From contig JAFXCE010000037.1 of NCBI GenBank assembly GCA_017521565.1, positions 1 through 64,000 on the forward strand: a stretch of 64,000 bases of DNA. The letters run 5' to 3'. Position 1 is the stretch's first letter. Each line of letters starts with the position of its first letter. Under the pieces are notes generated by a model. It saw only the letters and a list, made by a program, of their open reading frames with translations, was not told the DNA's origin and did no database searches. Both the position numbers and the translations under genes were made by a program. Positions 1 to 64,000 of this stretch are shown here, piece after piece. Source of the DNA: Clostridia bacterium. Its GTDB lineage: Bacteria > Bacillota > Clostridia > Christensenellales > Aristaeellaceae.

Positions 1-155
1 CGATTGCCGCTTCTTCGGGATTGGACATCAAAACTTTGCAGGCGATTGCAGGTCATGCAGATATTCAGATGACGATGAACTGCTATGTCCACAAAAGAGA
101 GGAGAAAATCATCGAAGCGAATGATCTGATCAGCGGTAGTTTTACCGCTTTGTGA
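1..155 (+). CDS. Tyrosine recombinase/integrase, C-terminal fragment (cut by window edge)
   Basis: Only the last 50 codons are visible, starting in frame at base 3 and ending with TGA at 153-155. The stretch reads LQAIAGHADIQMTMNCYVH, which fits the end of the catalytic domain of phage/ICE-type tyrosine recombinases: the G-H pair carries the catalytic histidine and the Tyr in CYVH is the probable nucleophile. The enzyme would excise or integrate an element lying to the left of the window. It sits at the edge of AT-rich DNA, followed by TTTGTGACA repeats and a tRNA-Arg whose 3' end points toward it, the usual geometry of a tRNA-targeting element. Element type cannot be judged from this fragment. 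Confidence 0.85.
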   Translation, partial: IAASSGLDIKTLQAIAGHADIQMTMNCYVHKREEKIIEANDLISGSFTAL

Positions 156-249
156 CAGATTTTGTGACAGCGGCGAGGTTCAAAAAACCTATATGCCATA
201 AGAGTTAAACAGGTGTTATTTGATTCGGTTTGTGACATTTTTTGTGACA
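149..249. repeat. Four TTTGTGACA direct repeats in two spaced pairs
   Basis: TTTGTGACA occurs at 149-157, 161-169, 229-237 and 241-249. Within each pair the copies start 12 bp apart and the pairs are offset by exactly 80 bp. The first copy overlaps the stop codon of the recombinase. Regularly spaced short repeats next to an integrase gene resemble arm-type binding sites of an attachment region; that role is inference. Confidence 0.6.
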
Positions 250-387
250 AATGCGGTTAAACTCCAAAAACTACCTGAAAATTAGTTCTGAAACATAATA
301 AAAAATTCCGCACCTCAACTTCCTTAAAAGAAGCCAAAGCACGGGACAATCTCTTCAAAAACCAAACAATACTTAGAAAAACAAAAG

Positions 388-427
388 AATAAAAAACAAC
401 CGCCAACAGCGCGAAGCTTGTCGGCGG
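388..427 (-). terminator. Terminator of the small membrane protein gene; copy A of a 40-bp duplication
   Basis: On the minus strand a GC-rich stem (CCGCCGAC pairing with GTTGGCGG around a GCTTCGCGC loop) is followed by a T-rich run, just past the stop of the gene at 434. The 40 bases match 729-768 at 37 positions. Confidence 0.75.
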
Positions 428-433
428 AAAGCA

Positions 434-652
434 TTATACCTTTTTGAAAACCCTGAACAGTTTTGTCATCAGCGGGATATAAGTGACGAGAAAAACGATA
501 AGACATGCGCCGATGATGATCGGTTTGGCAGAACGAGGCAGAAGCACGCCGATGATGATGCCAAGAGAAAGCAGGCAAAACTTCAATACGGCAATGGTTT
601 TCCAGTCGGATTCTTTACAGAACTGATTGGCAGCAACAAATAGCTTGTTCAT
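434..652 (-). CDS. Small two-helix membrane protein (family often labelled 'permease of phosphate ABC transporter')
   Basis: A 72-residue protein with two hydrophobic segments, about residues 20-39 and 43-62, and a basic tail. It resembles small Firmicutes proteins that databases name as a phosphate ABC permease, although it is too short to be a transporter; real function unknown. The ATG at 652 was chosen because AGGAGG lies 7 bases upstream; a longer in-frame start at 712 lacks a site. A TTGACG/TATACT promoter precedes it (683-712, minus). The gene lies between two 40-bp copies of the same terminator, so it may have arrived by a local insertion or duplication. Confidence 0.7.
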   Translation of the reverse strand: MNKLFVAANQFCKESDWKTIAVLKFCLLSLGIIIGVLLPRSAKPIIIGACLIVFLVTYIPLMTKLFRVFKKV

Positions 653-682
653 CGTGTTCCTCCTGTGGTCTGTTTTTGTTTC

Positions 683-712
683 AGTATACCATTTATAGAA
701 GAACAGCGTCAA
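683..712 (-). promoter_or_regulatory. Promoter of the small membrane protein gene
   Basis: On the minus strand TTGACG (707-712) and TATACT (683-688) are separated by 18 bp, about 30 bases upstream of the start codon at 652. Confidence 0.65.
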
Positions 713-728
713 CTATCCGGATTGCGCA

Positions 729-768
729 AATAAAAAACAACCGCCGACAGCGCGAAGCGTATCGGCGG
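729..768 (-). terminator. Terminator of tRNA-Arg; copy B of the 40-bp duplication
   Basis: On the minus strand CCGCCGATACGC and its complement GCGCTGTCGGCGG form a hairpin followed by GTTTTTTATT directly after the tRNA 3' end. It is 37/40 identical to 388-427. Confidence 0.8.
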
Positions 769-772
769 TTCG

Positions 773-849
773 TGGTGCACCCAACAGGATTCGAACCTGT
801 GGCCTTTTGATTCGTAGTCAAACGCTCTATCCAGCTGAGCTATGGGTGC
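773..849 (-). tRNA. tRNA-Arg (anticodon ACG), CCA encoded
   Basis: Full cloverleaf on the minus strand. The acceptor arms GCACCCA and TGGGTGC pair, the D arm is AGCTCAGCTGGATAGAGC, the anticodon stem TTTGA/TCAAA encloses loop CTACGAA (anticodon ACG, read as ICG), and the T arm carries GGTTCGAATCC. The 3' CCA is encoded at 773-775. A consensus promoter lies upstream and a hairpin terminator downstream. Its 3' end faces the integrase fragment, so it is a plausible integration target. Confidence 0.97.
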
Positions 850-873
850 TTGTGTTCGCTCGGAACAAAAAAG

Positions 874-902
874 ATTATATCAAATTCCGTCCATCCTGTC
901 AA
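874..902 (-). promoter_or_regulatory. Promoter of tRNA-Arg
   Basis: On the minus strand TTGACA (897-902) and TATAAT (874-879) are both perfect and separated by 17 bp. Confidence 0.9.
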
Positions 903-1062
903 CACCTTTTTTCACTTTTTCAAAAAATATTTGTGTGTAAATCCAAAAAATAGAAAACAGCATATATTTCTTTCGATTCTTTCTTCAAGAGGCTTGAATA
1001 GACGCCCACAACATGCTATCCTCTTTATTAAATAAACCCAATTCAGAAAAGGGCCTGATGCT

Positions 1063-1515
1063 ATGGATAATATTGATCGAAAAATTCTGACGATTCTTCA
1101 GGAAAATGCCCGTACGCCGCTCAAGATTATTGCCGAGCAGGTGTTTTTATCTTCCCCTGCGGTCAGCGCAAGGATTGAACGGCTGGAAAGCGCAGGATAT
1201 ATCACAGGCTATCAGGCGCAGCTTTCCTGTGCCGCAATGGGCTATCAGATCAAGGCGTTCATCAGTCTGGACGTCGAGCCCAGCCAGAAGCCGGAATTCT
1301 ATCCATACATCGCACGCTGCCCGAATGTCATGGAATGCAGCTGCGTGACGGGCGATTATTCAATGCTCATCAAGGTCGGCTTCCGCACGACGCAGGAGCT
1401 GGATCAGTTTGTCAACCAGCTGCACCAATTCGGGCGTACGCGCACACAGATCGTGTTTTCCACCCCCGTGGAGCACCGCGGCATTCCAGCCATGCATCAG
1501 GAACTGGAATCATAA
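1063..1515 (+). CDS. Lrp/AsnC-family transcriptional regulator
   Basis: A 150-residue protein of normal Lrp/AsnC length. It opens with MDNIDRKILTILQENAR, the family's N-terminal winged helix-turn-helix, with the recognition region around residues 20-50 (LSSPAVSARIERLE), and continues into a RAM/AsnC ligand-binding domain (about 65-140) containing the typical G-DYSMLIKV segment. Such proteins are DNA-binding octamers or dimers that respond to amino acids. It stands alone: the histidine kinase downstream is convergent, so the target is not evident from context. The ribosome binding site is weak (AAAAGGG); no alternative in-frame ATG fits the family start better. Confidence 0.93.
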   Translation: MDNIDRKILTILQENARTPLKIIAEQVFLSSPAVSARIERLESAGYITGYQAQLSCAAMGYQIKAFISLDVEPSQKPEFYPYIARCPNVMECSCVTGDYSMLIKVGFRTTQELDQFVNQLHQFGRTRTQIVFSTPVEHRGIPAMHQELES

Positions 1516-1585
1516 TCCAAAGCAAAGCGGCTGATCCGTCAAGGACAGCCGCTTTGATGGTTTTTATAATGGCTTTGATATCGGC

Positions 1586-3055
1586 TCAGTCAGGAAAGGT
1601 AAAGGTGAACGTCGTGCCTTCGCGCTCGCAGCTGCGCACGCCGATGGACACATTGTGCCTGCGGGCAATTTCCTGCACAATAGCAAGTCCAAGGCCCGTG
1701 CTCTCGCGCGAGGCATCCCGCGTATGGCGGAAACGATCAAAGATGTGCGCAACCTCGTCCGGCGGAATCCCAACGCCCTGATCCGAAATGGTGATTTCCG
1801 GCTTGTCGCCTGCAAGCTCCATGCGGATTGTGCGTCCGGGCGGCGTGAATTTCACGGCATTATCCGCAACTGCCAGCAGCATCTGGCGCAGACGCGTATA
1901 GTCGCCGCGCAGAACATATGAAGTGCTGGGCTCCTCACAGGAAAACACAATGCCCTTACGTTCGCACAGCGCGCTGGCGCTCATCGCGACGTCGCCAAGC
2001 AATTCGCTGAGATCGACGTCGGTGATGTTCAGCGAGTATTCCGGGCTTTGCAGGCGGGAAAGCTCCAGCAAATCCATGATCAGCCGCTGAAGCCATCGGC
2101 TTTCCGCGATCATCTGCTGGCAATAGGCGCGGATATTTTCCTCGCCGCGGATGACGCCGTCGTGCAGCGCCTCCAGCGAACCGCGGATGACGGTAACCGG
2201 CGTCTTAAGCTCATGGGAGATATTGGAAAAAAAGATCTGCTGCTGCGCATGAAGCTGTTTGTCCCGCTCGCGCGCATCCTCCAGCCGCTCGGCAAGGATA
2301 TCCATGGACTTGGCCAGCGTCCCGATTTCATCTTCGCTGCGGATGGCGGTGCGCGTTTCATAGGCGCCGCCCGCGAGGGCGACCGCAACCTTCTGCAGCG
2401 CATAGATCGGCTGCGTAAACATGCGGGAAAAGAACAGCGCCAGCAGCACGGCAATCGGAAAGGAAAGCATCAGGCTGTTGAGCAGAATGGTCATGCTGGG
2501 CACCTGCGCATAGCCCTGCTCGCGCAGGGTGGAGGTCACCAGGACGACGCCGAGCACGCGGCTCTGGGCGTTCATGACAGGCATCGCGGTGGTCAGATGC
2601 GTTTCTCCATCCACCTCCGCCTGAATAAACGGCGTCTTGCCCATGAAGCCAAGCGCAATGGTCTGCTCCATGTAACTGGGCAGAAGCGGATTGGAGATGG
2701 TCTGCACCACGCCGCTGAAATAGCCCGTCACATTGTGGTAGGTATCCACCATGTAGACGTTACAGTTGGTCAGCTGCTCAATGAAGGAGAGATACGGCGC
2801 AAGCGTCTCATCGCTGACGAGAAACCTCGTCTCGTCCAGCCCGTCATACCGGGACGGCGCAATCCATTCGGAGAGATTCTGCGCGATCGCATGCGCGTCA
2901 TGCTGCATGGTTTCGCTGTAATGCGCAATCGTCTGACGGCGCATCATGGCGTTATACAGCAAGCCGAGGATGAGCGTAAAGACGACGAGCAGAAGCGCAA
3001 AAAGCAGCAGCAGGCGCGTCGCCAAAGAACGGCGCGGCAAAAAGCGTGCGTTCAT
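1586..3055 (-). CDS. Sensor histidine kinase (HAMP, HisKA, HATPase)
   Basis: 489 residues. A first membrane helix spans about 12-34, an extracytoplasmic sensor domain about 40-185, and a second helix about 189-211. These are followed by HAMP (about 212-265), the H-box SHELKTPV with phospho-acceptor His281, the N-box with Asn399 (ADNAVKF), the G1 box DQGVGIP (about 425-431) and the G2 box GLGLAI (about 454-459). All catalytic motifs are intact. Its ATG overlaps the TGA of the response regulator gene by 4 bases, so the two are translationally coupled. The pair is divergent from the FMN-binding lipoprotein genes, which are plausible targets; the signal is unknown. Confidence 0.96.
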   Translation of the reverse strand: MNARFLPRRSLATRLLLLFALLLVVFTLILGLLYNAMMRRQTIAHYSETMQHDAHAIAQNLSEWIAPSRYDGLDETRFLVSDETLAPYLSFIEQLTNCNVYMVDTYHNVTGYFSGVVQTISNPLLPSYMEQTIALGFMGKTPFIQAEVDGETHLTTAMPVMNAQSRVLGVVLVTSTLREQGYAQVPSMTILLNSLMLSFPIAVLLALFFSRMFTQPIYALQKVAVALAGGAYETRTAIRSEDEIGTLAKSMDILAERLEDARERDKQLHAQQQIFFSNISHELKTPVTVIRGSLEALHDGVIRGEENIRAYCQQMIAESRWLQRLIMDLLELSRLQSPEYSLNITDVDLSELLGDVAMSASALCERKGIVFSCEEPSTSYVLRGDYTRLRQMLLAVADNAVKFTPPGRTIRMELAGDKPEITISDQGVGIPPDEVAHIFDRFRHTRDASRESTGLGLAIVQEIARRHNVSIGVRSCEREGTTFTFTFPD

Positions 3056-3735
3056 GGAAGCATCCTTTCAAATTTATATCCCGTCCCCCAGACCGTGGCG
3101 ATGCTGAAGAATTCATGCGGATAGGCATCAAGCTTCTGACGCAGACGCTTGATGTGGGAATCCACCGCGCGGTAATTGCCCACATGCTCATACCCCCACA
3201 CCATGGTCAGCAGGTTATCGCGGGTAAACACGCGTCCGGGCGAGGCTGCAAGCGTATAGAGCAATTCGATTTCCTTGCGCGTGAGTTCCAGCTTATGCCC
3301 ATCGAGCGTCACGCTCAGCGACGGCAGATGAATTGACAGGCTGCCGATGACCAGTGTCTCGCTGCCGCTCTGCGCAGGCAGGCGGCGCAGCACCGCGCGG
3401 ATACGCGCCATAACCTCGCCTGGAGAAAACGGCTTAACGATATAGTCGTCCGCGCCGATATCCAGGCCAAGGATGCGGTCAGCATCCTCGTCCTTAGCGG
3501 TGATCATCAGGATCGGGATGCTCGATACGCCGCGGATCCGGCGGCAAACCTCCATGCCGTCGATACCGGGAAGCATGACATCCAGCAGGATCAGCGAGGG
3601 CGAGGCAGCATTAAACAGCTCCAGCGCTTCCTCGCCGGACCTTGCAGCCAGATACGGCCAACCTTCGCTGGCAATATACTGAGACAGAATTTCAAGAATC
3701 TGTTCGTTGTCGTCGACAATCAGGATAGGATTCAA
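3052..3735 (-). CDS. OmpR/PhoB-family response regulator
   Basis: 227 residues starting at a TTG codon. GGAGGAG lies just upstream of this TTG and the next residues NPILIVDDNE are the canonical receiver start, whereas the open frame upstream has no such homology. The receiver domain has the acidic pair DD at 8-9, phospho-acceptor Asp52 (LLDVMLPG) and Lys101 (IVKPF). A C-terminal winged helix spans about 130-225, ending WGTGYKFE as in PhoB-like regulators. It is first in an operon with the histidine kinase (4-base overlap). Confidence 0.96.
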   Translation of the reverse strand: MNPILIVDDNEQILEILSQYIASEGWPYLAARSGEEALELFNAASPSLILLDVMLPGIDGMEVCRRIRGVSSIPILMITAKDEDADRILGLDIGADDYIVKPFSPGEVMARIRAVLRRLPAQSGSETLVIGSLSIHLPSLSVTLDGHKLELTRKEIELLYTLAASPGRVFTRDNLLTMVWGYEHVGNYRAVDSHIKRLRQKLDAYPHEFFSIATVWGTGYKFERMLP

Positions 3736-3913
3736 GGGGACTCCTCCGTTTATCGGGTCGGGCTGAATAGAATAGAACCTGTTCTGTTTATTGTAAAATA
3801 GACGGATCGCGATTGTCAATTTTCTGTCGTAAATTCGGAAAAGATACCAAAAAGCCACAATTTTGCCATAAATCCAGCATACACTGATGAAGATAAAATG
3901 CGGAGGGACTGCG

Positions 3914-4729
3914 ATGAAGCATCTTGTGCGGATCACACTAGCGATCATACTATCTGCGCTGCTGACCAGCTGCGCGCTGGCCGAAGAACAGACATACCCG
4001 GACGGTATCTATCGCGGCTTCTATTATGATGGCGGCATCGAGCAGATTGCTATTCAGTTTGAACTGCGCGGCGGGCTGTTTGATTCGATTGTCTATCGCG
4101 GCGTCAAATACAAGGACGGCGATTACATGATTGAGGATGCAAGCGATGCGCAGAAGGCGTCTTTGCGCCAATATGAGCAGCTGGCGGAGTATCTGATCGG
4201 CAAGGGCATCGAGGCCATCGACGATCTGTACAATCCATACGAGATTGTCGAGGATGTGGACGCGGTGACAACGGCAACGATGCAATCCTCCAAGCTGATT
4301 TCAGCCCTCTGGGATGGCCTCAACCGCAGGCCCTTCAAGCTCGTGGATACAACCAAGCTGCCCGTGGCGGATCCCTACGGCGACGGCACCTACCGCGGCT
4401 CCTATATGGAAGACGGCGGCGAACAGGTCGCCGTGGAGCTGACGCTTCGGGAAAACAGCTTTGTCCATATCAGCTACCGTACACTGCAATACCGTGGAGA
4501 GGATTATCTGGCGGAAGACGCCTCCGACGCGATGAAGGGCATCGCCGCGCAGTTCAATGCGCTGCTTGATTACCTGACAGGCAAGCCGGTCTCCGCCGTC
4601 AATGATCTGTATCGTCCGGGTGAAATCGCGCCGGATGTGGACGGCTTCTCCGGAGCAACCATCCGCGCGCCGAAGGTCATCTCTGCGATCTGGGACGCGC
4701 TGGGCCGCAGGGCCTATCGGCTGGACTGA
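3914..4729 (+). CDS. Lipoprotein with two tandem FMN-binding-like domains
   Basis: 271 residues. The signal peptide ends in lipobox LTSC (Cys20), so the protein should be anchored outside the membrane. Two homologous halves follow (about 25-145 and 155-271). Each starts YPDGIYRG- or YGDGTYRG-like and ends with the FMN_bind hallmark: DAVTTATMQSSK in the first and DGFSGATIRAPK in the second, followed by ALWDGLNRR or AIWDALGRR. The S-G-A-T of the second half is the site where related proteins carry covalent FMN attached by ApbE; the first half has a changed TTAT. The start has GGAGGG upstream. Divergent from the two-component system; an extracytoplasmic electron-transfer role is inferred. Confidence 0.8.
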   Translation: MKHLVRITLAIILSALLTSCALAEEQTYPDGIYRGFYYDGGIEQIAIQFELRGGLFDSIVYRGVKYKDGDYMIEDASDAQKASLRQYEQLAEYLIGKGIEAIDDLYNPYEIVEDVDAVTTATMQSSKLISALWDGLNRRPFKLVDTTKLPVADPYGDGTYRGSYMEDGGEQVAVELTLRENSFVHISYRTLQYRGEDYLAEDASDAMKGIAAQFNALLDYLTGKPVSAVNDLYRPGEIAPDVDGFSGATIRAPKVISAIWDALGRRAYRLD

Positions 4730-4733
4730 CACC

Positions 4734-4768
4734 AAACAGCTTTCGCCTTCGGGCGGGAGCTGTTTTTT
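4734..4768 (+). terminator. Terminator after the FMN-binding lipoprotein gene
   Basis: AAACAGCT and AGCTGTTT flank a GC-rich loop and are followed by a T run. Confidence 0.85.
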
Positions 4769-4944
4769 GATAAGCAGTTGCGCAAAGCATCATGCTGAAG
4801 GCGCAGGATCACTTTGCCCTGCAAGGGCCGCGACAAAAAAGAAAAAGAATTTCAAAAAAGCCATACATTTGCCATAAACGGCCTGTATATTCAAATCCAT
4901 CGGAAAAAAACCATCAACAACACGACAAAAAGGAGAACAACATC

Positions 4945-5457
4945 ATGAAGAAGATTCTGACCGCCGTTCTGGCCGCCGCTCTGCTGCTGACCTTCGCCGC
5001 TTCCGCCATGGCTGCGACCGGCGTTGGCGCTGTGACCTCCGTTTCCGTGACCCCGGCGACTGCCGAGAAGGCCGGCTCCGTGAGCGCGTATGTGTACACC
5101 TGCGCTGTGACCCTCGACGAGAACGGCGTGATCACCGGCGTGGACTTTGACGCTGTTCAGCCGGCCGGTTCCTTCGACGCCACCGGCGCTGCCGGCGAGT
5201 TCGACGCTGCTCCGCTGACCAAGAACGAGATCAAGGAAGGCTATGGCATGAAGAAGATCTCCCCGATCGGCCTGGAGTGGTACGAGCAGATGGACAAGCT
5301 CGAGGACTGGTGCATCGGCAAGACCGTCGCTGAGGTCATCGCGATGCAGCTGACCGAGAAGGGCGTTGCCACCGACGTGGATCTGGTTGCCGGCTGCACC
5401 GTGCACATCAACGATCAGCTCGTCGCGCTCGAGAAGGCTGCCGCCTCCGCCCGCTGA
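4945..5457 (+). CDS. Secreted FMN-binding-like domain protein
   Basis: 170 residues. A Sec signal peptide (MKKILTAVLAAALLL, cleavage after SAMA near residue 24) precedes one domain. The sequence features YTCAVTLDENGVITGVDFDAVQ, a K-E--YGMKKISPIGLEWYEQ block and a closing DLVAGCTVHINDQLVALEKA match small extracytoplasmic FMN_bind-related proteins. At the usual flavinylation site it has AGCT rather than SGA(T/S), so covalent FMN is unlikely. AAGGAG precedes the ATG. It lies downstream of the tandem FMN-binding lipoprotein but is separated by a terminator, so it may have its own promoter. Codon use is strongly biased to C-ending codons, suggesting high expression. Confidence 0.7.
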   Translation: MKKILTAVLAAALLLTFAASAMAATGVGAVTSVSVTPATAEKAGSVSAYVYTCAVTLDENGVITGVDFDAVQPAGSFDATGAAGEFDAAPLTKNEIKEGYGMKKISPIGLEWYEQMDKLEDWCIGKTVAEVIAMQLTEKGVATDVDLVAGCTVHINDQLVALEKAAASAR

Positions 5458-5493
5458 TTGATTCTCCTGTAAAGCATACGCCGTAAATGGCAC

Positions 5494-5523
5494 AAACCGC
5501 CTGCATATGCAGGCGGTTTTTTT
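5494..5523 (+). terminator. Terminator of the secreted FMN-binding-like gene
   Basis: AAACCGCCTGCATATGCAGG is the start of a near-perfect hairpin followed by seven T residues. Confidence 0.92.
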
Positions 5524-5722
5524 CAATGATGCGATTTTCTCTATGCAAATCAAACCCATTTCAAGCACGGGCTGCTGCGCAGCCTGTACTGAAACTGCAT
5601 CTTTTTTTCAAACTTATTGGATACGTTGGGCTGTCGCCCAAACCCGCCAAGGAACCGCGCCCCTTGACCCATTACGCTTCGCGCTGTTTGTGAATGACTT
5701 TCGGATAGAAACCGTATAAAAA

Positions 5723-5771
5723 GAGAAAGCACATCTGCCCTACGTCTGCAGAAGCTGTGCTTTCTCTTTGC
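5723..5771. terminator. Bidirectional hairpin terminator
   Basis: AAAGAGAAAGCACA and TGTGCTTTCTCTTT form a 14-bp stem around a 21-base loop. On the minus strand it is followed by TTTTTAT and would end the metallo-hydrolase transcript. Confidence 0.8.
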
Positions 5772-5774
5772 TAT

Positions 5775-5825
5775 GTAAATCTGATCGCAGAATATCAACC
5801 GTGTGCGCAAAAACACAAGATTTAC
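5775..5825 (-). repeat. 51-nt structured 3' UTR element, copy 1
   Basis: The element is bounded by perfect inverted repeats GTAAATC (5775-5781) and GATTTAC (5819-5825), 37 bases apart, with an inner GTGT/ACAC pair. It lies between the stop of the minus-strand metallo-hydrolase gene and its terminator. Similar elements occur at 37642-37692 and 45118-45167. Confidence 0.6.
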
Positions 5826-5866
5826 AGTGGTTTTCCAATGATACAGACGGCATCATGCCGCTTATT

Positions 5867-6745
5867 TTAGAGTGCGCCGGGCGTCTGATCGATATACCAG
5901 TCCGTTCCGTCCGTCACGGCGCATACCGTGCCATCTCCGGAATATACAGCCGGCAGGCTCTCGCTCTCCAGCTGATGGAGGGTTTCACGATGCATCAGAT
6001 GCGACGGGCTGGTGATTATCACCGCTTCGGGCGACACCGTGCTCAGGAAATCCGAATTCATGCGGTTGATTCCATGATGCGCCGCCTTGATCAGGTCGGC
6101 ATCCAGCAGCTCCGCCGGCTTGTTCGCAAAGAAATATTCCTGAACCTTGGTCGTAATATCCGCGCACATCAGGATGGAGCTTTCGCCAAACGTCACCTTC
6201 AGCACGAGCGAATTGGCGTTCTCGCTGGGCAGGCCCAGACAGCGCAGGATCTGAATCTGCGCATCCCCAAGCGTCAGCATATCGCCATCCCCCACCCGGC
6301 GGACAGGGATACTGTTCTTTTCCGCCAGACGAATCGTATTCGTCATCCGCTCGTCGCGGCTGATGCTGACGCTGCCATACGGCTGCAGGAATTCCCCAGG
6401 CGTAAAGCCATCTCTGAACAGGCGGGTGATGCCGCCAATGTGATCGTCGTGGAAATGCGTATTGAGCACATACTTCATGCTGCTGCGCAGGCCGCGCTTG
6501 TCCAGCGTATCCCGAAGCTTTTCCGCAAAGCGATCCGGGCCGCCATCCACCAGCATGCTCTCCCCGCCGCATTCAAGCAGCATCGCGTCCGCCTGATTGA
6601 CGTTAAACACCGTCCAGCGCAGCAGAGGTTTGTCTTCCCATTCCTGCGGCGGCTTTTCAAAAAACACTTCGGCACAGGCGCAGCTGCTCAGGCACACGAG
6701 CGCCAGCAGCAGCGCTGCGATTTTCATTCGCTTATTCATTTTCAT
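5867..6745 (-). CDS. Metallo-beta-lactamase-fold lipoprotein (ComEC C-domain-like)
   Basis: 292 residues. The signal peptide carries lipobox LSSC (Cys22), predicting an extracytoplasmic lipoprotein. The fold starts with VFNVNQADAMLLECGG and LVDGG and has the full zinc-binding motif THFHDDHIGG, followed by the later metal-ligand regions MCADIT and AAHHG. This arrangement is that of the hydrolase domain of ComEC-like proteins found as separate secreted proteins. The substrate is unknown; a phosphodiester or nucleic acid role is inference. It starts 6 bases after the amidohydrolase stop, so the two are probably one transcript. MKM at 6745 or MNK at 6739 are both possible starts. Confidence 0.85.
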   Translation of the reverse strand: MKMNKRMKIAALLLALVCLSSCACAEVFFEKPPQEWEDKPLLRWTVFNVNQADAMLLECGGESMLVDGGPDRFAEKLRDTLDKRGLRSSMKYVLNTHFHDDHIGGITRLFRDGFTPGEFLQPYGSVSISRDERMTNTIRLAEKNSIPVRRVGDGDMLTLGDAQIQILRCLGLPSENANSLVLKVTFGESSILMCADITTKVQEYFFANKPAELLDADLIKAAHHGINRMNSDFLSTVSPEAVIITSPSHLMHRETLHQLESESLPAVYSGDGTVCAVTDGTDWYIDQTPGAL

Positions 6746-6751
6746 ATTCCA

Positions 6752-7927
6752 TCATCTTTCGCTGAACTGGACCTGCGTCTCCTGCTCTACGCCATTGATG
6801 AGCACATGGCACACGCGCGTGCCGATCTCAAAGCAGCAGCCGTCGGTCACCACGATATCCGCATCCTTGCCAACCTGAAGGGAACCCACGCGATCCTCAA
6901 TGCCCGCGTGCTTCGCCGGATTGATCGTGATCGCCTGCAGCGCATGGAACGGGTCCATGCCCGCCTTCACGGCAAAGCCCGCGCACAGCGCCAGATACTT
7001 CTGGGGAATCACCGGGGAATCGGTGATGATCGAAACCGTGCAGCCCGCGCGGTCCAGAATCGCCGGGGTCGTCCAGCTCTTCTTGCGCAGTTCAAACTTG
7101 GTCGCATGCCCCAGGGACGGGCCGACAGCCATCGGCAGATGCTCCGCCGCAAGCTCATCCGCAACCAGATGACCCTCTGTGCAATGCTCCAGCGTCAGCT
7201 TCACGCCGAACTCCTTGGCGATGCGGATCGCGGTGAACATATCGTCCGCCTGATGCGCATGCGCCTTGAGCGGCATTTCGCCGCGAATGACCGGAAGCAG
7301 CGCATTGAGCTTCATATCAAACGGCGGGAGCTTGCTCTCGTCGTCGCCCGCAGCCTTGATCCTGCGGTCGTATTCGCGCGCCTTGAAAAGCATCTCGCGC
7401 AAATTGGCGGCCGTCGTCATGCGGGAGGAATTGCCCTTGTCGCGGTAGCAGCGCTTCGGATTCTCACCGAAAGCGCACTTCATGGCGATTTCCGCCTTGA
7501 TCACCATGTCCTCCACCCGCTTGCCGCAGGTCTTGATCGCCGCAAACGTGCCGCCCAGCACATTCGCGCTGCCCGGGCCGGTGCATACGGTGGTCACGCC
7601 CGCCGCAGCAGCCTCGGCAAAGGCATAATCGCTGGGCTTGATGGCGTCAATCGCGCGCAGCTGCGGCGAGAGAATATTGCCCATCTCGTTATAGTCCTGT
7701 CCCTCATAGCCGATGCCGTAGCCGTCAAGGCCAATATGGCCATGCGCCTCGACAAAGCCGGGATAGACGTTATTTCCTTCGGCGTCGATGATCTCGCAGC
7801 CTTCCGGCGCTTCGATCCCCGCCTCAATCTTCTTGATTTTTCCGTCCTCACAGAGGATATCCGCCGCATAGGCCGCCTCATGCACCGCATCGTGAACAAG
7901 ACCGCCGCGGATCAGCACCATGGACAT
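6752..7927 (-). CDS. Amidohydrolase, imidazolonepropionase-like
   Basis: 391 residues, full length for the family. It starts RGGLVHDAVHEAAYAADILC and has the amidohydrolase metal motifs in order: HGH (FVEAHGHIGLDGYG), a histidine pair region LKAHAHQADD, EHCTEGH, and a late metal-ligand Asp in IITDSPV. It closes with VGSLQVGKDADIVVTDG, the composite-domain signature. Such enzymes hydrolyse cyclic amides or nucleobase-like rings or dipeptides, and the exact substrate cannot be read from sequence. GGAGG sits 8 bases before the ATG. Likely cotranscribed with the metallo-hydrolase lipoprotein downstream. Confidence 0.88.
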   Translation of the reverse strand: MSMVLIRGGLVHDAVHEAAYAADILCEDGKIKKIEAGIEAPEGCEIIDAEGNNVYPGFVEAHGHIGLDGYGIGYEGQDYNEMGNILSPQLRAIDAIKPSDYAFAEAAAAGVTTVCTGPGSANVLGGTFAAIKTCGKRVEDMVIKAEIAMKCAFGENPKRCYRDKGNSSRMTTAANLREMLFKAREYDRRIKAAGDDESKLPPFDMKLNALLPVIRGEMPLKAHAHQADDMFTAIRIAKEFGVKLTLEHCTEGHLVADELAAEHLPMAVGPSLGHATKFELRKKSWTTPAILDRAGCTVSIITDSPVIPQKYLALCAGFAVKAGMDPFHALQAITINPAKHAGIEDRVGSLQVGKDADIVVTDGCCFEIGTRVCHVLINGVEQETQVQFSER

Positions 7928-7972
7928 CGTTTATTCCTCCCCGTATGCTTCTTTGTGTTTCCTGTCCGCGCC

Positions 7973-8947
7973 TTATGCGCCGGCCGGCTGGGCCTCTGCG
8001 GCGTTTTCCATCTCCTGCGGGTTGAGCATTTCCGCATCGGTCTTTCCGGTCTTTGCTTCCCAAGCCTTGCTGATCGCTTCAAGCGTCTGCGGATCCGCGA
8101 CGCCCGTTGCCTTCATGCCGTTTGCCTTCTGGAAATTCTCCACAGCCTGAGCCGTCAGCTTGCCATACTTGCCCACCGCGCCGGCGCTGATGCTGCCATG
8201 GTACAGGTCCAGATCCTTCAGCTTCTCCTGCATACGGATGACCTCCGCGCAGGGCGTCATATCCAGATACAGGGTACCCTCCCAGTAGAAGTACTCCTTC
8301 TTTTCCGTACCGCATGCCGCGCATATACCGGTCTTTTCGCCCTTCTTCGTTCCGTTCGGCTCGCGCGTAACCCCCCAGTTCCACGCATGCTCCACTTTTT
8401 CAATTTCAATGTCGCTCTCCCTGCCGCAGCGCTGGCAGGTCTTGGTTCCCTTGCCCGTCTTGGTGCAGGTCGCCTCCTTCGAAACGGCGATCTCGCTCCA
8501 TGCATGGCCGAGCTTTTCAATGCTCTGGCTCTTCTTCTTGCCGCAGTCTCCGCAGACATATTCGCCGCGGCCATTCTGCGTACAAGTCGGCTCCTTGGTA
8601 ACCGTCATCTCACCATAGGCATGCTCCAGCATATCAATCGCGCGATAAATCTCATTGTTGCAGACGGTGCAGGTCGCCGTCTCTCTGCCCTTTTTGACGC
8701 AGGTCGGTTCCACCGTCACCACCCATTGATCTGGCGTGTGCGGCAGCTTGGGCGTCCTGCGCTGCTCCCAGTGGTCACAGCGGGTGCAGTACTTGAATTC
8801 ATGTCCCTGACGCGTACAGGTTGCGGAGGTTTTGACCCGCCAGGAACCGTATCGATGATCTTCCTCCGTCGCGCAGGCAGCGCTGGCAACGGATGCCTGC
8901 AGCAGCATGCCAACTGCAAGAATCATCAGCAGGATTCTCTTTTTCAT
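7973..8947 (-). CDS. Secreted cysteine-pair repeat protein with C-terminal peptidoglycan-binding domain
   Basis: 324 residues from the ATG at 8947, where a signal peptide (MKKRILLMILAVGML, cleavage near ASA) begins. The body (about 30-215) is a run of roughly five 35-residue repeats of the form H-W-V-PTCT--G-E-C--CG, each with a C-x2-C pair and a preceding Cys, like zinc-ribbon repeats common in secreted proteins of gut Clostridia. The C-terminus (about 230-305) is a PG_binding_1 domain (VIRMQEKLKDLDLYHGSI, LTAQAVENFQKANGM, G-ADPQTLEAI). It probably binds cell wall; the repeats' partner is unknown. Tail ends NAAEAQPAGA. Confidence 0.8.
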   Translation of the reverse strand: MKKRILLMILAVGMLLQASVASAACATEEDHRYGSWRVKTSATCTRQGHEFKYCTRCDHWEQRRTPKLPHTPDQWVVTVEPTCVKKGRETATCTVCNNEIYRAIDMLEHAYGEMTVTKEPTCTQNGRGEYVCGDCGKKKSQSIEKLGHAWSEIAVSKEATCTKTGKGTKTCQRCGRESDIEIEKVEHAWNWGVTREPNGTKKGEKTGICAACGTEKKEYFYWEGTLYLDMTPCAEVIRMQEKLKDLDLYHGSISAGAVGKYGKLTAQAVENFQKANGMKATGVADPQTLEAISKAWEAKTGKTDAEMLNPQEMENAAEAQPAGA

Positions 8948-9148
8948 GATGTATACATCCCTTCTTTTGCTTTGCAATAGCTAAATTGTAGCATACTCTG
9001 CCCTGTTTCTCAATAAGCGCAGATCATGAAATTTGACATGACCATTCGTCGTTAAAATTTCGTTAAGAAAGCTGAATAGCATTTACCGGCACATAGGATC
9101 ACGATATAATAAATTTATTATACCCATTTCATCTGAGGATTGAAACCC

Positions 9149-9286
9149 ATGACCGAAGCTTCCGGCATGAGCGCCCTCCGCACACGCATCTTTGAAATCA
9201 TTGAAGTCGGCAAGGAAGGCGATCATGCCAGCCGCGCATACAACTTCGTCAATATGTTTTCCATCATCACAGTCAAGGATGTGTCT
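9149..9286 (+). pseudogene. Truncated N-terminus of a voltage-gated ion-channel-type protein
   Basis: The frame from ATG 9149 reads MTEASGMSALRTRIFEIIEV, then GKEGDHASRAYNF and MFSIITV. This closely resembles the start of Ion_trans potassium channel proteins (L-RRIFEIIEV---D--SR-YD). Homology ends after about 40 residues, just where the next gene starts in another frame at 9288, and the remaining open frame is arginine-rich noise. A TATAAT-like box lies at about 9105-9110. This looks like a deletion joint that left the channel's promoter and first exon-like stub upstream of the secreted protein gene. Confidence 0.5.
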
Positions 9287-9287
9287 C

Positions 9288-10313
9288 ATGCGAAAACTGT
9301 CTCTATGGATCGTGCTGCTCCTGCTGCTGTTTCCGGCGTCCGCCGCCGCTCAGGGCGCTCTGTTTCCCGCGCTTTTCGACCCCGTCGACCAGCATATGCA
9401 GCAGCTTGCCGTCATGTCCCAGCAGGATGACATCATCGGCGATCTGCCCTACAACCAAGGAACCATCAGGGCGCGCGGCTGCGCGCCGCTCTCCATCGCC
9501 AATCCGCTGATTGCCGCCTTCGGCGTAACGGACAGGGAAACCGCCGCCGATCTGGTCTACGAGATCATGGCCGTGCTGACGCCCAAACGGCAGTATCGCC
9601 GCAGGCCCGTCGCCGTGGAGCGAATCGCCCGGGTGCTGCATCAGGCGGACCGCGCAGAATCGATGGAGGACTTTCCGCAGCTCGCCCATTACGTCGGTCA
9701 GTACCCGGGCGTCATCCATGTCACGGACGAGGACCTCACCCCTGAAAACATGCGCGCACTGCTCGCTTCCTCCTCCGCATCGCTGCTCACAGGCCGCGTC
9801 TGCGTGCAGGAGGATTGGACACAGGTTGTCCGCGCCATCTATGCCCTCCACGAAATGGGACACGGGGACGCATTTCTGTATCTCGGCTACGCCGGGGCCG
9901 GCACAAGCTCGACCGGCGCGCCGCTTCGTTCCGGCAAAAGCGGACACTATCTCGCCGCAGCCATTCACGTCGGCACATTTGTCAGAAATGGCGCGCTCTA
10001 CATCCTCGATTCCCTGCCGCGCGCGCTTGAAGGCGAGCCCTTCGGGCCGGAACACACCTGCCATGCCGCCTATCCCTTTATCGAAGATGAGGCGGATACG
10101 CGTTTCCCATTTGCCCCCACGCGCATCAGCCCCACTGTCATCCGGCTCTCCCCGCAGGAAGATATGCTGCGCAGCATGACCGTCCTTCAGCAAAAGTCCT
10201 TCTCCTCTCCGCAGGAAAAGCAGGACGCCCTGCTCGCGCTGCATACCGGTCAGCTTGCCGCGCTCAAGCTCTATGGGCGCTGCGTGATGCTGGTCGCGCT
10301 TCCCGGCGCATAA
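9288..10313 (+). CDS. Secreted protein with C39/papain-like fold signature
   Basis: 341 residues from ATG 9288. The signal peptide MRKLSLWIVLLLLLFPASA starts there, with AAGGA 9 bases upstream. The mature protein has NQGTIRARGCAPLSIAN (candidate catalytic Cys), later KSGHYLAAAIHVG (candidate His) and LYILDSLPRA (candidate Asp). That order and spacing recall C39-like peptidases and papain-fold amidases. The catalytic assignment is inference. It sits directly after a truncated ion-channel stub and may use that gene's promoter. Followed by a strong terminator. Confidence 0.65.
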   Translation: MRKLSLWIVLLLLLFPASAAAQGALFPALFDPVDQHMQQLAVMSQQDDIIGDLPYNQGTIRARGCAPLSIANPLIAAFGVTDRETAADLVYEIMAVLTPKRQYRRRPVAVERIARVLHQADRAESMEDFPQLAHYVGQYPGVIHVTDEDLTPENMRALLASSSASLLTGRVCVQEDWTQVVRAIYALHEMGHGDAFLYLGYAGAGTSSTGAPLRSGKSGHYLAAAIHVGTFVRNGALYILDSLPRALEGEPFGPEHTCHAAYPFIEDEADTRFPFAPTRISPTVIRLSPQEDMLRSMTVLQQKSFSSPQEKQDALLALHTGQLAALKLYGRCVMLVALPGA

Positions 10314-10332
10314 TTCATTTTCCACACGACGC

Positions 10333-10367
10333 AAAAACTCCGCAGACGTCAAATCTGCGGAGTTTTT
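10333..10367. terminator. Bidirectional terminator between convergent genes
   Basis: AAAAACTCCGCAGA and TCTGCGGAGTTTTT form a 14-bp stem around a 7-base loop. Confidence 0.93.
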
Positions 10368-10379
10368 ATGTGACTTTGC

Positions 10380-11837
10380 TTATTCGCCGACGCGCACACT
10401 GCGCACCCCAAAGTACTGCGCCATCGCCTCGTTGGTCCACATGGCGGCATCCTCGTAGGCCGTGAGCTTGCCCGTCATGGTCTGCACCTGCCACGCAGGC
10501 AGCACGACGTCCTCTCCCTCGCCCGCCGCTTCGCACAGCGCATATTCATTTTCAAACTGCGCAATGTAAGCGTCCTGCGTGCCGTTTATCTGATCGGCAG
10601 CCAGCTTGATATAGTTGCCCGCCTGCCCAAGCGCAATGCACAGCGCCAGCGCGGCGATAGCCAGCGGCGCACAGATCTTCTTCGCCCGCGCAGCAGCGAG
10701 CTTTTCCCGCGTCCCGGGCTTCATGCGCATGAGCGTCAGCGCCCACACCAGCGGCACAGCCAGCAGCACGTACAGATGATACATGTTCACCACGCGCCCC
10801 GAGCCGGCATAGCCGGAGGAGTACATGTGCGGGATGATCATCGCGCAGAGGATCAGATACGCAGCGGCCGACGACGCCCATACCGGCGGGCAGCGTCTCG
10901 CCTTTTCTGCAGAAGCATGTATCCCTCCCGCCAGATACGGCGTAGCAGCCGTCACCAGCGCCAGCAGCGGCGTTTTGACCGCAAAGCGAACAAAGTATTT
11001 CGCCGCGTCGCGCATGGTCCAGAGCACGGAGGACAGCAGCCACATCGAGCCGCCCTCGTAAGCGCCGTCGCGCTCCATGCGCACGCTGTTGCCCGGCGCA
11101 ATCACGGAGAGCAGCAGGCCCACGCCGATGGGCAGCAGAAAAAGCGCCGTGCGGATTGCCTCGCGCCTGTCGCGCGCCCACGCACGCTGCAGCGCCATCA
11201 TAAAAAGCGCCGCCGCCGTCATCATTGCGGTGATGTAATTATCCATGCCCAGCGCGAAGAGCAGCCCCGCGCACAGCAGTGCAAAGAAAACCTTCTTGGG
11301 GCCCTGCACGCCGCTTTCGCAGAAACGGTCGCACAGCGTAAGCGTGATCAGCGCCGCCGCCTGCGCGCCGGTATAGAACCATGCGCCGTTGAACCAGTAG
11401 ACGCCCTCGACGATATCCGGCATGAACATCAGCGAAAACGCCGACAGCGCCAGATACAGCCCGCCCCAGACAGAGGCAGGAAGTCCAAGCCTGCGTCCAA
11501 ACATATGCCGGATGAACACCAGCCACGCCGCCAGATGCGCCGCCAGGAGAATCACGGCATGCACGCCGTAATGCTCAAGAGAAAAGACAATCGGATTCAG
11601 CGTCATGATGATCACGCCGGTGACCGTCCCTTGCCAGTCCCGCCATGTGCGCAGCGCATAGCTGAGCGCATCCTTGAGCACATGGGGCAGGCTGCCGGTT
11701 TCCATCCACGTCGGATGCGTATAGAGCGCAAAGGTGAAGTCATCCGTCGCGGGATGCGCCGCCTGCGCGCCAAGGAAGAACGGCACGAGCAGCGCTGCCC
11801 AGAGGATCACAGGAAAGAGCCTAGAAATCTTCTTCAT
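10380..11837 (-). CDS. Polytopic membrane protein, DUF6056-like
   Basis: 485 residues with about 11-12 hydrophobic segments. The first helix is followed by ATDDFTFALYTHP and then a TWRDWQGTVTGVIIM stretch, matching DUF6056/glucosyltransferase-like membrane proteins of envelope polysaccharide modification. Like those, it lacks soluble catalytic domains and the reaction is unknown. A long outside loop occupies the C-terminus. The ATG is 3 bases after the aldo/keto reductase stop, so the two genes form an operon although no functional link is evident. Confidence 0.75.
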   Translation of the reverse strand: MKKISRLFPVILWAALLVPFFLGAQAAHPATDDFTFALYTHPTWMETGSLPHVLKDALSYALRTWRDWQGTVTGVIIMTLNPIVFSLEHYGVHAVILLAAHLAAWLVFIRHMFGRRLGLPASVWGGLYLALSAFSLMFMPDIVEGVYWFNGAWFYTGAQAAALITLTLCDRFCESGVQGPKKVFFALLCAGLLFALGMDNYITAMMTAAALFMMALQRAWARDRREAIRTALFLLPIGVGLLLSVIAPGNSVRMERDGAYEGGSMWLLSSVLWTMRDAAKYFVRFAVKTPLLALVTAATPYLAGGIHASAEKARRCPPVWASSAAAYLILCAMIIPHMYSSGYAGSGRVVNMYHLYVLLAVPLVWALTLMRMKPGTREKLAAARAKKICAPLAIAALALCIALGQAGNYIKLAADQINGTQDAYIAQFENEYALCEAAGEGEDVVLPAWQVQTMTGKLTAYEDAAMWTNEAMAQYFGVRSVRVGE

Positions 11838-11840
11838 GCT

Positions 11841-12848
11841 TTATGCCCCGAATTCATCTTTGCAGCGCGCGAGCATCTTGCGGATCGGCAGCTGATACGG
11901 ACAGCGGGTTTCGCACACACCGCAGCCGATGCAGTCCCCCGCCTTTTTCGCCATGGAGGCATAGCGCGCTTTTGCCCAGTCGCCCAGGCCGTAGCGCTGC
12001 AGATAGCCCTCCAGCACGAAAATACCGCTGATGCCGATGCCCGCCGTGCAGGGCTGGCAGTAATTGCAGCGGCGGCAGAACTCCGTACCCAGCGTCCTGC
12101 GGATCTCGTCGATCTTCGACAGCTCATCCTCGCTCAGCGGGGATTTGTCCTCCATCGCGGCCAGATTCTGGTCGATCTCGCGCACATCGTACATGCCCGG
12201 AATGACGACGGAAACGTCCGGATTCTTCGCGATGAAGCGCAGCGCCAGCGTCGCATCCTCAATTGCGCCGCCTGCCAGCGGCTTCATGCAGACAAAGCCC
12301 ACATTCTGCTCCGCCGCACGGCGCATGAGTTCCTCGCCCTGCGTCTCCACGATGTTATAGGGGAACATAACCGTCTCGACCCAGTCCATCGAAAGCGCCT
12401 TTTCAAAGACCTTCGCCGTGTGCGCGGTCAGGCCAATGTGGCCGATCTTGCCGGCAGCCTTCGCCTCCTCAAGCGCTTCCAGCGCGCCGCCCGGCGCGAT
12501 GATCTTATCAATATCCGCCTCGGAGGGATTATGCACCTGATACAGGTCAATATAGTCCGTGCGGAAATTCTTGAGGCTTATGTCGATGTCCGCCGCCATG
12601 GCCTCCTTTGTGCGGGCCATGGACTTGGTCGCCAGCACGAACTTGTCGCGCAGGCCCTCAAGCGCCTCGCCAAGGAATGCCTCGCTGACCGTATAGCCGC
12701 GCGCGGTATCGATGTAGTTGACGCCCGCCTGCGCAAGGCGCTCCATGAGCGTCCTCGTTTTCTGCGCGTCCACCTTCTGAATCGGGATGCCGCCAAAGCC
12801 CATGCGCGAAATGCGCAGCCCCGTTTTGCCAAGCGTCGTATATTCCAT
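11841..12848 (-). CDS. Aldo/keto reductase with C-terminal 4Fe-4S motifs
   Basis: 335 residues. The N-terminal TIM barrel (about 1-265) carries the AKR tetrad: Asp and Tyr in YIDTARGYT, Lys in LATKS, His in YQVHNPS. The C-terminus adds two clusters of cysteines, FCRRCNYCQPC and DCIGCGVCETRCPY, typical of the ferredoxin-like tail of anaerobe aldo/keto reductases annotated as Fe-S oxidoreductases. It is thus likely an NAD(P)H or ferredoxin-linked carbonyl reductase; substrate unknown. GGAGAG precedes the ATG, and a TTGCAT/TATAAT promoter lies at 12903-12931. Confidence 0.93.
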   Translation of the reverse strand: MEYTTLGKTGLRISRMGFGGIPIQKVDAQKTRTLMERLAQAGVNYIDTARGYTVSEAFLGEALEGLRDKFVLATKSMARTKEAMAADIDISLKNFRTDYIDLYQVHNPSEADIDKIIAPGGALEALEEAKAAGKIGHIGLTAHTAKVFEKALSMDWVETVMFPYNIVETQGEELMRRAAEQNVGFVCMKPLAGGAIEDATLALRFIAKNPDVSVVIPGMYDVREIDQNLAAMEDKSPLSEDELSKIDEIRRTLGTEFCRRCNYCQPCTAGIGISGIFVLEGYLQRYGLGDWAKARYASMAKKAGDCIGCGVCETRCPYQLPIRKMLARCKDEFGA

Positions 12849-12902
12849 AATGATCTCTCCTCAGTGTTTCAGATGATTGCTTCAAATGATATTGGCTTCT
12901 AT

Positions 12903-12931
12903 ATTATAGACGCACACGCCGGACAATGCAA
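12903..12931 (-). promoter_or_regulatory. Promoter of the aldo/keto reductase operon
   Basis: On the minus strand TTGCAT (12926-12931) and TATAAT (12903-12908) are separated by 17 bp. Confidence 0.7.
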
Positions 12932-12974
12932 TCAGAAATGGCGCATACTTCTTTTTCCCGGCGGGCATACTTGC

Positions 12975-12992
12975 TCTGAGCGAGTGCTCAGA
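12975..12992. promoter_or_regulatory. Perfect inverted repeat upstream of the DUF1540 gene
   Basis: TCTGAGC and GCTCAGA flank GAGT, 26 bases before the small gene's start. It could be an operator or mRNA hairpin; no further evidence. Confidence 0.4.
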
Positions 12993-13017
12993 TTATGACG
13001 AATGGAGGACAACAATC

Positions 13018-13170
13018 ATGAACCAGACCATTCATTGCTCCGTGGAGACCTGCCGCCATCACAGCCAGAAGAACGTCTGTGAGCTGGAATCCATCGACGT
13101 ACGCCCGAACTGCAACTGCCACTCCGGCAAGTGCGACGAAAGCATGTGCGGCTCTTACGCCAAGAAGTAA
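13018..13170 (+). CDS. DUF1540 cysteine-rich small protein
   Basis: 50 residues with seven cysteines. It starts MNQTIHCSVETCRHHSQ, has VCELESIDV in the middle, and ends C-x4-CGSYAKK. This pattern (C-V--C-H------C-L--I-V---C) is the DUF1540 domain of clostridial small proteins, probably metal-binding, role unknown. GGAGG lies 8 bases before the ATG, and a hairpin terminator follows directly, so it is a complete single-gene unit. Confidence 0.85.
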   Translation: MNQTIHCSVETCRHHSQKNVCELESIDVRPNCNCHSGKCDESMCGSYAKK

Positions 13171-13180
13171 ACACAAAGCA

Positions 13181-13206
13181 AAAGGACCGCCGTCTGGCGG
13201 TCCTTT
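13181..13206. terminator. Bidirectional terminator between DUF1540 gene and ychF
   Basis: AAAGGACCGCC and GGCGGTCCTTT flank GTCT. Confidence 0.92.
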
Positions 13207-13219
13207 GATCGTTGCGCAA

Positions 13220-14317
13220 TTACACGTTGAAGCGGAACAGCGTCACATCGCCGTCATGCATCACGTATTCCTTGCCCTCGGAGCGGACAAGGCCCTTTTC
13301 CTTGCAGGCGAGCATCGTACCGTTTGCCTCCAGATCGGCAAAGGCCACGATCTCCGCGCGGATGAAGCCGCGCTCAAAGTCAGAATGGATCTTGCCAGCG
13401 GCCTGCGGCGCCTTGGTGCCCTTCTTGATCGTCCACGCGCGGCACTCATCCTCGCCGGCGGTCAGGAAGGAGATCAGGCCCAGCAGATCGTAGCCCTCGG
13501 CAATCAGGCGGTCAAGGCCGCTCTTGCCGATGCCCAGTTCCTCCAGGAACATGCTCTTCTCGTCCTCATCCATCTGCGCGATATCCTCTTCGATCTTCGC
13601 GGAGATGACCAGCACCTTGGCATTCTCTTCCTTCGCAATCGCCTTGACATCCAGCACGCCCGGCAGGCTGTCCTCGTCCTTGCCCAGGTCGTCCTCCTTG
13701 ATGTTGCAGGCATAAATCACCGGCTTGGTGGTCAGCAGGAACCACTCGCGCGCGATCTCGCGCTCCTTGTCGGTCATCGGGCAGGTGCGTGCCGGCTGCA
13801 GGTTATCCAGATGCGCCAGCAGCTTGTTGCCCAGCTCGCTCTCCTCGGCGAACTTCTTGTCGCCGGTCTTGAGCATTTTTGTCGCGCGCTCGGCGCGCTT
13901 GGCGACGGATTCACGGTCCGCAGCGATCAGTTCAAGGTTGATCGTCTCGATGTCGTGCTGCGGATTCAGGCTGTCCGCATGGCGGATGATGTCGTCATCC
14001 TCAAAGCAGCGCACAACATGCACGATCGCCTCGCACTCACGGATGTGAGAGAGGAACTTGTTGCCCAGACCCTCGCCGCGGCTCGCGCCCTTGACAAGGC
14101 CCGCAATATCGACAAACTCGATGACCGCCGGCGTCTTCTTCTTCGGGTTATACATAGCCGCCAGCTTGTCAAGGCGCTCGTCCGGCACGGTAACCATACC
14201 GGTGTTCGGCTCGATGGTGCAGAAGGGATAGTTTGCCGCTTCCGCGCCTGCCTTGGTGATCGCGTTAAACAGGGTGGACTTGCCCACGTTAGGCAGTCCT
14301 ACGACGCCGAGTTTCAT
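13220..14317 (-). CDS. ychF: Redox/ribosome-binding ATPase YchF
   Basis: 365 residues, the standard YchF length. The start MKLGVVGLPNVGKSTLFNAI carries the P-loop with the family's ANYPFCTIEPN switch region, and VDIAGLVKGASRGEGLGN is the DxxG-type motif. YchF prefers ATP over GTP, and the characteristic replaced NKxD region reads YACNIKED. A C-terminal TGS domain ends VRSEGKEYVMHDGDV. It is a universally conserved Obg-family ATPase linked to ribosome function and oxidative stress. GAGGAAG lies upstream of the chosen ATG; the open frame extends upstream but without homology. Confidence 0.97.
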   Translation of the reverse strand: MKLGVVGLPNVGKSTLFNAITKAGAEAANYPFCTIEPNTGMVTVPDERLDKLAAMYNPKKKTPAVIEFVDIAGLVKGASRGEGLGNKFLSHIRECEAIVHVVRCFEDDDIIRHADSLNPQHDIETINLELIAADRESVAKRAERATKMLKTGDKKFAEESELGNKLLAHLDNLQPARTCPMTDKEREIAREWFLLTTKPVIYACNIKEDDLGKDEDSLPGVLDVKAIAKEENAKVLVISAKIEEDIAQMDEDEKSMFLEELGIGKSGLDRLIAEGYDLLGLISFLTAGEDECRAWTIKKGTKAPQAAGKIHSDFERGFIRAEIVAFADLEANGTMLACKEKGLVRSEGKEYVMHDGDVTLFRFNV

Positions 14318-14514
14318 AATTTTCTCTTCCTCCGAAATTCCATATGTCCCCGCGCTGACGCGCGCGCATGATAATCGTAACCTGTATATTATAGCGGATA
14401 CCTGCGTTTTTTTCAATCCGTCTTTGCATATCGCAGGCAATTTGCGTCCCGCCCGCGCGCTCAGGGCAAATTTGTTCATCCTGTAGTATACAAGTTGATT
14501 TTCTTAATTCGCTA

Positions 14515-14543
14515 TTGACAATCATATCCACAGACTCTATAAT
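14515..14543 (+). promoter_or_regulatory. Consensus promoter of the sugar ABC operon
   Basis: Perfect TTGACA (14515-14520), 17-bp spacer, perfect TATAAT (14538-14543). Confidence 0.93.
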
Positions 14544-14574
14544 ATCTGTCGCAGAGGGTGATTGTACTGCGTTT

Positions 14575-14588
14575 CGGAAACGTTTCCG
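14575..14588. promoter_or_regulatory. LacI-family-type operator palindrome
   Basis: CGGAAACGTTTCCG is a perfect 14-bp palindrome with the GAAACGTTTC-like core and central CG bound by LacI/GalR-family repressors. It begins about 25 bases after the expected transcription start of the ABC operon, a roadblock position. No LacI-family gene is present in the window. Confidence 0.7.
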
Positions 14589-14680
14589 GCACCAATTCCG
14601 GTTTCCCTCTCCCGATATGCTGTTCGCGGGCTGGACTTATGCCCGTGCAGAATATTTTATTCGGAAGGAGATCTTTGATT

Positions 14681-15946
14681 ATGAAGAAGATCATCGCCCT
14701 GGCTCTCGCGCTTGTTGTGTGCCTGGCTATCGCCGCCACCGCCTGCGCCGACGCCTCCGTCTACTACCTCAACTTCAAGCCCGAGCAGGATGCTCAGTGG
14801 CAGGCGCTGGCCAAGGTCTACACCGAGAAGACCGGCGTGCCGGTAACCGTCGTGACCGCTGCCTCCGGCCAGTATGAGACCACCCTCATGGCCGAGATGG
14901 AAAAGAGCGAGTGCCCGACCCTGTTCCAGGTCAACGGCCCGGTCGGCCTGGCGAACTGGACTGACTACTGCTACGATCTGGCTGGTACCGCTCTGCCGGG
15001 CTACCTGACCAACGAAGCTTTCGCCCTGAAGGAGGGCGACGCGGTGAAGGGCATTGCCTACGTCATCGAGACCTACGGCATCATCGCCAACACCAAGCTG
15101 CTGGCCAAGGCTGGCTACACCCCGGCCGACATCAAGGACTTCGAGTCCCTGAAGGCTGTTGCTGAAGACATCCAGGCCCGCAAGGCTGAGCTCGGCGTGG
15201 ACGGCGCGTTCTCTTCCGCCGGCATGGACGGCTCCTCCGACTGGCGCTTCAAGACCCACCTGGCCAACATGCCGATCTACTACGAGTACAAGGCTGACGG
15301 CATCGGCACCACCGGCGCCATCAAGGGCACCTACCTGGACAACTACAAGAAGATCTGGGATCTGTACATCAACAACTCCACCTGCGAGCCGGCTCTGCTG
15401 GCCTCCAAGACTGGCGACGACTCCCGCAACGAGTTCCTGGCTGAGAAGGCTGTGTTCTTCCAGAACGGCACTTGGGAGTACGGCTCCGTCTCCGCGCTGG
15501 GCGATGAGAACATCACCATGCTGCCGATCTACATCGACGCCGAGGGTGAAGAGGCTCAGGGCCTGTGCACCGGCACCGAGAACTACTGGTGCGTGAACGC
15601 CATCGCTGATCAGGAAGACATCGACGCGACCGTCGCGTTCCTCGAGTGGGTTATCACCTCTGACGAGGGCCGCGCTTCCATGGCGAAGGAAATGAACTTC
15701 GTTACCCCGTTCTCCACCTTCACCGGCGAGTATGCTCCGACCAACCCGTTCGTGCTGCTCGACGCTCAGATGACCGCCGAGGGCAAGAATCCGGTTTCCT
15801 GGAACTTCCCGACCATGCCGTCTGAGGAGTGGAAGAATGGCGTCGGTTCTGCCCTGACCGCTTATGCGGCCGGCACCGGCGAGTGGGATGCGGTTGTGTC
15901 CGCGTTCGTCGACGGCTGGAAGACCGAGTACGATCTGACCCACTAA
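14681..15946 (+). CDS. Extracellular sugar-binding protein of an ABC importer
   Basis: 421 residues, family 1 solute-binding protein (maltose/multiple-sugar type). The signal peptide is MKKIIALALALVVCLAIAAT followed by a Cys in ATAC, which could be a weak lipobox or part of an ACA-type Sec cleavage site. The mature part follows the family pattern: early VTVVTAASGQYETTLMAEME, mid-region VKGIAYVIETYGIIANTKLL, and FQNGTWEYGSV. AAGGAG lies 10 bases before the ATG. Codon use is strongly C-biased, as expected of a highly expressed binding protein. First gene of the importer; the terminator-like hairpin behind it should keep its level above that of the permeases. Sugar identity unknown. Confidence 0.92.
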   Translation: MKKIIALALALVVCLAIAATACADASVYYLNFKPEQDAQWQALAKVYTEKTGVPVTVVTAASGQYETTLMAEMEKSECPTLFQVNGPVGLANWTDYCYDLAGTALPGYLTNEAFALKEGDAVKGIAYVIETYGIIANTKLLAKAGYTPADIKDFESLKAVAEDIQARKAELGVDGAFSSAGMDGSSDWRFKTHLANMPIYYEYKADGIGTTGAIKGTYLDNYKKIWDLYINNSTCEPALLASKTGDDSRNEFLAEKAVFFQNGTWEYGSVSALGDENITMLPIYIDAEGEEAQGLCTGTENYWCVNAIADQEDIDATVAFLEWVITSDEGRASMAKEMNFVTPFSTFTGEYAPTNPFVLLDAQMTAEGKNPVSWNFPTMPSEEWKNGVGSALTAYAAGTGEWDAVVSAFVDGWKTEYDLTH

Positions 15947-15963
15947 TCCATTTCGCGCTTATA

Positions 15964-15997
15964 AAGAGGGCGGGCACATCGCCCGCCCTCTTCTTTT
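15964..15997 (+). terminator. Intercistronic terminator or attenuator between binding protein and permeases
   Basis: AAGAGGGCGGGC and GCCCGCCCTCTT form a strong stem followed by a short T-rich run. Partial read-through would set the usual binding-protein excess. Confidence 0.85.
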
Positions 15998-16077
15998 GCG
16001 GCCTGTGACCGCCTTCGCTTCCGAAACGCTTTTCATTTTTCGCAGTTCTGTGCTCGATGCAAGTTGCTCTGCAACCG

Positions 16078-16130
16078 AGAGCAGCCTGAAAAGGCACGCC
16101 GCTCAGACATGTGCTTTTTCAGGTTGCTCT
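16078..16130 (+). promoter_or_regulatory. Long imperfect hairpin upstream of the permease genes
   Basis: GAGCAGCCTGAAAA-GGCAC pairs with GTGC-TTTTTCAGG-TTGCTC, giving about 18 paired bases just ahead of the permease ribosome binding site (GGAGG near 16151). Could be an mRNA stabiliser or processing site; inference. Confidence 0.45.
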
Positions 16131-16162
16131 GACAACCTCAAATCATCCCGGGAGGAATCCAT

Positions 16163-17014
16163 ATGGAAAACGCCATCAAGAAATACTGGCCTGTGTTCCT
16201 GCTCCCGACACTGGCCGCCTTCATTATCGGCTTCATCTGGCCGTTCATCTGGGGCATTTATCTCTCGTTCCACAAGTTCATCACCGTCTCCAAGACGACC
16301 TTCGTGGGCATTGACAACTACATCAAGGTCTTCCAGGATGCGACGTTCGTCGACGCCTTCTGGTTCACCGCCCGCTTCACCCTCGTCTCTACCATCCTCA
16401 TCAACGTCATCGCCTTCATGCTCGCGCTGGCGCTGACCCGCGGCCTGAAGGGCACGAACGCTTTCCGTACCGTGTTCTTCCTGCCCAACCTCATTGGCGG
16501 TATCGTGCTGGGCTATATCTGGCAGATCCTCCTCAACGGCATCCTGACCAACCTCGGCCTGCCGCTGCTGGCGCTGGACGCCAAATACGGCTTCTGGGGC
16601 CTGATCATCCTGATGTGCTGGCAGCAGATCGGCTATATGATGATCATCTACATCGCCGGCCTGCAGAATGTCCCGGGCGACCTGCTCGAGGCCGCGTCCA
16701 TCGACGGCGCGACCAGCTTCCAGACGCTCATCAAGGTCAAGCTGCCAATGGTCATGCCGTCCATCACCATCTGCTCCTTCCTCACGCTGACCAACTCCTT
16801 CAAGCTCTTTGACCAGAACCTCGCCCTCACCAGCGGCGAGCCGGCCAAGCAGAGCCAGATGCTCGCGCTCAATATCTATGATACCTTCTACGCCCGCTCC
16901 GGCGCGCAGTGGAAGGGCATCGGTCAGGCGAAGGCTGTTGTGTTCTTCCTGCTGGTCATCGGCATCGCGCTGATTCAGCTCTACTTCACCCGTCGTAAGG
17001 AGGTGCAGCAGTAA
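16163..17014 (+). CDS. Sugar ABC transporter permease (MalF-type)
   Basis: 283 residues with six predicted membrane helices. The first helix starts KKYWPVFLLPTLAAFIIG, and the conserved cytoplasmic EAA loop reads EAASIDGATSFQTLIKVKLP, where the ATPase docks. This is the MalF/UgpA half of a carbohydrate importer. GGAGG precedes the ATG; the stop overlaps the next ATG by one base (TAATG), so translation of the two permeases is coupled. No ATPase gene follows, so a shared MsmK-like ATPase encoded elsewhere is needed. Confidence 0.95.
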   Translation: MENAIKKYWPVFLLPTLAAFIIGFIWPFIWGIYLSFHKFITVSKTTFVGIDNYIKVFQDATFVDAFWFTARFTLVSTILINVIAFMLALALTRGLKGTNAFRTVFFLPNLIGGIVLGYIWQILLNGILTNLGLPLLALDAKYGFWGLIILMCWQQIGYMMIIYIAGLQNVPGDLLEAASIDGATSFQTLIKVKLPMVMPSITICSFLTLTNSFKLFDQNLALTSGEPAKQSQMLALNIYDTFYARSGAQWKGIGQAKAVVFFLLVIGIALIQLYFTRRKEVQQ

Positions 17015-17886
17015 TGGCTAAGAAGGTCTATCATGACGGCGCTGTTTCCGGCGCCAAGCGCATTGTCGACGCCGCGCTGATTCTGCTGCTCGTCGCGCTG
17101 TGTCTTGTCTGGGTCTATCCGGTTTTCCTGATCCTGATCAACTCCCTCAAGCTGGAGACCGCTATCTCCACCACGACCGTCTTTGAACTGCCGCTGGGCG
17201 AGAAGTTCGTTGGCCTCTCCAACTATATCTACGGCGTTACGCAGATGAACTTCCTCTCCTCCTTCAGCTATTCGCTGATCATCACCGTGACCTCCGTCCT
17301 GCTGATCATCCTGTGCTGCTCCATGTGCGCATGGTATATCACCCGCGTGAACACTCTCGCTTCCAAGCTGATGTATCTGCTGTGCGCGTTCTCCATGGTC
17401 GTCCCGTTCCAGATGGTCATGTTCACCCTCTCCAAGACGGCTGATACCCTGCAGCTCAATACGCCGTTCAACATCTGCATCATCTACCTCGGCTTCGGCG
17501 CGGGCCTTGCGGTATTCATGTTCACCGGCTTCATGAAGTCCGTGCCCTTAGCGATTGAAGAGGCTGCCATGATCGACGGCTGCAACCCGCTGCAGATCTT
17601 CTTCAAGGTCGTCTTCCCGATCCTCAAGCCGACCGCGATTTCTACCGCGATCCTTGAAACCATGTGGGTCTGGAATGACTACCTCCTGCCGACGCTGGTG
17701 CTGGACATCAAGAAATACCGCACCATTCCGATGGCCATCCAGTACTTCCGCGGAAGCTATGGCAGCGTACAGATGGGCCCGATGATGGCCTGCATCATGA
17801 TTACGGTTATCCCGATCATCATCATGTATCTGGCCTGCCAGAAGTACATCATCGAGGGCGTTGTCGCCGGCGCGGTCAAGGGCTAA
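17014..17886 (+). CDS. Sugar ABC transporter permease (MalG-type)
   Basis: 290 residues, six predicted helices. The N-terminus has the MalG-like LVWVYPVFLILINSLK, and the EAA loop reads EEAAMIDGCNPLQIFFKVVFPILKP. The C-terminal VWNDYLLPTLVL and final KYIIEGVVAGAVKG are typical of the family. It partners the MalF-type permease, with which it overlaps by one base. The transport operon ends here with no ATPase or glycosidase. Confidence 0.95.
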   Translation: MAKKVYHDGAVSGAKRIVDAALILLLVALCLVWVYPVFLILINSLKLETAISTTTVFELPLGEKFVGLSNYIYGVTQMNFLSSFSYSLIITVTSVLLIILCCSMCAWYITRVNTLASKLMYLLCAFSMVVPFQMVMFTLSKTADTLQLNTPFNICIIYLGFGAGLAVFMFTGFMKSVPLAIEEAAMIDGCNPLQIFFKVVFPILKPTAISTAILETMWVWNDYLLPTLVLDIKKYRTIPMAIQYFRGSYGSVQMGPMMACIMITVIPIIIMYLACQKYIIEGVVAGAVKG

Positions 17887-17927
17887 GCGGGGACGGCCCC
17901 GCCGCCGGTTACCTTCGGCTTGCTTCT

Positions 17928-17964
17928 AAGGGCGCCGCACGGGCAGAGGGCCCTCCGGCGCCTT
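17928..17964 (+). terminator. Weak terminator-like hairpin after the ABC operon
   Basis: AAGGGCGCCG and CGGCGCCTT flank a loop, with little T run. A stronger hairpin follows at 18047. Confidence 0.4.
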
Positions 17965-18046
17965 ACTTAGGCAATACAAGGTTTCCGCAAATCCAAAACC
18001 GTTTCGCACGCGCCACAGGCGCTCCGAAACTACTGACACGCATACA

Positions 18047-18079
18047 AAAGAAGCATCGGATCAATTCCGATGCTTCTTT
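18047..18079. terminator. Bidirectional terminator
   Basis: AAAGAAGCATCGGA and its exact complement CCGATGCTTCTTT form a long stem between the convergent ABC operon and XRE gene. Confidence 0.9.
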
Positions 18080-18090
18080 ATGATTTAGCT

Positions 18091-18330
18091 TTATTCCTCC
18101 GGGCGCGTATACACAACCAGCTCGCTGATCTCTACCTCCAGATACCAGCACAGCTTACACAGCAGCGCCGCGTCAATCCGCTGAAAATCATTCCGGCAGT
18201 AACGGTTGAAATTTCCACGAGGTATATCCAAATCCTTACAGATCTTATTCTTTGATATGCCTTTTTCCTTTAGAATTTCCTCGATTCTCAATTTTACTTC
18301 GCCATAGTTTACAGGCTCAGAAACCAGCAT
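18091..18330 (-). CDS. XRE-family helix-turn-helix regulator
   Basis: 79 residues, essentially a single Cro/C1-type HTH domain: VKLRIEEILKEKGISKNKIC, then DLDIPRGNFNRYCRNDFQRID, then the last helices ALLCKLCWYLEVEISELVVY. The recognition helix is unusually charged. GAGGGG precedes the ATG. It is divergent from the SLOG-like gene, whose promoter lies in the shared 110-bp gap, so that gene is the likeliest regulatory target. Target choice is inference. Confidence 0.87.
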   Translation of the reverse strand: MLVSEPVNYGEVKLRIEEILKEKGISKNKICKDLDIPRGNFNRYCRNDFQRIDAALLCKLCWYLEVEISELVVYTRPEE

Positions 18331-18388
18331 ATAATCCCCTCTTTACATTGTTGAGATTATTATATATAATGATTTCTGATAAAATAAC

Positions 18389-18417
18389 TTGACATTTAGC
18401 ACCTTACTATTTATTAA
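18389..18417 (+). promoter_or_regulatory. Promoter of the SLOG-like gene
   Basis: TTGACA (18389-18394), 17-bp spacer, TATTAA (18412-18417). Confidence 0.65.
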
Positions 18418-18440
18418 GCCCTGTATAGGAGGGAAGCATT

Positions 18441-18893
18441 ATGGCAAAAATCTGTGCCTTCTTTGGTCATCGAAACATCCCCAATGGCCTCGAGCCGCGC
18501 CTTCGCGAGCTGGTCGAGCGCGCCATTGTTCAATACGGCGTCACAGAATTCTGGAATGGCTGCTACGGCGGCTTTGATGATCTTGCCGCCTCCGTCGTAA
18601 TCTCTCTGAAAGCGCGGTATCCCCGCATCAAGCTCAAGCACATCTTTGCTTATCAGCCCTTAAGCAGCCATGTGCGCACGGGCTTTGACGCCAACCTCTA
18701 TCCGGATATGCTCGAGCAATTTCCCGGCGACTGGCACATTCCGCGCCGCAACCTCTGGATGGCGGCCCAGTGTGACATCGCGATCACCTATATCGAGCAT
18801 GCAAACAGCCGGATTCACGAGCCCTTTGACTGGCTCGAGGGCAAAAAGCCGGTCTTTAACCTCGGCAGCTATCAGCCGCGTCAGCCCGAATGA
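18441..18893 (+). CDS. SLOG/YpsA-like (DUF1273-type) small Rossmann-fold protein
   Basis: 150 residues. The start MAKICAFFGHRNIPNGLEPR is the SLOG-superfamily nucleotide-binding entry (C-FTGHR in YpsA), followed by LVERAIVQYGVTEFWNGCYGGFDDLAASV, the glycine-rich loop and acidic pair, then LKARYPRIKLKHIFAYQPLS and a late CDIAITYIEHA. Related proteins bind nucleotide-derived ligands, and many SLOG members act in stress or antiphage signalling; no effector domain is fused here. AGGAGGG precedes the ATG. Divergent XRE gene upstream, terminator downstream: a two-gene module. Confidence 0.8.
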   Translation: MAKICAFFGHRNIPNGLEPRLRELVERAIVQYGVTEFWNGCYGGFDDLAASVVISLKARYPRIKLKHIFAYQPLSSHVRTGFDANLYPDMLEQFPGDWHIPRRNLWMAAQCDIAITYIEHANSRIHEPFDWLEGKKPVFNLGSYQPRQPE

Positions 18894-18913
18894 ATTGATA
18901 TTTTCTCTGCATC

Positions 18914-18943
18914 AAAAAAGCACCGGATAATCGGTGCTTTTTA
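18914..18943. terminator. Bidirectional terminator between SLOG-like gene and rnj
   Basis: AAAAAAGCACCG and CGGTGCTTTTT flank GATAAT. Confidence 0.92.
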
Positions 18944-18984
18944 TATCGCTTGATCATATTGGCAAGCGCCCACAGCCATCTGGC

Positions 18985-21192
18985 TTATTCTACCTCTATC
19001 AGGTTGATCAGCACAACCGGGCGGCGCTTCGTCTTTTCATAGAGGAAGGAGCGCATCTGGCCCTGCATCTGGCCGGAGGCGACGGCTTCCTTGACCTTCT
19101 TGCCGGAAGAGATCGTGCGCGTAACCATGTTGGCCGCATGCTGACGGCATGCCGCCTCAATCTTGGCATGCTCGCTGTCATAGAGGAAGCCCATTGCGCT
19201 GACAACAGGCTGCGCCATCATCGCACCCTGCTTATTGATCGCCAGCGCGATGGAGACCACGCCGTCGTCAGAGAGCAGCTTGCGCTCGCGCAGAACCGTA
19301 TTGTCCACATCGCCCTTCGAGCTGCCGTCGATGAGCACGGCGTCGCCATTGGTGAAGCCGGTCACCTTCGCGCTGCCCTTGGCGATTTCGAAGATATCGC
19401 CGTTGGCGAGGATGAAGATGTTCTCAAACGGCACGCCCAGCTTGTGCGCCAGATCCGCATGCTGATAGAGCATGCGGGTTTCGCCGTGCGCAGGAATGAA
19501 GAACTTCGGACGGACGAGGGAATGCACCAGCTTGATCTCCTCCTGGGAGGCATGACCGGAAACATGCACATCCGCCAGCGCAGAATAGTATACCTTTGCG
19601 CCGCGCTTGTACAGCTCGTTGATGACCTTATAAATCGGCTTCTCGTTGCCCGGGATCGGGGTCGCGGAGATGATGACGGTATCCTCCGCCTGAATCTCCA
19701 ATTCGCGGTGGTTGGAGAACGCAATGCGGGTCAAGGCGCTCATCGGCTCACCCTGAGAGCCGGTCGAGATGATGACCACCTGCTCCGGCGGATACTTGTC
19801 CACCTGAGACGCTTCAATCAGCGTGTCCGGCTTCATTTGGATGTAGCCGAGGTTATTCGCGGCGTTAAACACGTTGAGCATGCTGCGGCCGACCAGCGCA
19901 ACCTTGCGCCCATGGCGCTCGGCGGCGGTGAAGATCTGCTGCAGGCGGGACACATTGGAAGAGAAGGTCGCCACAAAGATGCGGCCCTGCGCGCCCTTGA
20001 ACATCTCCGCCATGGACTCGCCCACATGGCGCTCGGACTTGCTGAAGCCCGGCACCTCGATGTTGGTCGATTCGCACACGAAGAGCAGCACGCCCTCGCG
20101 GCCGATCTGCGCAATGCGCTGCAGGTTCATGATCTCGCCGCTGATGGGCGTATAGTCGATCTTGAAGTCGCCGGAATGCACGATGGTACCGATCGGCGTC
20201 TTAATCGCAAACATAAACGCGTCTGCGATAGAGTGATTCACATGGATGAACTCCACAGCAAAGCAGCCGGCGCGGACGGTTTCACCCGCCTCCACGGCGC
20301 GCAGCGTGCAGCTCTTGGTCAGGCCCGGAACGCGGTCGTCGAGCTTATACTTGAGCAGCTCCACCGCCATCTTGCCGCCGTAGATCGGCGCCTTGAACTC
20401 GCGCATGAGATATGGCAGACCGCCGATATGATCCTCATGTCCGTGGGTGATGAAGATGCCGCGCACGCGATCGCGGTTCTGCAGGACATAGGTGAAGTCC
20501 GGGATAACGGAATCCACGCCCGGCATCGTCTCGTCCGGGAAGCTCTGGCCGCAGTCGACGATAATGATGTCGCTGCCATACTCGTAGGCCGTCATATTCT
20601 TGCCGATCTCGCACATGCCGCCCAGCGGGATCATGCGCAGCGTCGCGCGGCTGGGATGCTCGCTCGCCTTAGAGCGCAGCGTCGCCGGCTTTTTGCCCAC
20701 CAGCTGCAGCGTCGCGGAAACGAACGGCTTATCCGCATGCTGCACAGGAGCAACGATGCGGCGCTTACCCTGCCTGCGCTGCGGCTGGGCGTTCTTCTGC
20801 GGATGATTGTTCTTCTGCATCTGCGCATTTTGCTGCGGCTGGGCGGCCTGCGTCATGGCGCTCTTAGGCGCAGCAGACTTCCCGCCAGCCTTGGGCGCCG
20901 GCTTCTTCACCGCCGGGGCAGTCTTGGGCTGCTTCATTGCAGCATGGGCAGCAGCACCTGCGTTCTTCGCGGCGGACTTGGCGGCGTTCTTCACCGGCTT
21001 TGCAGCGGGCTTCTTAGCTGCCGGCTTCCCAGCGGGCTTGGCCTTCTTATCCGGCTTGTCCGCCGCCTTGGCGTTCTCTGTGCCGGTCTTTCTGGTGTTG
21101 TGTGCAAACGGACGGCGGCGTGCCGGCGCATGTCCTGCGCTTCCCTTCGCCTCGCCCGGGTTCATATTCTTGCGGTTCTCGTTATCAGTCAC
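18985..21192 (-). CDS. rnj: Ribonuclease J with long basic low-complexity N-terminus
   Basis: 735 residues from a GTG start at 21192, chosen because AAAGGAA lies just before it; the open frame upstream has no homology. Residues about 1-182 are a Lys/Ala/Pro/Gln-rich disordered region with repeated AAK-, KPAAK- and QPQ-like motifs. The RNase J core starts near 183 (ATLRMIPLGGMCEIGKN), with metal motif HGHEDH at 250-255, a beta-CASP region, and the later GNEKPIYK, HVSGHAS and HGETRML motifs. It is an endo/5'-3' exoribonuclease central to mRNA decay in this lineage. Family proteins are about 550-560 residues, so the extension is the oddity. Promoter at 21355-21383. Confidence 0.95.
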   Translation of the reverse strand: MTDNENRKNMNPGEAKGSAGHAPARRRPFAHNTRKTGTENAKAADKPDKKAKPAGKPAAKKPAAKPVKNAAKSAAKNAGAAAHAAMKQPKTAPAVKKPAPKAGGKSAAPKSAMTQAAQPQQNAQMQKNNHPQKNAQPQRRQGKRRIVAPVQHADKPFVSATLQLVGKKPATLRSKASEHPSRATLRMIPLGGMCEIGKNMTAYEYGSDIIIVDCGQSFPDETMPGVDSVIPDFTYVLQNRDRVRGIFITHGHEDHIGGLPYLMREFKAPIYGGKMAVELLKYKLDDRVPGLTKSCTLRAVEAGETVRAGCFAVEFIHVNHSIADAFMFAIKTPIGTIVHSGDFKIDYTPISGEIMNLQRIAQIGREGVLLFVCESTNIEVPGFSKSERHVGESMAEMFKGAQGRIFVATFSSNVSRLQQIFTAAERHGRKVALVGRSMLNVFNAANNLGYIQMKPDTLIEASQVDKYPPEQVVIISTGSQGEPMSALTRIAFSNHRELEIQAEDTVIISATPIPGNEKPIYKVINELYKRGAKVYYSALADVHVSGHASQEEIKLVHSLVRPKFFIPAHGETRMLYQHADLAHKLGVPFENIFILANGDIFEIAKGSAKVTGFTNGDAVLIDGSSKGDVDNTVLRERKLLSDDGVVSIALAINKQGAMMAQPVVSAMGFLYDSEHAKIEAACRQHAANMVTRTISSGKKVKEAVASGQMQGQMRSFLYEKTKRRPVVLINLIEVE

Positions 21193-21525
21193 GATGATTT
21201 CCTTTCTCAAAGTTTCGGTCTGTTTCGGTATAACGGCATGGGCGCCGTCCTTCCGGCATATTGCCATCCCGCCGCCGGAGGTCAGCCCGCGCGCCGGGTT
21301 ATATTTCCTCGCAGGAAGTGAGTGGTGTCCTGCGCATAAATCCATAACGTTCTCATTATACACAAAACCATTTCCCTCTGCAACCGATTTTCTGCCTGTT
21401 TCCATGCAAAACAGGTGATCCTCGTCAATCTGCTTGATTTTCCCTCCCGGTTATGTTATGTTTATTCCAGCCTGAGTATGTGGTTTTTCCGCTTTCTTTC
21501 AGGCAAAACGAGGAGGAAATCATCC
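21193..21525. other. 333-bp divergent intergenic region
   Basis: Holds the rnj promoter (21355-21383, minus) and a candidate LCP-gene promoter TTGATT-17-TATGTT at 21434-21462 (plus), leaving an RNase J 5' UTR of about 160 bases. No gene seen. Confidence 0.6.
21355..21383 (-). promoter_or_regulatory. Promoter of rnj
   Basis: On the minus strand TTGCAG (21378-21383) and TATAAT (21355-21360) are separated by 17 bp. Confidence 0.7.
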
Positions 21526-22446
21526 ATGCATCGCTTACAGGCATTTTTCGCAAGGGTCATGCATTACCTTGCATCGCATAAAAAAGCCCGGATCGCCGCC
21601 TGTGTGCTGGCGGCTTTTCTGGCCGTCATACTCGCGCTGTCCATCCTGCTCCATCCGCGCGGCACAAAGAATTTCCTGATTCTGGGGATGGACAATTACG
21701 GCTCGCTGGATGACACCGGGCGCAGCGACGTGACCATGCTCGTACAGGTTGACTTCACACGCACGAGAATCTCCGCCGTCACATTCGCGCGCGATATGTT
21801 TATCGAAGGCGAAAACGGCCGTCTCAGCAAGATCAACACCATCGTGCGCAGCAAGGACGAGCAGTCGCTGTGCGAGGCCATTGAGCGCAGCTTCGGCATC
21901 CCCATTGACGGCTGGGTTCGCCTGAACTTCACCTCCGTCATTGAACTCGTGGACGCCATTGGCGGCGCAGAGGTTGAGCTCACTCAGGCGGAGGTCGGCT
22001 ATCTGAACAACAAAGCCGGCTATTACCCGGATTATCCCCTTGCCGAGGGAAAATCCCGTCTCAATGGCGCGCAGGCGCTGGCCTATGCCCGCTGCCGCCA
22101 GCTCGACAATGACTTTGGCCGCGGCGAACGCCAGAGCAAACTGCTGGCTGCCATGGTCAAACAGACCAAGAAAATCACGGCGAAGAATATCGTCGATATC
22201 TTTAATACGCTGAAGCATGCATGGCGCTCCTCCCTCTCCGGCGCGGAGCAGGTCCAGCTGCTTACGCAGGCGCTATGGCTGCGCGGCGCGGAGGTTCAGC
22301 GCATCAGCGCCCCCTTCGAGGGCTACTGGCACTATGGTGAGGTGAAGGGCGGCGTCAGCGGCGTGGTTGCGGATCTTGACGCAAACCGCCGTCTGCTGCT
22401 CGATGCGCTGGGTATGAAGGATCCCCGTCCGGCACAGACGCCCTGA
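21526..22446 (+). CDS. LytR-CpsA-Psr (LCP) family cell-wall transferase
   Basis: 306 residues. A short cytoplasmic N-terminus and one membrane helix (about 20-40) precede the extracellular LCP domain. Typical LCP features are NFLILGMDNYG, GRSDVTMLVQVD, FARDMFIE, KINTIV, and the late QALAYARCRQLDNDFGRGERQ with conserved Arg/Asp. LCP enzymes attach teichoic acid-like or capsular glycopolymers to peptidoglycan from lipid carriers. AGGAGG precedes the ATG at 21526. The next gene, XpaC-like, begins 49 bases downstream and probably shares the transcript. Confidence 0.94.
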   Translation: MHRLQAFFARVMHYLASHKKARIAACVLAAFLAVILALSILLHPRGTKNFLILGMDNYGSLDDTGRSDVTMLVQVDFTRTRISAVTFARDMFIEGENGRLSKINTIVRSKDEQSLCEAIERSFGIPIDGWVRLNFTSVIELVDAIGGAEVELTQAEVGYLNNKAGYYPDYPLAEGKSRLNGAQALAYARCRQLDNDFGRGERQSKLLAAMVKQTKKITAKNIVDIFNTLKHAWRSSLSGAEQVQLLTQALWLRGAEVQRISAPFEGYWHYGEVKGGVSGVVADLDANRRLLLDALGMKDPRPAQTP

Positions 22447-22494
22447 TGATCCCCGACGTGCAAACCCAATACGCGAATTGGAAAGGACCGCAAT

Positions 22495-23289
22495 ATGAAC
22501 GCCAAAAAGATCCTGAAAACGCTGGACTACCTGCCCCGCTGGGCCTGGTATCTGCTTTCCTTCTTTGCCGCCGGCCCGTTTGGCCCGCTGGGGGTCTATC
22601 TCGTCTTTCATGTGCTGAAGAAGATGTCCAAGGAGCAGGAGGAAGCCGAAAAGACCGACGCGTATGCCCGCCGCACCGCATCAGCGGTTCATTCCCGTCA
22701 GGATGGATACGAGGACGAGGCGTACACCGTTGTCTCCGATGAGGAGGTCATGCGCCGGTGGCAGCGAACGGAAGAATCCGCCGCCCGCGCCCGCCATACG
22801 CAGGAGCCCTCCATCGACGAAAACGCCGATGTCTCCGACGTCATCCGCGCGGGCTACAGCGCCATGCGCCGCATCCGCGAAGCCAACGACATCATCAAGG
22901 ATGAGGCGCTTTCCGCGCAGATCGATTCCATCGAGAACAGCTGCTCGCAGATTCTATCCATTCTTGAGCAGCGGCCCAACCTGCTGGCTCAGCTGCGCAC
23001 ATTCCTGCGCTATTATCTGCCCACGACGCTCAGGCTCCTGGAGGCCCGCGCCAAGCTCGAAAACTCAGCGAACACCCGGAAGGCCCGCGAAATACGCACC
23101 CGCATCTCCGAGGCTGTCGGCGTGATCGACAAGGCGTTTCTCAAGCAGCTTGAAGCGCTGGACGCCTATCGCTTCCTCGATCTGGAAAGCGAGATGGATG
23201 TGCTGCGCGACATGCTCAAGGCCGACGGCCTGATCAACGAGGACAGCGAAGCCGACGATCCGTTTGCCAGCGTGATGGGTTCCCACTAA
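22495..23289 (+). CDS. XpaC-like (5-bromo-4-chloroindolyl phosphate hydrolysis family) protein
   Basis: 264 residues. An N-terminal hydrophobic hairpin (about 14-45), a charged linker, then a helical domain (about 110-250): RAGYSAMRRIREANDIIKDE, RPNLLAQLRTFLRYYLPTTLRLLE, and FLDLESEMDVLRDMLKADGL. This is the XpaC family, usually found with TelA. The family name derives from an indirect enzyme phenotype; a membrane-associated, phage-shock-like role is more likely but unproven. Here it follows the LCP gene, while a paralog at 49881 sits beside telA; the two share the helical core. Confidence 0.85.
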   Translation: MNAKKILKTLDYLPRWAWYLLSFFAAGPFGPLGVYLVFHVLKKMSKEQEEAEKTDAYARRTASAVHSRQDGYEDEAYTVVSDEEVMRRWQRTEESAARARHTQEPSIDENADVSDVIRAGYSAMRRIREANDIIKDEALSAQIDSIENSCSQILSILEQRPNLLAQLRTFLRYYLPTTLRLLEARAKLENSANTRKAREIRTRISEAVGVIDKAFLKQLEALDAYRFLDLESEMDVLRDMLKADGLINEDSEADDPFASVMGSH

Positions 23290-23298
23290 AACAGCTTT

Positions 23299-23370
23299 GT
23301 AGGGGAGGGGCTCTGCTCCTCCCTGTTTTTTTATATGATTCTTCGGGCGGAGCAGAGCCCCGCCCCTACA
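23299..23370. repeat. Dispersed GC-rich inverted repeat, copy at locus 1
   Basis: GTAGGGGAGGGGCTCTGCTC... (23299-23323) and its near-complement ...GAGCAGAGCCCCGCCCCTAC (23345-23369) face each other around a T-rich loop, giving a potential stem of about 25 bp. The same half-units recur at 29709-29731, 62620-62644 and 62667-62692. Confidence 0.75.
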
Positions 23371-23383
23371 TTTCCTCATACGA

Positions 23384-23419
23384 AAAGAAGGCCTGCGAAT
23401 TCTCGCAGACCTTCTTTTT
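23384..23419. terminator. Bidirectional terminator
   Basis: AAAAGAAGG-CTGCGA pairs with TCGCAG-CCTTCTTTTT around ATTC. Confidence 0.88.
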
Positions 23420-23489
23420 ATACGCCATATATTCTTTCTTTGCCGCGAAACGGAAGAAGGGGTTCGGAGATTGCATCCCCATCGCCCCA

Positions 23490-24437
23490 TTACAGCGCGA
23501 TGTTGAAAGAAAACTCGTGGTCTTCCTGTGCGCTGATGTGGTACGCTTCCTCAACGTCGGAGCCCCAGGAGTCGATGCCGCCCACGCCGCGGACCGCGCC
23601 ATACACGCACAGCACGGTGCGTCTTGCCGGCGGAAGTTCCTCGTGATGGGTTGCATTCTCGAGTTCTTCAGCGGTGTAGGGCAGGCAGGAGAACGCGAAG
23701 GGCTTTTCGTCCATCGTGATCTTCAGGCTGCTCGCAGCCGGATTCGCCGTGTTGGCGAGCTGGGTGCTGCGCTTCACCTCCACCCACTTCGTCTCCATAT
23801 GCATGCCGCAGTCCTGCGGAACCATGTACGGCGTAACCGGCAGGCCCTTGACCTCATACACGCCCGGAACGCCGCCGGCCATACGGTCGGGGTAGGTCTC
23901 GCCGGAGAGGCCCTCGTAGGTGAAGCCGTCCGCATGAGTCGGCATGATCATGCGCAGGCCGAACACCGGCAGCTGCGGCAGGCCTTCCGTGCCGAAATAC
24001 TTCGCCTTGACATTCACACCCGCGCAGGTCACGGTGTAGGTGACAGCAACCTTCGCCGCGGGCACAGTCAGGGTTTCGAATACGAACGTGACAGCCACGC
24101 TCTGCGCGGTCTCATTCGGGGAATACTTGTTGTTCTCCGGCGGGAGCGGCATCGCGATCGCTTCGCCGTCGATTGCCACGGATACGCCGGTAACCTTGAT
24201 GAAGGTATCCGCCGCCAGCCAGCAGCCGCTCTTGAGATGGAAGCGGCTGCCGCGGTCGTTGTCCGTCAGCGCGCGCCAGAAGGTCGGCTGCGGCGCACGA
24301 TACATCCACTCGCGGCCTCCCGCATACAGGGACTCAATGCCGCCGCGCATATAGTTGAAAATCACATGCCAGCCTTCGCCCTTGACGCCCAGGGTCAGGT
24401 CGCCGTAGACGATCTGAAGCTTATTTGTGCAGTCCAT
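23490..24437 (-). CDS. lacM: Beta-galactosidase small subunit LacM
   Basis: 315 residues, the length of LacM (about 318). It matches the C-terminal bgal_small_N domain of GH2 beta-galactosidases: NKLQIVYGDLTLGVKGEG, ESLYAGGREWMYRAPQPTFW and RALTDNDRGS in the first third, then the beta-sandwich that completes the active site. The start at 24437 (MDCTNKLQ) was chosen by homology; it overlaps the end of lacL by 17 bases in another frame. This is the heterodimeric LacLM organisation known from lactic acid bacteria, not a frameshifted lacZ. Translational coupling with lacL is likely. Works on lactose-like beta-galactosides in the cytoplasm. Confidence 0.92.
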   Translation of the reverse strand: MDCTNKLQIVYGDLTLGVKGEGWHVIFNYMRGGIESLYAGGREWMYRAPQPTFWRALTDNDRGSRFHLKSGCWLAADTFIKVTGVSVAIDGEAIAMPLPPENNKYSPNETAQSVAVTFVFETLTVPAAKVAVTYTVTCAGVNVKAKYFGTEGLPQLPVFGLRMIMPTHADGFTYEGLSGETYPDRMAGGVPGVYEVKGLPVTPYMVPQDCGMHMETKWVEVKRSTQLANTANPAASSLKITMDEKPFAFSCLPYTAEELENATHHEELPPARRTVLCVYGAVRGVGGIDSWGSDVEEAYHISAQEDHEFSFNIAL

Positions 24438-26298
24438 AGTAATACTTAACCTCCTGAATCGCAGGCTTCTCGGTTCTGTCCGCAAAGACGATGCCGTTGC
24501 CGGAGAACTCATAGTCCGCCGGACGATCGTCAAAGTCGCCGCCGTAGCGGATCACTTCACGGCCGGTCACTTCATCCTTGACCATGATGGCCTGGTCGAT
24601 ATAGTCCCAGATATAGCCGCCCTGCATCATCGGGTAGCTGTCCACCAGATCATAGTAGGACTTCAGGCCACCGAGGGAGTTGCCCATGTCGTGCATGTAT
24701 TCGCACAGGATGAACGGCTTGGGCGGATCGTTGTCCAGATACGCCTTGACCTTCGCCGGCGGGGTATACATGTGGCTCTCCATGTCGGAGATGCGATCCT
24801 TATACGCCGGCGCGTTGAACACGCCCTCGTAATGCACCAGACGGCTCGGATCCGTCTCCTTGAAGAACTTGTTCATCTTCACCAGCACCTCGCCCGCATA
24901 GGACTCATTGCCCAGGGACCAGAACAGGATGGACGCGTGATTCTTGAAGGTTTCAAAGTTGGTCTTTGCGCGGTCGAGCACGACGGCCTCCCACTCCGGC
25001 AGGCTGCCCGGCACGTTCCAGCTCGGCTCAATACCGCCGGCCTTCTGCCAGGAACCATGCGTTTCAAGGTTGGTCTCCGACATCATGTAGATGCCGGCCT
25101 CGTCGCAGCGGCGATAGAAGGACAGGCGGTCCGGATAATGGCAGGTGCGCACAGCGTTGATGTTGTTGCGCAGCATGCAGTTGATATCCCAGATTTCGTC
25201 CTCATCGGTGATCACGCGGCCGGAGCGGCAGTTCCACTCGTGGCGGTTCACGCCGTTGATGACCAGGCGCTCGCCGTTGAACATCATGACCTTGTTCACA
25301 ATCTCGATCTTGCGGAAGCCGATGGGCTGCGGCACAATCTCGATGACCTCGCCGTTTTCGCCCAGCAGGCGGATCTCAAGGGTATACAGATTCGGATGAT
25401 GGTTGTGCCAGAGCTTGACCTGACCCGGCATGTCCATGGCAAGGGTCAGCTTTTCCTCGGCGTAGTCCTCGGCAGAGGCGAGCACCGTATCGCCGTCCTT
25501 GACGCAGGCAGCAACCTTCACGGCGCAGCCGCTGATCTTGAGATCAACCGAAACCTTGCCCTCAAGGTTTTTGAGGTTGACCGTCGGCTTGGCCCACAGG
25601 TCCTCCACGTGCGCCTTCGGCTTGGCCAGAAGGCTTACGCTTCTGAAGATGCCGAAGAAGCGGAAGAAATCCTGATCCTCGAGATACGCAGCGGTAGAGC
25701 GCTTATGCACCTCGACGCAAAGGGTATTGCCGGTCTCGCGGATCGCGTCCGTCAGATCGAACTCGGACGGCGTAAAGGTATCCTCGGCATAGCCCAGGAA
25801 CACGCCGTTGAGCCAGACGTACATCGCCTGCTCCACGCCCTCGAAGCGGACCACCACGCGCTTGCCGCGCAGCGCCTCGTCAAGGTCGAATTTGCAGACA
25901 TAAGAGCCGACCGGGTTATAATCCGCCTCGGAGAACTGACCCTCCATCACAACGCCCGGCACGCCGGAGAACGCCGGACGGCGATAATAATGTCCCTCCC
26001 ACGGATACATCGTGTTGATGTAGTGAATCTTGTCATAGCCGGCCATTTCAATGTGGCACGGAACGGCAATGTCGTCAAACGCAGAGACGTCAAAGCCCTC
26101 TTCGTAGAAATTCGCCGGACGGGAAGCAGCGTTCACGGAATACGCGAACTTCCATACGCCGTTGAGGGACTGGCAGAGCGTCTGCTTGCCGGCCTTGGCG
26201 TCCGCCTCGGTTTCATAGTAGAGATGATCGCTGTGGGCATCAACCTGACCGACGCGGAACATGCGCGGATCGTCGAGCCACTTGATGTTGGGCTGCAT
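24421..26298 (-). CDS. lacL: Beta-galactosidase large subunit LacL
   Basis: 625 residues, as expected of LacL. GH2 sugar-binding, immunoglobulin-like and TIM-barrel domains are in order. The acid/base glutamate is in WSLGNES, the nucleophile in FILCEYMHDMGNSLGG, and SETNLETHG is the conserved GH2 barrel motif. It ends EVKYYYGLHK, exactly where the fused enzymes continue into the domain supplied here by LacM. AGGAGG precedes the ATG, and a TTTACA-18-TATAAT promoter sits at 26356-26385. No permease or lac regulator lies next to it. Confidence 0.94.
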   Translation of the reverse strand: MQPNIKWLDDPRMFRVGQVDAHSDHLYYETEADAKAGKQTLCQSLNGVWKFAYSVNAASRPANFYEEGFDVSAFDDIAVPCHIEMAGYDKIHYINTMYPWEGHYYRRPAFSGVPGVVMEGQFSEADYNPVGSYVCKFDLDEALRGKRVVVRFEGVEQAMYVWLNGVFLGYAEDTFTPSEFDLTDAIRETGNTLCVEVHKRSTAAYLEDQDFFRFFGIFRSVSLLAKPKAHVEDLWAKPTVNLKNLEGKVSVDLKISGCAVKVAACVKDGDTVLASAEDYAEEKLTLAMDMPGQVKLWHNHHPNLYTLEIRLLGENGEVIEIVPQPIGFRKIEIVNKVMMFNGERLVINGVNRHEWNCRSGRVITDEDEIWDINCMLRNNINAVRTCHYPDRLSFYRRCDEAGIYMMSETNLETHGSWQKAGGIEPSWNVPGSLPEWEAVVLDRAKTNFETFKNHASILFWSLGNESYAGEVLVKMNKFFKETDPSRLVHYEGVFNAPAYKDRISDMESHMYTPPAKVKAYLDNDPPKPFILCEYMHDMGNSLGGLKSYYDLVDSYPMMQGGYIWDYIDQAIMVKDEVTGREVIRYGGDFDDRPADYEFSGNGIVFADRTEKPAIQEVKYYYGLHK

Positions 26299-26355
26299 AC
26301 CGGTTAACCTCCTGTGTATATACAGATTGTGTGATGCAGAGTATCCTTATATAGC

Positions 26356-26385
26356 ATTATACCCTACATCGCTTCCCGGTGTAAA
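26356..26385 (-). promoter_or_regulatory. Promoter of lacLM
   Basis: On the minus strand TTTACA (26380-26385) and TATAAT (26356-26361) are separated by 18 bp. Confidence 0.7.
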
Positions 26386-26434
26386 GGGGCGTATCTTTTT
26401 TCCCGGCAGTCAATACATTTTAACGCGGATAATA

Positions 26435-26464
26435 TTGACATCATTTCCCGCAGCGCCATATAAT
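26435..26464 (+). promoter_or_regulatory. Promoter of the MacB-type ABC operon
   Basis: TTGACA (26435-26440), 18-bp spacer, TATAAT (26459-26464). Confidence 0.87.
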
Positions 26465-26469
26465 AAAAA

Positions 26470-26493
26470 CATAAAAACGAAATCGTTTTCATG
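26470..26493. promoter_or_regulatory. Imperfect 24-bp palindrome at the ABC operon transcription start
   Basis: Half-sites CATAAAAACGA and TCGTTTTCATG, separated by AA, are complementary at 10 of 11 positions. They begin 5 bases after the -10 box, an ideal repressor site. The TetR-family gene ending this operon is the obvious candidate regulator; that link is inference. Confidence 0.6.
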
Positions 26494-26525
26494 TTTTTAC
26501 CCTCGCAATCAAGGAGGCATTTTCC

Positions 26526-27230
26526 GTGGGCTACATCACCTTTGAAAACGTCTGTAAGTATTATCAGACGGGCGATACCGTCGTGAAGGCGGTGGACAAC
26601 GTCAACTTCACCATCGAGAAAGGCGAGTTCTGCGTGGTGCTCGGGCCTTCCGGCGCGGGCAAGACGACCGTGCTCAACCTGCTTGGCGGCATGGATAAGG
26701 CAACAAGCGGAAAAATCACCGTCGACGGCAAAGAAATCACCGGCATGCGCGGTCCGCAGCTGACGCAGTACCGCCGCCACGACGTAGGCTTCGTCTTCCA
26801 GTTCTACAACCTCATGCCCAACCTGACCGCGCTTGAAAACGTCGAGCTCGCGCGTCAGGTCTGCCGCCAGCACGCGCTCGATCCCAGAACCGTCATGGAG
26901 CAGGTCGGCCTTGGCGAGCGCCTGAGCAATTTCCCGGCGCAGCTCTCCGGCGGCGAGCAGCAGCGCGTGTCCATTGCGCGCGCGCTGTGCAAGAATCCCG
27001 CGCTTCTTTTGTGCGACGAGCCGACCGGCGCGCTGGATTCCAAGACCGGCGTACAGGTACTCTCGCTCCTCAAGGACGTCTGCAAAACCTACAACGCTAC
27101 GGTCGTCATCATCACGCACAACGCGCTGATCGCCCCGCTGGGCGACCGCGTCATCCGTGTCAAGAACGGCGCCATCGCTTCCATCGAGCTCAATGAGCAT
27201 CCTGCGGATGTGGGTGATATCGTATGGTAA
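26526..27230 (+). CDS. ABC transporter ATP-binding protein (MacB/LolD type)
   Basis: 234 residues beginning at GTG 26526, with AAGGAGG just upstream. Motifs are Walker A GPSGAGKT, the Q-loop region [20 protein letters not shown], signature LSGGEQQR, Walker [13 protein letters not shown] and H-loop IITHN. The sequence belongs to the MacB/LolD/FtsE-like group that drives FtsX-fold permeases rather than importers. It overlaps the permease gene by 7 bases and heads a four-gene operon with permease, HlyD-like adaptor and TetR regulator. Likely exports or mechanically remodels something in the envelope, for example a peptide or drug. Confidence 0.95.
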
Positions 27231-29545
27231 GCAGACGGGCGGGCAACACGCTCAAAAAGAAACTCTACCGCGACATGCGCCGTGCTGCGATGCAGTTTCT
27301 CTCCATCATCGTCCTGTGCATGCTGGGTACGTTCGCTTTTGCCGCGCTCGACGGCATGGCGCGCATGACCCGCACGACAATTGACACCTATTTTGAGGAA
27401 AACAACCTCGCCAATTTCTGGGTGACGCTCCCCTCGGGCATCGACCGGACGGCGCTTGACAAGCTCAACGCTGTCGAAGGCGTAGAGGAGGTCATCGCCC
27501 GCTCGGTCACGGACCTTGAAACAACGCTGGGCAACAACATCAACGTGAACGTCACCGCTTACGACGGCGCCATGACCATCAACACGCCGCTGCTGCGCAC
27601 GGGCGAGCGCCTCGATCCCGCCGACCTGCGCGGCTGCCTGATTCAGGAGCGCTTTGCCGCCGTACAGGGGCTGTCCGTCGGCGACCGCATCAGCGTCAAG
27701 CTCGGCGGCGAGGAACACACCTTCGTTATCCGCGGCGTCGCTGTCAGCCCGGAATATGTCGCGCTCTCTCGCGGCGTCGCGGCGGATCCGGAAAAATACG
27801 GCTTCATCCTCATCAACGCGCGCGCGCTGCCCATGCTGCCGCTGACGCAGGCCGTCGTCACCCTGGCCGAGGGCGCAAACCCCGGCGCTGTTCAGGCTGC
27901 CATCGAGGCTGCCCTGCCCGACGCGCTGGTGCTGGGTCGCAGCGCGCACACCAGCACCGCCCGCTGCGACAACGACGCGGCGATGTTTGAAAACATGACG
28001 CTCATCTTCCCGATTCTGGCTTACGCCGTCGCGGGCCTGATCGTCATGACGACGCTCTCGCGCATGATCGACAATCAGCGCCTGCAGATGGGCACGCTCA
28101 AGGCACTGGGCTTTTCCGCCCGGCAGATCCGCGGGCATTATCTCTCCTACGCCGTCGTCCCCTCCTTCATCGGCGCGCTGCTGGGCACGGTCATCGGCCA
28201 TGTCACGCTGCCGCCGCTTCTGTGGGATGCGCTGATGATGCAGAGCGAAATGCCCTATCGCCTGCGCCCGCCAATCTCCATCCCCGCATGGAGCATGGTC
28301 GCGCTGACGGTCGTCATGAGCGTCGCCATCTGCTATCTCACCTACCGCAAATCCGCCAAGGAGACAACCGCTGCTCTCCTTCGCCCGAAGCCGCCCAAGG
28401 ACGGCAAGCGCATTCTCTTTGAGCGCATCACCCCGCTGTGGAAGCGTCTCTCCTTCAACAGCAAGATGATCATCCGCAACCTGATGCGCAATAAAATGCG
28501 CACGTTCATGTCCTTTGTCGGCCTGCTGACCTGCACGTCGCTGATCATCACGTCCTTTGGCCTGCAGGATTCCGTCACGCGCCTGGCCCGCCGGTACTAT
28601 ACCTGTACGCTGCGCTACGACGTACGCGCCAACCTCACAGGCCAGACCGGCACCGCAGAAAGCTACGAGCGCAGGCTGAACGCCGACCGCGTGGAATGCC
28701 TGATGGAACAGGGCGTCACGCTCCGGGCCGCATCCGATGCGCGCACCACGACGCTCACCGTCCTGCGCGGCGATCAGACCCTCCAGCATCTGGGCAAGGA
28801 CGAAACCTTTGTCACGCTTGATACCGGCTTCCTCGCCGTCACCTACAAGCTCGCCGATACGCTTGACATTCACCCGGGCGATACGGTGCGCATCCTTCTC
28901 CCCGGCGACGACGAGGCCATTTCCATCACCGTCTCCCAGATCGTGCACAACAACACCGTGCAGGGCGTCTACATGGATACGGCGACATGGGAATCGCTGC
29001 GCAAGGGTGCCTTCACGCCGACGGCCATCCAGATCGCCGGGCCGGGCGAGGGCTGCATCGCCGAGCTCGAGGACATGGACGAAGTGGACAGCCTTGATTA
29101 TCCGCCCCAGCAGATCGCGGACATGGTCGAAATGCTCGACGCGCTGTCCTCCGTCTTCTCCCTGCTGACCGTCATCGCGCTCCTGCTCGCGTTTGTCATC
29201 TGCTACAACATGGGCCTGATGAACTTTGTCGAGCGCGTGCGCGAATATGCGACGCTCAAGGTACTGGGCTATCATCAAAAGGAAATCCGCAGCCTGATCC
29301 TGAATGAGAACCTGATCATCGCCGTGCTCGGCGTGCTGGGCGGCGTTTATCCGGGATACCTGCTCACGGACGTGGTCATGCATTCCTGCGAACCGGAGGC
29401 CGCGTTCTATCCCGGCGTCCCCGCGCTCAATTCCGTAATCACCGCCTGCCTGATCTCCTTCTTCTTCTCGATCTTCATTCAGCTTCTGCTCACCCGCAAG
29501 GTACGCACGATCGACATGGTCGAAGCGCTCAAGTCCGTGGAGTAG
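27224..29545 (+). CDS. FtsX/MacB-like ABC permease
   Basis: 773 residues with the double-FtsX layout. One helix lies near 15-40 followed by a large extracellular domain (about 45-255), three helices near 260-390 (containing LKALGFSARQIRGHYLSYA), another helix near 425-445 with a second external domain (to about 635), and three helices near 640-765 including EYATLKVLGYHQKEIRSLIL. The LK-LG--- cytoplasmic loops are the ATPase coupling motifs. It is cotranslated with the ATPase. Such permeases do not import solutes but move lipophilic or peptide substrates or transmit force. Confidence 0.92.
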   Translation: MVSRRAGNTLKKKLYRDMRRAAMQFLSIIVLCMLGTFAFAALDGMARMTRTTIDTYFEENNLANFWVTLPSGIDRTALDKLNAVEGVEEVIARSVTDLETTLGNNINVNVTAYDGAMTINTPLLRTGERLDPADLRGCLIQERFAAVQGLSVGDRISVKLGGEEHTFVIRGVAVSPEYVALSRGVAADPEKYGFILINARALPMLPLTQAVVTLAEGANPGAVQAAIEAALPDALVLGRSAHTSTARCDNDAAMFENMTLIFPILAYAVAGLIVMTTLSRMIDNQRLQMGTLKALGFSARQIRGHYLSYAVVPSFIGALLGTVIGHVTLPPLLWDALMMQSEMPYRLRPPISIPAWSMVALTVVMSVAICYLTYRKSAKETTAALLRPKPPKDGKRILFERITPLWKRLSFNSKMIIRNLMRNKMRTFMSFVGLLTCTSLIITSFGLQDSVTRLARRYYTCTLRYDVRANLTGQTGTAESYERRLNADRVECLMEQGVTLRAASDARTTTLTVLRGDQTLQHLGKDETFVTLDTGFLAVTYKLADTLDIHPGDTVRILLPGDDEAISITVSQIVHNNTVQGVYMDTATWESLRKGAFTPTAIQIAGPGEGCIAELEDMDEVDSLDYPPQQIADMVEMLDALSSVFSLLTVIALLLAFVICYNMGLMNFVERVREYATLKVLGYHQKEIRSLILNENLIIAVLGVLGGVYPGYLLTDVVMHSCEPEAAFYPGVPALNSVITACLISFFFSIFIQLLLTRKVRTIDMVEALKSVE

Positions 29546-29798
29546 CATGGGGACGCCGATCCGGGAAACTCGCATGGTCGCGTAAGCGCTCCTTGCGATT
29601 TCCCACGCCCGCCTCGCTCATTGCGTCCACTGGACGCGCCCGGCTTCGGTGCCAAACCCGCCCGGGGACATTGTCCCTTGACCCAATTCCGCTTCGTGGC
29701 AGATCTGCAGGGGCGGGGCTCTGCTCCTCCCGGCGTAGGGGCGGATATCATCCGCCCTCGAATGGATACTCACTCCAATTTCAGAAAGGAACATCGTC
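29546..29798. repeat. Intergenic repeat cluster inside the ABC operon
   Basis: Contains a sequence related to 5626-5690 (GCCAAACCCGCC and CCCTTGACCCA shared) at about 29640-29695, and a dispersed GC-rich repeat unit at 29709-29731 (AGGGGCGGGGCTCTGCTCCT), plus a partial GTAGGGGCGGAT unit at 29735. No gene seen. Confidence 0.6.
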
Positions 29799-30839
29799 AT
29801 GAAAACCAAGCTCTCCGTCTTTGCCGCGCTCCTCATGGTCCTGACGCTTGCCGCCGCATGCGCGCTGGGCGCCACCGCCAACGCCGCCATCGTCGCGCCC
29901 GACACCACCAAGATCACCGCGCCGTTTTCCGGCACGCTCCTCCCCTTTGACCTGACAGCAGGCGAGGCTGTCGCCGCAGGCGATCTGCTCTTTCAGCTGG
30001 ACACCACGCCCGTCTATGCCGCGCAGAGCGGCAAGGTGGCCGCCGTGTTCGCCGCCGAGGGCGACGACGCTTCCGGCGTGCAGAGCCGCTACGGCGCGCT
30101 GGCCGTCATTGAGCCGACGAATCCGCTGTACATCGATGCGGATACCGTCAACGCTTATGACGACGACGAGAACCGCTATCTGCACGCAGGCGAGACGCTC
30201 TATCTGAAGTGCGGCAACGAAAAGGGCGAAGGCCGCGTAACCAGCGTCATGGGCAAAAAGTACATCGTCGAGGTGCTCTCCGGCGATTTTGAGGTCGACG
30301 ACCTTGTGCGCTGCTTCCGCGAGAGCGCGATGCCCAACGACAGCGAAACCGGCCGCGGCAAGGTCAAGCGCTATGACGACGTAAACGTCAGCGCGGCGGG
30401 CCGCGTGGCAAAGGTTCATGTGCAGCCGGGCGACGCCGTCGCCATGGGCGATCTGCTCTTTGAAACCATTGATGCGCTGAGCGCGAAGGGCGTCTCTCCC
30501 GAAATCGCTGCGCCCGTTTCCGGCGCGGTCACGGCGCTGTATGCCGCCTCCGGCGCGCAGGTTTATCGCGGCATGCTCCTGTGCGAAATCGCAAGCCTTG
30601 AAACCCTTGAGCTGAGCGCCGAAGTCGACGAGCTGGATCTGAGCAGCATCCGCGTGGGCGACGTGCTCAGCTATACGCTCGACGCTTACGCTGACAAGGC
30701 GTTCTCCGGTACGATCACGGAAATCCGCCCGCTCGGCTCCCCGCGCCAGAATGCCGCATACTTTGATGTGCGCATCACGGCGCCCGAGGGCGTCACCGTC
30801 CTGCCGGGCATGAACGCGACCGTCACCATCAGCGAATAA
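29799..30839 (+). CDS. HlyD/RND-type periplasmic adaptor-like protein
   Basis: 346 residues with an N-terminal signal/anchor (MKTKLSVFAALLMVLTLAAA). Two lipoyl-like half-motifs are recognisable: TKITAPFSGTLLPFDLTAGE followed by AVAAGDLLFQLDT, and VQPGDAVAMGDLLFETID with PEIAAPVSGAVTALYAASG. The C-terminal beta-barrel part ends VLPGMNATVTISE, as in HlyD/MacA adaptors. AAAGGA precedes the ATG. Together with the ATPase and permease it completes a MacAB-like complex; in a monoderm it may form an extracellular scaffold. Third gene of the operon, 253 bases after the permease across a repeat cluster. Confidence 0.85.
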   Translation: MKTKLSVFAALLMVLTLAAACALGATANAAIVAPDTTKITAPFSGTLLPFDLTAGEAVAAGDLLFQLDTTPVYAAQSGKVAAVFAAEGDDASGVQSRYGALAVIEPTNPLYIDADTVNAYDDDENRYLHAGETLYLKCGNEKGEGRVTSVMGKKYIVEVLSGDFEVDDLVRCFRESAMPNDSETGRGKVKRYDDVNVSAAGRVAKVHVQPGDAVAMGDLLFETIDALSAKGVSPEIAAPVSGAVTALYAASGAQVYRGMLLCEIASLETLELSAEVDELDLSSIRVGDVLSYTLDAYADKAFSGTITEIRPLGSPRQNAAYFDVRITAPEGVTVLPGMNATVTISE

Positions 30840-30867
30840 CCCCATCTCACATCAGGAGGTGTACACC

Positions 30868-31452
30868 ATGGCGCTTCCCTTCACCGACGAACAGCGGCAA
30901 AAAATCCGCGCCCTGCTGTTTGAAAGCGCGCAGCGCCGTGCCCTGAGCGACGGCATACAAAAGACCTCGCTGGACGCGCTGACCTCCGACGCAGGCATCT
31001 CAAAGTCCTCATTTTACAAGTTTTACGGCAGCAAAGAGCAGCTCTTTCTTGAGGTTGCCTCCAGCTGGGAAACGCAGATCCTCTCCTCCGCCGCAAAGAC
31101 GCTGAGCCGTCGGGAGGGCATGAGCAACAAGGCCCGCGCAGCCGCGTTTGTCTTTGCCGTCTTTGAGGCGATCCATCAGCTGGGCATCGCGCGTTTCCTT
31201 CGCGAGGATCTCCCCTATCTGAGTTCCTTCCTGCCGGAGCCCGAGGCCAGAGCGCACTGTCTGACCTCCGCAAGAAGCATCTTTGACAGCCTTCGCGAGG
31301 CACAGATCTGTTTCACCGCGCCGGATGAAACCGTCCTCTCCGTGATCCAGTTTCTCTATCTCTCCATCCTCAACATCGGCGATCTGGGCGCCGGCTTTTT
31401 CCCCGCGCTGCAGACGCTCGTGCAGAGCGCCTGCGAGCAGCTGGTGGCATAA
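30868..31452 (+). CDS. TetR-family regulator
   Basis: 194 residues. The N-terminal HTH includes LFESAQRRALSDGIQKTSLD, then LTSDAGISKSSFYKFYGSKEQLF, the TetR signature with KFYGSKE replacing the common YYYF-sKe. The C-terminal half is an all-helical ligand or dimer domain. ATG 30868 was chosen because AGGAGG is 8 bases upstream; a GTG at 30859 falls on that site. As the last gene of the ABC operon it likely represses the promoter at 26435 through the 26470-26493 palindrome. Confidence 0.92.
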   Translation: MALPFTDEQRQKIRALLFESAQRRALSDGIQKTSLDALTSDAGISKSSFYKFYGSKEQLFLEVASSWETQILSSAAKTLSRREGMSNKARAAAFVFAVFEAIHQLGIARFLREDLPYLSSFLPEPEARAHCLTSARSIFDSLREAQICFTAPDETVLSVIQFLYLSILNIGDLGAGFFPALQTLVQSACEQLVA

Positions 31453-31505
31453 GCGCGGGCCATGCCCGCAGCATGATCGCCCGTCCCATTTTCTTTTCAT
31501 AGCAA

Positions 31506-31535
31506 AAAACGAGGCTGACTTCGGTCAGCCTCGTT
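31506..31535. terminator. Bidirectional terminator between tetR and mgtE
   Basis: AAAACGAGGCTGAC and GTCAGCCTCGTTT flank TTCG. Confidence 0.94.
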
Positions 31536-31556
31536 TGCTTATATCCGATTTTGAAT

Positions 31557-32915
31557 TTACAGTCCCAGCATAACCGTCGCAATCATGAAATACAGCAGCA
31601 GCGCCGCCGCGTCGACGATGGTCGTGATCATCGGGCTCGCCATCACGGCCGGGTCAAGGCCCAGCTTCTTCGCGCCCATCGGCAGAAGACAGCCCACAGC
31701 CGCCGCCAGCACGATCGCAAAGAGCAGCGTGATGGACACCACGGCGGAGATCATGACGCTCGTACCAGAGAAGAGCATCATGCGCGCCATATTGACCGCC
31801 GCCAGCGCCGCGCCGGAGACGACCGCCACGCGCACTTCCTTCCAAAGAACGCGCAGCCAGTTATGCAGCTCCACCTCGCCCAGCGCCATGTTGCGGATAA
31901 TCGTGACCGAGGTCTGGCTGCCCGAGTTACCGGCGGAGCCTGTGAGCATCGGGATGAACGCCGTAAGCACAACGGCCCCGGCAAGCACGCTTTCAAAGCT
32001 GGTGATGATTGTGGAGGAAAGCGTCGCAGAGAGCATCATGATCATCAGCCACGGCAGACGGTGCGCCACCAGATGGAATACGCCCGCGTCCATATATTCC
32101 TCGTCGGAAGGAATAATAGCCGCCATCTTCTTGATGTCCTCGGTGTTCTCCTCGGTAATGACGTCGACGATATCGTCGATGGTGATGATACCGACCAGGC
32201 GGTTTTCCTTGTCGGTGACGGCGATACTCGTCAGGTCGTATTTCTGGAAATCGTCCGCGACGGTCTCCTGATCGTCCGTCGTATAGGCGGATACGATGTT
32301 GGTATCCATGATATCGCGGATATAGGTGCTCTCCGGCGCGATGATCAATTTGCGCAGGGAGACCTGACCGACCAGCCTGCGCTGCTCGTCGATGACGTAG
32401 CAGGTATAGACGGTCTCCTTGTCAATGCCGGTGCGGCGGATATAATCCATCGCCTTGCGGACGGTGAAATAGTCCCTCAGGTCGACGTATTCGATCGTCA
32501 TCAGCGTGCCGGCGCTGTTCTCCGGATAATTGAGGAACTGGTTGATCAGCTTCCGGGTGCTCTCGTCCGCATTGGCAAGCACCTTCTTGACGACGTTGGC
32601 GGGCATCTCCTCAAGGAAGTCAACCGTATCGTCAAGGAACATGTCATCCACCAGCGCCTTGAGTTCGGCGTTGGTCGCGCTCTCCGCGATGAGCTGCTGC
32701 TGATCGCTGTTCATGTAGGAGAACACATCCGAGGAGATGTCCTTGGGCAGCATACGGAAGAGCTTGATCACCCGCGGGCTGTCCTCGACCTCCTCAAGGC
32801 CCTCTGCAATATCCACCGGCAGACACTCTGCCGCTTTTCTCTTAAAATCCTGAATCCTGCCCGCATCCATCAGCGAAAGCAGCTCCAGAAAATCTCTGCG
32901 GAATTCATCCTCCAT
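31557..32915 (-). CDS. mgtE: Magnesium transporter MgtE
   Basis: 452 residues, usual MgtE length. An N-terminal superhelical domain (about 1-130), two CBS domains (about 135-255, TIRDIMDTNIVSAYTTDD and LTSIAVTDKENRLVGIITID) and a C-terminal membrane domain with five helices (about 280-452) are present. The Mg2+-selective pore region is AFIPMLTGSAGNSGSQTS and the closing helix-binding GLDPAVMASPMITTIVD holds the conserved aspartates. The channel gates on cytoplasmic Mg2+ through the N/CBS domains. AAGGAGG precedes the ATG. It has an unusually long leader (about 230 nt) with a small ORF and a terminator; see the separate entries. Confidence 0.96.
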   Translation of the reverse strand: MEDEFRRDFLELLSLMDAGRIQDFKRKAAECLPVDIAEGLEEVEDSPRVIKLFRMLPKDISSDVFSYMNSDQQQLIAESATNAELKALVDDMFLDDTVDFLEEMPANVVKKVLANADESTRKLINQFLNYPENSAGTLMTIEYVDLRDYFTVRKAMDYIRRTGIDKETVYTCYVIDEQRRLVGQVSLRKLIIAPESTYIRDIMDTNIVSAYTTDDQETVADDFQKYDLTSIAVTDKENRLVGIITIDDIVDVITEENTEDIKKMAAIIPSDEEYMDAGVFHLVAHRLPWLMIMMLSATLSSTIITSFESVLAGAVVLTAFIPMLTGSAGNSGSQTSVTIIRNMALGEVELHNWLRVLWKEVRVAVVSGAALAAVNMARMMLFSGTSVMISAVVSITLLFAIVLAAAVGCLLPMGAKKLGLDPAVMASPMITTIVDAAALLLYFMIATVMLGL

Positions 32916-32981
32916 GGGAATTCCCTCCTTCATTTTCAGATTTTGATCCCTGAAAATGCAGGCTATACCCAAAAACGGCGC

Positions 32982-33011
32982 AAAAACGCGCACAGCATCC
33001 GGCTGCGCGCG
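32982..33011 (-). terminator. Leader terminator upstream of mgtE
   Basis: On the minus strand CGCGCGCAGC and GCTGTGCGCG form a 10-bp stem (one G-U) around CGGAT, followed by TTTTTG and again TTTTTG. It lies inside the mgtE leader, about 70 bases before the start codon, so transcription of mgtE must read through it. Confidence 0.8.
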
Positions 33012-33058
33012 CTCTGCCCTTCGGTTTTAAATCGATAAACGGCAGAAAGACGCAGCCG
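33000..33058 (-). promoter_or_regulatory. Candidate antiterminator pairing in the mgtE leader
   Basis: On the minus strand CGGCTGCG (33051-33058, inside the leader peptide codons) is exactly complementary to CGCAGCCG (33000-33007), which includes most of the 5' arm of the leader terminator. The two pairings are mutually exclusive. Confidence 0.55.
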
Positions 33059-33119
33059 ACGGCGCATGCGCCCGGCGTTCTCGGGGTTTGCCCGCCACGC
33101 TACTGGGATAATCGTCCAC
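33027..33119 (-). CDS. Candidate mgtE leader peptide
   Basis: A 30-residue frame starts at GTG 33119 with GGAGGTG spaced 6 bases upstream; an ATG at 33134 in the same frame would add five residues but has a poor site. The peptide begins MDDYP, has KPRERR in the middle and ends FCRLSI. Acidic residues next to proline followed by an arginine-rich stretch recall the MgtL leader peptide of enterobacterial mgtA, where such sequences destabilise ribosomes at low Mg2+. The stop lies 16 bases before the leader terminator, the classic attenuator distance. No homolog is known to me; expression is unproven. Confidence 0.5.
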   Translation of the reverse strand: MDDYPSSVAGKPRERRAHAPSAASFCRLSI

Positions 33120-33154
33120 GTCTTTCACCTCCATATTGTCTTTATCCACGTTTA

Positions 33155-33183
33155 ACAATACGCCGATTTTGCACATTTGTCAA
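33155..33183 (-). promoter_or_regulatory. Promoter of the mgtE leader
   Basis: On the minus strand TTGACA (33178-33183) and TATTGT (33155-33160) are separated by 17 bp, placing the start near 33148. Confidence 0.7.
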
Positions 33184-33206
33184 CCCGCACGCGCCAAATA
33201 ACGGCA

Positions 33207-36200
33207 TCAAACCTGATATCCGATCCCCGCGCGAACCAGATAGAGCACGCGCTCCCTGACCGGCTGTTTCGTGATCCTTGCCAGCGCATCCGCATACATC
33301 TCCAGCTGCGGCCTGTGCCGCGCGATCACCGCAGGAACGTCCGCAGGGGAATCCGTCTTGTAATCGACGAGCACCCACCCGCCGTCCTCCTCAAAGCAGC
33401 AGTCGATCACGCCCTGAACGAGCTGTATCTCGCCGTTTTCCGCCGTCCTGCGGAAGGTAAATGCCCATTCCCGCTCCACGCGTGCGCTCGCCAGCAGACG
33501 CACGCCCAGCGGCGCCGCGAAAAAGTCAACCAGCATCCGCAGCGGCACCGCGTCGTACTCTGCCTGCGTCACCACGCCGTCCTCGCGCATCCGCGCCGTC
33601 TGCGCGTAAATCTCTGCTTCAAGGCTTGTCGTCCGCCGCAAAGCGTTCAGATCGAGCATGCGCATCATTCTATGGAACGCCGTGCCGATCTGCGCGCCGG
33701 TCATCGCCTTTTCCTGCATGAACCGCGGCAGGCGGATGATTTCCGTCTCCCGGCCTTCTGTCCCTGGCGCTGCAGGCTCGTCCATATCCGCCTGCGCTGC
33801 GCGCTTCTCGTCGCGCAGGACTGCGCTGACGCTCGTCTTGCGTACGGCGCTGCGCGCATCCTGCGGCGCAAAATCCAGCAGGCGGATCAGCTCACCGTCG
33901 CATAGCGCCGTGCTTTCCAGCTGCGCAAGCAGACGCTGTACGCACTCGTCGCTTCGCCTGCGCTCCTGTATCACCGCTTTTCCCGTGTGCGCATACACAT
34001 GCCAGCGGGATTCCCCAACCGAAACTGCCTCCTCGCGGATCGTCAGGCACGCGCCTGCCTGCACAAGCGCCGGGCAGACCATATCCAGCCCCGTGCGCAT
34101 TGCGCGCAGGCCCGCTGTCGTATCGCCCTGCATCCAGCCCGGCTGCGGCGCATCGCCCGCTGTTTCGCCGATAAGGATCAGCCGCTCCCTCGCGCGCGTC
34201 ATCGCGACGTAGAGAATGCGCACCTCCTCGGCCAGCTGCTCCCGCTGCGTGACCACGCGGATGGCACGCCGCAGCAGCGTGTCGCGTTCGCTGCCCAGCG
34301 CCGTATCGATGCACGGCAGCCCCACGCCCAGCTGCGCATGCAGCAGCAGCCGGTCGCGCTTGCTCCCCCTGCGCATCCTGCGGCCCATGCCCAGCACAAA
34401 CACCACCGGAAACTCAAGTCCCTTGCTCTTGTGCGTCGTCATGATGCGCACGACGTCCTCGCTCTCGCTAATGGCGCTCGCGCTCATGGAATCCCCGCCG
34501 GCGCGCAGCCGCTCCGCGTAGCGCAGGAACGCCGTCAGCGAACCACCCTGCGCCTGCATAAACGCACGCGCGCGGGAGATCAGCAGGTTCAGATTTGCCT
34601 GACGCGCCGCGCCGCCGGGCAGCGCGCCCGAAGCCGCGAGAAAATCCGTCTCCGCATAGATCCGCTCAATCAGCCTGTCCACGCCCTGATGGCGCGCGCA
34701 CAGCCTCCACCGGGCGATCTTTCTCTCGAATTCGCCAAGCCTCGCCGAAAGCGCATCGTCCATCTCCTCGCGATAGCGGCGCACAGCCTCATGATACGGC
34801 ACATGCACATCCGGCGTATGGATGCGGATTCTCGCCAGTTCCTCCTCGTCCATGCCCATCGCAGGGCCGCGCAGCGCCGCAATCAGCGCCTCATCCTGCG
34901 CACCGCTTTCAATCGCCTGCAGCAGCGCCGTCATCGCGCGGATCTCGGGAATGTCAAAGTATCCCTCCCCCGCATCGCAGAACACAGGAATACCCTCCCG
35001 CTGCAGCACCTCCGCCGCCAGCGGAGCCTGTGCGCGCGCCACGCGCATGAGCACCGCCATATCTCGATAGGCGAGCGGCCGTTCTCCGCCGGCCTTGCTG
35101 TCGTAAAACGGCGTTCCCACCAGTTCCTTGATGCGCTGCGCCGCAACGAGCGCCTCGCGCTCAATGGCCGCCAGCTCGCGTTCGCTGTCCTGTCCGTCCT
35201 CCGGCTCGTGCCCGCCTTCCTCCGTCTCCGGGGTGTCCCCGGAATAGACCAGATGCAGCTCCGCCGGCGGGTCCTCGCCCGGCAGCGTAAGCCCCGGGAT
35301 CAGCGCCTCACGCGCATCGTATTCAATCTCCGTCACATCGCCGCGCATGATGCGCGCAAACACGGCATTCACGCTGCTTAGCACATTCGCCCGGGAACGG
35401 AAGTTGCGCTGCAGGTCAATGCGCCGCGCGCTGATCTCCTCCTCCCGGTCATACCTCGCCGCCTTTTCAAGGAAGAGCGACGGTTCCGCCTGACGGAAGC
35501 GATAGATGCTCTGCTTCACATCGCCGACAAGGAACAGCCCATCCTCTCTGGCAAAGCTCCCGATAATCGCCTCCTGAATGGCGCTTGAATCCTGATATTC
35601 GTCGATAAACACATAGCGATACTGCGCGCCAAGCGCCCGCTGCACCCCTTCATGCTGCAGCGCAGCCAGCGCTCCGTGCTCCAGATCGTTAAAATCCAGC
35701 ACCCCGCGCTGCCGCTTTGCCGCCGTATACAGCGCATCGTACGTGCGCACCAGCTCGCCGACGCCCCGCAGCGGCAGATGCGTCAGCAGCATATCCTCCG
35801 CCGCCTCGTCAATCGTCGCGCCAAAGGTCTCCTTCAATCCGGCGATCGCCTTTTTAAGCGCATCCCTGCGCTTTTTAACCTGATCGGCGACGTCCTCATC
35901 GAACAGGTCGCCCTTCTTTTTGCGCCCCAGCGTGCAGAATGCCGCAGTCTGCAGCGCCGTGCGCAGGGGCATGTAGCCCGCCCCTGCCGCATCAAGGAGC
36001 GTATCGAGCAGCGCCAGATCCTCCGCGCAGGCCGCAGCGTAGTGCGCCGGGCCGCCCTCACCGTAGCAGAGTGCATGCGTTTTTTCCGCCTCAGCATGCA
36101 GCTGCGCCAGCTGCTCGCCCGCATCCGAGAGCAGAAGGCGCACCGCCCCGCTTCTCTCAAGCGCATCCGCGCCGCCTGCGCAGACGTTTTCCGCCTGCTC

Positions 36201-36743
36201 AAGCCAATCCCAGGGATCAGGCCGCGTCATCATGAAGCGATGCAGGCCCTGCGCCAGCTCCGCCAGTTCTTCCTGCGTGTAGCAGCTATCCGCCGCCAGA
36301 AAAGCCTCGCTCCCCACGTCGTAACAGGCATAGAGCGCATCCTCCATCGCCTGCCGGGCGAGCACGCCGCATTCCTGCTCATCCCCGATGCGGAATGCCG
36401 GATCGATGCCCAGCGCTTCAAAATGCTCGCGCAGGAGATTTCCGCAAAAGCGATGCAGCGTTGAAATGCTCGCGCGCTGCAGCGCCATCACCTGCTCAGA
36501 GAGCGCGGGATTCTCCTGCGCCGCACGGGAAAGCGCCTCGCCGATACGCTGGCGCATCTCGCCTGCGGCCGCGTTGGTAAACGTGACGACCAGCATCTCA
36601 TCCACCGGGCAGCCCTCTTTCGCCAGCTGCACAATGCGCTCCACCAGCACGGCGGTCTTGCCTGATCCCGCTGCCGCACAGACGATCAGGGAATGCCCCC
36701 TGTCTGTGATCGCGTCAAGCTGCTGCTGTGTCCAGTTCGGCAT
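33207..36743 (-). CDS. addA: ATP-dependent helicase/nuclease subunit A (AddA)
   Basis: 1178 residues, close to the usual 1200-1240. Starts MPNWTQQQLDAITDRG; Walker A AAAGSGKTAVLVER lies at about 22-35. UvrD-type helicase motifs follow (VVTFTNAAAGEMRQR, VFIDEYQDSS, LVGDVKQSIYRFRQAEP, IMTTHKSKGLEFPVVF, ILYVAMTRARERL). The C-terminal RecB-type nuclease motif is WVLVDYKTDSPADVP, ahead of HRPQLEMYADAL. It is one half of the AddAB end-processing enzyme for double-strand break repair. GGAGGG precedes the ATG. The partner addB, normally directly upstream, is absent here; the next upstream gene is divergent. Confidence 0.96.
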   Translation of the reverse strand: MPNWTQQQLDAITDRGHSLIVCAAAGSGKTAVLVERIVQLAKEGCPVDEMLVVTFTNAAAGEMRQRIGEALSRAAQENPALSEQVMALQRASISTLHRFCGNLLREHFEALGIDPAFRIGDEQECGVLARQAMEDALYACYDVGSEAFLAADSCYTQEELAELAQGLHRFMMTRPDPWDWLEQAENVCAGGADALERSGAVRLLLSDAGEQLAQLHAEAEKTHALCYGEGGPAHYAAACAEDLALLDTLLDAAGAGYMPLRTALQTAAFCTLGRKKKGDLFDEDVADQVKKRRDALKKAIAGLKETFGATIDEAAEDMLLTHLPLRGVGELVRTYDALYTAAKRQRGVLDFNDLEHGALAALQHEGVQRALGAQYRYVFIDEYQDSSAIQEAIIGSFAREDGLFLVGDVKQSIYRFRQAEPSLFLEKAARYDREEEISARRIDLQRNFRSRANVLSSVNAVFARIMRGDVTEIEYDAREALIPGLTLPGEDPPAELHLVYSGDTPETEEGGHEPEDGQDSERELAAIEREALVAAQRIKELVGTPFYDSKAGGERPLAYRDMAVLMRVARAQAPLAAEVLQREGIPVFCDAGEGYFDIPEIRAMTALLQAIESGAQDEALIAALRGPAMGMDEEELARIRIHTPDVHVPYHEAVRRYREEMDDALSARLGEFERKIARWRLCARHQGVDRLIERIYAETDFLAASGALPGGAARQANLNLLISRARAFMQAQGGSLTAFLRYAERLRAGGDSMSASAISESEDVVRIMTTHKSKGLEFPVVFVLGMGRRMRRGSKRDRLLLHAQLGVGLPCIDTALGSERDTLLRRAIRVVTQREQLAEEVRILYVAMTRARERLILIGETAGDAPQPGWMQGDTTAGLRAMRTGLDMVCPALVQAGACLTIREEAVSVGESRWHVYAHTGKAVIQERRRSDECVQRLLAQLESTALCDGELIRLLDFAPQDARSAVRKTSVSAVLRDEKRAAQADMDEPAAPGTEGRETEIIRLPRFMQEKAMTGAQIGTAFHRMMRMLDLNALRRTTSLEAEIYAQTARMREDGVVTQAEYDAVPLRMLVDFFAAPLGVRLLASARVEREWAFTFRRTAENGEIQLVQGVIDCCFEEDGGWVLVDYKTDSPADVPAVIARHRPQLEMYADALARITKQPVRERVLYLVRAGIGYQV

Positions 36744-36799
36744 ATCTGTCCCTCCGTCGGCGTCTCGCCATTATTCTCTTTGTTCATTATAGCACAACA

Positions 36800-36826
36800 A
36801 AAAGCGCCGCGGAAGCATCCGCGGCG
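36800..36826 (-). terminator. Minus-strand hairpin just upstream of the addA promoter
   Basis: On the minus strand CGCCGCGGA and TCCGCGGCG flank TGCT and are followed by CTTTTTG, then TATAAT (36786-36791). It would stop minus-strand transcription arriving from beneath the neighbouring divergent gene. Confidence 0.6.
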
Positions 36827-36868
36827 ATGCGCCTCCCGGTTTTCACGTTCTAACATTTCTGGAAATCA

Positions 36869-36897
36869 TTGACGCATAACGTCGCGTCTGATATAAT
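36869..36897 (+). promoter_or_regulatory. Promoter of the Tat-exported cysteine protein gene
   Basis: TTGACG (36869-36874), 17-bp spacer, TATAAT (36892-36897). Confidence 0.87.
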
Positions 36898-36936
36898 ATT
36901 CACAGATTATATCGTACTTCAAGGAGGAACTATTCC

Positions 36937-37551
36937 ATGATTCAGTCCCGTCGTGATTTCCTGAAGAACGCCGGCAAGGTCGCCGTCGCCGCGTCCGTCG
37001 CTTCCGTCGTCCCGATGAGCGCTCTGGCTGAGAAGCCGGCCCATCCGTTCACCTACGTCCACCTCGATCCGGAAGCCACCGCCGATCGTGCGTACGCTTC
37101 CTTCACCCAGATGGGCGGCTGCTGCGTGGCCGTCGCCGACGCCATCATCGGCCAGCTGGCTGACGTTGTGGGCGCTCCGTTCGATGGCGTGCCGGTTCAG
37201 ATCTGGACCAACGGCGGCGCTGGCTATGGCCAGAACTCCCTGTGTGGCTGTCTGGGCGGCGCTGCCGGCGCGATCGGCCTCGTCTGCGACAAGGCGACCT
37301 CCAGCGCGCTCCTTAAGGAGCTGATGACCTGGTACAAGGAGAGCAACCTGCCGGTGTATGACCGTGGCGAGAAGGCTCTGGCGCAGGTCGTTCCGGGTTC
37401 CGTGAACTGCATCGACTCCCTGAGCAAGTTCTTTGCTGCTTCCGGCGTCTCCTCTATGAGCGATCCGGGCCGCATCGTCCGCTGCTCCTGCCTCGCTGCC
37501 GACGTCGCCAAGAAGACTGTCGAGCTGCTCAACGCGCACTACGGCGTGTAA
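36937..37551 (+). CDS. Tat-exported C_GCAxxG_C_C-type protein
   Basis: 204 residues. The N-terminus MIQSRRDFLKNAGK has the twin-arginine SRRDFLK motif and a hydrophobic stretch, predicting folded export by Tat, usually with a metal or redox cofactor. The mature domain has GGCC (about residues 61-64), SLCGCLGGAAGAIGLVC (C-G-C--G-A pattern) and later Cys in GSVNCID and VRCSCLA. This matches the C_GCAxxG_C_C redox-associated family, related to split-Soret cytochrome-like proteins, but no CxxCH heme site is seen. AAGGAGG precedes the ATG, and codon use is strongly biased. Monocistronic; partner unknown. Confidence 0.8.
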   Translation: MIQSRRDFLKNAGKVAVAASVASVVPMSALAEKPAHPFTYVHLDPEATADRAYASFTQMGGCCVAVADAIIGQLADVVGAPFDGVPVQIWTNGGAGYGQNSLCGCLGGAAGAIGLVCDKATSSALLKELMTWYKESNLPVYDRGEKALAQVVPGSVNCIDSLSKFFAASGVSSMSDPGRIVRCSCLAADVAKKTVELLNAHYGV

Positions 37552-37580
37552 GCTCCAGATCCGTTTACACTTGATCATCA

Positions 37581-37626
37581 AAGAACGCTTCCGAATCGGA
37601 AATCCGACGCGGAAGCGTTCTTTTTC
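37581..37626. terminator. Bidirectional terminator
   Basis: AAGAACGCTTCCG and CGGAAGCGTTCTTTTT form a long stem; an inner CGGA/TCCG pair extends it. Confidence 0.9.
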
Positions 37627-37641
37627 TGTTCATTTTGTGAT

Positions 37642-37692
37642 GTAAATCCGATCGCAGACCATCAGCAGCGTATGCAAAAACACAAGATATAC
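37642..37692 (-). repeat. 51-nt structured 3' UTR element, copy 2
   Basis: GTAAATC (37642-37648) and GATATAC (37686-37692) flank 37 bases, the same spacing as copy 1, with matching internal blocks (GATCGCAGA, CAAAAACACAAGAT). It lies between the stop codon of the minus-strand membrane protein gene and its terminator. Confidence 0.6.
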
Positions 37693-37703
37693 AGCGGTTT
37701 GTT

Positions 37704-38666
37704 TTACAGCAGCCTGCGCCCGACGGCATTCAGCCACAGCATGCAGACGAGCAGCGAAAGCAGCGCATACACGGCGCCGGTTACGCCTGCAAGGCCCATC
37801 AGGCAGCCAAAGTCCGCACGCGTCAGCAGCGCAATAAGCGCCAGCGTGCCAAGCGGCGCGGCAATCTCCGCCTTCGGCTTCCGCCGCATCATAAACAGCT
37901 TTCTTGCAAACAGCCCCTTTGCCGCCACACAGGCCAGATACGCCGCGCAAAGCGCCGTGCAGGCGCAAAGCACCATCCCGATCTGCCATCCATCCTCCGC
38001 AATCCGCTGCGCCAGCGCATGGCGCACACCCGGCAAGGCAAACGCCGCCGCAGCTGCCAGCCCCATCAACACGCCGCCGAGGCCCACCCGGCGGATATGC
38101 CCTTCGCTGCGAAGGCGGGGCGCACAGACAAAGGACGGAAACGCCGCGCAAAGCGCATACAGCATCAAAAGCGCATACGCGTCCATGTGTTCCGGCTGCA
38201 TCACCGCACCAAAGCCGTCGCTGGGCGCCTGTGGCATCATCGCAAGCAGCGCCGCAGCGCAAAGCGCCATGCTCAGCGCACAGAGCGCATACATCCCCCT
38301 GCCCAGCCACACGCCGTGCCGCTGCGATACCATCTCCGGCAGACTCTGCCCGTCATGGCGAATGGACACGAAGAGCGCCAGCATGCTGATCACGCCGCCC
38401 GGCAGCGCAGCCGCCAGCACCGGAACAAACGCAAGGGGATCCCCCTGCGCCTGCAGCAGCCTTGTGCAGGCCATGCCCTGCAGAAAAGCAAGCGCCAGCG
38501 CATAGCAGACAAAAAGCAGCAGCCAGCCGCCGCGCTTTTCGCCCGTCCGTTCGCAGCGGGGCGTGCTGCGGGAAGGATTGATCCCCCACGCGCGGCCAAG
38601 CCAGCCGCCAAGAATGATGTATATCAGCGCCAGCAGCGCAAGCGCCGCATATGCAGTCCGTTCCAT
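37704..38666 (-). CDS. Polytopic membrane protein of unknown function
   Basis: 320 residues with about eight hydrophobic segments (first at about 5-25, then clusters at 47-70, 78-100, 125-145, 165-185, 200-220, 235-255 and 285-315). Loops are short, basic and rich in Arg (RCERTGEKRG, MMRRKPKAE), giving a positive-inside pattern. I recognise no family motif. GGAGG precedes the ATG. It stands alone between terminators. Its 3' UTR carries copy 2 of the 51-nt element. Confidence 0.65.
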   Translation of the reverse strand: MERTAYAALALLALIYIILGGWLGRAWGINPSRSTPRCERTGEKRGGWLLLFVCYALALAFLQGMACTRLLQAQGDPLAFVPVLAAALPGGVISMLALFVSIRHDGQSLPEMVSQRHGVWLGRGMYALCALSMALCAAALLAMMPQAPSDGFGAVMQPEHMDAYALLMLYALCAAFPSFVCAPRLRSEGHIRRVGLGGVLMGLAAAAAFALPGVRHALAQRIAEDGWQIGMVLCACTALCAAYLACVAAKGLFARKLFMMRRKPKAEIAAPLGTLALIALLTRADFGCLMGLAGVTGAVYALLSLLVCMLWLNAVGRRLL

Positions 38667-38732
38667 GCTTTCCTCCGAAACCTGTTCATCCGTTTTCTAT
38701 CGTCTTTATTATAGCATATCATGGCGGCATAG

Positions 38733-38757
38733 AAAAAGAGCGGCCCGAAAGCCGCTC
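38733..38757 (-). terminator. Terminator of the PPIase fusion gene
   Basis: On the minus strand GAGCGGC and GCCGCTC flank TTTCGG and precede TTTTTC. Confidence 0.9.
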
Positions 38758-38770
38758 CTGATATTTTTGA

Positions 38771-40762
38771 TCAATCTTCGAGCTTGGTGAAAGCGTATTC
38801 CTGACCGTAGGTCTCCACATACGCCGTGCGCATCACCTGATCGCTCATCGGCTTGTCGCTGCTGTTGGTCGGCTGGGAGGCGATCAGGTCGACCGTCTCG
38901 ATGCCGCCGAGCACGAGGCCGAAGGCCGCGTAGTCGCCGTCGAGGTAAGTGCTGTCGGCATGCATGATGAAGAACTGGCTGCCGGCAGAATCCATCGCGC
39001 TGGAACGCGCCATGGACAGGACGCCGCGGGTATGGGACAGCGCATTCTCCACGCCGTTATTCTTAAACTCACCCTTGATGGCATAGCCCGGACCGCCGGT
39101 GCCGTCGCCGTTCGGGTCGCCGCCCTGAATCATGAAGCCCGGAATCACGCGGTGGAAGGTCAGGCCGTCATAGAAGCCCGCGTTCGCCAGCGCAGCGAAG
39201 TTGCCCACGCTCTCCGGGGTCACGTCCGGATAGAGCTCGCCATAGATCACAGCGCCGTCGTTCATGACGATGGTGAAGGTCGGCAGCTTGTCGCCCGCCT
39301 GAACAGCGGTCACCTGCGCGGTGTTATCTACAGCCAGCGCATCCTCCGCATCCATACCGGTCGTCGCAGAAACATGCACATAGCCCTTGAAGCTCGTGCC
39401 CGGCACGGCAACGAAGGCATACTCCTCGCCGTCCACACCGATCCTGCCCAGTACGTCGAGGGAGGTACCGACCGCCAGCTTCGCAACAGCGTCGCCCGCC
39501 GGCATATCGGTCAGATCGGTATCAGCAGTCACCACCGCATAGGCGACGGTCGCCTCCACCACCTCGGCCACGTAGATGTGATACAGCGGGCTCAGGTCAT
39601 TGATGACCACGCCGGCCTTCTCGATCATCGCGTCGATATAGGCGGAATACGCGTCGTTCTTCTTGTTGGTGAAGGCTTCCTCGGTCTCGATCTCCTTGCG
39701 GGTCTCAAAGTCCGCCGCGCCGGAGACGAAGTCATCCGCATAGCGCAGGATGAAGTAGCCGTAATCGGTCACGATCACATCGGTCACATCGCCGATGTTC
39801 TCAAGCGCCATCGCGCCGTTCTTAAATTCATCGCCGTACATCGCGCTGTTTGCCGCGATCGGATAGCCGATTTCCATCTCCTCGGCGGTGGAGCTGTCCT
39901 CGTTGTAAGCGATCATCGCCTCGGTGAAGTCCATGCCGCCATTGATCTTGGCAAGCACAGCCTGCGCCTTGGCATAGCCGCTCAGCTCAGCAGGATCCGC
40001 ATCGGCAGCAGCCTCGGCCGGGGTTGCCTCGGCCGGGGTTGCCTCGCCCTCCTCCAGCGCGATAAAGATGCAGTGCATGCGGCGGACGCCCTCCGGGATG
40101 TAGAGAATCTCCGCATCGCCGAGATAATCGTTGATGAAGGTGTCCACGTCGGAGTAGGTTTCCTTCTGCGCGGAGATCTTCGCGTCATACGCCGCCTTGA
40201 CCTCCTCGTCGGTGATGGTCACGCCCTCCGTGCCCAGCGCATACAGATGCTCCAGCACGCCGGCGAGCTTCGCGCTCTCATACAGGGCGCTGGCGGTATA
40301 GCCGGCAGCGGTCAGCTCCTGATCGATGATCGCGTCCATCTCCGCTTCGGCCACGCCGTAGCTGGCCAGATACTCCTGATAGTACGCACGCATATCGGCC
40401 AGCGCCTTTTCGGCCTGCGCCTTGTATGCCGCGTCCATCTCCTCCGTCACGACGAAGCCGGTATCCGCAGCGTGGCGCTGCGCGACGTTCGTGCTCATCT
40501 GCATCTGCACGGTTTCCGTCGCAACAGACGCCTGGAACTCGACGTCATACTCGTCCATCTGGTAGCCGTACTGCGCATAGTACTGAAGATACGCCTGCAG
40601 GTTATTGTCAAACGTGTCCCTTACATCGGACATCATGACCGTCACCTCGCCGTCATAGGCAGTCGCCAGCACGACGTCAGCATCCTCGGCAACAGCCGCG
40701 CAGACCGTGCTCATCATGAGCATCAGCGCGAGCAGTGCAGCCAGCAGCTTTTTCATGTTCAT
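38771..40762 (-). CDS. Secreted peptidyl-prolyl isomerase fusion: parvulin-type, SH3-like and cyclophilin domains
   Basis: 663 residues. The signal peptide MNMKKLLAALLALMLMMSTV precedes a SurA/PrsA-like N-region (about 30-210), a parvulin-like domain (about 225-385: MHCIFIALEE, AQAVLAKINGGMDFTEAMIAYNED, VTDYGYFILRYAD), an SH3-like segment (about 410-470, GTSLDVLGRIGVDGEEYAFV) and a full cyclophilin domain (about 485-640: FHRVIPGFMIQGGDPNGDGT, GVLSMARSS, DSAGSQFFIMHAD). Cyclophilin catalytic Arg is in FHRVIP. The active site of the parvulin part is degenerate. It probably folds exported proteins at the membrane or wall. ATG 40762 has GGAGGG upstream. Confidence 0.85.
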   Translation of the reverse strand: MNMKKLLAALLALMLMMSTVCAAVAEDADVVLATAYDGEVTVMMSDVRDTFDNNLQAYLQYYAQYGYQMDEYDVEFQASVATETVQMQMSTNVAQRHAADTGFVVTEEMDAAYKAQAEKALADMRAYYQEYLASYGVAEAEMDAIIDQELTAAGYTASALYESAKLAGVLEHLYALGTEGVTITDEEVKAAYDAKISAQKETYSDVDTFINDYLGDAEILYIPEGVRRMHCIFIALEEGEATPAEATPAEAAADADPAELSGYAKAQAVLAKINGGMDFTEAMIAYNEDSSTAEEMEIGYPIAANSAMYGDEFKNGAMALENIGDVTDVIVTDYGYFILRYADDFVSGAADFETRKEIETEEAFTNKKNDAYSAYIDAMIEKAGVVINDLSPLYHIYVAEVVEATVAYAVVTADTDLTDMPAGDAVAKLAVGTSLDVLGRIGVDGEEYAFVAVPGTSFKGYVHVSATTGMDAEDALAVDNTAQVTAVQAGDKLPTFTIVMNDGAVIYGELYPDVTPESVGNFAALANAGFYDGLTFHRVIPGFMIQGGDPNGDGTGGPGYAIKGEFKNNGVENALSHTRGVLSMARSSAMDSAGSQFFIMHADSTYLDGDYAAFGLVLGGIETVDLIASQPTNSSDKPMSDQVMRTAYVETYGQEYAFTKLED

Positions 40763-40896
40763 AGGTCGTATTCCCTCCATTTTTGCTGTATAAGCCATGG
40801 CAACCATTATACCCGTCATGCGGAAAAAACGCAATGATTTCGAGAAATTGCCATGGATGATTCAATGGTCATTCACATTCCCGTCACATTTGGCGC

Positions 40897-42075
40897 TCAC
40901 AGCTCTTCAATGAATTCCCGGATGCGCTTCAGCGCTTCGGTGAGGTTTTCAAGGCTCGTCGCATACGAGCAGCGGATATGCCCCTCGCCCGAGCCGCCAA
41001 AGGCCGTACCCGGCACGCAGGCAACCTGCTTGCTTTCAAGCAGGCGCGTGCAGAACGCTTCGCTCGTCAATCCGGTTTTCCGGATGGACGGGAAGACATA
41101 GAACGCGCCGCGCGGCTCGAAGCATTCAAGGCCCATGTCGTTGAGGTTCTCCACCATCAGCCTGCGGCGGCGGTCGTAGGATCGCACCATCATGCGCACA
41201 TCCTCAAAGCCCGTCTCAAACGCGCGGCCCAGCGCGCGGTCCGCCGCGATCTGGCCCTGAATCGATGCGCAGAGCATCGTGTACTGGTGAATCTTGAACA
41301 TCGGCGCGAGGAGCTCCTTCGGCGCACAGGCATAGCCCACGCGCCAGCCGGTCATCGCAAACGCCTTCGAGAAACCGTTCAGGGTGATCGTCCGCTCCCA
41401 CATGCCCGGGATCGACGCAAACGCCGTATGCTCATGCCCGCTGTAGACCAGTTCGGAGTAGATTTCGTCGGAAATGACGACGATATCCGTCTCCTCGAGC
41501 ACCTGCGCAATGTCCATCAACTGCTGCTTGTCCATCACGCCGCCGGTCGGGTTGTTGGGATAGGGCAGAATCAGCGCTTTGGTTCTCTCCGTGATCGCCT
41601 CGCGCAGCGCCTCGGGCGTCAGCGCAAAGCAGTCCTCCGCGCGCGTTTTCACGGGCACAGCCGTGCCGCCGGCAAAGGTAACCGTCGGCGCATAGGAAAC
41701 ATAGCTCGGCTCGGGAATGAGCACCTCGTCTCCGGGGCAGACCAGCGCGCGCATCGCCAGATCGATGCCCTCGCTCGCGCCAACCGTGACAAGGATCTCG
41801 TTTTTCGGATTATAGGCCACACGGTAGCGCATGCGCAGATACGCCGAGATCTTCTCCCTCAGACTCTCAAGGCCCCAGTTGGAGGTATACTGCGTCTGTC
41901 CGTCCTCGATGGACTGAATCGCCGCATCGCGGATGGACCAGGGCGTCACAAAATCCGGCTCGCCCACACCGAGAGAAATGGCGTCAGGCATCTGCCGCAC
42001 GATGTCAAAGAACTTGCGGATGCCGCTGGGCGGAACACTCGCCACGCGGCTGTTGATCACACGGTCATACTGCAT
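40897..42075 (-). CDS. PLP-dependent aminotransferase, class I/II (PatA/AraT-like)
   Basis: 392 residues, full length. N-terminal SGIRKFFDIVRQMPDAISLGVGEPDF is typical of the Iγ aromatic/branched-chain group. The PLP contacts are TVGASEGIDLAMRAL, YPNNPTGGV (Asn), VVISDEIYSEL (Asp and Tyr), and the Schiff-base lysine in LNGFSKAFAMTGWR; the carboxylate-binding Arg is in HIRCSYA. Likely transfers amino groups between amino acids and 2-oxoglutarate. It overlaps the upstream Lrp-type regulator by one base (TGATG), a conserved pairing in Firmicutes. Confidence 0.94.
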   Translation of the reverse strand: MQYDRVINSRVASVPPSGIRKFFDIVRQMPDAISLGVGEPDFVTPWSIRDAAIQSIEDGQTQYTSNWGLESLREKISAYLRMRYRVAYNPKNEILVTVGASEGIDLAMRALVCPGDEVLIPEPSYVSYAPTVTFAGGTAVPVKTRAEDCFALTPEALREAITERTKALILPYPNNPTGGVMDKQQLMDIAQVLEETDIVVISDEIYSELVYSGHEHTAFASIPGMWERTITLNGFSKAFAMTGWRVGYACAPKELLAPMFKIHQYTMLCASIQGQIAADRALGRAFETGFEDVRMMVRSYDRRRRLMVENLNDMGLECFEPRGAFYVFPSIRKTGLTSEAFCTRLLESKQVACVPGTAFGGSGEGHIRCSYATSLENLTEALKRIREFIEEL

Positions 42076-42575
42076 CAGGGCATCACCGCCTGTCTCCTGT
42101 CACCCTTGCCGCCGTCAAAGATCATGCCGCCATACTTGTAGGTCTTGAGCATGAAATGCGTGCTCGTGCCGGTCACACCCTCGATGGTCGAAAGGCGGCT
42201 GTGCACAAAGGAGGCCAGCTCCTTGAGCGTGCGCGCCTCGCACAGGACCATCAGATCGTATCCGCCGCTCATCAGGTAGACAGACTTGACCTCGTCATAC
42301 TGCACGATGCGCTGCGCGATCGCGTCAAAGCCCTTCTCCCTCTGCGGCACGACGTTCACCTCGATGACCGCCTGCACAAACTCGCGCTCCGTGCGCTCCC
42401 AGTTAATCAGCGTCTGATAGCCCACCAGCACGCCTGCGCGGCGCAGGCCCTCCAGCGCGGCATTCACCTGCGCTTCGTCCGTGCCGGTCATCACTGCCAT
42501 CTCGCGCGGGGTCACGCGTGCATCCTCGCACAGGATTTCGAGAATATGCATATCCAGTGTAGAAAACATTGCCAT
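42075..42575 (-). CDS. Lrp/AsnC-family regulator coupled to the aminotransferase
   Basis: 166 residues. An N-terminal winged HTH (MAMFSTLDMHILEILCEDAR, VTPREMAVMTGTDEAQVNAAL) precedes an RAM ligand-binding domain (VIEVNVVPQREKGFDAIAQ, VKSVYLMSGGYDLMVLCEA, STHFMLKTYKYGG). It is translationally coupled to the downstream aminotransferase (1-base overlap), so it most likely senses an amino acid and controls that gene and itself. Confidence 0.93.
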   Translation of the reverse strand: MAMFSTLDMHILEILCEDARVTPREMAVMTGTDEAQVNAALEGLRRAGVLVGYQTLINWERTEREFVQAVIEVNVVPQREKGFDAIAQRIVQYDEVKSVYLMSGGYDLMVLCEARTLKELASFVHSRLSTIEGVTGTSTHFMLKTYKYGGMIFDGGKGDRRQAVMP

Positions 42576-42619
42576 CTTGATTTCTCCTTATCGTCAGAAT
42601 TTTCCATCGGATTCTATAT

Positions 42620-43543
42620 TCAGAACACGGGCTTAGGGTCAAAGCCAGCGTTGGTCAGCGGATCCTCCTCGCGCTTGGCCCGGGCAAACGCTTCGATGTG
42701 CGCAGCCATCTGCCGCACAGCGGGCGCGATCATCTGCGGATTCTGCATCGCAATGCCGAACTCGCGATACTCCATCGGCTCAATGGGATACACGTCCACA
42801 TCGCCATGTGCGCGCGTAAGCAGCAGGCCGGGCAGAATGCATATGCCAAAGCCGCTCTCCACCATCGCAATGGTAGAAAGGTCGTCCACCACCCGGCAGC
42901 TCGCGCGGACGTTGAAGCGATACTTCGCCAGAAACGCCTGAATATCCGCATCGGTGGAGTCGTCCTGCACGACAAACGTCTGTGTGCGCATCTCCTCCGG
43001 CGTAATATAGTCCGGCGCCGCCGTCTTGAATCCCTTGGGCACGACGCCCATCAGCCGGTCGCGATAGAGCGGGTGAACGTGCAGCTCACGCGTGGATTTC
43101 GTCGACAGGAAGCCAAGATCGACCACGCCAGTCTTGATCCAGTTGATCACGTCCGCATAGGTGCCCTGATTGATCTCAATCTCCACCCCCGGATACAGTT
43201 TTTTATATGACGTCACGATCTGCGGCAGCCATGTCATGCACACGGAGTTAAACGCGCCGATCTTGACCGTACCCCTCTGCACGCCCTTGAGCTCGTCCAC
43301 CGTCTGGGAGAGCGCCTCGTCGGCGTTGAGCACCTGCAGAATCACGGGATAGAGCGCCTCGCCGCTGCGCGTGAGCGATACGCCGCCCTTTCCGCGCACA
43401 AACAGCGCAAAGCCGCACGCCTCCTCCATGGAACTGACCGCATGGCTGATCGCGCTGGGCGTCAGATGGAGCACCTGCGCCGCGCGCGCAAAGCTGCCCT
43501 GTTCAATGACTGTATGAAAAATCCGGTATTCCAGCAGCGTCAT
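42620..43543 (-). CDS. LysR-family transcriptional regulator
   Basis: 307 residues. Start chosen at MTLLEYRIFHTVIEQGSFAR because AGGAGG is 8 bases upstream; an in-frame TTG six codons earlier lacks a site. N-terminal HTH with AAQVLHLTPSAISHAVSSME, then an effector-binding domain (about 90-295: GTVKIGAFNSVCMTWLPQIV, GVVDLGFLS). LysR proteins usually control a divergent gene; the divergent neighbour is queT, 317 bases away, though that gene has its own riboswitch. True target unclear. Confidence 0.94.
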   Translation of the reverse strand: MTLLEYRIFHTVIEQGSFARAAQVLHLTPSAISHAVSSMEEACGFALFVRGKGGVSLTRSGEALYPVILQVLNADEALSQTVDELKGVQRGTVKIGAFNSVCMTWLPQIVTSYKKLYPGVEIEINQGTYADVINWIKTGVVDLGFLSTKSTRELHVHPLYRDRLMGVVPKGFKTAAPDYITPEEMRTQTFVVQDDSTDADIQAFLAKYRFNVRASCRVVDDLSTIAMVESGFGICILPGLLLTRAHGDVDVYPIEPMEYREFGIAMQNPQMIAPAVRQMAAHIEAFARAKREEDPLTNAGFDPKPVF

Positions 43544-43679
43544 GCGCAGCACCTCCTTCACTTGTCAATCTTTCATCAATTTCATTCATCTTTTATCTTC
43601 TGAGATGAATCTTTTTCCCTATCAATGTACACCACATTCACCTATTCGTCAATCCGGAATTTTCCTTGGCGGGAGGGGA

Positions 43680-43708
43680 TTGTACCGCGCGCCGTTTTCT
43701 GCTATAAT
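43680..43708 (+). promoter_or_regulatory. Promoter of queT
   Basis: TTGTAC (43680-43685), 17-bp spacer, TATAAT (43703-43708). Confidence 0.8.
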
Positions 43709-43727
43709 CCCTACTGCACAATTGCAT

Positions 43728-43767
43728 GGACTGTTCGAAACCATCCAGTCCTTAAACAAAACTATGG
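43728..43767 (+). ncRNA. preQ1-I riboswitch aptamer
   Basis: A 40-nt H-type pseudoknot. P1 is GGACTG (43728-43733) with CAGTCC (43746-43751). Loop TTCGAAA is followed by CCAT (43741-43744), which pairs with ATGG (43764-43767) across the A-rich tail TTAAACAAAACT. Tail and loop closely follow known class I preQ1 aptamers (TTAACAAAAC-A-GG tail). It sits in the leader of a QueT-family gene, the expected genetic context for preQ1 sensing. Function by ligand binding is established for the class; here inferred from sequence. Confidence 0.9.
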
Positions 43768-43797
43768 GCCGAAGACAGACACGCTGTGTCTATCTTC

Positions 43798-43820
43798 ATG
43801 CGGCCTTGCGCCGTTTTTTT
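43798..43820 (+). terminator. Expression-platform terminator of the preQ1 riboswitch
   Basis: GCGGC and GCGCCG flank CTT and are followed by seven T residues. An overlapping upstream pairing (GGCCG 43767-43771 with CGGCC 43801-43805) is the natural antiterminator candidate. Confidence 0.7.
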
Positions 43821-43859
43821 ATTGGGCGCAAAGCCGTGCTATCCTGGAAGGAGACAACA

Positions 43860-44336
43860 ATGAACCGCAACAAATCTCTCGCCCGTGGCGCGATGATCGC
43901 CGCCATCTACGCAGCGATCACCCTGGTGCTCGCGCCCATCAGCTACGGCGAGGTGCAGATTCGCCTTTCCGAAGCGCTGACGCTGCTGCCTGTCCTGCTG
44001 CCCGAGGCCGTTCCTGCGCTGGCGGTAGGCTGCCTGCTTGCAAACGTTCTGGGCGGCTGCACGATTCTGGACATCGTCCTTGGCACACTCGCCACGCTGC
44101 TGTCCGCGATCTGTACGCGCCGCCTGCGCCATCATATATTGCCCGCCTCGGCGATGCCCGTTCTGTTTAACGGCGTGATCGTCGGCGCCGTGGTGCATCT
44201 TGCCTATGCGCCCGCCATCCCGCTCGTCCTGTGCATGGTCTTTGTCGCCGCGGGCGAAGCCGTCAGCTGCATGCTTCTGGGACCGATGCTCCTTCGTGTC
44301 CTCGGCAGGCTGCCGCACGAGCTGTTTGAATCCTGA
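43860..44336 (+). CDS. queT: QueT family queuosine-precursor ECF transporter S component
   Basis: 158 residues with five or six hydrophobic helices. It opens with ARGAMIAAIYAAITLVLAPI and the family motif SYGEVQIRLSEALTLLPVLLPEAVPAL, then GCLLANVLGGCTILDIVLGTLATLL, which are diagnostic of QueT. It binds a queuosine precursor such as preQ1 or preQ0 and works with a shared ECF energising module encoded elsewhere. GAAGGAG is upstream of the ATG. A preQ1-I riboswitch in the leader represses the gene when precursor is plentiful. Confidence 0.94.
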   Translation: MNRNKSLARGAMIAAIYAAITLVLAPISYGEVQIRLSEALTLLPVLLPEAVPALAVGCLLANVLGGCTILDIVLGTLATLLSAICTRRLRHHILPASAMPVLFNGVIVGAVVHLAYAPAIPLVLCMVFVAAGEAVSCMLLGPMLLRVLGRLPHELFES

Positions 44337-44355
44337 TTTCCGGCCACAAATGCAA

Positions 44356-44384
44356 TTGACATTTCCTCCTTTATGCGGTACTCT
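44356..44384 (+). promoter_or_regulatory. Candidate promoter of the RpiB-family gene
   Basis: TTGACA (44356-44361), 17-bp spacer and a weak TACTCT (44379-44384). Confidence 0.5.
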
Positions 44385-44426
44385 AGTCATATCAAGTTCA
44401 TGTATACAAGCAAGGAGGATACCCCT

Positions 44427-45068
44427 ATGCGCATTGCTTTGATCAACGAAAACAGCCAGGCCGCCAAGAACGAGCTCATTCTCGCCTCCCTGAAGAAGGT
44501 CGTCGAGCCCATGGGCCATGTGGTCGATAACTACGGCATGTACACCGCGCAGGACGAAGCTCAGCTGACCTACGTGCAGATCGGCATCCTGGGCGCGATT
44601 CTGCTGAACTCCGGCGCAGCAGACTATGTCATCACCGGCTGCGGCACCGGCGAGGGCGCGATGCTGGCGATGAACAGCTTCCCCAACGTCATCTGCGGCC
44701 ATGTGGAAGATCCGGTTGACGCCTACACCTTCGCCCATGTCAACGACGGCAACGCCATCTCCCTGCCCTTTGCCAAGGGCTTCGGCTGGGGCGGTGAACT
44801 GAACCTCGAGTACATCTTCGAGAAGCTCTTCGGCTTTGGCCATGGCTTGGGCTATCCGCGCGAGCGCGTCGTGCCGGAGCAGCGCAACAAGAAGATCCTT
44901 GACGCCGTGCGCGCCAAGACGATCCGCCCGCTGCTCGAGTGCCTGGAGGCCATCGAGGACCGCGAGCTGGTTCGCGGCGCCGTCGCCGGCGAGAAGTTCC
45001 AGGAGCTCTTCTTCGCCAACGCGAAGGACGAGGCCATCATCGCCTACGTCAAGAGCCTGCTGGCGTAA
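44427..45068 (+). CDS. RpiB/LacA/LacB-family sugar-phosphate isomerase
   Basis: 213 residues. MRIALINENSQAAKNELILA opens the Rossmann-like fold. The catalytic Cys region is YVITGCGTGEGAMLAMNSFP, followed by DPVDAYTFAHVNDGNAISLP. These are the RpiB-family signatures, though the protein is longer than RpiB (about 150), and its C-terminus (about 160-213) is an extra helical part seen in a clostridial subgroup. It likely interconverts an aldose and ketose phosphate; exact sugar unknown. AAGGAGG precedes ATG 44427. Monocistronic with a bidirectional terminator. Confidence 0.87.
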   Translation: MRIALINENSQAAKNELILASLKKVVEPMGHVVDNYGMYTAQDEAQLTYVQIGILGAILLNSGAADYVITGCGTGEGAMLAMNSFPNVICGHVEDPVDAYTFAHVNDGNAISLPFAKGFGWGGELNLEYIFEKLFGFGHGLGYPRERVVPEQRNKKILDAVRAKTIRPLLECLEAIEDRELVRGAVAGEKFQELFFANAKDEAIIAYVKSLLA

Positions 45069-45079
45069 TTCCCTGATAC

Positions 45080-45115
45080 AACAAAACGGGTGGAGTGATC
45101 CGCCCGTTTTTTGTT
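45080..45115. terminator. Bidirectional terminator
   Basis: AACAAAACGGG-TGG pairs with CCG-CCCGTTTTTTGTT. Confidence 0.9.
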
Positions 45116-45117
45116 AT

Positions 45118-45167
45118 GTAAATCGATTTGAGAAGCATCGACCTCGTCCGCAAACATGCAGGATTAC
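45118..45167 (-). repeat. Structured 3' UTR element, copy 3 (diverged)
   Basis: GTAAATC (45118-45124) and GGATTAC (45161-45167) flank 36 bases. The interior has diverged from copies 1 and 2 but keeps the position between a minus-strand stop codon (45191) and the terminator. Confidence 0.45.
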
Positions 45168-45190
45168 CGTACTCTGCCGGTTTATTGGGC

Positions 45191-46174
45191 TTACAGCGCC
45201 GCTTCAAACGCTTCAAAGAACGCCGGGCAGCTCCAGCCGCCGCAGCCGCAGAGCATATCGCCCGAGACGCCCAGCTGCAGCCGCAGCCCGTTTTCAAGCG
45301 TCACCGTCAGGTATTGTCCACGCGCAGACGCGTCTGCGCTGGCGAGAACTGCTTCATCCAACAGCACAGCAATCACTTCATTCGCCTTCTCGCCCGTGAT
45401 TGTGCCCACGCCGGACAGTTCCGCCTTCCTCACCTTGCCGCGCACGTCAAACGTATCCTCCAGGCTGCCTCCCGCCGGGCCCTTGCCCGCGTAGCTCACG
45501 CGCTGGAACAGGCGCATATCATTGTCCACCTCGGCAGCCACGACTGTCGATTCTGACAGCCCCTTGATGCTGTAGATGACCGCGCCCTTCTGAGCAACAT
45601 TGGAAAGGCCCCTGTTCATCTCCTCGCGCGAGGCGAGCGACGGCTGATCGCTGAACAGCGCCACATCGCCCAGCGAATCATCCAGCAGCGGATTCTCGAT
45701 ATCCTTTGGCGTTTCCAGCATCCGGTACACGCCGCCGCCCACAGCGATCAGCGGCATATCCCCGCTGCCCGCAGCAAAGAGCGACTCCTCCGGCGCAGCC
45801 ATGCGCATGCGCGCGCCGTCGCCAAGGTCCGCGACCATGACGGCATCTCCTGCAAACGCCGCGCCGCCGCCCGCCGCAATCGCGCTGATCGCCACCGGCT
45901 GCGCGGTTTCCTCCGTGCCGCGCTTCATGATCATAACCGCGCCCTCGTCCGGCATATCCGGCACATCTGTGCGCATTCCCGCCGCGCCCACGCATACGAG
46001 CGCCAGCGCCGCACAGCAGACCGCCGGCACAAGGCGCATTTTTCTTTTCTTCGGCGCAGCGCCTTCCATAGCCGCGCGCCGGACTGCCAGGCGCATGCGC
46101 TCATCGGCATGCAGCCCGCCCAGCATTTCATCTGCAATCGGCCCCAGATAATCGAGCGATTTCCAATCAGACAC
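45191..46174 (-). CDS. Anti-sigma factor-like membrane protein
   Basis: 327 residues. A cytoplasmic N-terminus of about 45 residues (MSDWKSLDYLGPIADEMLGG...) precedes one membrane helix (about 47-66, VPAVCCAALALVCVGAAGM) and an extracytoplasmic domain of about 260 residues, rich in Ala/Gly/Met, containing a possible lipoprotein-localisation-like region. No known anti-sigma domain (zinc or otherwise) is evident. The assignment rests on topology and on an 8-base overlap with the ECF sigma gene, the classic sigma/anti-sigma order. Its 3' UTR carries a copy of the 51-nt element. Confidence 0.7.
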   Translation of the reverse strand: MSDWKSLDYLGPIADEMLGGLHADERMRLAVRRAAMEGAAPKKRKMRLVPAVCCAALALVCVGAAGMRTDVPDMPDEGAVMIMKRGTEETAQPVAISAIAAGGGAAFAGDAVMVADLGDGARMRMAAPEESLFAAGSGDMPLIAVGGGVYRMLETPKDIENPLLDDSLGDVALFSDQPSLASREEMNRGLSNVAQKGAVIYSIKGLSESTVVAAEVDNDMRLFQRVSYAGKGPAGGSLEDTFDVRGKVRKAELSGVGTITGEKANEVIAVLLDEAVLASADASARGQYLTVTLENGLRLQLGVSGDMLCGCGGWSCPAFFEAFEAAL

Positions 46175-46697
46175 CTGTTGCTTCCTCCTTTAACAGGACT
46201 TCCAGTTTTTTCCTTGCCCTTGAAAGGCGGCTTGAGATCGTCCCTTCCGGAAGATCCAGCATTTGTGCGATTTCAGAAATTCCCAATCCCTGATAATAAT
46301 GCAGCAGCACTGCCTCGCGGAAAACCGCCGGCAGCTTATGAACGGCGCGCATCAGCTCCGCCTTCTCCTCGCGCTGCTCGATCGTCTCGTCCTGCGCGGG
46401 GATGAGTTCCAGCGTCGGCGCGCCGAGTACAACGCGCTTCAGCCATGCGCTGCGCCAAAGATCGCGGCAGCTGTTCACCGTCACGCGCAGCAGCCATGCC
46501 TTCTCCCGCCCCGGCTCAATCGTATGACCGTGCGTATAGAGCTTGACGAACACCTCCTGGCAGACGTCTTCAGCCTTATGCCTGTCCGCCAGGTAAAAAT
46601 ACGCCATCCGCAGCACATCGTCCGCGTATTGCGCATACAGCTGCTCAAACTGCGCCGCATAATCTTTTGTAGCCACTTGTACTGTCCCCTGTTTCAT
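46167..46697 (-). CDS. ECF-family RNA polymerase sigma factor
   Basis: 176 residues. Region 2 (FEQLYAQYADDVLRMAYFYL, ADRHKAEDVCQEVFVKLYTH) binds the polymerase clamp and -10; region 4 (LPAVFREAVLLHYYQGLGIS, EIAQMLDLPEGTISSRLSRARKKL) reads the -35. It lacks regions 1 and 3, as in ECF factors. Overlaps the anti-sigma gene by 8 bases. A TATAAT at 46771-46776 (minus) with TTGCGC 17 bp upstream suggests a housekeeping promoter. Confidence 0.95.
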   Translation of the reverse strand: MKQGTVQVATKDYAAQFEQLYAQYADDVLRMAYFYLADRHKAEDVCQEVFVKLYTHGHTIEPGREKAWLLRVTVNSCRDLWRSAWLKRVVLGAPTLELIPAQDETIEQREEKAELMRAVHKLPAVFREAVLLHYYQGLGISEIAQMLDLPEGTISSRLSRARKKLEVLLKEEATGV

Positions 46698-46826
46698 GTC
46701 CTGCCTCTTACCATATTCAACGAATCAACCCTCCGGTTTCATCCGCGAAAATCAAAATTTCTGCAAAATTATTATATCGGATTCCTCCTGTGCGCGCAAG
46801 GGATGCCGCCGCTCAGGAAAAATTGG

Positions 46827-46856
46827 CAGGCGGCGGGATACGCATCCCGCCGCCTG
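46827..46856 (-). terminator. Terminator of the envelope cluster
   Basis: CAGGCGGCGGGAT and ATCCCGCCGCCTG flank ACGC; on the minus strand an AATTTTTC tract follows shortly after. Confidence 0.75.
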
Positions 46857-46875
46857 TATATGGCCCATTCTCCAA

Positions 46876-47778
46876 TCAGAAGCTGCGTCCGCCGCCGCCG
46901 CCGCGGGAACGGCCGCCGCCGAAGCTCCGTCCGCCGCCAAAGCTGCGTCCGCCGCCGGAGCTGCTGCGGGAGCTGCCCCCGCCAAAGCTGCGGAAGCTGC
47001 CGCTGTGGCCCCAGCCTCCGCCATAGCCGCCCATCGGCGGGCGCGGCGGATTGCGCCGGTTTCTCCCGCTGTCGCCGAGCTTGTCAAACAGCCAGCCAAG
47101 GAACAAAAAACGCAGACAGCATCCCTTGCCCTTGAAAAGCGTGTTGATGACGATACTCGCAACGATATACGTAAACAGCAGGCTGAGAATTCCATCAAAC
47201 AAACCGCCGCTTCTCCTTTCCCCTGCATCATATCCGCTTACGAGCCCCATGCTTGCCGCGCCGGCGCTTTCGCCAAGGGAAAGCGTCTTGCCCTGCGCCT
47301 TCGCCATGAACTGACAGACATCCTGATACAGGGCGATCATGCCCGCGTCAAAGTCGTTATTGGCGAAATAATCGATGTTCCTGTCGATCAGCTCGCCGCA
47401 TTTGCTGCCGGTAAGCGTGCGATCGACGCCCTTGCCCGTGCCGATCTGAATCTTGCGATCGCCGCGCGCAAGCAGGACGACGATGCCGTTGTCCTCGCCT
47501 TTCTGGCCGATGCCCCATGTATTGATCAGATCCGTCGCATAGTCCGCCGGATCCTCGCCGTCAAGGAAATTGACCGCCACGGCGATCGCCTGTATGCCGG
47601 TCGCCTCCTCCAGCGCCTGACCATACTGCGCAATTTCCGCAATATCGCCGCTATCCAGCACATCCGCGCCAAAGTCATACGCATAGGCAAATGCATCCGG
47701 CTTATCCGGAACGTCAGCCAGCGCAAGCGTGCTCATCAAGAGCACAAGCATCATACAAACCGCAATCCATCTTTTCAT
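46876..47778 (-). CDS. TPM-domain secreted/membrane protein with Gly/Ser/Arg tail
   Basis: 300 residues from ATG 47778 (AGGAG 6 bases upstream; a start at 47820 directly after the previous stop has no site). Signal peptide, then a TPM (TLP18.3/Psb32/MOLO-1) domain at about 25-170: FGADVLDSGDIAEIAQYGQA, IQAIAVAVNFLDG, GIGQKGEDNGIVVLLARGDR, YFANNDFDAGMI. A membrane helix pair follows (about 190-225), then a low-complexity tail ending GGGRSRGGGGGRSF. The tail is identical to the end of the neighbouring protein. TPM proteins of the YgcG type accompany LemA proteins and act in the envelope; biochemical role unknown. Confidence 0.87.
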   Translation of the reverse strand: MKRWIAVCMMLVLLMSTLALADVPDKPDAFAYAYDFGADVLDSGDIAEIAQYGQALEEATGIQAIAVAVNFLDGEDPADYATDLINTWGIGQKGEDNGIVVLLARGDRKIQIGTGKGVDRTLTGSKCGELIDRNIDYFANNDFDAGMIALYQDVCQFMAKAQGKTLSLGESAGAASMGLVSGYDAGERRSGGLFDGILSLLFTYIVASIVINTLFKGKGCCLRFLFLGWLFDKLGDSGRNRRNPPRPPMGGYGGGWGHSGSFRSFGGGSSRSSSGGGRSFGGGRSFGGGRSRGGGGGRSF

Positions 47779-47822
47779 GGCGTACTCCTTTTCCATGCAT
47801 TTCTGCGCATCTGTCTTCATGT

Positions 47823-48314
47823 TCAGAAGCTGCGTCCGCCGCCGCCCCCGCGGGAACGCCCGCCGCCAAAGCTTGAGCTGCGTGAACTGCGCGAGCTGCT
47901 TCGGTTGCTGCTCCGTGATGTTCTGGAACTGCTGTTTCTGCTTCCGGCAAAACTTACACCACTGTCCGCCGCCCGCTTTCTAACGTTATTCATCGACGAA
48001 CGATAAGCGTTGAACGAATCCCTCTGTGCCTGCCGCTGCGCATCCGCCTGCGCGCGCCTTGTTTCGCGGCGTTCCCGAGCACGCCTGCTGCTGCCCGTAC
48101 TGCTGTATCCGCCGTAGCCGCTATATCCGCCGTAGCCGCCGGAAGAATATCCCCCCGATGAGCCTGAATAGGAACTGCCGCCTGATCCACCTTCACTGAG
48201 CGCGAATATCAGGCATCCGAACGTGAAAATCATCCCAACAACCGGATGATAAACCCAAAGCGCCATAATTCCCAGACCTGCAAGTGCACCTAAAACACAC
48301 ACTCTACACGTCAC
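47823..48314 (-). CDS. Small membrane protein with long Ser/Gly/Arg-rich tail
   Basis: 163 residues if started at GTG 48314; GTG codons at 48302 and 48296 may fit the GAGAGGTGA site better. One or two hydrophobic segments (about 6-40) precede a low-complexity region of SGG/YGG repeats, a basic RRARERRETRRAQADAQR stretch, then Ser/Arg repeats ending GGGRSRGGGGGRSF. That ending is identical to the TPM-domain protein encoded 45 bases downstream. No enzymatic domain. Likely cotranscribed with the envelope cluster; tail may bind RNA, membrane or a shared partner (inference). Confidence 0.75.
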   Translation of the reverse strand: MTCRVCVLGALAGLGIMALWVYHPVVGMIFTFGCLIFALSEGGSGGSSYSGSSGGYSSGGYGGYSGYGGYSSTGSSRRARERRETRRAQADAQRQAQRDSFNAYRSSMNNVRKRAADSGVSFAGSRNSSSRTSRSSNRSSSRSSRSSSFGGGRSRGGGGGRSF

Positions 48315-48375
48315 CTCTCCCTCAGCGTTTCTCCAATCTTCTCAATACAACCCGCAGAGTATCCTTCTATTCAGA

Positions 48376-48918
48376 TCAGATGCCCTCGTACAAATCCGGC
48401 TCAGGCAGGACAAATTTCGTGGGCAGCTTCTCATAGAGTTTTTCCGCTTTTTCCGCCTTGTCGTTGTAGGCGCGTGCCTCCTGACGCAGGAAACTGCCAA
48501 GCTCTGCAAATGTATCCGCCGCGCTCAGCATATTGCGCGCCTCCTCGCCGGAAAGCTCCGCCGTCGTCAGCTCGCTGACCGCAGCCGTTAGTTCCTGATC
48601 CGCACGGCTGATTTCCTGCGCGCTCTTCGCCGCCTCCAGCGCTTTGGCTGCGCCTTCCGCCGCATGGATCGCGTTCTCGTTCAGGCCTGCGCGCGCAGCC
48701 ACCGTCAGGATATTCTCCGCCGCGTCGATGCGATCCTCTATGATCGAATCCACATCCCCCTGACGGATAAAGGCCTTCGGCGTCGCATTCTGCAGCGCAC
48801 GGAAATTTCCGGCAAAGAGCGAAACCACCAGCATCGCCGCCATGATCACGATCCCCGCCGCCAGCGGCAGGCGGTGCAGTTTCTCCTTCATGCCCATGCG
48901 TCCCGGATTGTTCTCCAT
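48376..48918 (-). CDS. LemA-like membrane-anchored helical protein
   Basis: 180 residues. A short N-terminus, one membrane helix (about 18-38), then an outside helical region with repeated acidic/Ala heptads, and a closing EARAYNDKAEKAEKLYEKLPTKF that parallels the LemA ending (ARRDYNEAV--YN---R-FP). Divergent from true LemA in sequence, but its place between TelA and a TPM-domain protein matches LemA/YgcG pairings. Gene starts 3 bases after the telA stop. Function unknown. Confidence 0.7.
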   Translation of the reverse strand: MENNPGRMGMKEKLHRLPLAAGIVIMAAMLVVSLFAGNFRALQNATPKAFIRQGDVDSIIEDRIDAAENILTVAARAGLNENAIHAAEGAAKALEAAKSAQEISRADQELTAAVSELTTAELSGEEARNMLSAADTFAELGSFLRQEARAYNDKAEKAEKLYEKLPTKFVLPEPDLYEGI

Positions 48919-48920
48919 GT

Positions 48921-49877
48921 TTACCTGCCTCCTTCAAGGCCAGAACCGGCCTTCTTCCCGAGTTCCTGTTCAATGCTTTCCAGTTCGCGCAAAAGGTCCT
49001 GCGCCGTCTGCTGTGCGCGCTCGCGGTCGCTTTCCCTGTCCGCTTTGGCGTATGCGTTTTTCTGCGCGGTCAGCTCCTTTGCGCCCGCGCGCACGCCGCG
49101 CATCGCCTCTTTGTTCATCCTGCGCTGCATGGTCAGCGAGTCCGTCGCTCTTGCAAGGCCCAGCGCAGCCGCCATCTGGCCTTTCCAGAGCGGAATGGTG
49201 ACCTCAAGCGCCGTCTTCAGCTTTTCGCAGGTCACGCTGTCGCTCGCCTGCACCATGCGGATCTGCGCCGCCAGCTGCGTGCTCGCCAGCTGCGTCACGC
49301 GGATATCCTGCACGCGCCGCTCCATGCGCGCAATGATCTGCGCATCCTCGCCGCGCTCCCTTGCCTGCCGGATGATTTCATCGCCCACGACGATCAGCGA
49401 ACAAAGCTCGCGATAGAGCGTCTCGTTGCGCTCATAGAGCCGATCCAGCAGCGCGCTGTCGCGCATCAGCGCCACACGCCTGTCCGTCATCTCGTCCGCG
49501 CAGGCGTTGATCCTCGGGACGGCCTTTTCATAAGCGGCGCGGATCTCCTCAAGCCCCGCCGCACCGCCGAACATCCTGCGCAAAAAGCCCTTCGCCTCCG
49601 CAGAAAACGAACAGCTTTTGATCTGCTGTGCCAGCTCCCGCATCGCGCTGCCCAGCGGCTCAACGTCCCTGCGCAGAACCTGCGCCAGCGCAATATCGGA
49701 AAACGCGCCCATCTCCTTCTGCGCGCGCGCGCCGAAGCCAAGCACCGCCGCGCCGTCATGGATGTTAAGCCGGGCCGCCGTCTCGCGAATCCTCGCCTGC
49801 ATCGCGGCGTCCAGCTGTTCCATCTTCGGCGCTGCGCCCTGCTCGGGCACAAGGGCAAAGCCGGAAAACTCACCCAT
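48921..49877 (-). CDS. TelA-family (toxic anion resistance) protein, paralog 1
   Basis: 318 residues. Typical TelA core: VLGFGARAQKEMGAFSDIAL, FLRRMFGGAAGLEEIRAAYE, DSALLDRLYERNETLYRELC, RRVQDIRVTQLASTQLAAQI and IPLWKGQMAAALGLARATDS. A long C-terminal coiled coil ends EQELGKKAGSGLEGGR. TelA is linked to tellurite, colicin and cell-wall antibiotic tolerance; mechanism unknown. It overlaps nothing but follows xpaC by 3 bases, so the pair is cotranslated. A second telA lies at 56226. Confidence 0.93.
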   Translation of the reverse strand: MGEFSGFALVPEQGAAPKMEQLDAAMQARIRETAARLNIHDGAAVLGFGARAQKEMGAFSDIALAQVLRRDVEPLGSAMRELAQQIKSCSFSAEAKGFLRRMFGGAAGLEEIRAAYEKAVPRINACADEMTDRRVALMRDSALLDRLYERNETLYRELCSLIVVGDEIIRQARERGEDAQIIARMERRVQDIRVTQLASTQLAAQIRMVQASDSVTCEKLKTALEVTIPLWKGQMAAALGLARATDSLTMQRRMNKEAMRGVRAGAKELTAQKNAYAKADRESDRERAQQTAQDLLRELESIEQELGKKAGSGLEGGR

Positions 49878-49880
49878 TTC

Positions 49881-50576
49881 TCAGCCCCCCTGCTTAAACA
49901 GACCGACAAAAGGATCCTCTGCCTGTTCCCTCTCGCCTGCCTCCGTCTGCATATCGCTCTCGCCCGTCAGGCCGTCGCTCCTGAGCATATCCGCCAGCAC
50001 ATCCATTTCACTTTCCAGATTGATAAACCGGAAATGATCAAGCGCATCCAGCTGCTTGTGAAACGCCGTCTGCACCTGCCCCATCGCCTCGCGGATCCGC
50101 GCCGCGATCTGCAGACTGTTGCCCGCAGTCACTTCGCTTTCCAGCGATGCGCGTGCGGTCAGCAGCTTGAGCGTCGCCGGCAGGTAATAGCGCAGGAACG
50201 TGCGCAGCGAGGAGAGCATATCCGGCTGTTCCTCCAGCCGCACAAGGATCCTGCGGCAGGTCGCCTCGATGTCCTCGATCTGCGCGGAAAGCTGCCCGTC
50301 GGCAATCGCATCGTTCGCCGCTGCGATCGCATCAAGCTGCCCGCGCGCCTCGGTGATCAGCGCATCCACCTCGGCGTTGCCGCTTCTGGGGGCGCGCTCG
50401 ACCTCGATCATGCGATCCGGAAATGCCTTCCTGCCCGCGGCGAATGCCGCCGCAAATACCGCCGCCGCCAGCACATAGCTAAGCAGCGAGCCGAGTCCCA
50501 CAAGCAGCGCAACCAGCAGCACCGCAGCGCCCGCGACCACAAACGGCGCGCCGGAACGAATCGTCTTTTTTTCCAT
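49881..50576 (-). CDS. XpaC-like protein paired with TelA
   Basis: 231 residues from ATG 50576; an in-frame TTG at 50597 is less likely. Two hydrophobic segments (about 12-30 and 34-52) then the XpaC helical core (about 70-215): AEVDALITEARGQLDAIAAA, QPDMLSSLRTFLRYYLPATL and FINLESEMDVLADMLRSDGL. The core is clearly homologous to the protein at 22495. XpaC and TelA commonly co-occur and are thought to act together at the membrane. Confidence 0.88.
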   Translation of the reverse strand: MEKKTIRSGAPFVVAGAAVLLVALLVGLGSLLSYVLAAAVFAAAFAAGRKAFPDRMIEVERAPRSGNAEVDALITEARGQLDAIAAANDAIADGQLSAQIEDIEATCRRILVRLEEQPDMLSSLRTFLRYYLPATLKLLTARASLESEVTAGNSLQIAARIREAMGQVQTAFHKQLDALDHFRFINLESEMDVLADMLRSDGLTGESDMQTEAGEREQAEDPFVGLFKQGG

Positions 50577-50620
50577 CCTATGCCCGTCCTTCCTCAAGTC
50601 AAGCGAACTCTATCCTCACA

Positions 50621-51328
50621 TCAGTCCTCGTCCATGCGGAATACGGCGCTCACGCGCGCTTCCTCCGGCAGGGCCTGATATGTTTTCCACTGCTGCACAA
50701 ACAGCGAATCCACGGGGAAGCGCGTCAGTATGGTCTGCCCGGCCGGGATGCCCACATGCTGCAGCGTCACGCCGTCGGTATAAATCAGCACGCCGGAATG
50801 TGTATACAGTCCCAGGGAAATCGTCGGATCGTACGCATCCGCTCCCGTCGGATTGGTGATCTCGCAGATGACGCTCATCTCCTCCGTCGCCTCATTGAGT
50901 TCAATGCGCGCGCTCGCCTCAAGCACATGGCTGGCATGTTCCTTCGGTATCGTCATATACTGAAGATCATAGGAGATTCCCGAAACGCTCGGCACGACGA
51001 TGCCATCCTCATTGGGCTCAAAGGCCACGATGTCAAACAGATAGCCATCCTCCCCGGGGGAGAGAAAATACGGCCAGATCTGCGCCACATCGCTGGTGGA
51101 GAGCAGCTGCTCCCCATTCATCAGGGAAAGCATGCCCTCGTCAAGACAGATGACCTCGTCGGAGGCATTATGCACCTGCGCGAAGCAATAGACCAGATAG
51201 TAATCGCCGGAAGGCACGATGCTGCAGGTAGCCTGCGAAACCACGCCTTCCCCTTCCGCCGCGCCGCAGACTGCTGCCGCACACAGAAGCGCCGCAAGGA
51301 TCACGGCCGCCCAAATCCTCTTCATCAT
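50621..51328 (-). CDS. Secreted protein of unknown function heading the envelope cluster
   Basis: 235 residues with a signal peptide (MMKRIWAAVILAALLCAAAV, cleavage near CGAAE). The mature part looks all-beta: two segments of the form Y-LVYCFAQVHNASDEVICL and MSVICEITNPTGADAYDPTI, each resembling extracellular immunoglobulin-like or FxLYD-type domains. No catalytic motif. AGGAGG precedes the ATG. Its promoter (51393-51421) likely drives the whole minus-strand cluster down to 46876, since gaps are small. Confidence 0.7.
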   Translation of the reverse strand: MMKRIWAAVILAALLCAAAVCGAAEGEGVVSQATCSIVPSGDYYLVYCFAQVHNASDEVICLDEGMLSLMNGEQLLSTSDVAQIWPYFLSPGEDGYLFDIVAFEPNEDGIVVPSVSGISYDLQYMTIPKEHASHVLEASARIELNEATEEMSVICEITNPTGADAYDPTISLGLYTHSGVLIYTDGVTLQHVGIPAGQTILTRFPVDSLFVQQWKTYQALPEEARVSAVFRMDED

Positions 51329-51392
51329 CCATCCTCCTATCGGGTTGAAAAACGCTGTTCATTCTATGATTTGTATGCTCTTCTTGACATTC

Positions 51393-51421
51393 AGTATACC
51401 ATGTTTGTCCCCCCACCGCAA
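51393..51421 (-). promoter_or_regulatory. Promoter of the envelope cluster
   Basis: On the minus strand TTGCGG (51416-51421) and TATACT (51393-51398) are separated by 17 bp. Confidence 0.65.
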
Positions 51422-51482
51422 GTTGACCCCGTCTGCATTGTCGCAGCAGGCGTTTCAAAACCCGCTTGGCATAAATAAAAGC

Positions 51483-51523
51483 GCGGACAAACCGCCGGGC
51501 ATGCTCTGCCCGCGTTTGTCCGC
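51483..51523 (-). terminator. Terminator of the secreted protein gene at 51534
   Basis: GCGGACAAAC and GTTTGTCCGC enclose a second stem CGGGCA/TGCCCG; on the minus strand CTTTTATTT follows. Confidence 0.9.
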
Positions 51524-51533
51524 ACTGCTTCAC

Positions 51534-52118
51534 TTAATTTGTGGCCCTGCGGCGAACGCCGTCCTCGCTGACAACGGTCAGCGGATCATTCTCGCCGCTG
51601 ACGCCCAGCTGCTCACGGGCGTCAAGGCCCAGCGCGCTGCGCACGGCGTCAAGCTCCGACACCAGATAGCGCATGCGCACGTAGCCATCAACATCCGCCA
51701 CGGCGACCTGCGTAATGCCCACGCGTTTGAGCGTGTCAATCGCCCGCTGATCCATCTGCAGCATCAGGCTGTCCGCGTTGCTGTGCGCGCGCATGTACAG
51801 GCAGATTCCGCCGTCCTCCGCGCCAGCCAGCTTTTCCTTGAAGATCACACCAGAACCATTCGCATTGAACACGCGCAGGTTGAGCAGCATTCCGCTGATG
51901 CGCGCCTGACGCAGCCACTCGCTGCTGGTCTCAATGCCGCGGAAAACGCAGCGGCTGCTGGTTACCGGCATCTTCTCCTGCGTCTGCTGCTGCGCCTGCT
52001 GGTTGGGAACAAGCGCAGCGGTATCCATCGCCTGCGCACCGGCCGGCGCAGCCGCCATCAATACAGCGCACAGCGCAATGGCTGCAGCGGTCATTTTCTT
52101 GCTTTGGTATGCGTTCAC
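51534..52118 (-). CDS. Secreted protein of unknown function
   Basis: 194 residues. Signal peptide (MNAYQSKKMTAAAIALCAVL, cleavage near GAQA), a Gln-rich linker (NQQAQQQTQ), then an alpha/beta-like domain with SRCVFRGIETSSEWLRQARI, ICLYMRAHSNADSLMLQMDQ and RYLVSELDAVRSALGL. I recognise no family. It follows the vanW gene by about 40 bases and probably shares its transcript. Confidence 0.7.
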   Translation of the reverse strand: MNAYQSKKMTAAAIALCAVLMAAAPAGAQAMDTAALVPNQQAQQQTQEKMPVTSSRCVFRGIETSSEWLRQARISGMLLNLRVFNANGSGVIFKEKLAGAEDGGICLYMRAHSNADSLMLQMDQRAIDTLKRVGITQVAVADVDGYVRMRYLVSELDAVRSALGLDAREQLGVSGENDPLTVVSEDGVRRRATN

Positions 52119-52159
52119 GGTAACGCGCCCCTTTCTCTCTTATCCCTGTATCTCTGCCG

Positions 52160-54088
52160 TCAGTCTGTCGGCATCATCTCCGGCACAGGCGTCTCCCTCG
52201 GCGTCACGCCGACGTAAATTCTGGGGATCTGCGCCTTGTACGTATCGGTATACTTCAGTTCACGCGCGACGGTCAGGCCCTTGGCGTCCATCGTCACCAG
52301 GTATACATCCACGATGTAGCCCTCCGCGCCCTTGCTCGTCTGGTGCGTTTCGTCGTCATAGACGACATATTTCATATGCTCATCCGGGATATAGGTCGGC
52401 TGCGGTACGGGGATGGTCTCCCTGACCTGAGATTCCAGCTTGTAGCTGTATCCGTTGGGATCCGGCCTGCCATGGATGGTAAACTTGCAGCGATAGTAGT
52501 TGTTCTTTCCCTTGTAGTACTCGGTGGAGATGAAGATGTCCGCATTCGTGTTGTTCTTGAATACGAAATCAAGCCGTCCGTCCTGAACGGTCGCGTCCAT
52601 GCCCAGATCCACATAGTTGGAGGGCAGGGAATGCTGATAGCGCGTCCTGACCTCAAGGCCCGCGTTGACGACCGCATTGTACAGCGTGCTCGACACCTGA
52701 CAGATGCCGCCGCCGTAGCCCTCGACATATTCGCCGTAGGCCAGTTCCAGCGCAGGCTGATAGCCATTGGAAGCGGTGCGCTTTCCTGTGACCTTATTGA
52801 AGGACACCGATTCGCCGGACTTGATGATCAGCCGGTCAAACCGCTCCGTACCGATCCGGATATTCTCGCTTCTCGCCTCTACATAATCGCCCGTCTTACC
52901 GATGGACGTCTCGTAGCTGGCCAGCTTGACGATCTGTCCCTCGAGGTATTCGCGGGTGATCGCCGCCTCGACGGCTTTCGGTGCGAGATCCACCACGCCG
53001 GATTCAAGCCGGTCAACCATGCCCACGATGCGCTCGTTAAGGCCCGTAATGTCGAGCACCTTGCCCGGCACATCGTCGGTATAGGCGTATGGCGGCCAGT
53101 TGTTTTCATCATTGATGCGCGTTGCGCTGATTGCAGGCTGGTCAATCTCTTCCTTGATCTGCATGAGGATCTGATTGACGCGGGAGAGATCGTAGGTCAG
53201 CGTCGTATAGCGCATTGCCGGCGTCTCTTCAAGCGCCTTCACCTGCTCATAGCGCATGGACGACGAACCCGTATGGCCGATCGCCCAGAGCTGATCGAGC
53301 TGATCCGCCACATCATACTGCATCTTCAGGTCGTCGCCCGTGATGTCCCAGCTGCGCCCGTCCTGCGTGCGCAGCGTGATTCTCCACTGGGAAACCAGGC
53401 TCTGCACCTGCTGGGTCACGATATATGCCGCCTCATCCAGCGTCTTTCCCTCCAGCGCAATGCCGTTGACAAAGATGTTGGGATAAAAGACGTTCGTTCC
53501 ACGGTCAAGCGTCCGCTTGATGTCCATCAGCCTGCTGCCGCCGATCACCGCGCCTGCGGCAAGCGTCACAACAAGCGCAGTCAGGACAATGAACGCAGCA
53601 GTCCGCCTGATCTGGGCGCTGCGCCTGGCCTTCGCTTTTTTACTCATCTTGCGCGGCGGCTTTTTTCCGCGGGCTGCGCCCGCCGGTTTGGTCTTCTTTC
53701 GTGGGGAAGCCGCCGCGGGCGGCATCTCCGCCTGCGCGTCTTCGCCGTCCACGCCGGCTTCTTGCGGCGCATGCGGCACGGGCGGCCCATCCTCCTGCAC
53801 TCTTTTTTTCATGCTGAGGATCGCGCGGCCTTCTTCCGATAGTCCGGCGCCCTGCGCATTTTCCTGTCCTTCTGCTCTCAGGGACGCCCTTACGTTTTTT
53901 TCGCCGCCCGTCCGGCGCTGCGCTGCGCCGGATACCTGGCTTGCCGATACCATCCAGTCCGGCTGGTCGTCATCGTGAGAGATGACGATGCGGCGCGGCT
54001 CTTCCTGCGGCACGCTCTGTTTTTCCTCCGGGATCACAGGCGCGGCCTGCGGTCTCCTTCTTCGGTGAGGCGGTCTATATTCAGACAC
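52160..54088 (-). CDS. VanW-family membrane-anchored envelope protein
   Basis: 642 residues from a GTG start with AAGGAGG 9 bases upstream. A long cytoplasmic N-terminus (about 1-160, Pro/Lys/Arg-rich) and one membrane helix (about 165-185) precede a YoaR/PG_binding_4-like region (about 200-410) and the VanW domain (about 420-540): SGESVSFNKVTGKRT, GGGICQVSSTLYNAV, SNYVDLGMDATVQDG. A tail with YVVYDDETHQTSKGAEGYIV follows. VanW proteins accompany glycopeptide-resistance and sporulation/cell-wall loci; the domain's activity is unknown. No vanA-type genes are present, so this is a housekeeping envelope protein. Confidence 0.92.
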   Translation of the reverse strand: MSEYRPPHRRRRPQAAPVIPEEKQSVPQEEPRRIVISHDDDQPDWMVSASQVSGAAQRRTGGEKNVRASLRAEGQENAQGAGLSEEGRAILSMKKRVQEDGPPVPHAPQEAGVDGEDAQAEMPPAAASPRKKTKPAGAARGKKPPRKMSKKAKARRSAQIRRTAAFIVLTALVVTLAAGAVIGGSRLMDIKRTLDRGTNVFYPNIFVNGIALEGKTLDEAAYIVTQQVQSLVSQWRITLRTQDGRSWDITGDDLKMQYDVADQLDQLWAIGHTGSSSMRYEQVKALEETPAMRYTTLTYDLSRVNQILMQIKEEIDQPAISATRINDENNWPPYAYTDDVPGKVLDITGLNERIVGMVDRLESGVVDLAPKAVEAAITREYLEGQIVKLASYETSIGKTGDYVEARSENIRIGTERFDRLIIKSGESVSFNKVTGKRTASNGYQPALELAYGEYVEGYGGGICQVSSTLYNAVVNAGLEVRTRYQHSLPSNYVDLGMDATVQDGRLDFVFKNNTNADIFISTEYYKGKNNYYRCKFTIHGRPDPNGYSYKLESQVRETIPVPQPTYIPDEHMKYVVYDDETHQTSKGAEGYIVDVYLVTMDAKGLTVARELKYTDTYKAQIPRIYVGVTPRETPVPEMMPTD

Positions 54089-54281
54089 TGCCTGCTGCCT
54101 CCTTCAATATCAAACGGGCACATTGCCCGAGCATCTAATAATCGTTCAACCTATATCATACTTCATTTTCTTTCGGTATGCAAGGTTTTTTATTCCTGAA
54201 ACGTGATCTTTCGCTCTCAGATCTTCTTCAGAAGTCTTTTTACGTCAAAATGCACATTCTCAAATTTTTTTAAAACAGGTA

Positions 54282-54310
54282 TTGACAATTCTCTGCAGAT
54301 TGAATATAAT
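54282..54310 (+). promoter_or_regulatory. Promoter of tRNA-Leu
   Basis: TTGACA (54282-54287), 17-bp spacer, TATAAT (54305-54310); both perfect. Confidence 0.95.
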
Positions 54311-54345
54311 ATATCCGTTGCATCCGGGATGCATCAATCGAATAC

Positions 54346-54430
54346 GCGGTAGTGCTGGAATTGGCAGACAGGCACGTTTGAGGGGCGTGTGTTGTATGAC
54401 GTATGGGTTCAAGTCCCATCTACCGCACCA
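54346..54430 (+). tRNA. tRNA-Leu (anticodon GAG), CCA encoded
   Basis: 85 bases. Acceptor GCGGTAG pairs with CTACCGC, the anticodon stem CACGT/GCGTG encloses TTGAGGG (anticodon GAG, reads CUY), a long variable arm (TGTTGTATGACGT) marks a class II tRNA, and the T arm has GGTTCAAGTCC. CCA is encoded at 54428-54430. Flanked by a consensus promoter and a hairpin terminator. Confidence 0.97.
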
Positions 54431-54434
54431 GATC

Positions 54435-54466
54435 AGGAATCAGGCAATCGCTTGATTCCTTTTTTG
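54435..54466 (+). terminator. Terminator of tRNA-Leu
   Basis: AGGAATCA and TGATTCCT with a short loop, followed by TTTTTTG. Confidence 0.9.
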
Positions 54467-54479
54467 TTTATATGCAGCC

Positions 54480-54518
54480 TCAAGAAACCTCCGGCCCATT
54501 CAGCCGGAGGTTTCTTGA
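54480..54518. terminator. Bidirectional terminator downstream of pcp
   Basis: TCAAGAAACCTCCGGC and GCCGGAGGTTTCTTGA form a perfect 16-bp stem. Confidence 0.9.
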
Positions 54519-54525
54519 TCGCTCG

Positions 54526-55164
54526 TCAATAAATTGTTCCTTCAATGGCAGCGATATCCTCTTTATGCTGCGCGATCGCCCCGATCGCCGCCTCGATCCC
54601 CCGCGCAATGTCCTGCAGCGCCATCGACGGCGCAGGTCGGCTTGTCACCTGCTCCGGCACAAACGGCACATGCATGAAGCCGCCTCGCACGCCGGGATAT
54701 TCCTTTTTAAGCAGATGCAGCACGCCGTACATCAGATGGTTGCAGACAAACGTTCCTGCGCTGTTGGATACGCTTGCAGGCAGCCCCGCCTTGCGGATCG
54801 CCGCCGCCATCGCCTTCACCGGCAGCGTCGAAAAGTAAGCGGCAGGGCCATCTTTTTCAATCGGCGCATCGATGGGCTGATTGCCCGCGTTGTCCGCGAT
54901 TCGCGCGTCGTCGATGTTGATCGCCACGCGCTCAGGCGTCAGCTCGCAGCGCCCGCCCGCCTGGCCGATGCACAGCACTGCATCGGGCCGTTCGCGCCGG
55001 ATCGCTTCCGCAGCCGCACGAACCGACTCGCCAAAGACCGTCGGCACCTCGAGCTTCACGATCTCCCATCCGGCAATCTCCTCCGCCACGAGACGAACCG
55101 CCTCCTGCGCAGGATTGATGCGCTCCCCGCCGAAGGGATCAAACGCCGTCAAAAGCAGCTTCAT
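54526..55164 (-). CDS. pcp: Pyrrolidone-carboxylate peptidase
   Basis: 212 residues, family C15 length. [20 protein letters not shown] is the canonical start. The catalytic triad is Glu in [17 protein letters not shown], Cys in [12 protein letters not shown] and His in [12 protein letters not shown]. It removes N-terminal pyroglutamate from peptides in the cytoplasm. GAGGTAAAC precedes the ATG. It lies 13 bases after an EamA-family transporter gene, so both are probably transcribed together. Confidence 0.95.
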
Positions 55165-55177
55165 GTTTACCTCTTTT

Positions 55178-56035
55178 TCACTTCTTCATTTCGTTGACCA
55201 CCAGCGCGGCAAATATCACCGCAAAGCCCAGCAGCATCGTCTGCGTGACCACCTCGCCAAGAAAGATGCACGATGCCAGCGCGCCGAACACCGATTCAAG
55301 CGACAGCAGGATCGCCGCGTGCGACGCGGGCGCCATGCTCTGTCCGATGTTCTGCAGGCTCATTGCAATCGTCGTGGAGAACACGGACAAATACAGAAGG
55401 CCGCCCACCGTAGCCGCATGGACGGAAAACGGCATCCCACGCTCAAGGCACAGATGATACCCCAGCGCAAACACCGCCGCAAACGCAAACTGCAGCACGA
55501 TCAGCGCATAGGTATTCGTCTTTTTCTGACAGCGCTCCACCGCCATGATATGCGCGGCAAAGAGGCCGCCGGCGCACAGGGTCATCAGGTCGCCCATGTT
55601 CAGTCCGCCGCTCTCGCCGTCCAGCGACAGGCAGCCAATGCCCACAAGCATCAGGCCTGCCGCCACGAAATTCGCCGTCCGCAGCTTCTGGCGGAAGACC
55701 AGCCAGCAGCCAAACGGCACCAGCAGAACATACACCGTCGTCAGGAAGGCATTCTTGCCTGCGGTCGTCATGTTCAGGCCAATCGTCTGCACGATATACG
55801 CACCGGAGAGCAGCAGGCCCACCAGCGCGCCCCGCGCAATATCCTGCCGGGTCAGCCCGGCAAGATGCCTGCGGAAAATCAGCGCGGTCAGTCCCGCTGC
55901 AATCGTATACCGGATCGCGATAATCGCCGCCGGCGGAACGCTGTCCAGCGTATTTTTCATCACCACAAAGCCGGTGCCCCAGATCATGGCCGTCAGGACC
56001 AGAATGGCGTCGGCAATCAGCTCTCTTTTTGTCAT
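55178..56035 (-). CDS. EamA/DMT-family transporter
   Basis: 285 residues with ten predicted helices in two EamA repeats. Start chosen at [20 protein letters not shown] (AAGGGGTG upstream). Signature stretches are [20 protein letters not shown] in repeat one and [20 protein letters not shown] in repeat two. These carriers export or import amino acids and other small metabolites; substrate cannot be read. Operonic with pcp, which could suggest pyroglutamate or amino-acid handling (inference). Confidence 0.93.
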
Positions 56036-56225
56036 TTGCGTCACCCCTTGCACTCTGCCCGGATCGCGTTTCCCGGGCGCTCAGCGCCTATTCTATCACA
56101 TCCCGCATCCAAAGAAAAGCTTTACACCCTCGCCGATTTGGTGTATCATCTAAGATAAGATTGTATATCCATTCGTTTGCACAAAATGCCTGCGCCAGCA
56201 GGCCGCCATAAAAGGAGAGATCATT

Positions 56226-57437
56226 ATGGAAAACCAGATCCCGAACCTGATGCTGCCGGGCGAAGAACCGCAAGCCACGCCTGCCGCCGAATCCGCTCCG
56301 GCTGCCGCTGCCGTGCAGGCTGCGCCGGTTCAGGAGGTTTCATCTGCGCCCAAGGCCGAAGCTGCGCCAGTGGAGCCCGTCTCCGCTGAGGAGGATTCTC
56401 TCAATTTTGATAACCTCTCCGCGCAGGAACAGGCCGCCGTGCTCGCCTTTGTCGAGCGCATCGACATCAGCAACAGCGAAACCGTACTCAAGTACGGCAA
56501 CGCCGCACAGATGAAGATTTCCCAGTTCTCCGACAAGATTCTCGAGGACGTCAAGACCAAGGATACCGGCGCGATTTCTGACATGCTGACCGACCTCGTC
56601 GCCGAGCTCAAGGGTTTTGACGTGGACGAGGGCAAGCGCGGCGGATTCTTCGGTCTGTTCAAAAAGGCCGGTCTCAATCTCACGCAGCTCAAGGCCAAGT
56701 ACGACAAGGTCGAAGAGAACGTGATGGAGATCGTCAGCGCCCTGACCGGCCATCAGAATCAGCTCATTGCCGACGCTGCGATGCTCGACGAGCTCTACCG
56801 CCAGAACGAGCAATACTATCACGAGCTGACGCTTTACATCATCGCCGGCGAAATCAAGCTCAGGAAGCTGCGCGAGGAGGAACTCCCGCCGCTGCTGGCC
56901 AAGGCGCAGGAAACCGCCGATCCCTCCGACGCGCAGGCCGCCAGCGACTTCTCCCAGCTCATCGAGCGCTTTGATAAGCGCATCCATGACCTCAAGCTCA
57001 CCCGCATGGTCTCCGTGCAGATGGGCCCGCAGATCCGCCTGATGCAGACCAACGACAATGTGCTCGCCGAGCGCATCCAGTCCACCATCGCCAACACCAT
57101 CCCGCTGTGGAAGAGTCAGATGGTCATCTCCCTGGGCATGAAGCACGCCGAAGAAGCGCTCAGCGCCCAGAAGGCTGTCACCGACATGACCAACGAGCTG
57201 CTGCGCACCAACGCCGAGCGCCTGAAGGTCGGCACGATCGAAACCGCGAAGGAAGCCGAGCGCGGCGTGGTGGATCTTGACACCATCCGCACGGCCAATA
57301 CGGCGCTGGTCGATACCCTCACCGAGGTTCAGAAGATTCAGCGCGAAGGCGCGCTCAAACGCGCCGAAGCCTCCATCGAGCTTGGCCGCCTCGAAAAGCA
57401 GCTGCGCGATAAGGTGCTGGAAATCAACAACAACTGA
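56226..57437 (+). CDS. TelA-family (toxic anion resistance) protein, paralog 2
   Basis: 403 residues, longer than paralog 1 because of an Ala/Pro-rich N-terminus (about 1-60). The TelA core follows: VERIDISNSETVLKYGNAAQ, GFFGLFKKAGLNLTQLKAKY, AAMLDELYRQNEQYYHELTL, FDKRIHDLKLTRMVSVQMGP, IANTIPLWKSQMVISLGMKH, and a C-terminal helical part ending RLEKQLRDKVLEINNN. AAAGGAGA precedes the ATG. It is not next to an xpaC gene; the XpaC proteins lie at 22495 and 49881. A terminator separates it from the Abi gene. Confidence 0.94.
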   Translation: MENQIPNLMLPGEEPQATPAAESAPAAAAVQAAPVQEVSSAPKAEAAPVEPVSAEEDSLNFDNLSAQEQAAVLAFVERIDISNSETVLKYGNAAQMKISQFSDKILEDVKTKDTGAISDMLTDLVAELKGFDVDEGKRGGFFGLFKKAGLNLTQLKAKYDKVEENVMEIVSALTGHQNQLIADAAMLDELYRQNEQYYHELTLYIIAGEIKLRKLREEELPPLLAKAQETADPSDAQAASDFSQLIERFDKRIHDLKLTRMVSVQMGPQIRLMQTNDNVLAERIQSTIANTIPLWKSQMVISLGMKHAEEALSAQKAVTDMTNELLRTNAERLKVGTIETAKEAERGVVDLDTIRTANTALVDTLTEVQKIQREGALKRAEASIELGRLEKQLRDKVLEINNN

Positions 57438-57449
57438 CCCAACGCACAC

Positions 57450-57486
57450 AAAGGCCGCAGAGCATCTATCGCTTTGCGGCTTTTTT
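57450..57486 (+). terminator. Terminator after telA paralog 2
   Basis: GGCCGCA and TTGCGGC flank a 12-base loop and precede TTTTTT. Confidence 0.85.
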
Positions 57487-57503
57487 GATCAGGAGCCGAT
57501 CGC

Positions 57504-58430
57504 ATGAAGAAAACACCCGCGTACACCCAGCCCGCCGGAAATACAAACGCCTATGCGCCCGTCAAACCGGCGCGCAGCTACGACGAACAGGCCAGACGCC
57601 TGTTTGAGGTCCACAACCTTGACGTCGGCAATGCCGACCGCGCCAAGCACATTCTCTCCACCGTCAATTATTACCGCCTGACGACCTACGGCAAGCACCT
57701 GCGCAGACCGGATGACCCGGAGCGCTTTATCGACGGCGTAACGCTTGACGATCTGTACGATCTGTACCAGTTCGATATGGGCCTTCGCCATCAGCTGCTG
57801 CCCGTGCTGGAGTTTTTTGAGGTGCAGCTGCGCGCCAAGCTCTCCTATCATCTGGCGATGACCTACGGCTCCACAGGCTATATAAACAGCGCCAATTTCC
57901 GCCTCGACAAACAATCTCAGGGCTCGCACAAGAGCCTGATGAATAAATTCAAAATCGAGGTCAAGCGGCAGGACGATCTCGCGTTCGTCCGTCATCATCA
58001 GGCCAAGTACGGCGGAAAGTTTCCCATCTGGGCCGCGCTGGAGCTGTTCTCCTTCGGCATGATCGCCCAGCTCTACGCCATGATGACCGAGAGTGACCAG
58101 TGGGCCGTCAGCCGCGAATACCGCCTGACGCCGGAGGAATTCAGCGCGCTCATCGCAGCAGCCGTGGATGTGCGCAATATCTGCGCGCATTATGCCCGCC
58201 TGTACAATCAGCCCATCGAGGATCCTCCTATCCTCCCGCCCAAGTATACGCAGTATGACAGCGATCTCGTCTTTCCCGTCGTGCTGATGCTGCGCGCCGT
58301 TGCCGGCGGTCATCGCGTCTATGGCGATATGATCCGCGGTATCGCGCAGCTCTCGGACGAGTTTCCCAAGGCGGACCTTGCGCTGTGCGGTTTCCCGGAG
58401 GACTGGCAGGATGTGCTGAAAAATCCATAA
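57504..58430 (+). CDS. Abi-family (Abi_2/AbiF-like) HEPN protein
   Basis: 308 residues. YDEQARRLFEVHNLDVGNAD and AKHILSTVNYYRLTTYGKHL are the typical Abi_2 N-terminus (frequent YYRL). The middle has YDLYQFDMGLRHQLLPVLEF, then FPIWAALELFSFGMIAQLY, and the HEPN RNase signature R-x4-H in VRNICAHYARLYN (about 236-248). Abi_2 proteins are abortive-infection effectors that probably cleave RNA on phage infection. AGGAG precedes the ATG. It is a stand-alone gene without an obvious antitoxin, and its codon use resembles the rest of the window, so it may be long resident. Confidence 0.87.
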   Translation: MKKTPAYTQPAGNTNAYAPVKPARSYDEQARRLFEVHNLDVGNADRAKHILSTVNYYRLTTYGKHLRRPDDPERFIDGVTLDDLYDLYQFDMGLRHQLLPVLEFFEVQLRAKLSYHLAMTYGSTGYINSANFRLDKQSQGSHKSLMNKFKIEVKRQDDLAFVRHHQAKYGGKFPIWAALELFSFGMIAQLYAMMTESDQWAVSREYRLTPEEFSALIAAAVDVRNICAHYARLYNQPIEDPPILPPKYTQYDSDLVFPVVLMLRAVAGGHRVYGDMIRGIAQLSDEFPKADLALCGFPEDWQDVLKNP

Positions 58431-58441
58431 TCCCATCACAC

Positions 58442-58479
58442 AAAAGGCTGTTCAGCATGCAAGCTGAACAGCCTTTTTT
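58442..58479. terminator. Bidirectional terminator between abi and potD
   Basis: AAAAGGCTGTTCAGC and GCTGAACAGCCTTTTTT flank ATGCAA. Confidence 0.94.
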
Positions 58480-58491
58480 CTCTCATACAGA

Positions 58492-59628
58492 TCAGAACTC
58501 CGAAATGATCTCCGTCCAGATCGTATCATAGAGCTTCGTGTTTTCTCCCAGATACTTGAATACCTGACACTTATTAAGCGTCTCCTGCGGCGGATTGTTG
58601 ACCGGAGAAGCGTTGTATTCCTCCGCGCCCCACAGCTCAATCGCCGCCGTATTGGGAATCGCATAGCCGACGTACTCGTAGTTCATCGCAGCGATATCCG
58701 CACGGCACATGAAGTCGATGAACTTCTCCGCACCGGAGACGTTGCGCGCATTGTGCGGAATGCACATCGAATCGTAGAAGATGTTGCTGCCCTCCTTGGG
58801 CACGACGTAATTCAGCGTGTCGGATTCGCTCATGCAGAATGTCGCATCGCCGCTCCAGACCAGCGCCACGGACGCCTCGCCCGCAATCATCTTATCCTTG
58901 ACCTCGTCGACGACATACGCCAGCACCAGCGGCTTCTGGCGGATGAGCAGGTTCTTCGCGTCCGCCAGATCGTCATGATTGATGGAGTTAAGGTCATGCC
59001 CGCTCATCACCAGCGCGATCGCCGTGGTGTCACGCGGTGCGTTGAGCATGAACATATCCATCTTGTACTCCTCATCAAGCAGGATATCCCAGCTGTCGGG
59101 CGCTTCCAGCACGGTCTCCGTATTATACAGAAGGCCCATCGTGCCCCACGTATAGGGCACGGAGTATTTGAATTCCGGATCGTAGCTCTCGTGCGTGAAG
59201 CGCGGATCGATATTTTTTACATTGGGCACATTGTTCCAGTTCACCGGCTGAAGCAGTTCCTCCTGAATCATGCGTTCGATCATATAGTCGCTGGGCACGA
59301 TGACGTCGTAGCTGGAACCGCCCTTGGCGATCTTGGCATACATATCCTCGTTCGTCTCAAACGTCTCGTAGATCACGCGGATACCGGTTTCCGCCTCAAA
59401 GATATCGATCACTTCCGAGTCAATGTAATCGCCCCAGTTGTATACGGAGATCGTCTCGCCCGTCATCGGCGCCGGATTCACCGGCATCACCGCAAACGGC
59501 GCACGCTCCTCCTCCTCTTCCTCCGCTTCGTCTGCCGGTTCTCCGTTTCCGCCAAAGGCAAGGCAGAACAGCGCCAGCACAATGACCAGCGTGACGAGGA
59601 AGCCCTTTTTCTTCAGAATGGTTTTCAT
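58492..59628 (-). CDS. potD: Spermidine/putrescine-binding protein PotD
   Basis: 378 residues. An N-terminal hydrophobic segment (about 8-26) without a lipobox Cys is followed by a very acidic stretch (EEEEEE), then the mature PotD fold: ISVYNWGDYIDSEVIDIFEA, GSSYDVIVPSDYMIERM, VPYTWGTMGLLYNTETV, SVALVWSGDATFCM and PHNARNVSGAEKFIDFM. The lack of a lipobox suggests an uncleaved anchor. Last gene of the pot operon, 13 bases after potC. Confidence 0.92.
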   Translation of the reverse strand: MKTILKKKGFLVTLVIVLALFCLAFGGNGEPADEAEEEEEERAPFAVMPVNPAPMTGETISVYNWGDYIDSEVIDIFEAETGIRVIYETFETNEDMYAKIAKGGSSYDVIVPSDYMIERMIQEELLQPVNWNNVPNVKNIDPRFTHESYDPEFKYSVPYTWGTMGLLYNTETVLEAPDSWDILLDEEYKMDMFMLNAPRDTTAIALVMSGHDLNSINHDDLADAKNLLIRQKPLVLAYVVDEVKDKMIAGEASVALVWSGDATFCMSESDTLNYVVPKEGSNIFYDSMCIPHNARNVSGAEKFIDFMCRADIAAMNYEYVGYAIPNTAAIELWGAEEYNASPVNNPPQETLNKCQVFKYLGENTKLYDTIWTEIISEF

Positions 59629-59641
59629 TGCGTTCCTCCCA

Positions 59642-60457
59642 TCAGTACGGAATCCTCACCTTTTCGACCTTCTTGCCGCTGCCGTCGTCCTTCTTCAGAT
59701 CCTGCAGGTTGATGCCGATGAGCAGGACGAACACGCAGACAAAGATGATCGTGGACAGCGCGTTGATCTTCGGCGAAATGCCGCGCTTGGCCATGGTGTA
59801 GATGGTGATGGACAGATTGCTTACGCCCGAGCCCGTCGTGAAGAAGCTGACGACGAAGTCGTCGATGGACATCGTCAGCGCCATGATGAAGCCCGAGAAC
59901 ACGCCGGGCATGATGTCCGGCAGGATCACGCGGAAGAAACCCTGAAGGGGCGTCGCGCCCAGATCCTGCGCCGCCTCGGCCAGGTTCGGGTCAAGCTGGC
60001 GCAGCTTGGGCATCACGCTCAGCACCACATACGGCACACAGAACGCGATATGCGACAGCAGCAGCGTCACATAGCCCAGCTGAATATGCGCCATGGCATA
60101 CAGCAGCATCAGCGAAACGCCAGTCACGACCTCGGAGTTGAGCATCGGCAGGTTGACGATGGACATCATCGCCTGACGCGGGCGGCGCTTCATCTGGAAG
60201 AGCGCAATCGCACCGAACGTGCCCAGCACCGTGGAGATCGCCGCCGCGAGGAAGCCGACGGAAAGCGTCGTACCCAGCGCGCCCATGATCGCCTCGTCGG
60301 TAAACAGTTCCCGATACCACTTGAGCGTAAAGCCGCCCCACTGCGCGCGGGACTTGCTGTTGTTGAACGAATAGAGGATCAGCATGACGATCGGCGCATA
60401 CAGAAACGCCATGATCAGGCCGATGTACGCTTTTCTGATTCTTCTTTTCCAGTTCAT
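59642..60457 (-). CDS. potC: Spermidine/putrescine ABC permease PotC
   Basis: 271 residues, six helices. Starts MNWKRRIRKAYIGLIMAFLY-APIVML, then SFNNSKSRAQWGGFTLKWYREL as in PotC. The EAA loop is EAAQDLGATPLQGFFRVILP. Its ATG overlaps the potB stop by one base (TGATG). Imports polyamines with PotA, PotB and PotD. Confidence 0.95.
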   Translation of the reverse strand: MNWKRRIRKAYIGLIMAFLYAPIVMLILYSFNNSKSRAQWGGFTLKWYRELFTDEAIMGALGTTLSVGFLAAAISTVLGTFGAIALFQMKRRPRQAMMSIVNLPMLNSEVVTGVSLMLLYAMAHIQLGYVTLLLSHIAFCVPYVVLSVMPKLRQLDPNLAEAAQDLGATPLQGFFRVILPDIMPGVFSGFIMALTMSIDDFVVSFFTTGSGVSNLSITIYTMAKRGISPKINALSTIIFVCVFVLLIGINLQDLKKDDGSGKKVEKVRIPY

Positions 60458-61422
60458 CAGAGGATGCGCACCTCCTTGCTCTGTTCGTCCTCCTTGTCAA
60501 TCCTGCCCAGCGCGCCCATGAACGCGAGCACGACGACCATGACCAGCAGCGACAGCGTCGCGCCAAAGTGCCAGTCGCTCGACTTGCCGAACTGATTCTG
60601 AATAATATCGCCGATCAGCGGCACCTTGCCGCCGCCCATCAGCTGGCTGATGACGAAGGTCGTCACCGCCGGAACGAACACCATCGTGATGCCCTCCAGC
60701 ACGCCGGGCAGGGAATACGGCAGCGTCACGCGCATAAAGCTCTTGGCCGGGCTCGCACCCAGGTCGGCCGCCGCCTCCAGCAGACTCCTGTCGATCTTCT
60801 CAATGACGGTATAGATCGGCATGATCATGAAGCTCAGGTAGTTATACACCATACCGAGGATAACGGCGTTCTCGTTGTACAGGAAAATGATCCTGCGGCG
60901 GACGCCGCGGGCGAGCAGCCATTCATCAAGCACGGGAATCGCCTCGCGCAGCCTGGCAATCCAGCTGTTGAGGATGCCGGAGTTTTCCAGGATGCTCATC
61001 CACGAATAGGTTCTCAGCAGGAAGTTCATCCACATCGGCAGAATCAGCAGCATCAGCCACAGCGCAGGCCGCTTGAAATCCCTGCCCGTCAGGATCAGCG
61101 CCACCGGATAGCCCAGCGCCAGGCAGATCACCGTGGTGATCACCGCCACCTTGAGCGAGCGCAGCAGGAGCCTCAGATATGTCGGTTCCAGCATGCGCTT
61201 AAAGTTGCTCAGCGAAACGACGGCCCGCTTCTGCCAGGGTTTTTCCGTCGTACGCGATCCGTTCTCCAGCTCGTAAATCACGCTGCCATCCGGCTGAATG
61301 ATCTCCGTATAGGGAATCGGCTCCTCGATCGTTACGCCGTACCACACGATCATCACCAGCGGCACAACGATAAAGATCATGGCCCACAGCACAAACGGCA
61401 GGGTCAACGCCTTGTTTTTCAT
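60457..61422 (-). CDS. potB: Spermidine/putrescine ABC permease PotB
   Basis: 321 residues, six helices. After the first helix (LPFVLWAMIFIVVPLVMIVW) there is an extra extracytoplasmic insert of about 40 residues (YTEIIQPDGSVIYELENGSR) not usual in PotB. The EAA loop is EAAADLGASPAKSFMRVTLP. Follows potA by 15 bases. With PotC it forms the transmembrane channel. Confidence 0.94.
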   Translation of the reverse strand: MKNKALTLPFVLWAMIFIVVPLVMIVWYGVTIEEPIPYTEIIQPDGSVIYELENGSRTTEKPWQKRAVVSLSNFKRMLEPTYLRLLLRSLKVAVITTVICLALGYPVALILTGRDFKRPALWLMLLILPMWMNFLLRTYSWMSILENSGILNSWIARLREAIPVLDEWLLARGVRRRIIFLYNENAVILGMVYNYLSFMIMPIYTVIEKIDRSLLEAAADLGASPAKSFMRVTLPYSLPGVLEGITMVFVPAVTTFVISQLMGGGKVPLIGDIIQNQFGKSSDWHFGATLSLLVMVVVLAFMGALGRIDKEDEQSKEVRIL

Positions 61423-61437
61423 CGCATCAGGCCCTCC

Positions 61438-62535
61438 TTATTTCGCGCGGTCCGCGTGCCTCTTGAGCACGTCCGGCGAGCAGTCGCTCTTATGCATGAC
61501 CTGAATATCCTCCGGCGCGACGAACATCTTGACCCGCGTGCCGACCGGACGCGCATGTGTGGAATGCACCAGCAGCACGCTGTCGCCGGAGCGCACCTTC
61601 ATCTCGTAGTGTACGCCCTTGAACAGCAGCGACTCGACCACGCCCTGCGGCACGCCCTCGATCGGATCCTCCATCGTGCGGAGCTTGAGGTCCTCCGGAC
61701 GCACGACGATATCCACCTCGGCCTGCTCGCCGAAGCCGCCGTCCACGCACGGGAATTCGCAGTTGAGGAAGCGCACCAGCCTGTCGCGCACCATCGTACC
61801 GGCGAGGATGTTGCTGTCGCCGATGAAATCCGCAACGAACGCAGACTGCGGCTCGTTATAGATATCCTCCGGCGTGCCCAGCTGCAGGATCTCGCCCGAG
61901 CGCATGACGGCCACGCGGTCGCTCATCGTGAGCGCCTCCTCCTGATCGTGGGTGACGAAGATGAACGTGATGCCGCTCTCGCGCTGGATGCGCTTAAGCT
62001 CCAGCTGCATCTCGCGGCGGAGCTTGAGGTCAAGCGCCGCCAGCGGCTCATCCAGCAGCAGCACGTCCGGCTTGTTGATCAGCGCGCGCGCGATCGCCAC
62101 GCGCTGCTGCTGTCCGCCGGAAAGCGAGCTGATCTTGCGCTTTTCATAGCCGGCAAGGCCGACCATCTCCAGCATCCGCGATACTTCCAGCGCGGTCTTC
62201 TTCTTATCCTCGCCGCGCAGATCCGGGCCAAAGGCAACGTTCTGCGCCACATTGAGATGCGGGAAGAGTGCATAGCGCTGGAACACCGTGTTAATCGCGC
62301 GCTTGTAGGGCGGCAGGTGAATGATGTCCTCGCCCTTGTAGAGAATCTCGCCGCTCGTGGGCTTTTCAAAGCCGCCGATGCACCGCAGCAGCGTCGTCTT
62401 GCCGCAGCCGGACGGACCCAGCAGCGTTACAAATTCATTCTTGCCGATATCAAGGCTTACGCCGCCCAGCGCGACAAAGCCGTCCTCAAAGACCACACGA
62501 AGGTCTTTGACCGAAAGGATCACATTGTTTTCCAT
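61438..62535 (-). CDS. potA: Polyamine ABC transporter ATPase PotA
   Basis: 365 residues from ATG 62535 (AGGAGG upstream; the frame extends 16 codons upstream into repeat DNA without homology). Walker A GPSGCGKT, Q-loop NTVFQRYALFPHLNVAQNVA, signature LSGGQQQR, Walker B LLLDEPLAALD, H-loop FVTHDQEEA, then a C-terminal TOBE domain (about 280-350, IVVRPEDLKL). It heads the potABCD operon. The regulator gene upstream lies across a repeat region. Confidence 0.95.
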   Translation of the reverse strand: MENNVILSVKDLRVVFEDGFVALGGVSLDIGKNEFVTLLGPSGCGKTTLLRCIGGFEKPTSGEILYKGEDIIHLPPYKRAINTVFQRYALFPHLNVAQNVAFGPDLRGEDKKKTALEVSRMLEMVGLAGYEKRKISSLSGGQQQRVAIARALINKPDVLLLDEPLAALDLKLRREMQLELKRIQRESGITFIFVTHDQEEALTMSDRVAVMRSGEILQLGTPEDIYNEPQSAFVADFIGDSNILAGTMVRDRLVRFLNCEFPCVDGGFGEQAEVDIVVRPEDLKLRTMEDPIEGVPQGVVESLLFKGVHYEMKVRSGDSVLLVHSTHARPVGTRVKMFVAPEDIQVMHKSDCSPDVLKRHADRAK

Positions 62536-62619
62536 GTGCCTGTCCTCCTGTATTTTCTTGGGGACGCCATCCCCAGACCCCATCTTCGCTTCGCGCCCGC
62601 TTAAAGACGCCGGTCTATC

Positions 62620-62692
62620 GGGCGGAGCAAAGCCCCGCCCCTACACACTGCCCCTTCAAACCGCCTATAGGGGAGGGGCTCTGCTCCTCCCT
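62620..62692. repeat. Dispersed GC-rich repeat pair between regulator and potA
   Basis: An inverted unit GGGCGGAGCAAAGCCCCGCC (62620-62639, continuing to 62644) and a direct unit AGGGGAGGGGCTCTGCTCCT (62669-62688) match units at 23299-23369 and 29709-29731. Between potA and its regulator; upstream at about 62560-62600 a related degraded block (GGGGACGCCATCCCCAGACC) is seen. Confidence 0.7.
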
Positions 62693-62729
62693 GAAGGACG
62701 AACGCCATCTCGTCAGCTCGTGAATCTCA

Positions 62730-63272
62730 TCAGAAATTCGGCGGCGTGGAGACCCAGATCACCGTCGCCTGGGTCTTGCCGGTGTTGTGCAGATAATGCT
62801 GAACGGAGGGCTTGTAGGAGAAGCTGTCCCCCTTGCGCACGCGGTAGCTCTTTTCACCCATCACCAGCGTCACCGCGCCGGAGAGCACGTGGCCAAACTC
62901 CTCGCCCATATGCGGCAGGTCGGTCTCCGTCTTGGCGCCGGGATCCAGCGTCACCAGAATGGGCTCCATGTCCTTCTTCTGCGCGTTGGGAATCAGCCAG
63001 TGGATCGTTACGCCGTCTTCATTTTCCTTGATAAAGACATCCTCCTTGCGGCAGACGGGGTTATCGCTCTGCTCGTCGGAGAAAAACTCGTGAAACGAGC
63101 TGCCCAGCGTCGTCAGAATATCCTCCAGCGTTGAAAGGGAAGGCGACGTCTGGTTGCTTTCCAGCTGAGAGATAAAGCCCTTTGACAGCTCGCAGCGGTC
63201 GGCCAGTTCTTTTTGCGTCAGGTTGTTCTTCTGGCGAAGGCTTCGCAGTTTTTCACCGATATTGATTTCCAC
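62730..63272 (-). CDS. XRE-cupin transcriptional regulator of the pot operon
   Basis: 180 residues from a GTG with GGAGG upstream. The N-terminal HTH (EKLRSLRQKNNLTQKELADR, CELSKGFISQLESNQTSPSL) is followed by a C-terminal cupin (about 105-180: MGEEFGHVLSGAVTLVMGEK, RVRKGDSFSYKPSVQHYLHN). This two-domain type (PuuR/SutR-like) commonly senses a polyamine, amino acid or redox metabolite and represses the downstream transporter; here potABCD is directly downstream in the same orientation. A palindrome sits at its own promoter, so autoregulation is likely. Confidence 0.92.
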   Translation of the reverse strand: MEINIGEKLRSLRQKNNLTQKELADRCELSKGFISQLESNQTSPSLSTLEDILTTLGSSFHEFFSDEQSDNPVCRKEDVFIKENEDGVTIHWLIPNAQKKDMEPILVTLDPGAKTETDLPHMGEEFGHVLSGAVTLVMGEKSYRVRKGDSFSYKPSVQHYLHNTGKTQATVIWVSTPPNF

Positions 63273-63310
63273 GAAAACCCCTCCTTTAGTTTAGTATTGC
63301 AAAACTTTAA

Positions 63311-63337
63311 GGTTATATCAACGATGTTGATTAAACC
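63311..63337. promoter_or_regulatory. Operator-like palindrome at the XRE-cupin gene promoter
   Basis: ATCAAC-GAT-GTTGAT (63317-63331) is perfect; extended arms GGTTATATCAAC and GTTGATTAAACC pair at 10 of 12 positions. It overlaps the -10 box and start site of the regulator promoter. Confidence 0.7.
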
Positions 63338-63358
63338 ACACTCTGCCCCTCATGTCAA
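63330..63358 (-). promoter_or_regulatory. Promoter of the XRE-cupin regulator (and pot operon)
   Basis: On the minus strand TTGACA (63353-63358) and TTTAAT (63330-63335) are separated by 17 bp. Confidence 0.85.
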
Positions 63359-63429
63359 GGTTTTCAGAAAAAAAGTTTTCCAAATTTAAACACAAAGTTC
63401 AGTTTTAAAGAACATCTATAAATGAAAAA

Positions 63430-63453
63430 GGGACGGAGCTTTTGCTCCATCCC
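63430..63453 (-). terminator. Terminator of the partial right-edge gene
   Basis: GGGATGGAGC and GCTCCGTCCC (minus strand) flank AAAA and precede TTTTTC. Confidence 0.9.
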
Positions 63454-63484
63454 CTGATTTTTCAAGATTTTAAAGGCTTTTTGA

Positions 63485-64000
63485 TCACTTTGCGCCCGGC
63501 TTGCTGACGTCCACGATATACGCCGCGCTCGTCACCGGCGCTTCCGCCGCCGCGCCGTCCTTGGTATAGGCGCCGTCCGCAGGAAGCGTCAGACCCTCGC
63601 CGACAAGATAGAACGATGCAATGTCGCCCGCCTCAAGCTGCGCGCCCTGGGGCAGCACAATCCATACCGGATCCTTCCATTCGCCCACAGCGATGTTGTC
63701 AACGCACACCAGCGCGCAAGCTCTGCCGTCATAGTCGGTAAAGTCCTCCACCCTTCCGCGCATCATGAACTGCTTTCCGGCGTATTTCTCCGGCGCCTTA
63801 AACAGGTCGGCATACTCCACAGCGCCCATCTTCTGGCGGAATTTGGCAATTCCCTCGCGCTCGGTGAATACGCGCGTGAGCGTGATCTCCGTGCGGCTCT
63901 CCTTGAGCCCCGCGCTCTTCGCGCGCAGGCTGTACGTCTGCGTATCCTCGTCCTCAATAAAGACGCGGACGCTGAAATCGCCGTTTTTGTTGGCCTTGAC
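63485..64000 (-). CDS. Secreted or surface protein with OB-fold-like C-terminus (5' end cut by window edge)
   Basis: 171 residues are visible; the frame is open to the edge with no stop, so the start lies to the right. The visible N-part (NGDFSVRVFIEDEDTQTYSL) resembles a beta-sandwich repeat of extracellular proteins. The second part (about the last 110 residues: KAPEKYAGKQFMMRGRVEDF, PVWIVLPQGAQLEAGDIASF) fits an OB-fold of the tRNA_anti-like type seen in exported Firmicutes proteins. No catalytic motif. Export is inferred from domain style; the signal peptide is out of view. Confidence 0.55.
   Translation of the reverse strand, partial: VKANKNGDFSVRVFIEDEDTQTYSLRAKSAGLKESRTEITLTRVFTEREGIAKFRQKMGAVEYADLFKAPEKYAGKQFMMRGRVEDFTDYDGRACALVCVDNIAVGEWKDPVWIVLPQGAQLEAGDIASFYLVGEGLTLPADGAYTKDGAAAEAPVTSAAYIVDVSKPGAK

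Follow-up and report, generated by a model that had tools for sequence, protein, structure and literature searches.

The DNA analysed here (the window; 64,000 nt of contig JAFXCE010000037.1 from a Clostridia bacterium of the family Aristaeellaceae) contains an mgtE gene at 31557..32915, coding for a protein with MgtE_N, CBS and MgtE domains, and upstream of it at 33207..36743 an addA-like gene for a UvrD helicase/PDDEXK nuclease, which is not part of the mgtE leader. The addA-like gene, mgtE and every leader element lie on the minus strand. The leader begins with a sigma-A type promoter at 33155..33183 (TTGACA at 33183-33178, a 17-nt spacer and TATTGT at 33160-33155), followed by a Shine-Dalgarno (SD) sequence, GGAGGTG, at 33126..33132 and a short upstream open reading frame (uORF) at 33027..33119, which starts with GTG at 33119, stops at 33027 and codes for the 30 amino acids MDDYPSSVAGKPRERRAHAPSAASFCRLSI. 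Both the promoter and the 30-codon frame with its strong SD site had been proposed in an earlier note made from the sequence alone, and both recur in the leaders of the same genus: TTGACA with its 17-nt spacer is kept in 18 of 18 and TATTGT in 16 of 18, and the uORF is present in all 18.

The peptide MDDYPSSVAGKPRER is retained, with variation, in all 18 same-genus leaders, which is conserved as far as roughly codon 15 (..KPRER for the window, ..[K/N/E]PRER across the genus). The conserved codons 1-15 occupy 33075..33119, with two rare codons among them, AGT as codon 6 and CGA as codon 13. Because the spacing from the start to CCC is 33, 30 or 27 nt in 14, 3 and 1 leaders, the frame is held up to PRER; beyond it the frame is lost, the distance to the 3′ strand of helix P1 (see below) modulo 3 dividing the leaders 14/3/1. 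Third codon positions were the most variable ones in the genus (8 of 11 vs. 5 of 11 and 5 of 11), and the codon-position entropies were 0.80, 0.93 and 1.45 in a CGA-anchored family/order set. Stops within 20 codons occurred in frames 0, 1 and 2 of 2, 79 and 154 of 192 leaders, frame 0 being conditioned on at least 15 amino acids. The earlier note had also recognised an acidic, proline-containing start followed by basic residues, which agrees with the MDDYP start in the window and with the mean net charges by group of −1.83/−1.05/−1.03 for the first eight and +2.39/+1.48/+2.29 for the remaining residues, the acidic first residues being partly built in by the selection rule. Asp2 is present in all 18 genus peptides, an acidic residue at position 2 (Asp or Glu) again being partly built in because the uORFs were selected by M[DE]-type starts, and the third residue is acidic in 16 of them. 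An early proline (residues 3-9) occurs in 16 of 18 genus peptides and in 14 of 26 from other orders of the class, and is seldom seen elsewhere in the family/order (8 of 149).

An intrinsic terminator hairpin with a T-run lies at 32982..33011, formed by 10 pairs between 33011-33002 and 32996-32987 and followed by the T-run at 32986-32982. Partition-function folding gave this hairpin, which the earlier note had described, a probability of 0.99 in the ribosome-free leader RNA, and a mechanical terminator scan reported just a weaker, overlapping 5-pair variant. The 8-base complementarity noticed between 33058-33051 (CGGCTGCG) and 33007-33000 (CGCAGCCG) is exact. As a mere 8-bp match, however, it had to be rejected as the antiterminator, since the pairing in the window extends over about 20 bp (~33059-33037 with ~33023-33000). 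Its 5′ arm (33037..33059, ends approximate) contains 33051-33058, and its 3′ arm (33000..33023, ends approximate) overlaps the 5′ arm of the terminator. The pairing energy was −31.3 kcal/mol, a value reached by none of 200 shuffles, and −33.3 (z = −6.0) for a slightly different segment. In 6 of the 18 genus leaders the antiterminator was no better than shuffles.

A third helix, P1, had been overlooked. It consists of 11 bp and pairs the SD-start region of the uORF (SD spacer and start codon, 33116..33126) with distal codons of the same uORF (33045..33055), enclosing a 60-nt domain with additional predicted hairpins. Its 3′ strand overlaps the 5′ arm of the antiterminator, and the two helices are mutually exclusive. 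Within the genus, 96% of the P1 cells are paired. Compensatory double changes affect 4 pairs in 5 cells from 3 genus leaders, with 0 of 500 shuffles matching the helix, and this covariation leans on one leader (L007), the single source for 3 of the 4 double-changed pairs. The fold of the whole window leader was better than that of 200 of 200 shuffles.

Placing a ribosome on the window uORF in the folding model gave terminator probabilities mostly of 0-0.2 with the P-site at codons 2-16 (0.5 at codon 14), which correspond to the conserved peptide MDDYPSSVAGKPRER, and of 1.0 from codon 17 on, and with a ribosome at codon 1 alone the terminator stayed formed. A ribosome-dependent drop like that of the window was predicted for 8 of the 17 genus leaders with a terminator. 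The profile was weak in L005 and L030, L012 and L014 were antiterminated even without a ribosome, the chosen hairpin never formed in L002-L004 and L006, and a search for a terminator hairpin in L008 found none. The uORF, its frame and P1 are conserved in the sequences compared, and mutually exclusive helices that depend on the ribosome position are predicted for the window and about half of the genus. The earlier note had made its proposal depend on conservation of frame and pairing in relatives; this holds for the frame and, strongly, for P1, and in part only for the antiterminator pairing.

The recurrence of the uORF was assessed in leader loci comprising the best mgtE matches plus part of the other matches, counting SD-preceded uORFs with M[DE] starts; the shuffle and antisense controls were subjected to the same selection rule. 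After removal of near-duplicates and of ORFs inside M-boxes, 264 of 283 leaders remained. Such uORFs were present in 18 of 18 genus leaders (shuffle mean 0.8, antisense 0), 99 of 149 from the family/order (shuffle mean 3.6, antisense 1), 44 of 71 from named Clostridia contigs (shuffle mean 1.3, antisense 0) and 16 of 26 from other orders of the class (shuffle mean 1.3, antisense 1), corresponding to a shuffle rate of 2-5% outside the genus within the class. For the named contigs, the 80 best matches were taken (L175-L254), and these may include members of the window's own order. Other classes of the phylum were represented by the 26 most mgtE-similar leaders, of which 14 carried such a uORF, as counted on the native sequences only. 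A looser first count on 267 of the 283 leaders (2 too short and 14 near-duplicates taken out), in which some sequences still appeared both as a genome and as a named contig and a few M-box-internal ORFs were still included, had given 18/18 (shuffle mean 0.5), 102/152 and 61/97 for genus, family/order and named contigs. In a few leaders the rule overlooked the uORF or gave it a wrong start (L187 and L204 with MKMD starts, L015 with an earlier in-frame start, and L022), and these stand in the counts as the rule gave them. Many of the relatives' uORFs preceding mgtE across the class and beyond are MgtL-like, e.g. MDSGPLP or MDPLPRR, and cultured carriers include Tissierella praeacuta (L204), [Clostridium] viride (L237), Thermotalea metallivorans (L181) and Caldicoprobacter oshimai (L254). 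A scan of 293 class genomes for the exact class motif ATGGAYTCNGGNCCNYTNCC gave 8 matches, each of them lying no more than about 110 nt upstream of an mgtE match, and an MDDGxRC-type pattern had 24 matches in 200 family genomes, 19 of them just upstream of mgtE. The remaining 5 are at chance level (7 in the reversed control), so the idea that such peptides also precede other genes was dropped; one of these off-mgtE matches (G021) sits inside a longer reading frame.

P1 was scored on 192 leaders with a uORF (M[DE], MGD or MSD starts) and on the 14 uORF-containing leaders from other classes. It recurs outside the genus using unrelated bases, with mean z values of −2.02 (n = 107), −2.92 (n = 46) and −3.55 (n = 16), and of −3.9 in the other-class leaders (n = 14, only those with a uORF), vs. 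−0.06 for a control piece (n = 191). Where P1 had a z below −1.5 (125 leaders), its 3′ strand starts within the uORF in 98-100% of cases. The terminator switch does not generalise in the same way: of the terminator-containing leaders outside the genus, 13 of 49 in the family/order and 2 of 13 in the class had a predicted drop in terminator probability, and the mean probability rose slightly from 0.61 in the free RNA to 0.64-0.71 at codons 4-16 in the family/order and from 0.55 to 0.70-0.78 in the class. A terminator/antiterminator switch general to all relatives is therefore unsupported, the average outside the genus being slightly opposite. A general sequestration switch at the mgtE SD in short-spaced class leaders was likewise discarded, SD accessibility changing in no consistent way (mean 0.51 free vs. 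0.47-0.55; n = 34), as was a general downstream re-pairing of the P1 3′ strand (mean z −1.7 in the genus, n = 13, control −0.7; −0.1 in the family/order, n = 67, control −0.1; −0.5 in the class, n = 45, control −0.3).

We consider it likely that the mgtE leader acts as a ribosome-operated transcription attenuator with three exclusive helices, low Mg2+ being the proposed signal. Numbering the segments from the start region (1) and the distal codons (2) onwards, P1 would be 1:2, the antiterminator 2:3 and the terminator 3:4. We infer translation of the uORF, termination in the leader and the behaviour of the ribosome there as follows. On RNA without a ribosome, P1 would form, allowing the terminator to form and keeping mgtE off; a ribosome reading smoothly to the stop would cover region 2, with the same result. 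If codons 2-16 are occupied and not passed, either by a paused ribosome or by failing ones replaced in succession, P1 would be blocked and region 2 left free, so that the antiterminator could form and mgtE would be on. At low cytosolic Mg2+, ribosomes may fail on the acidic, Pro-containing and rare-codon segment MDDYP(AGU)S..P(CGA)ER, as proposed for MgtL and MgtQ. The identity of the mgtE gene and the resemblance to MgtL point to Mg2+ as the putative signal. The logic leading from translation to the terminator, as laid out in the earlier note, agrees with the predicted switch, but early drop-off alone would be insufficient: that note had missed P1, and ribosome-free RNA is therefore predicted to be off.

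That an ordinary terminator and promoter simply lie between addA and mgtE, with complementarity and short ORF arising by chance, would suit a GC-rich genome with many spurious ORFs, in which 8-base complementarities are cheap, but the conservation and the shuffle and antisense controls contradict it and make it extremely improbable. A translation-independent riboswitch, in which P1 closes a ligand domain for Mg2+ or another ligand, ligand-induced stabilisation frees the terminator and the ORF is incidental, appears rather unlikely to us. It would account for the 60-nt domain closed by P1 and for a nucleotide conservation in the genus exceeding coding needs (CCCCGAGAACG is invariant in 18 of 18 leaders, with CGA fixed). 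The 3-nt indels, however, preserve the frame up to PRER and not beyond, third codon positions vary most, and between families the sequence enclosed by P1 is, as judged by eye, conserved only as the peptide start, unlike an aptamer. Moreover, an Rfam search including the M-box (RF00380) found no family at gathering score in the window leader and chance-level matches only at E ≤ 10, confirming the earlier note's statement that an M-box is absent from it.

The same attenuator might instead respond to another signal, i.e. translation speed or amino-acid/osmotic status, sensed through slow rare codons (AGT, CGA, TTA) or uncharged tRNA(Pro/Arg), and we regard this as unlikely overall, if the least so of the alternatives. 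In the window's mgtE and addA genes, CGA makes up 2 of 136 Arg, AGT 1 of 74 Ser and TTA 0 of 174 Leu codons, yet CGA is codon 13 in 18 of 18 and AGT codon 6 in 14 of 18 genus leaders, and CGA is distributed 122/40/72 over frames 0/1/2 in the other 174 selected leaders. In addition, proline limitation acts on Salmonella mgtP according to the relevant part of PMC3641672, whose authors argued there against Mg2+ for the mgtA ORF, so that Mg2+ vs. proline sensing by MgtL-type ORFs is disputed. On the other side, single-residue runs of the kind found in a trp-type amino-acid attenuator are absent from the window and genus peptides, the peptide starts have a negative mean charge in all groups (in part a consequence of selecting M[DE] starts), and all 8 exact matches of the class motif precede mgtE.

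In MgtL-type sensing, as described for enterobacterial mgtA and mgtB, the ribosome reports Mg2+ via hard-to-translate nascent chains; the MgtL/MgtQ type is characterised by a ribosome that is destabilised or fails to elongate on the peptide when Mg2+ is low, an effect that bL31 counters. The window leader contains an SD-preceded short ORF with an acidic, Pro-containing start before a Mg2+ transporter gene and, as a prediction, exclusive helices, and is probably an undescribed, convergent counterpart of MgtL/MgtQ. As far as the relevant passages of PMC11552253 and PMC11282234 go, MgtL also precedes a Mg2+ transporter gene (mgtA), carries an EPDP segment comparable to MDDYP, MDSGPLP or MDPLPRR, and turns the gene off by full translation and on by failed elongation, as predicted here. 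It differs in the transporter (MgtA vs. MgtE) and phylum, the likeness seen here being one of features, in a reported Rho-dependent termination where folding of the window indicates an intrinsic terminator, and in that P1 sequesters the start codon in the window leader. Salmonella MgtQ (mgtB), in the part of PMC8092293 concerned, is an Asp2/Glu5-dependent uORF inside alternative 1:2, 2:3 and 3:4 stem-loops, and when region 1 carries a ribosome, 2:3 becomes the favoured pairing and the transporter is turned on; yet MgtQ has only 8 amino acids and acts via accessibility of the mgtB SD, compared with about 30 amino acids and a terminator in the window. CorL of E. coli/Salmonella corA shares a Mg2+-linked uORF and two alternative leader structures, but is reported in the pertinent text of PMC11552253 as Rho-dependent, with a single Pro and a different transporter. 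The 'mgtE motif' is a structured RNA before mgtE, but is classed as a riboswitch candidate rather than a uORF and reported in Thioalkalivibrio only in the section concerned of PMC11109978.

The window leader lacks the M-box (ykoK leader, RF00380), but in some relatives one lies before mgtE and upstream of the uORF; Rfam scans covered 17, 20 and 20 loci of relatives, and no M-box was present in 7 genus loci scanned. According to the corresponding parts of PMC4974804 and PMC12810186, a uORF adjoins the mgtE M-box of Mycobacterium abscessus and also occurs with pe20 of M. tuberculosis; these systems are M-box driven, and their peptides have been described as homologous to vcgB or as mycobacteria-specific. 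The earlier note's remark that no mgtE case had been described was thus too strong in view of the M. abscessus uORF (PMC4974804), though this is a different one. A Clostridia mgtE leader peptide of the window type was not found in open-access PMC text, which leaves out most subscription papers and all preprints.

We also lean slightly towards a wider reading, in which such leaders form a phylum-wide, undescribed group of ribosome-operated Mg2+ sensors of mgtE in Clostridia and neighbouring classes, with an acidic-start uORF whose SD/start is hidden by P1, independent of MgtL/MgtQ, sometimes placed behind an M-box and having lineage-specific outputs (in the window genus an intrinsic terminator, in other lineages different ones). 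If true, this would suggest ribosome stability as a general Mg2+ gauge reached independently before a different transporter gene, which could explain mgtE control without an M-box as well as the tandem M-box/uORF leaders. The 187 deduplicated candidate leader peptides, plus 14 from other classes, offer a resource for identifying nascent chains that destabilise the ribosome. Finally, a hairpin at 32925..32962 (CCTGCATTTTC..GAAAATGAAGG), similar across the genus, overlaps the mgtE SD and is a possible second control layer.

The mgtE gene of the window (31557–32915, minus strand; MgtE_N, CBS and MgtE domains) is separated by its leader from an addA-like gene on the same strand (33207–36743), in a genome (G000) of 3.08 Mb and 160 contigs. 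The earlier note had read this leader as a peptide-coupled attenuator, and its promoter, Shine-Dalgarno sequence (SD; GGAGGTG, 33132–33126), 30-codon frame (uORF; GTG at 33119 to a stop at 33027), terminator (33011–32987 plus T-run) and exact 8-base complementarity (33051–33058 with 33000–33007) were all found where it had placed them. An Rfam scan of the leader returned neither an M-box nor any other family at gathering score, and nothing above chance level at E ≤ 10. None of 200 shuffles folded as well as the leader (z −3.2). While these elements are real, a helix termed P1 (33116–33126/33045–33055) had been overlooked; it was revealed by the consensus fold of the genus, in which the SD spacer and start codon (GAAAGACGUGG) form a duplex with CTGCGTCTTTC in the distal half of the uORF. 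Two very long ORFs at 27089–29575 (minus) and 31551–33038 (plus), antisense to other long ORFs, are probably an effect of high GC content; the latter crosses the leader and could mislead automatic annotation.

We searched 29 same-genus genomes, including that of the window, and found a close mgtE ortholog in 18, solely the approximately 30%-identical type in nine and neither in two (G001 and G021, with 76% and 94% completeness; G021 may truly lack the gene). The leader accompanied all 18 close orthologs, and L175, a leader from a public MAG, is a near-duplicate of the same-genus leader L008. TTGACA and a 17-nt spacer occurred in 18 of 18 genus leaders and TATTGT in 16, at a variable distance of 34 to 145 nt from the uORF. 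The earlier note had called for a conserved frame and peptide in relatives; the uORF was present in all 18 leaders, with the frame kept to about codon 15. The consensus of codons 1–15 is about MD[D/E/V]..P[S/G][S/N].AG[K/N/E]PRER, with Pro12, Arg13, Glu14 and Arg15 invariant, and the start-to-CCC length changes in multiples of three (33, 30 and 27 nt in 14, three and one leaders). Before codon 15 or so, third codon positions are the most variable (8/11 vs. 5/11 and 5/11), and past it the frame is lost, the distance to the P1 3′ strand being distributed 14/3/1 modulo 3. Two layers of constraint join near codon 15, the reading frame before it and RNA pairing after it.

Within the genus, 96% of the P1 cells were paired and four pairs had changed on both sides, the double changes comprising five cells in three leaders (three in L007, the others in L013 and L016). 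None of 500 shuffles matched this pairing, and slid registers paired in 42–61%. Within the genus and beyond it, the piece from −12 to +6 around the uORF start was scored for pairing with +30 to +150 against shuffles. The mean z was −2.5 for the 18 genus leaders, −2.0 for 107 of the rest of the family and order, −2.9 for 46 from named Clostridia contigs, −3.6 for 16 from other orders of the class and −3.9 for 14 from other classes of the phylum, compared to −0.06 (n = 191) for a control piece 60–42 nt upstream. Ranks within the best 2.5% of shuffles were reached by 11/18, 49/107, 29/46 and 13/16 leaders of the first four groups, and by this shuffle-rank criterion P1 is absent from some leaders in every group. 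In L209, L233, L259, L273 and L314, P1 helices of 13–18 bp are built from unrelated bases, and the pairing partner sits between about +45 and +81. Such helices amount to covariation at the scale of the phylum, with the distal codons predicted to hide the start codon of their own uORF. The sequence enclosed by P1 showed, by eye, no conservation between families beyond the peptide start, which argues against a shared aptamer.

Among 283 mgtE leaders, we counted SD-preceded ORFs of 15–60 aa starting with M[DE] within 430 nt of mgtE, after removing near-duplicates and ORFs inside M-boxes. Such uORFs were present in 18/18 genus leaders, 99/149 of the rest of the family and order, 44/71 from the named contigs (part of which may come from the order of the window) and 16/26 among leaders of different orders in the class, compared to shuffle means of 0.8, 3.6, 1.3 and 1.3 and antisense counts of 0, 1, 0 and 1; about one third of the leaders outside the genus have none by this rule. 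Peptides of the family and order include MDDGGRC..GVPRS, MDDHGHDAGVPRS and MDAGSSSG..VGRR, those of the class MDSGPLPS, MDPGPLPS, MDSSPLPD, MDYDPLPI and MDSYPEPSS. In other classes, 14 of the 26 most mgtE-similar leaders contain a uORF (e.g., MDPLPRR, MDADPGSS or MDPSPLPSS). The exact motif ATGGAYTCNGGNCCNYTNCC had eight occurrences, spread over 7 of the 293 class genomes searched, by coordinates always 87–106 nt from an aligned mgtE start, and its reversed version was not found in the same genomes. The second, approximately 30%-identical MgtE type in relatives of the window also had a uORF in all three leaders examined (L142–L144); these are MDG-type (MDGHDSTGDV.., MDGGSSSRNPDG.., MDGQDSTGHD..). 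The first eight residues carry a mean net charge of −1.83 in the genus, −1.05 in the family and order and −1.03 in L175–L283, a negative start that stems in part from selecting for M[DE], and the remaining residues carry +2.39, +1.48 and +2.29.

The P1 3′ strand doubles as partner of the terminator 5′ arm, forming an antiterminator (about 33037–33059 with 33000–33023) of −31.3 kcal/mol in the window, which none of 200 shuffles equalled. The pairing proposed earlier is strong in the window and exceeded shuffles (≤0.05) in 5/18 genus leaders, but was at chance level (≥0.28) in six (mean z −1.5), and is the weakest comparative result within the genus. We folded RNA ending at the T-run and progressively shortened its 5′ end to mimic cover by a ribosome, whose 3′ edge lies 16 nt downstream of the first base in the P site. 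In this model, the terminator probability of the window is 0.99 for free RNA, 1.0 with a ribosome at codon 1, mostly 0–0.2 at codons 2–16 (with 0.5 for codon 14) and 1.0 at codon 17 and later. Slow ribosomes would therefore turn mgtE on over just the stretch that encodes the conserved peptide. Profiles of this shape were obtained for L009 and L015, shallower ones for L007, L011 and L013 and narrower ones for L010 and L016, whereas L019 had only a dip to 0.3–0.4 at codons 13–14. The profile was weak in L005 and L030, L012 and L014 were antiterminated even without a ribosome, the chosen hairpin never formed in L002–L004 and L006, and no terminator hairpin was found in L008. With a second terminator finder, 8/17 genus leaders passed (free >0.6, minimum <0.3 over codons 4–16); averaged over the genus, the probability was 0.62 in free RNA, fell to 0.26 with the ribosome at codon 13 and stood at 0.66 by codon 19. 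A switch by ribosome position is predicted for the window, but the early drop-off proposed in the earlier note would not suffice, because P1 would reform; the ON state would require codons 2–16 to be kept occupied by paused or successive ribosomes. Outside the genus, 13/49 family and order and 2/13 class leaders having a terminator were predicted to switch, and the mean shifts slightly the opposite way.

Related systems are known for other transporters. Work on MgtL (PMC11552253, PMC11282234) describes ribosomes failing on EPDP in low Mg2+, preventing Rho termination before mgtA, and repression by complete translation at higher Mg2+; an earlier paper favoured proline over Mg2+ as the signal (PMC3641672). 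For MgtQ, Asp2 and Glu5 of an 8-codon uORF within 1:2, 2:3 and 3:4 stem-loops are described as freeing the mgtB SD, an effect opposed by L31 (PMC8092293). The window uORF resembles the MgtL peptide, and on paper its leader would share the helix logic of MgtQ (P1, antiterminator, terminator); yet its terminator is of the intrinsic type and the transporter is another one, and we do not call it a member of either by descent. The uORFs described at the mgtE M-box of M. abscessus (PMC4974804) and at mycobacterial M-boxes (PMC12810186) differ from it. We regard the mgtE leader as a real regulatory leader with wide conservation. We consider its attenuator architecture highly probable and lean towards Mg2+ as the signal; a ribosome-operated attenuator of mgtE with low Mg2+ as proposed signal is the best explanation and a likely one, our confidence in it being slightly reduced because the mean folding result for leaders beyond the genus points a little the other way.

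Rare codons are kept in the genus uORFs: CGA (2/136 Arg codons in the window mgtE and addA) is codon 13 in 18/18 and AGT (1/74 Ser) codon 6 in 14/18, while TTA accounts for 0/174 Leu. CGA is distributed 122/40/72 over frames 0/1/2 of other leaders, and follows a CCN or GGN codon in frame in 76/111 family and order uORFs. This retention could reflect slow decoding or equally an RNA-level constraint. Words such as CCCAGU and CGA (genus codons 5–6 and 12–14, and several class leaders) recur beyond the needs of the peptide.

M-box riboswitches precede mgtE in 5/20 and 7/20 class loci scanned. Of these 12 loci, 10 (L178, L181, L185, L209, L259, L261, L262, L265, L273 and L281) have, judged by position, a D-P type uORF between M-box and mgtE, so the two devices can be stacked, apparently as two Mg2+-linked devices in tandem. 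The mgtE locus of L273, a class relative, also contains a NiCo riboswitch match (349–436; 52.7 bits). Folding of 34 class leaders gave no consistent change at the mgtE SD with ribosome position. A hairpin, typically CCTGCATTTTC-loop-GAAAATGATAGGAGG, lies directly over the mgtE SD in the window (32913–32963, minus) and similarly in the 17 other genus leaders, and is possibly a second, translational control layer. Behind mgtE, a 13-pair terminator-like hairpin (31507–31536) lies between it and a convergent TetR-family gene (30859–31452, plus).
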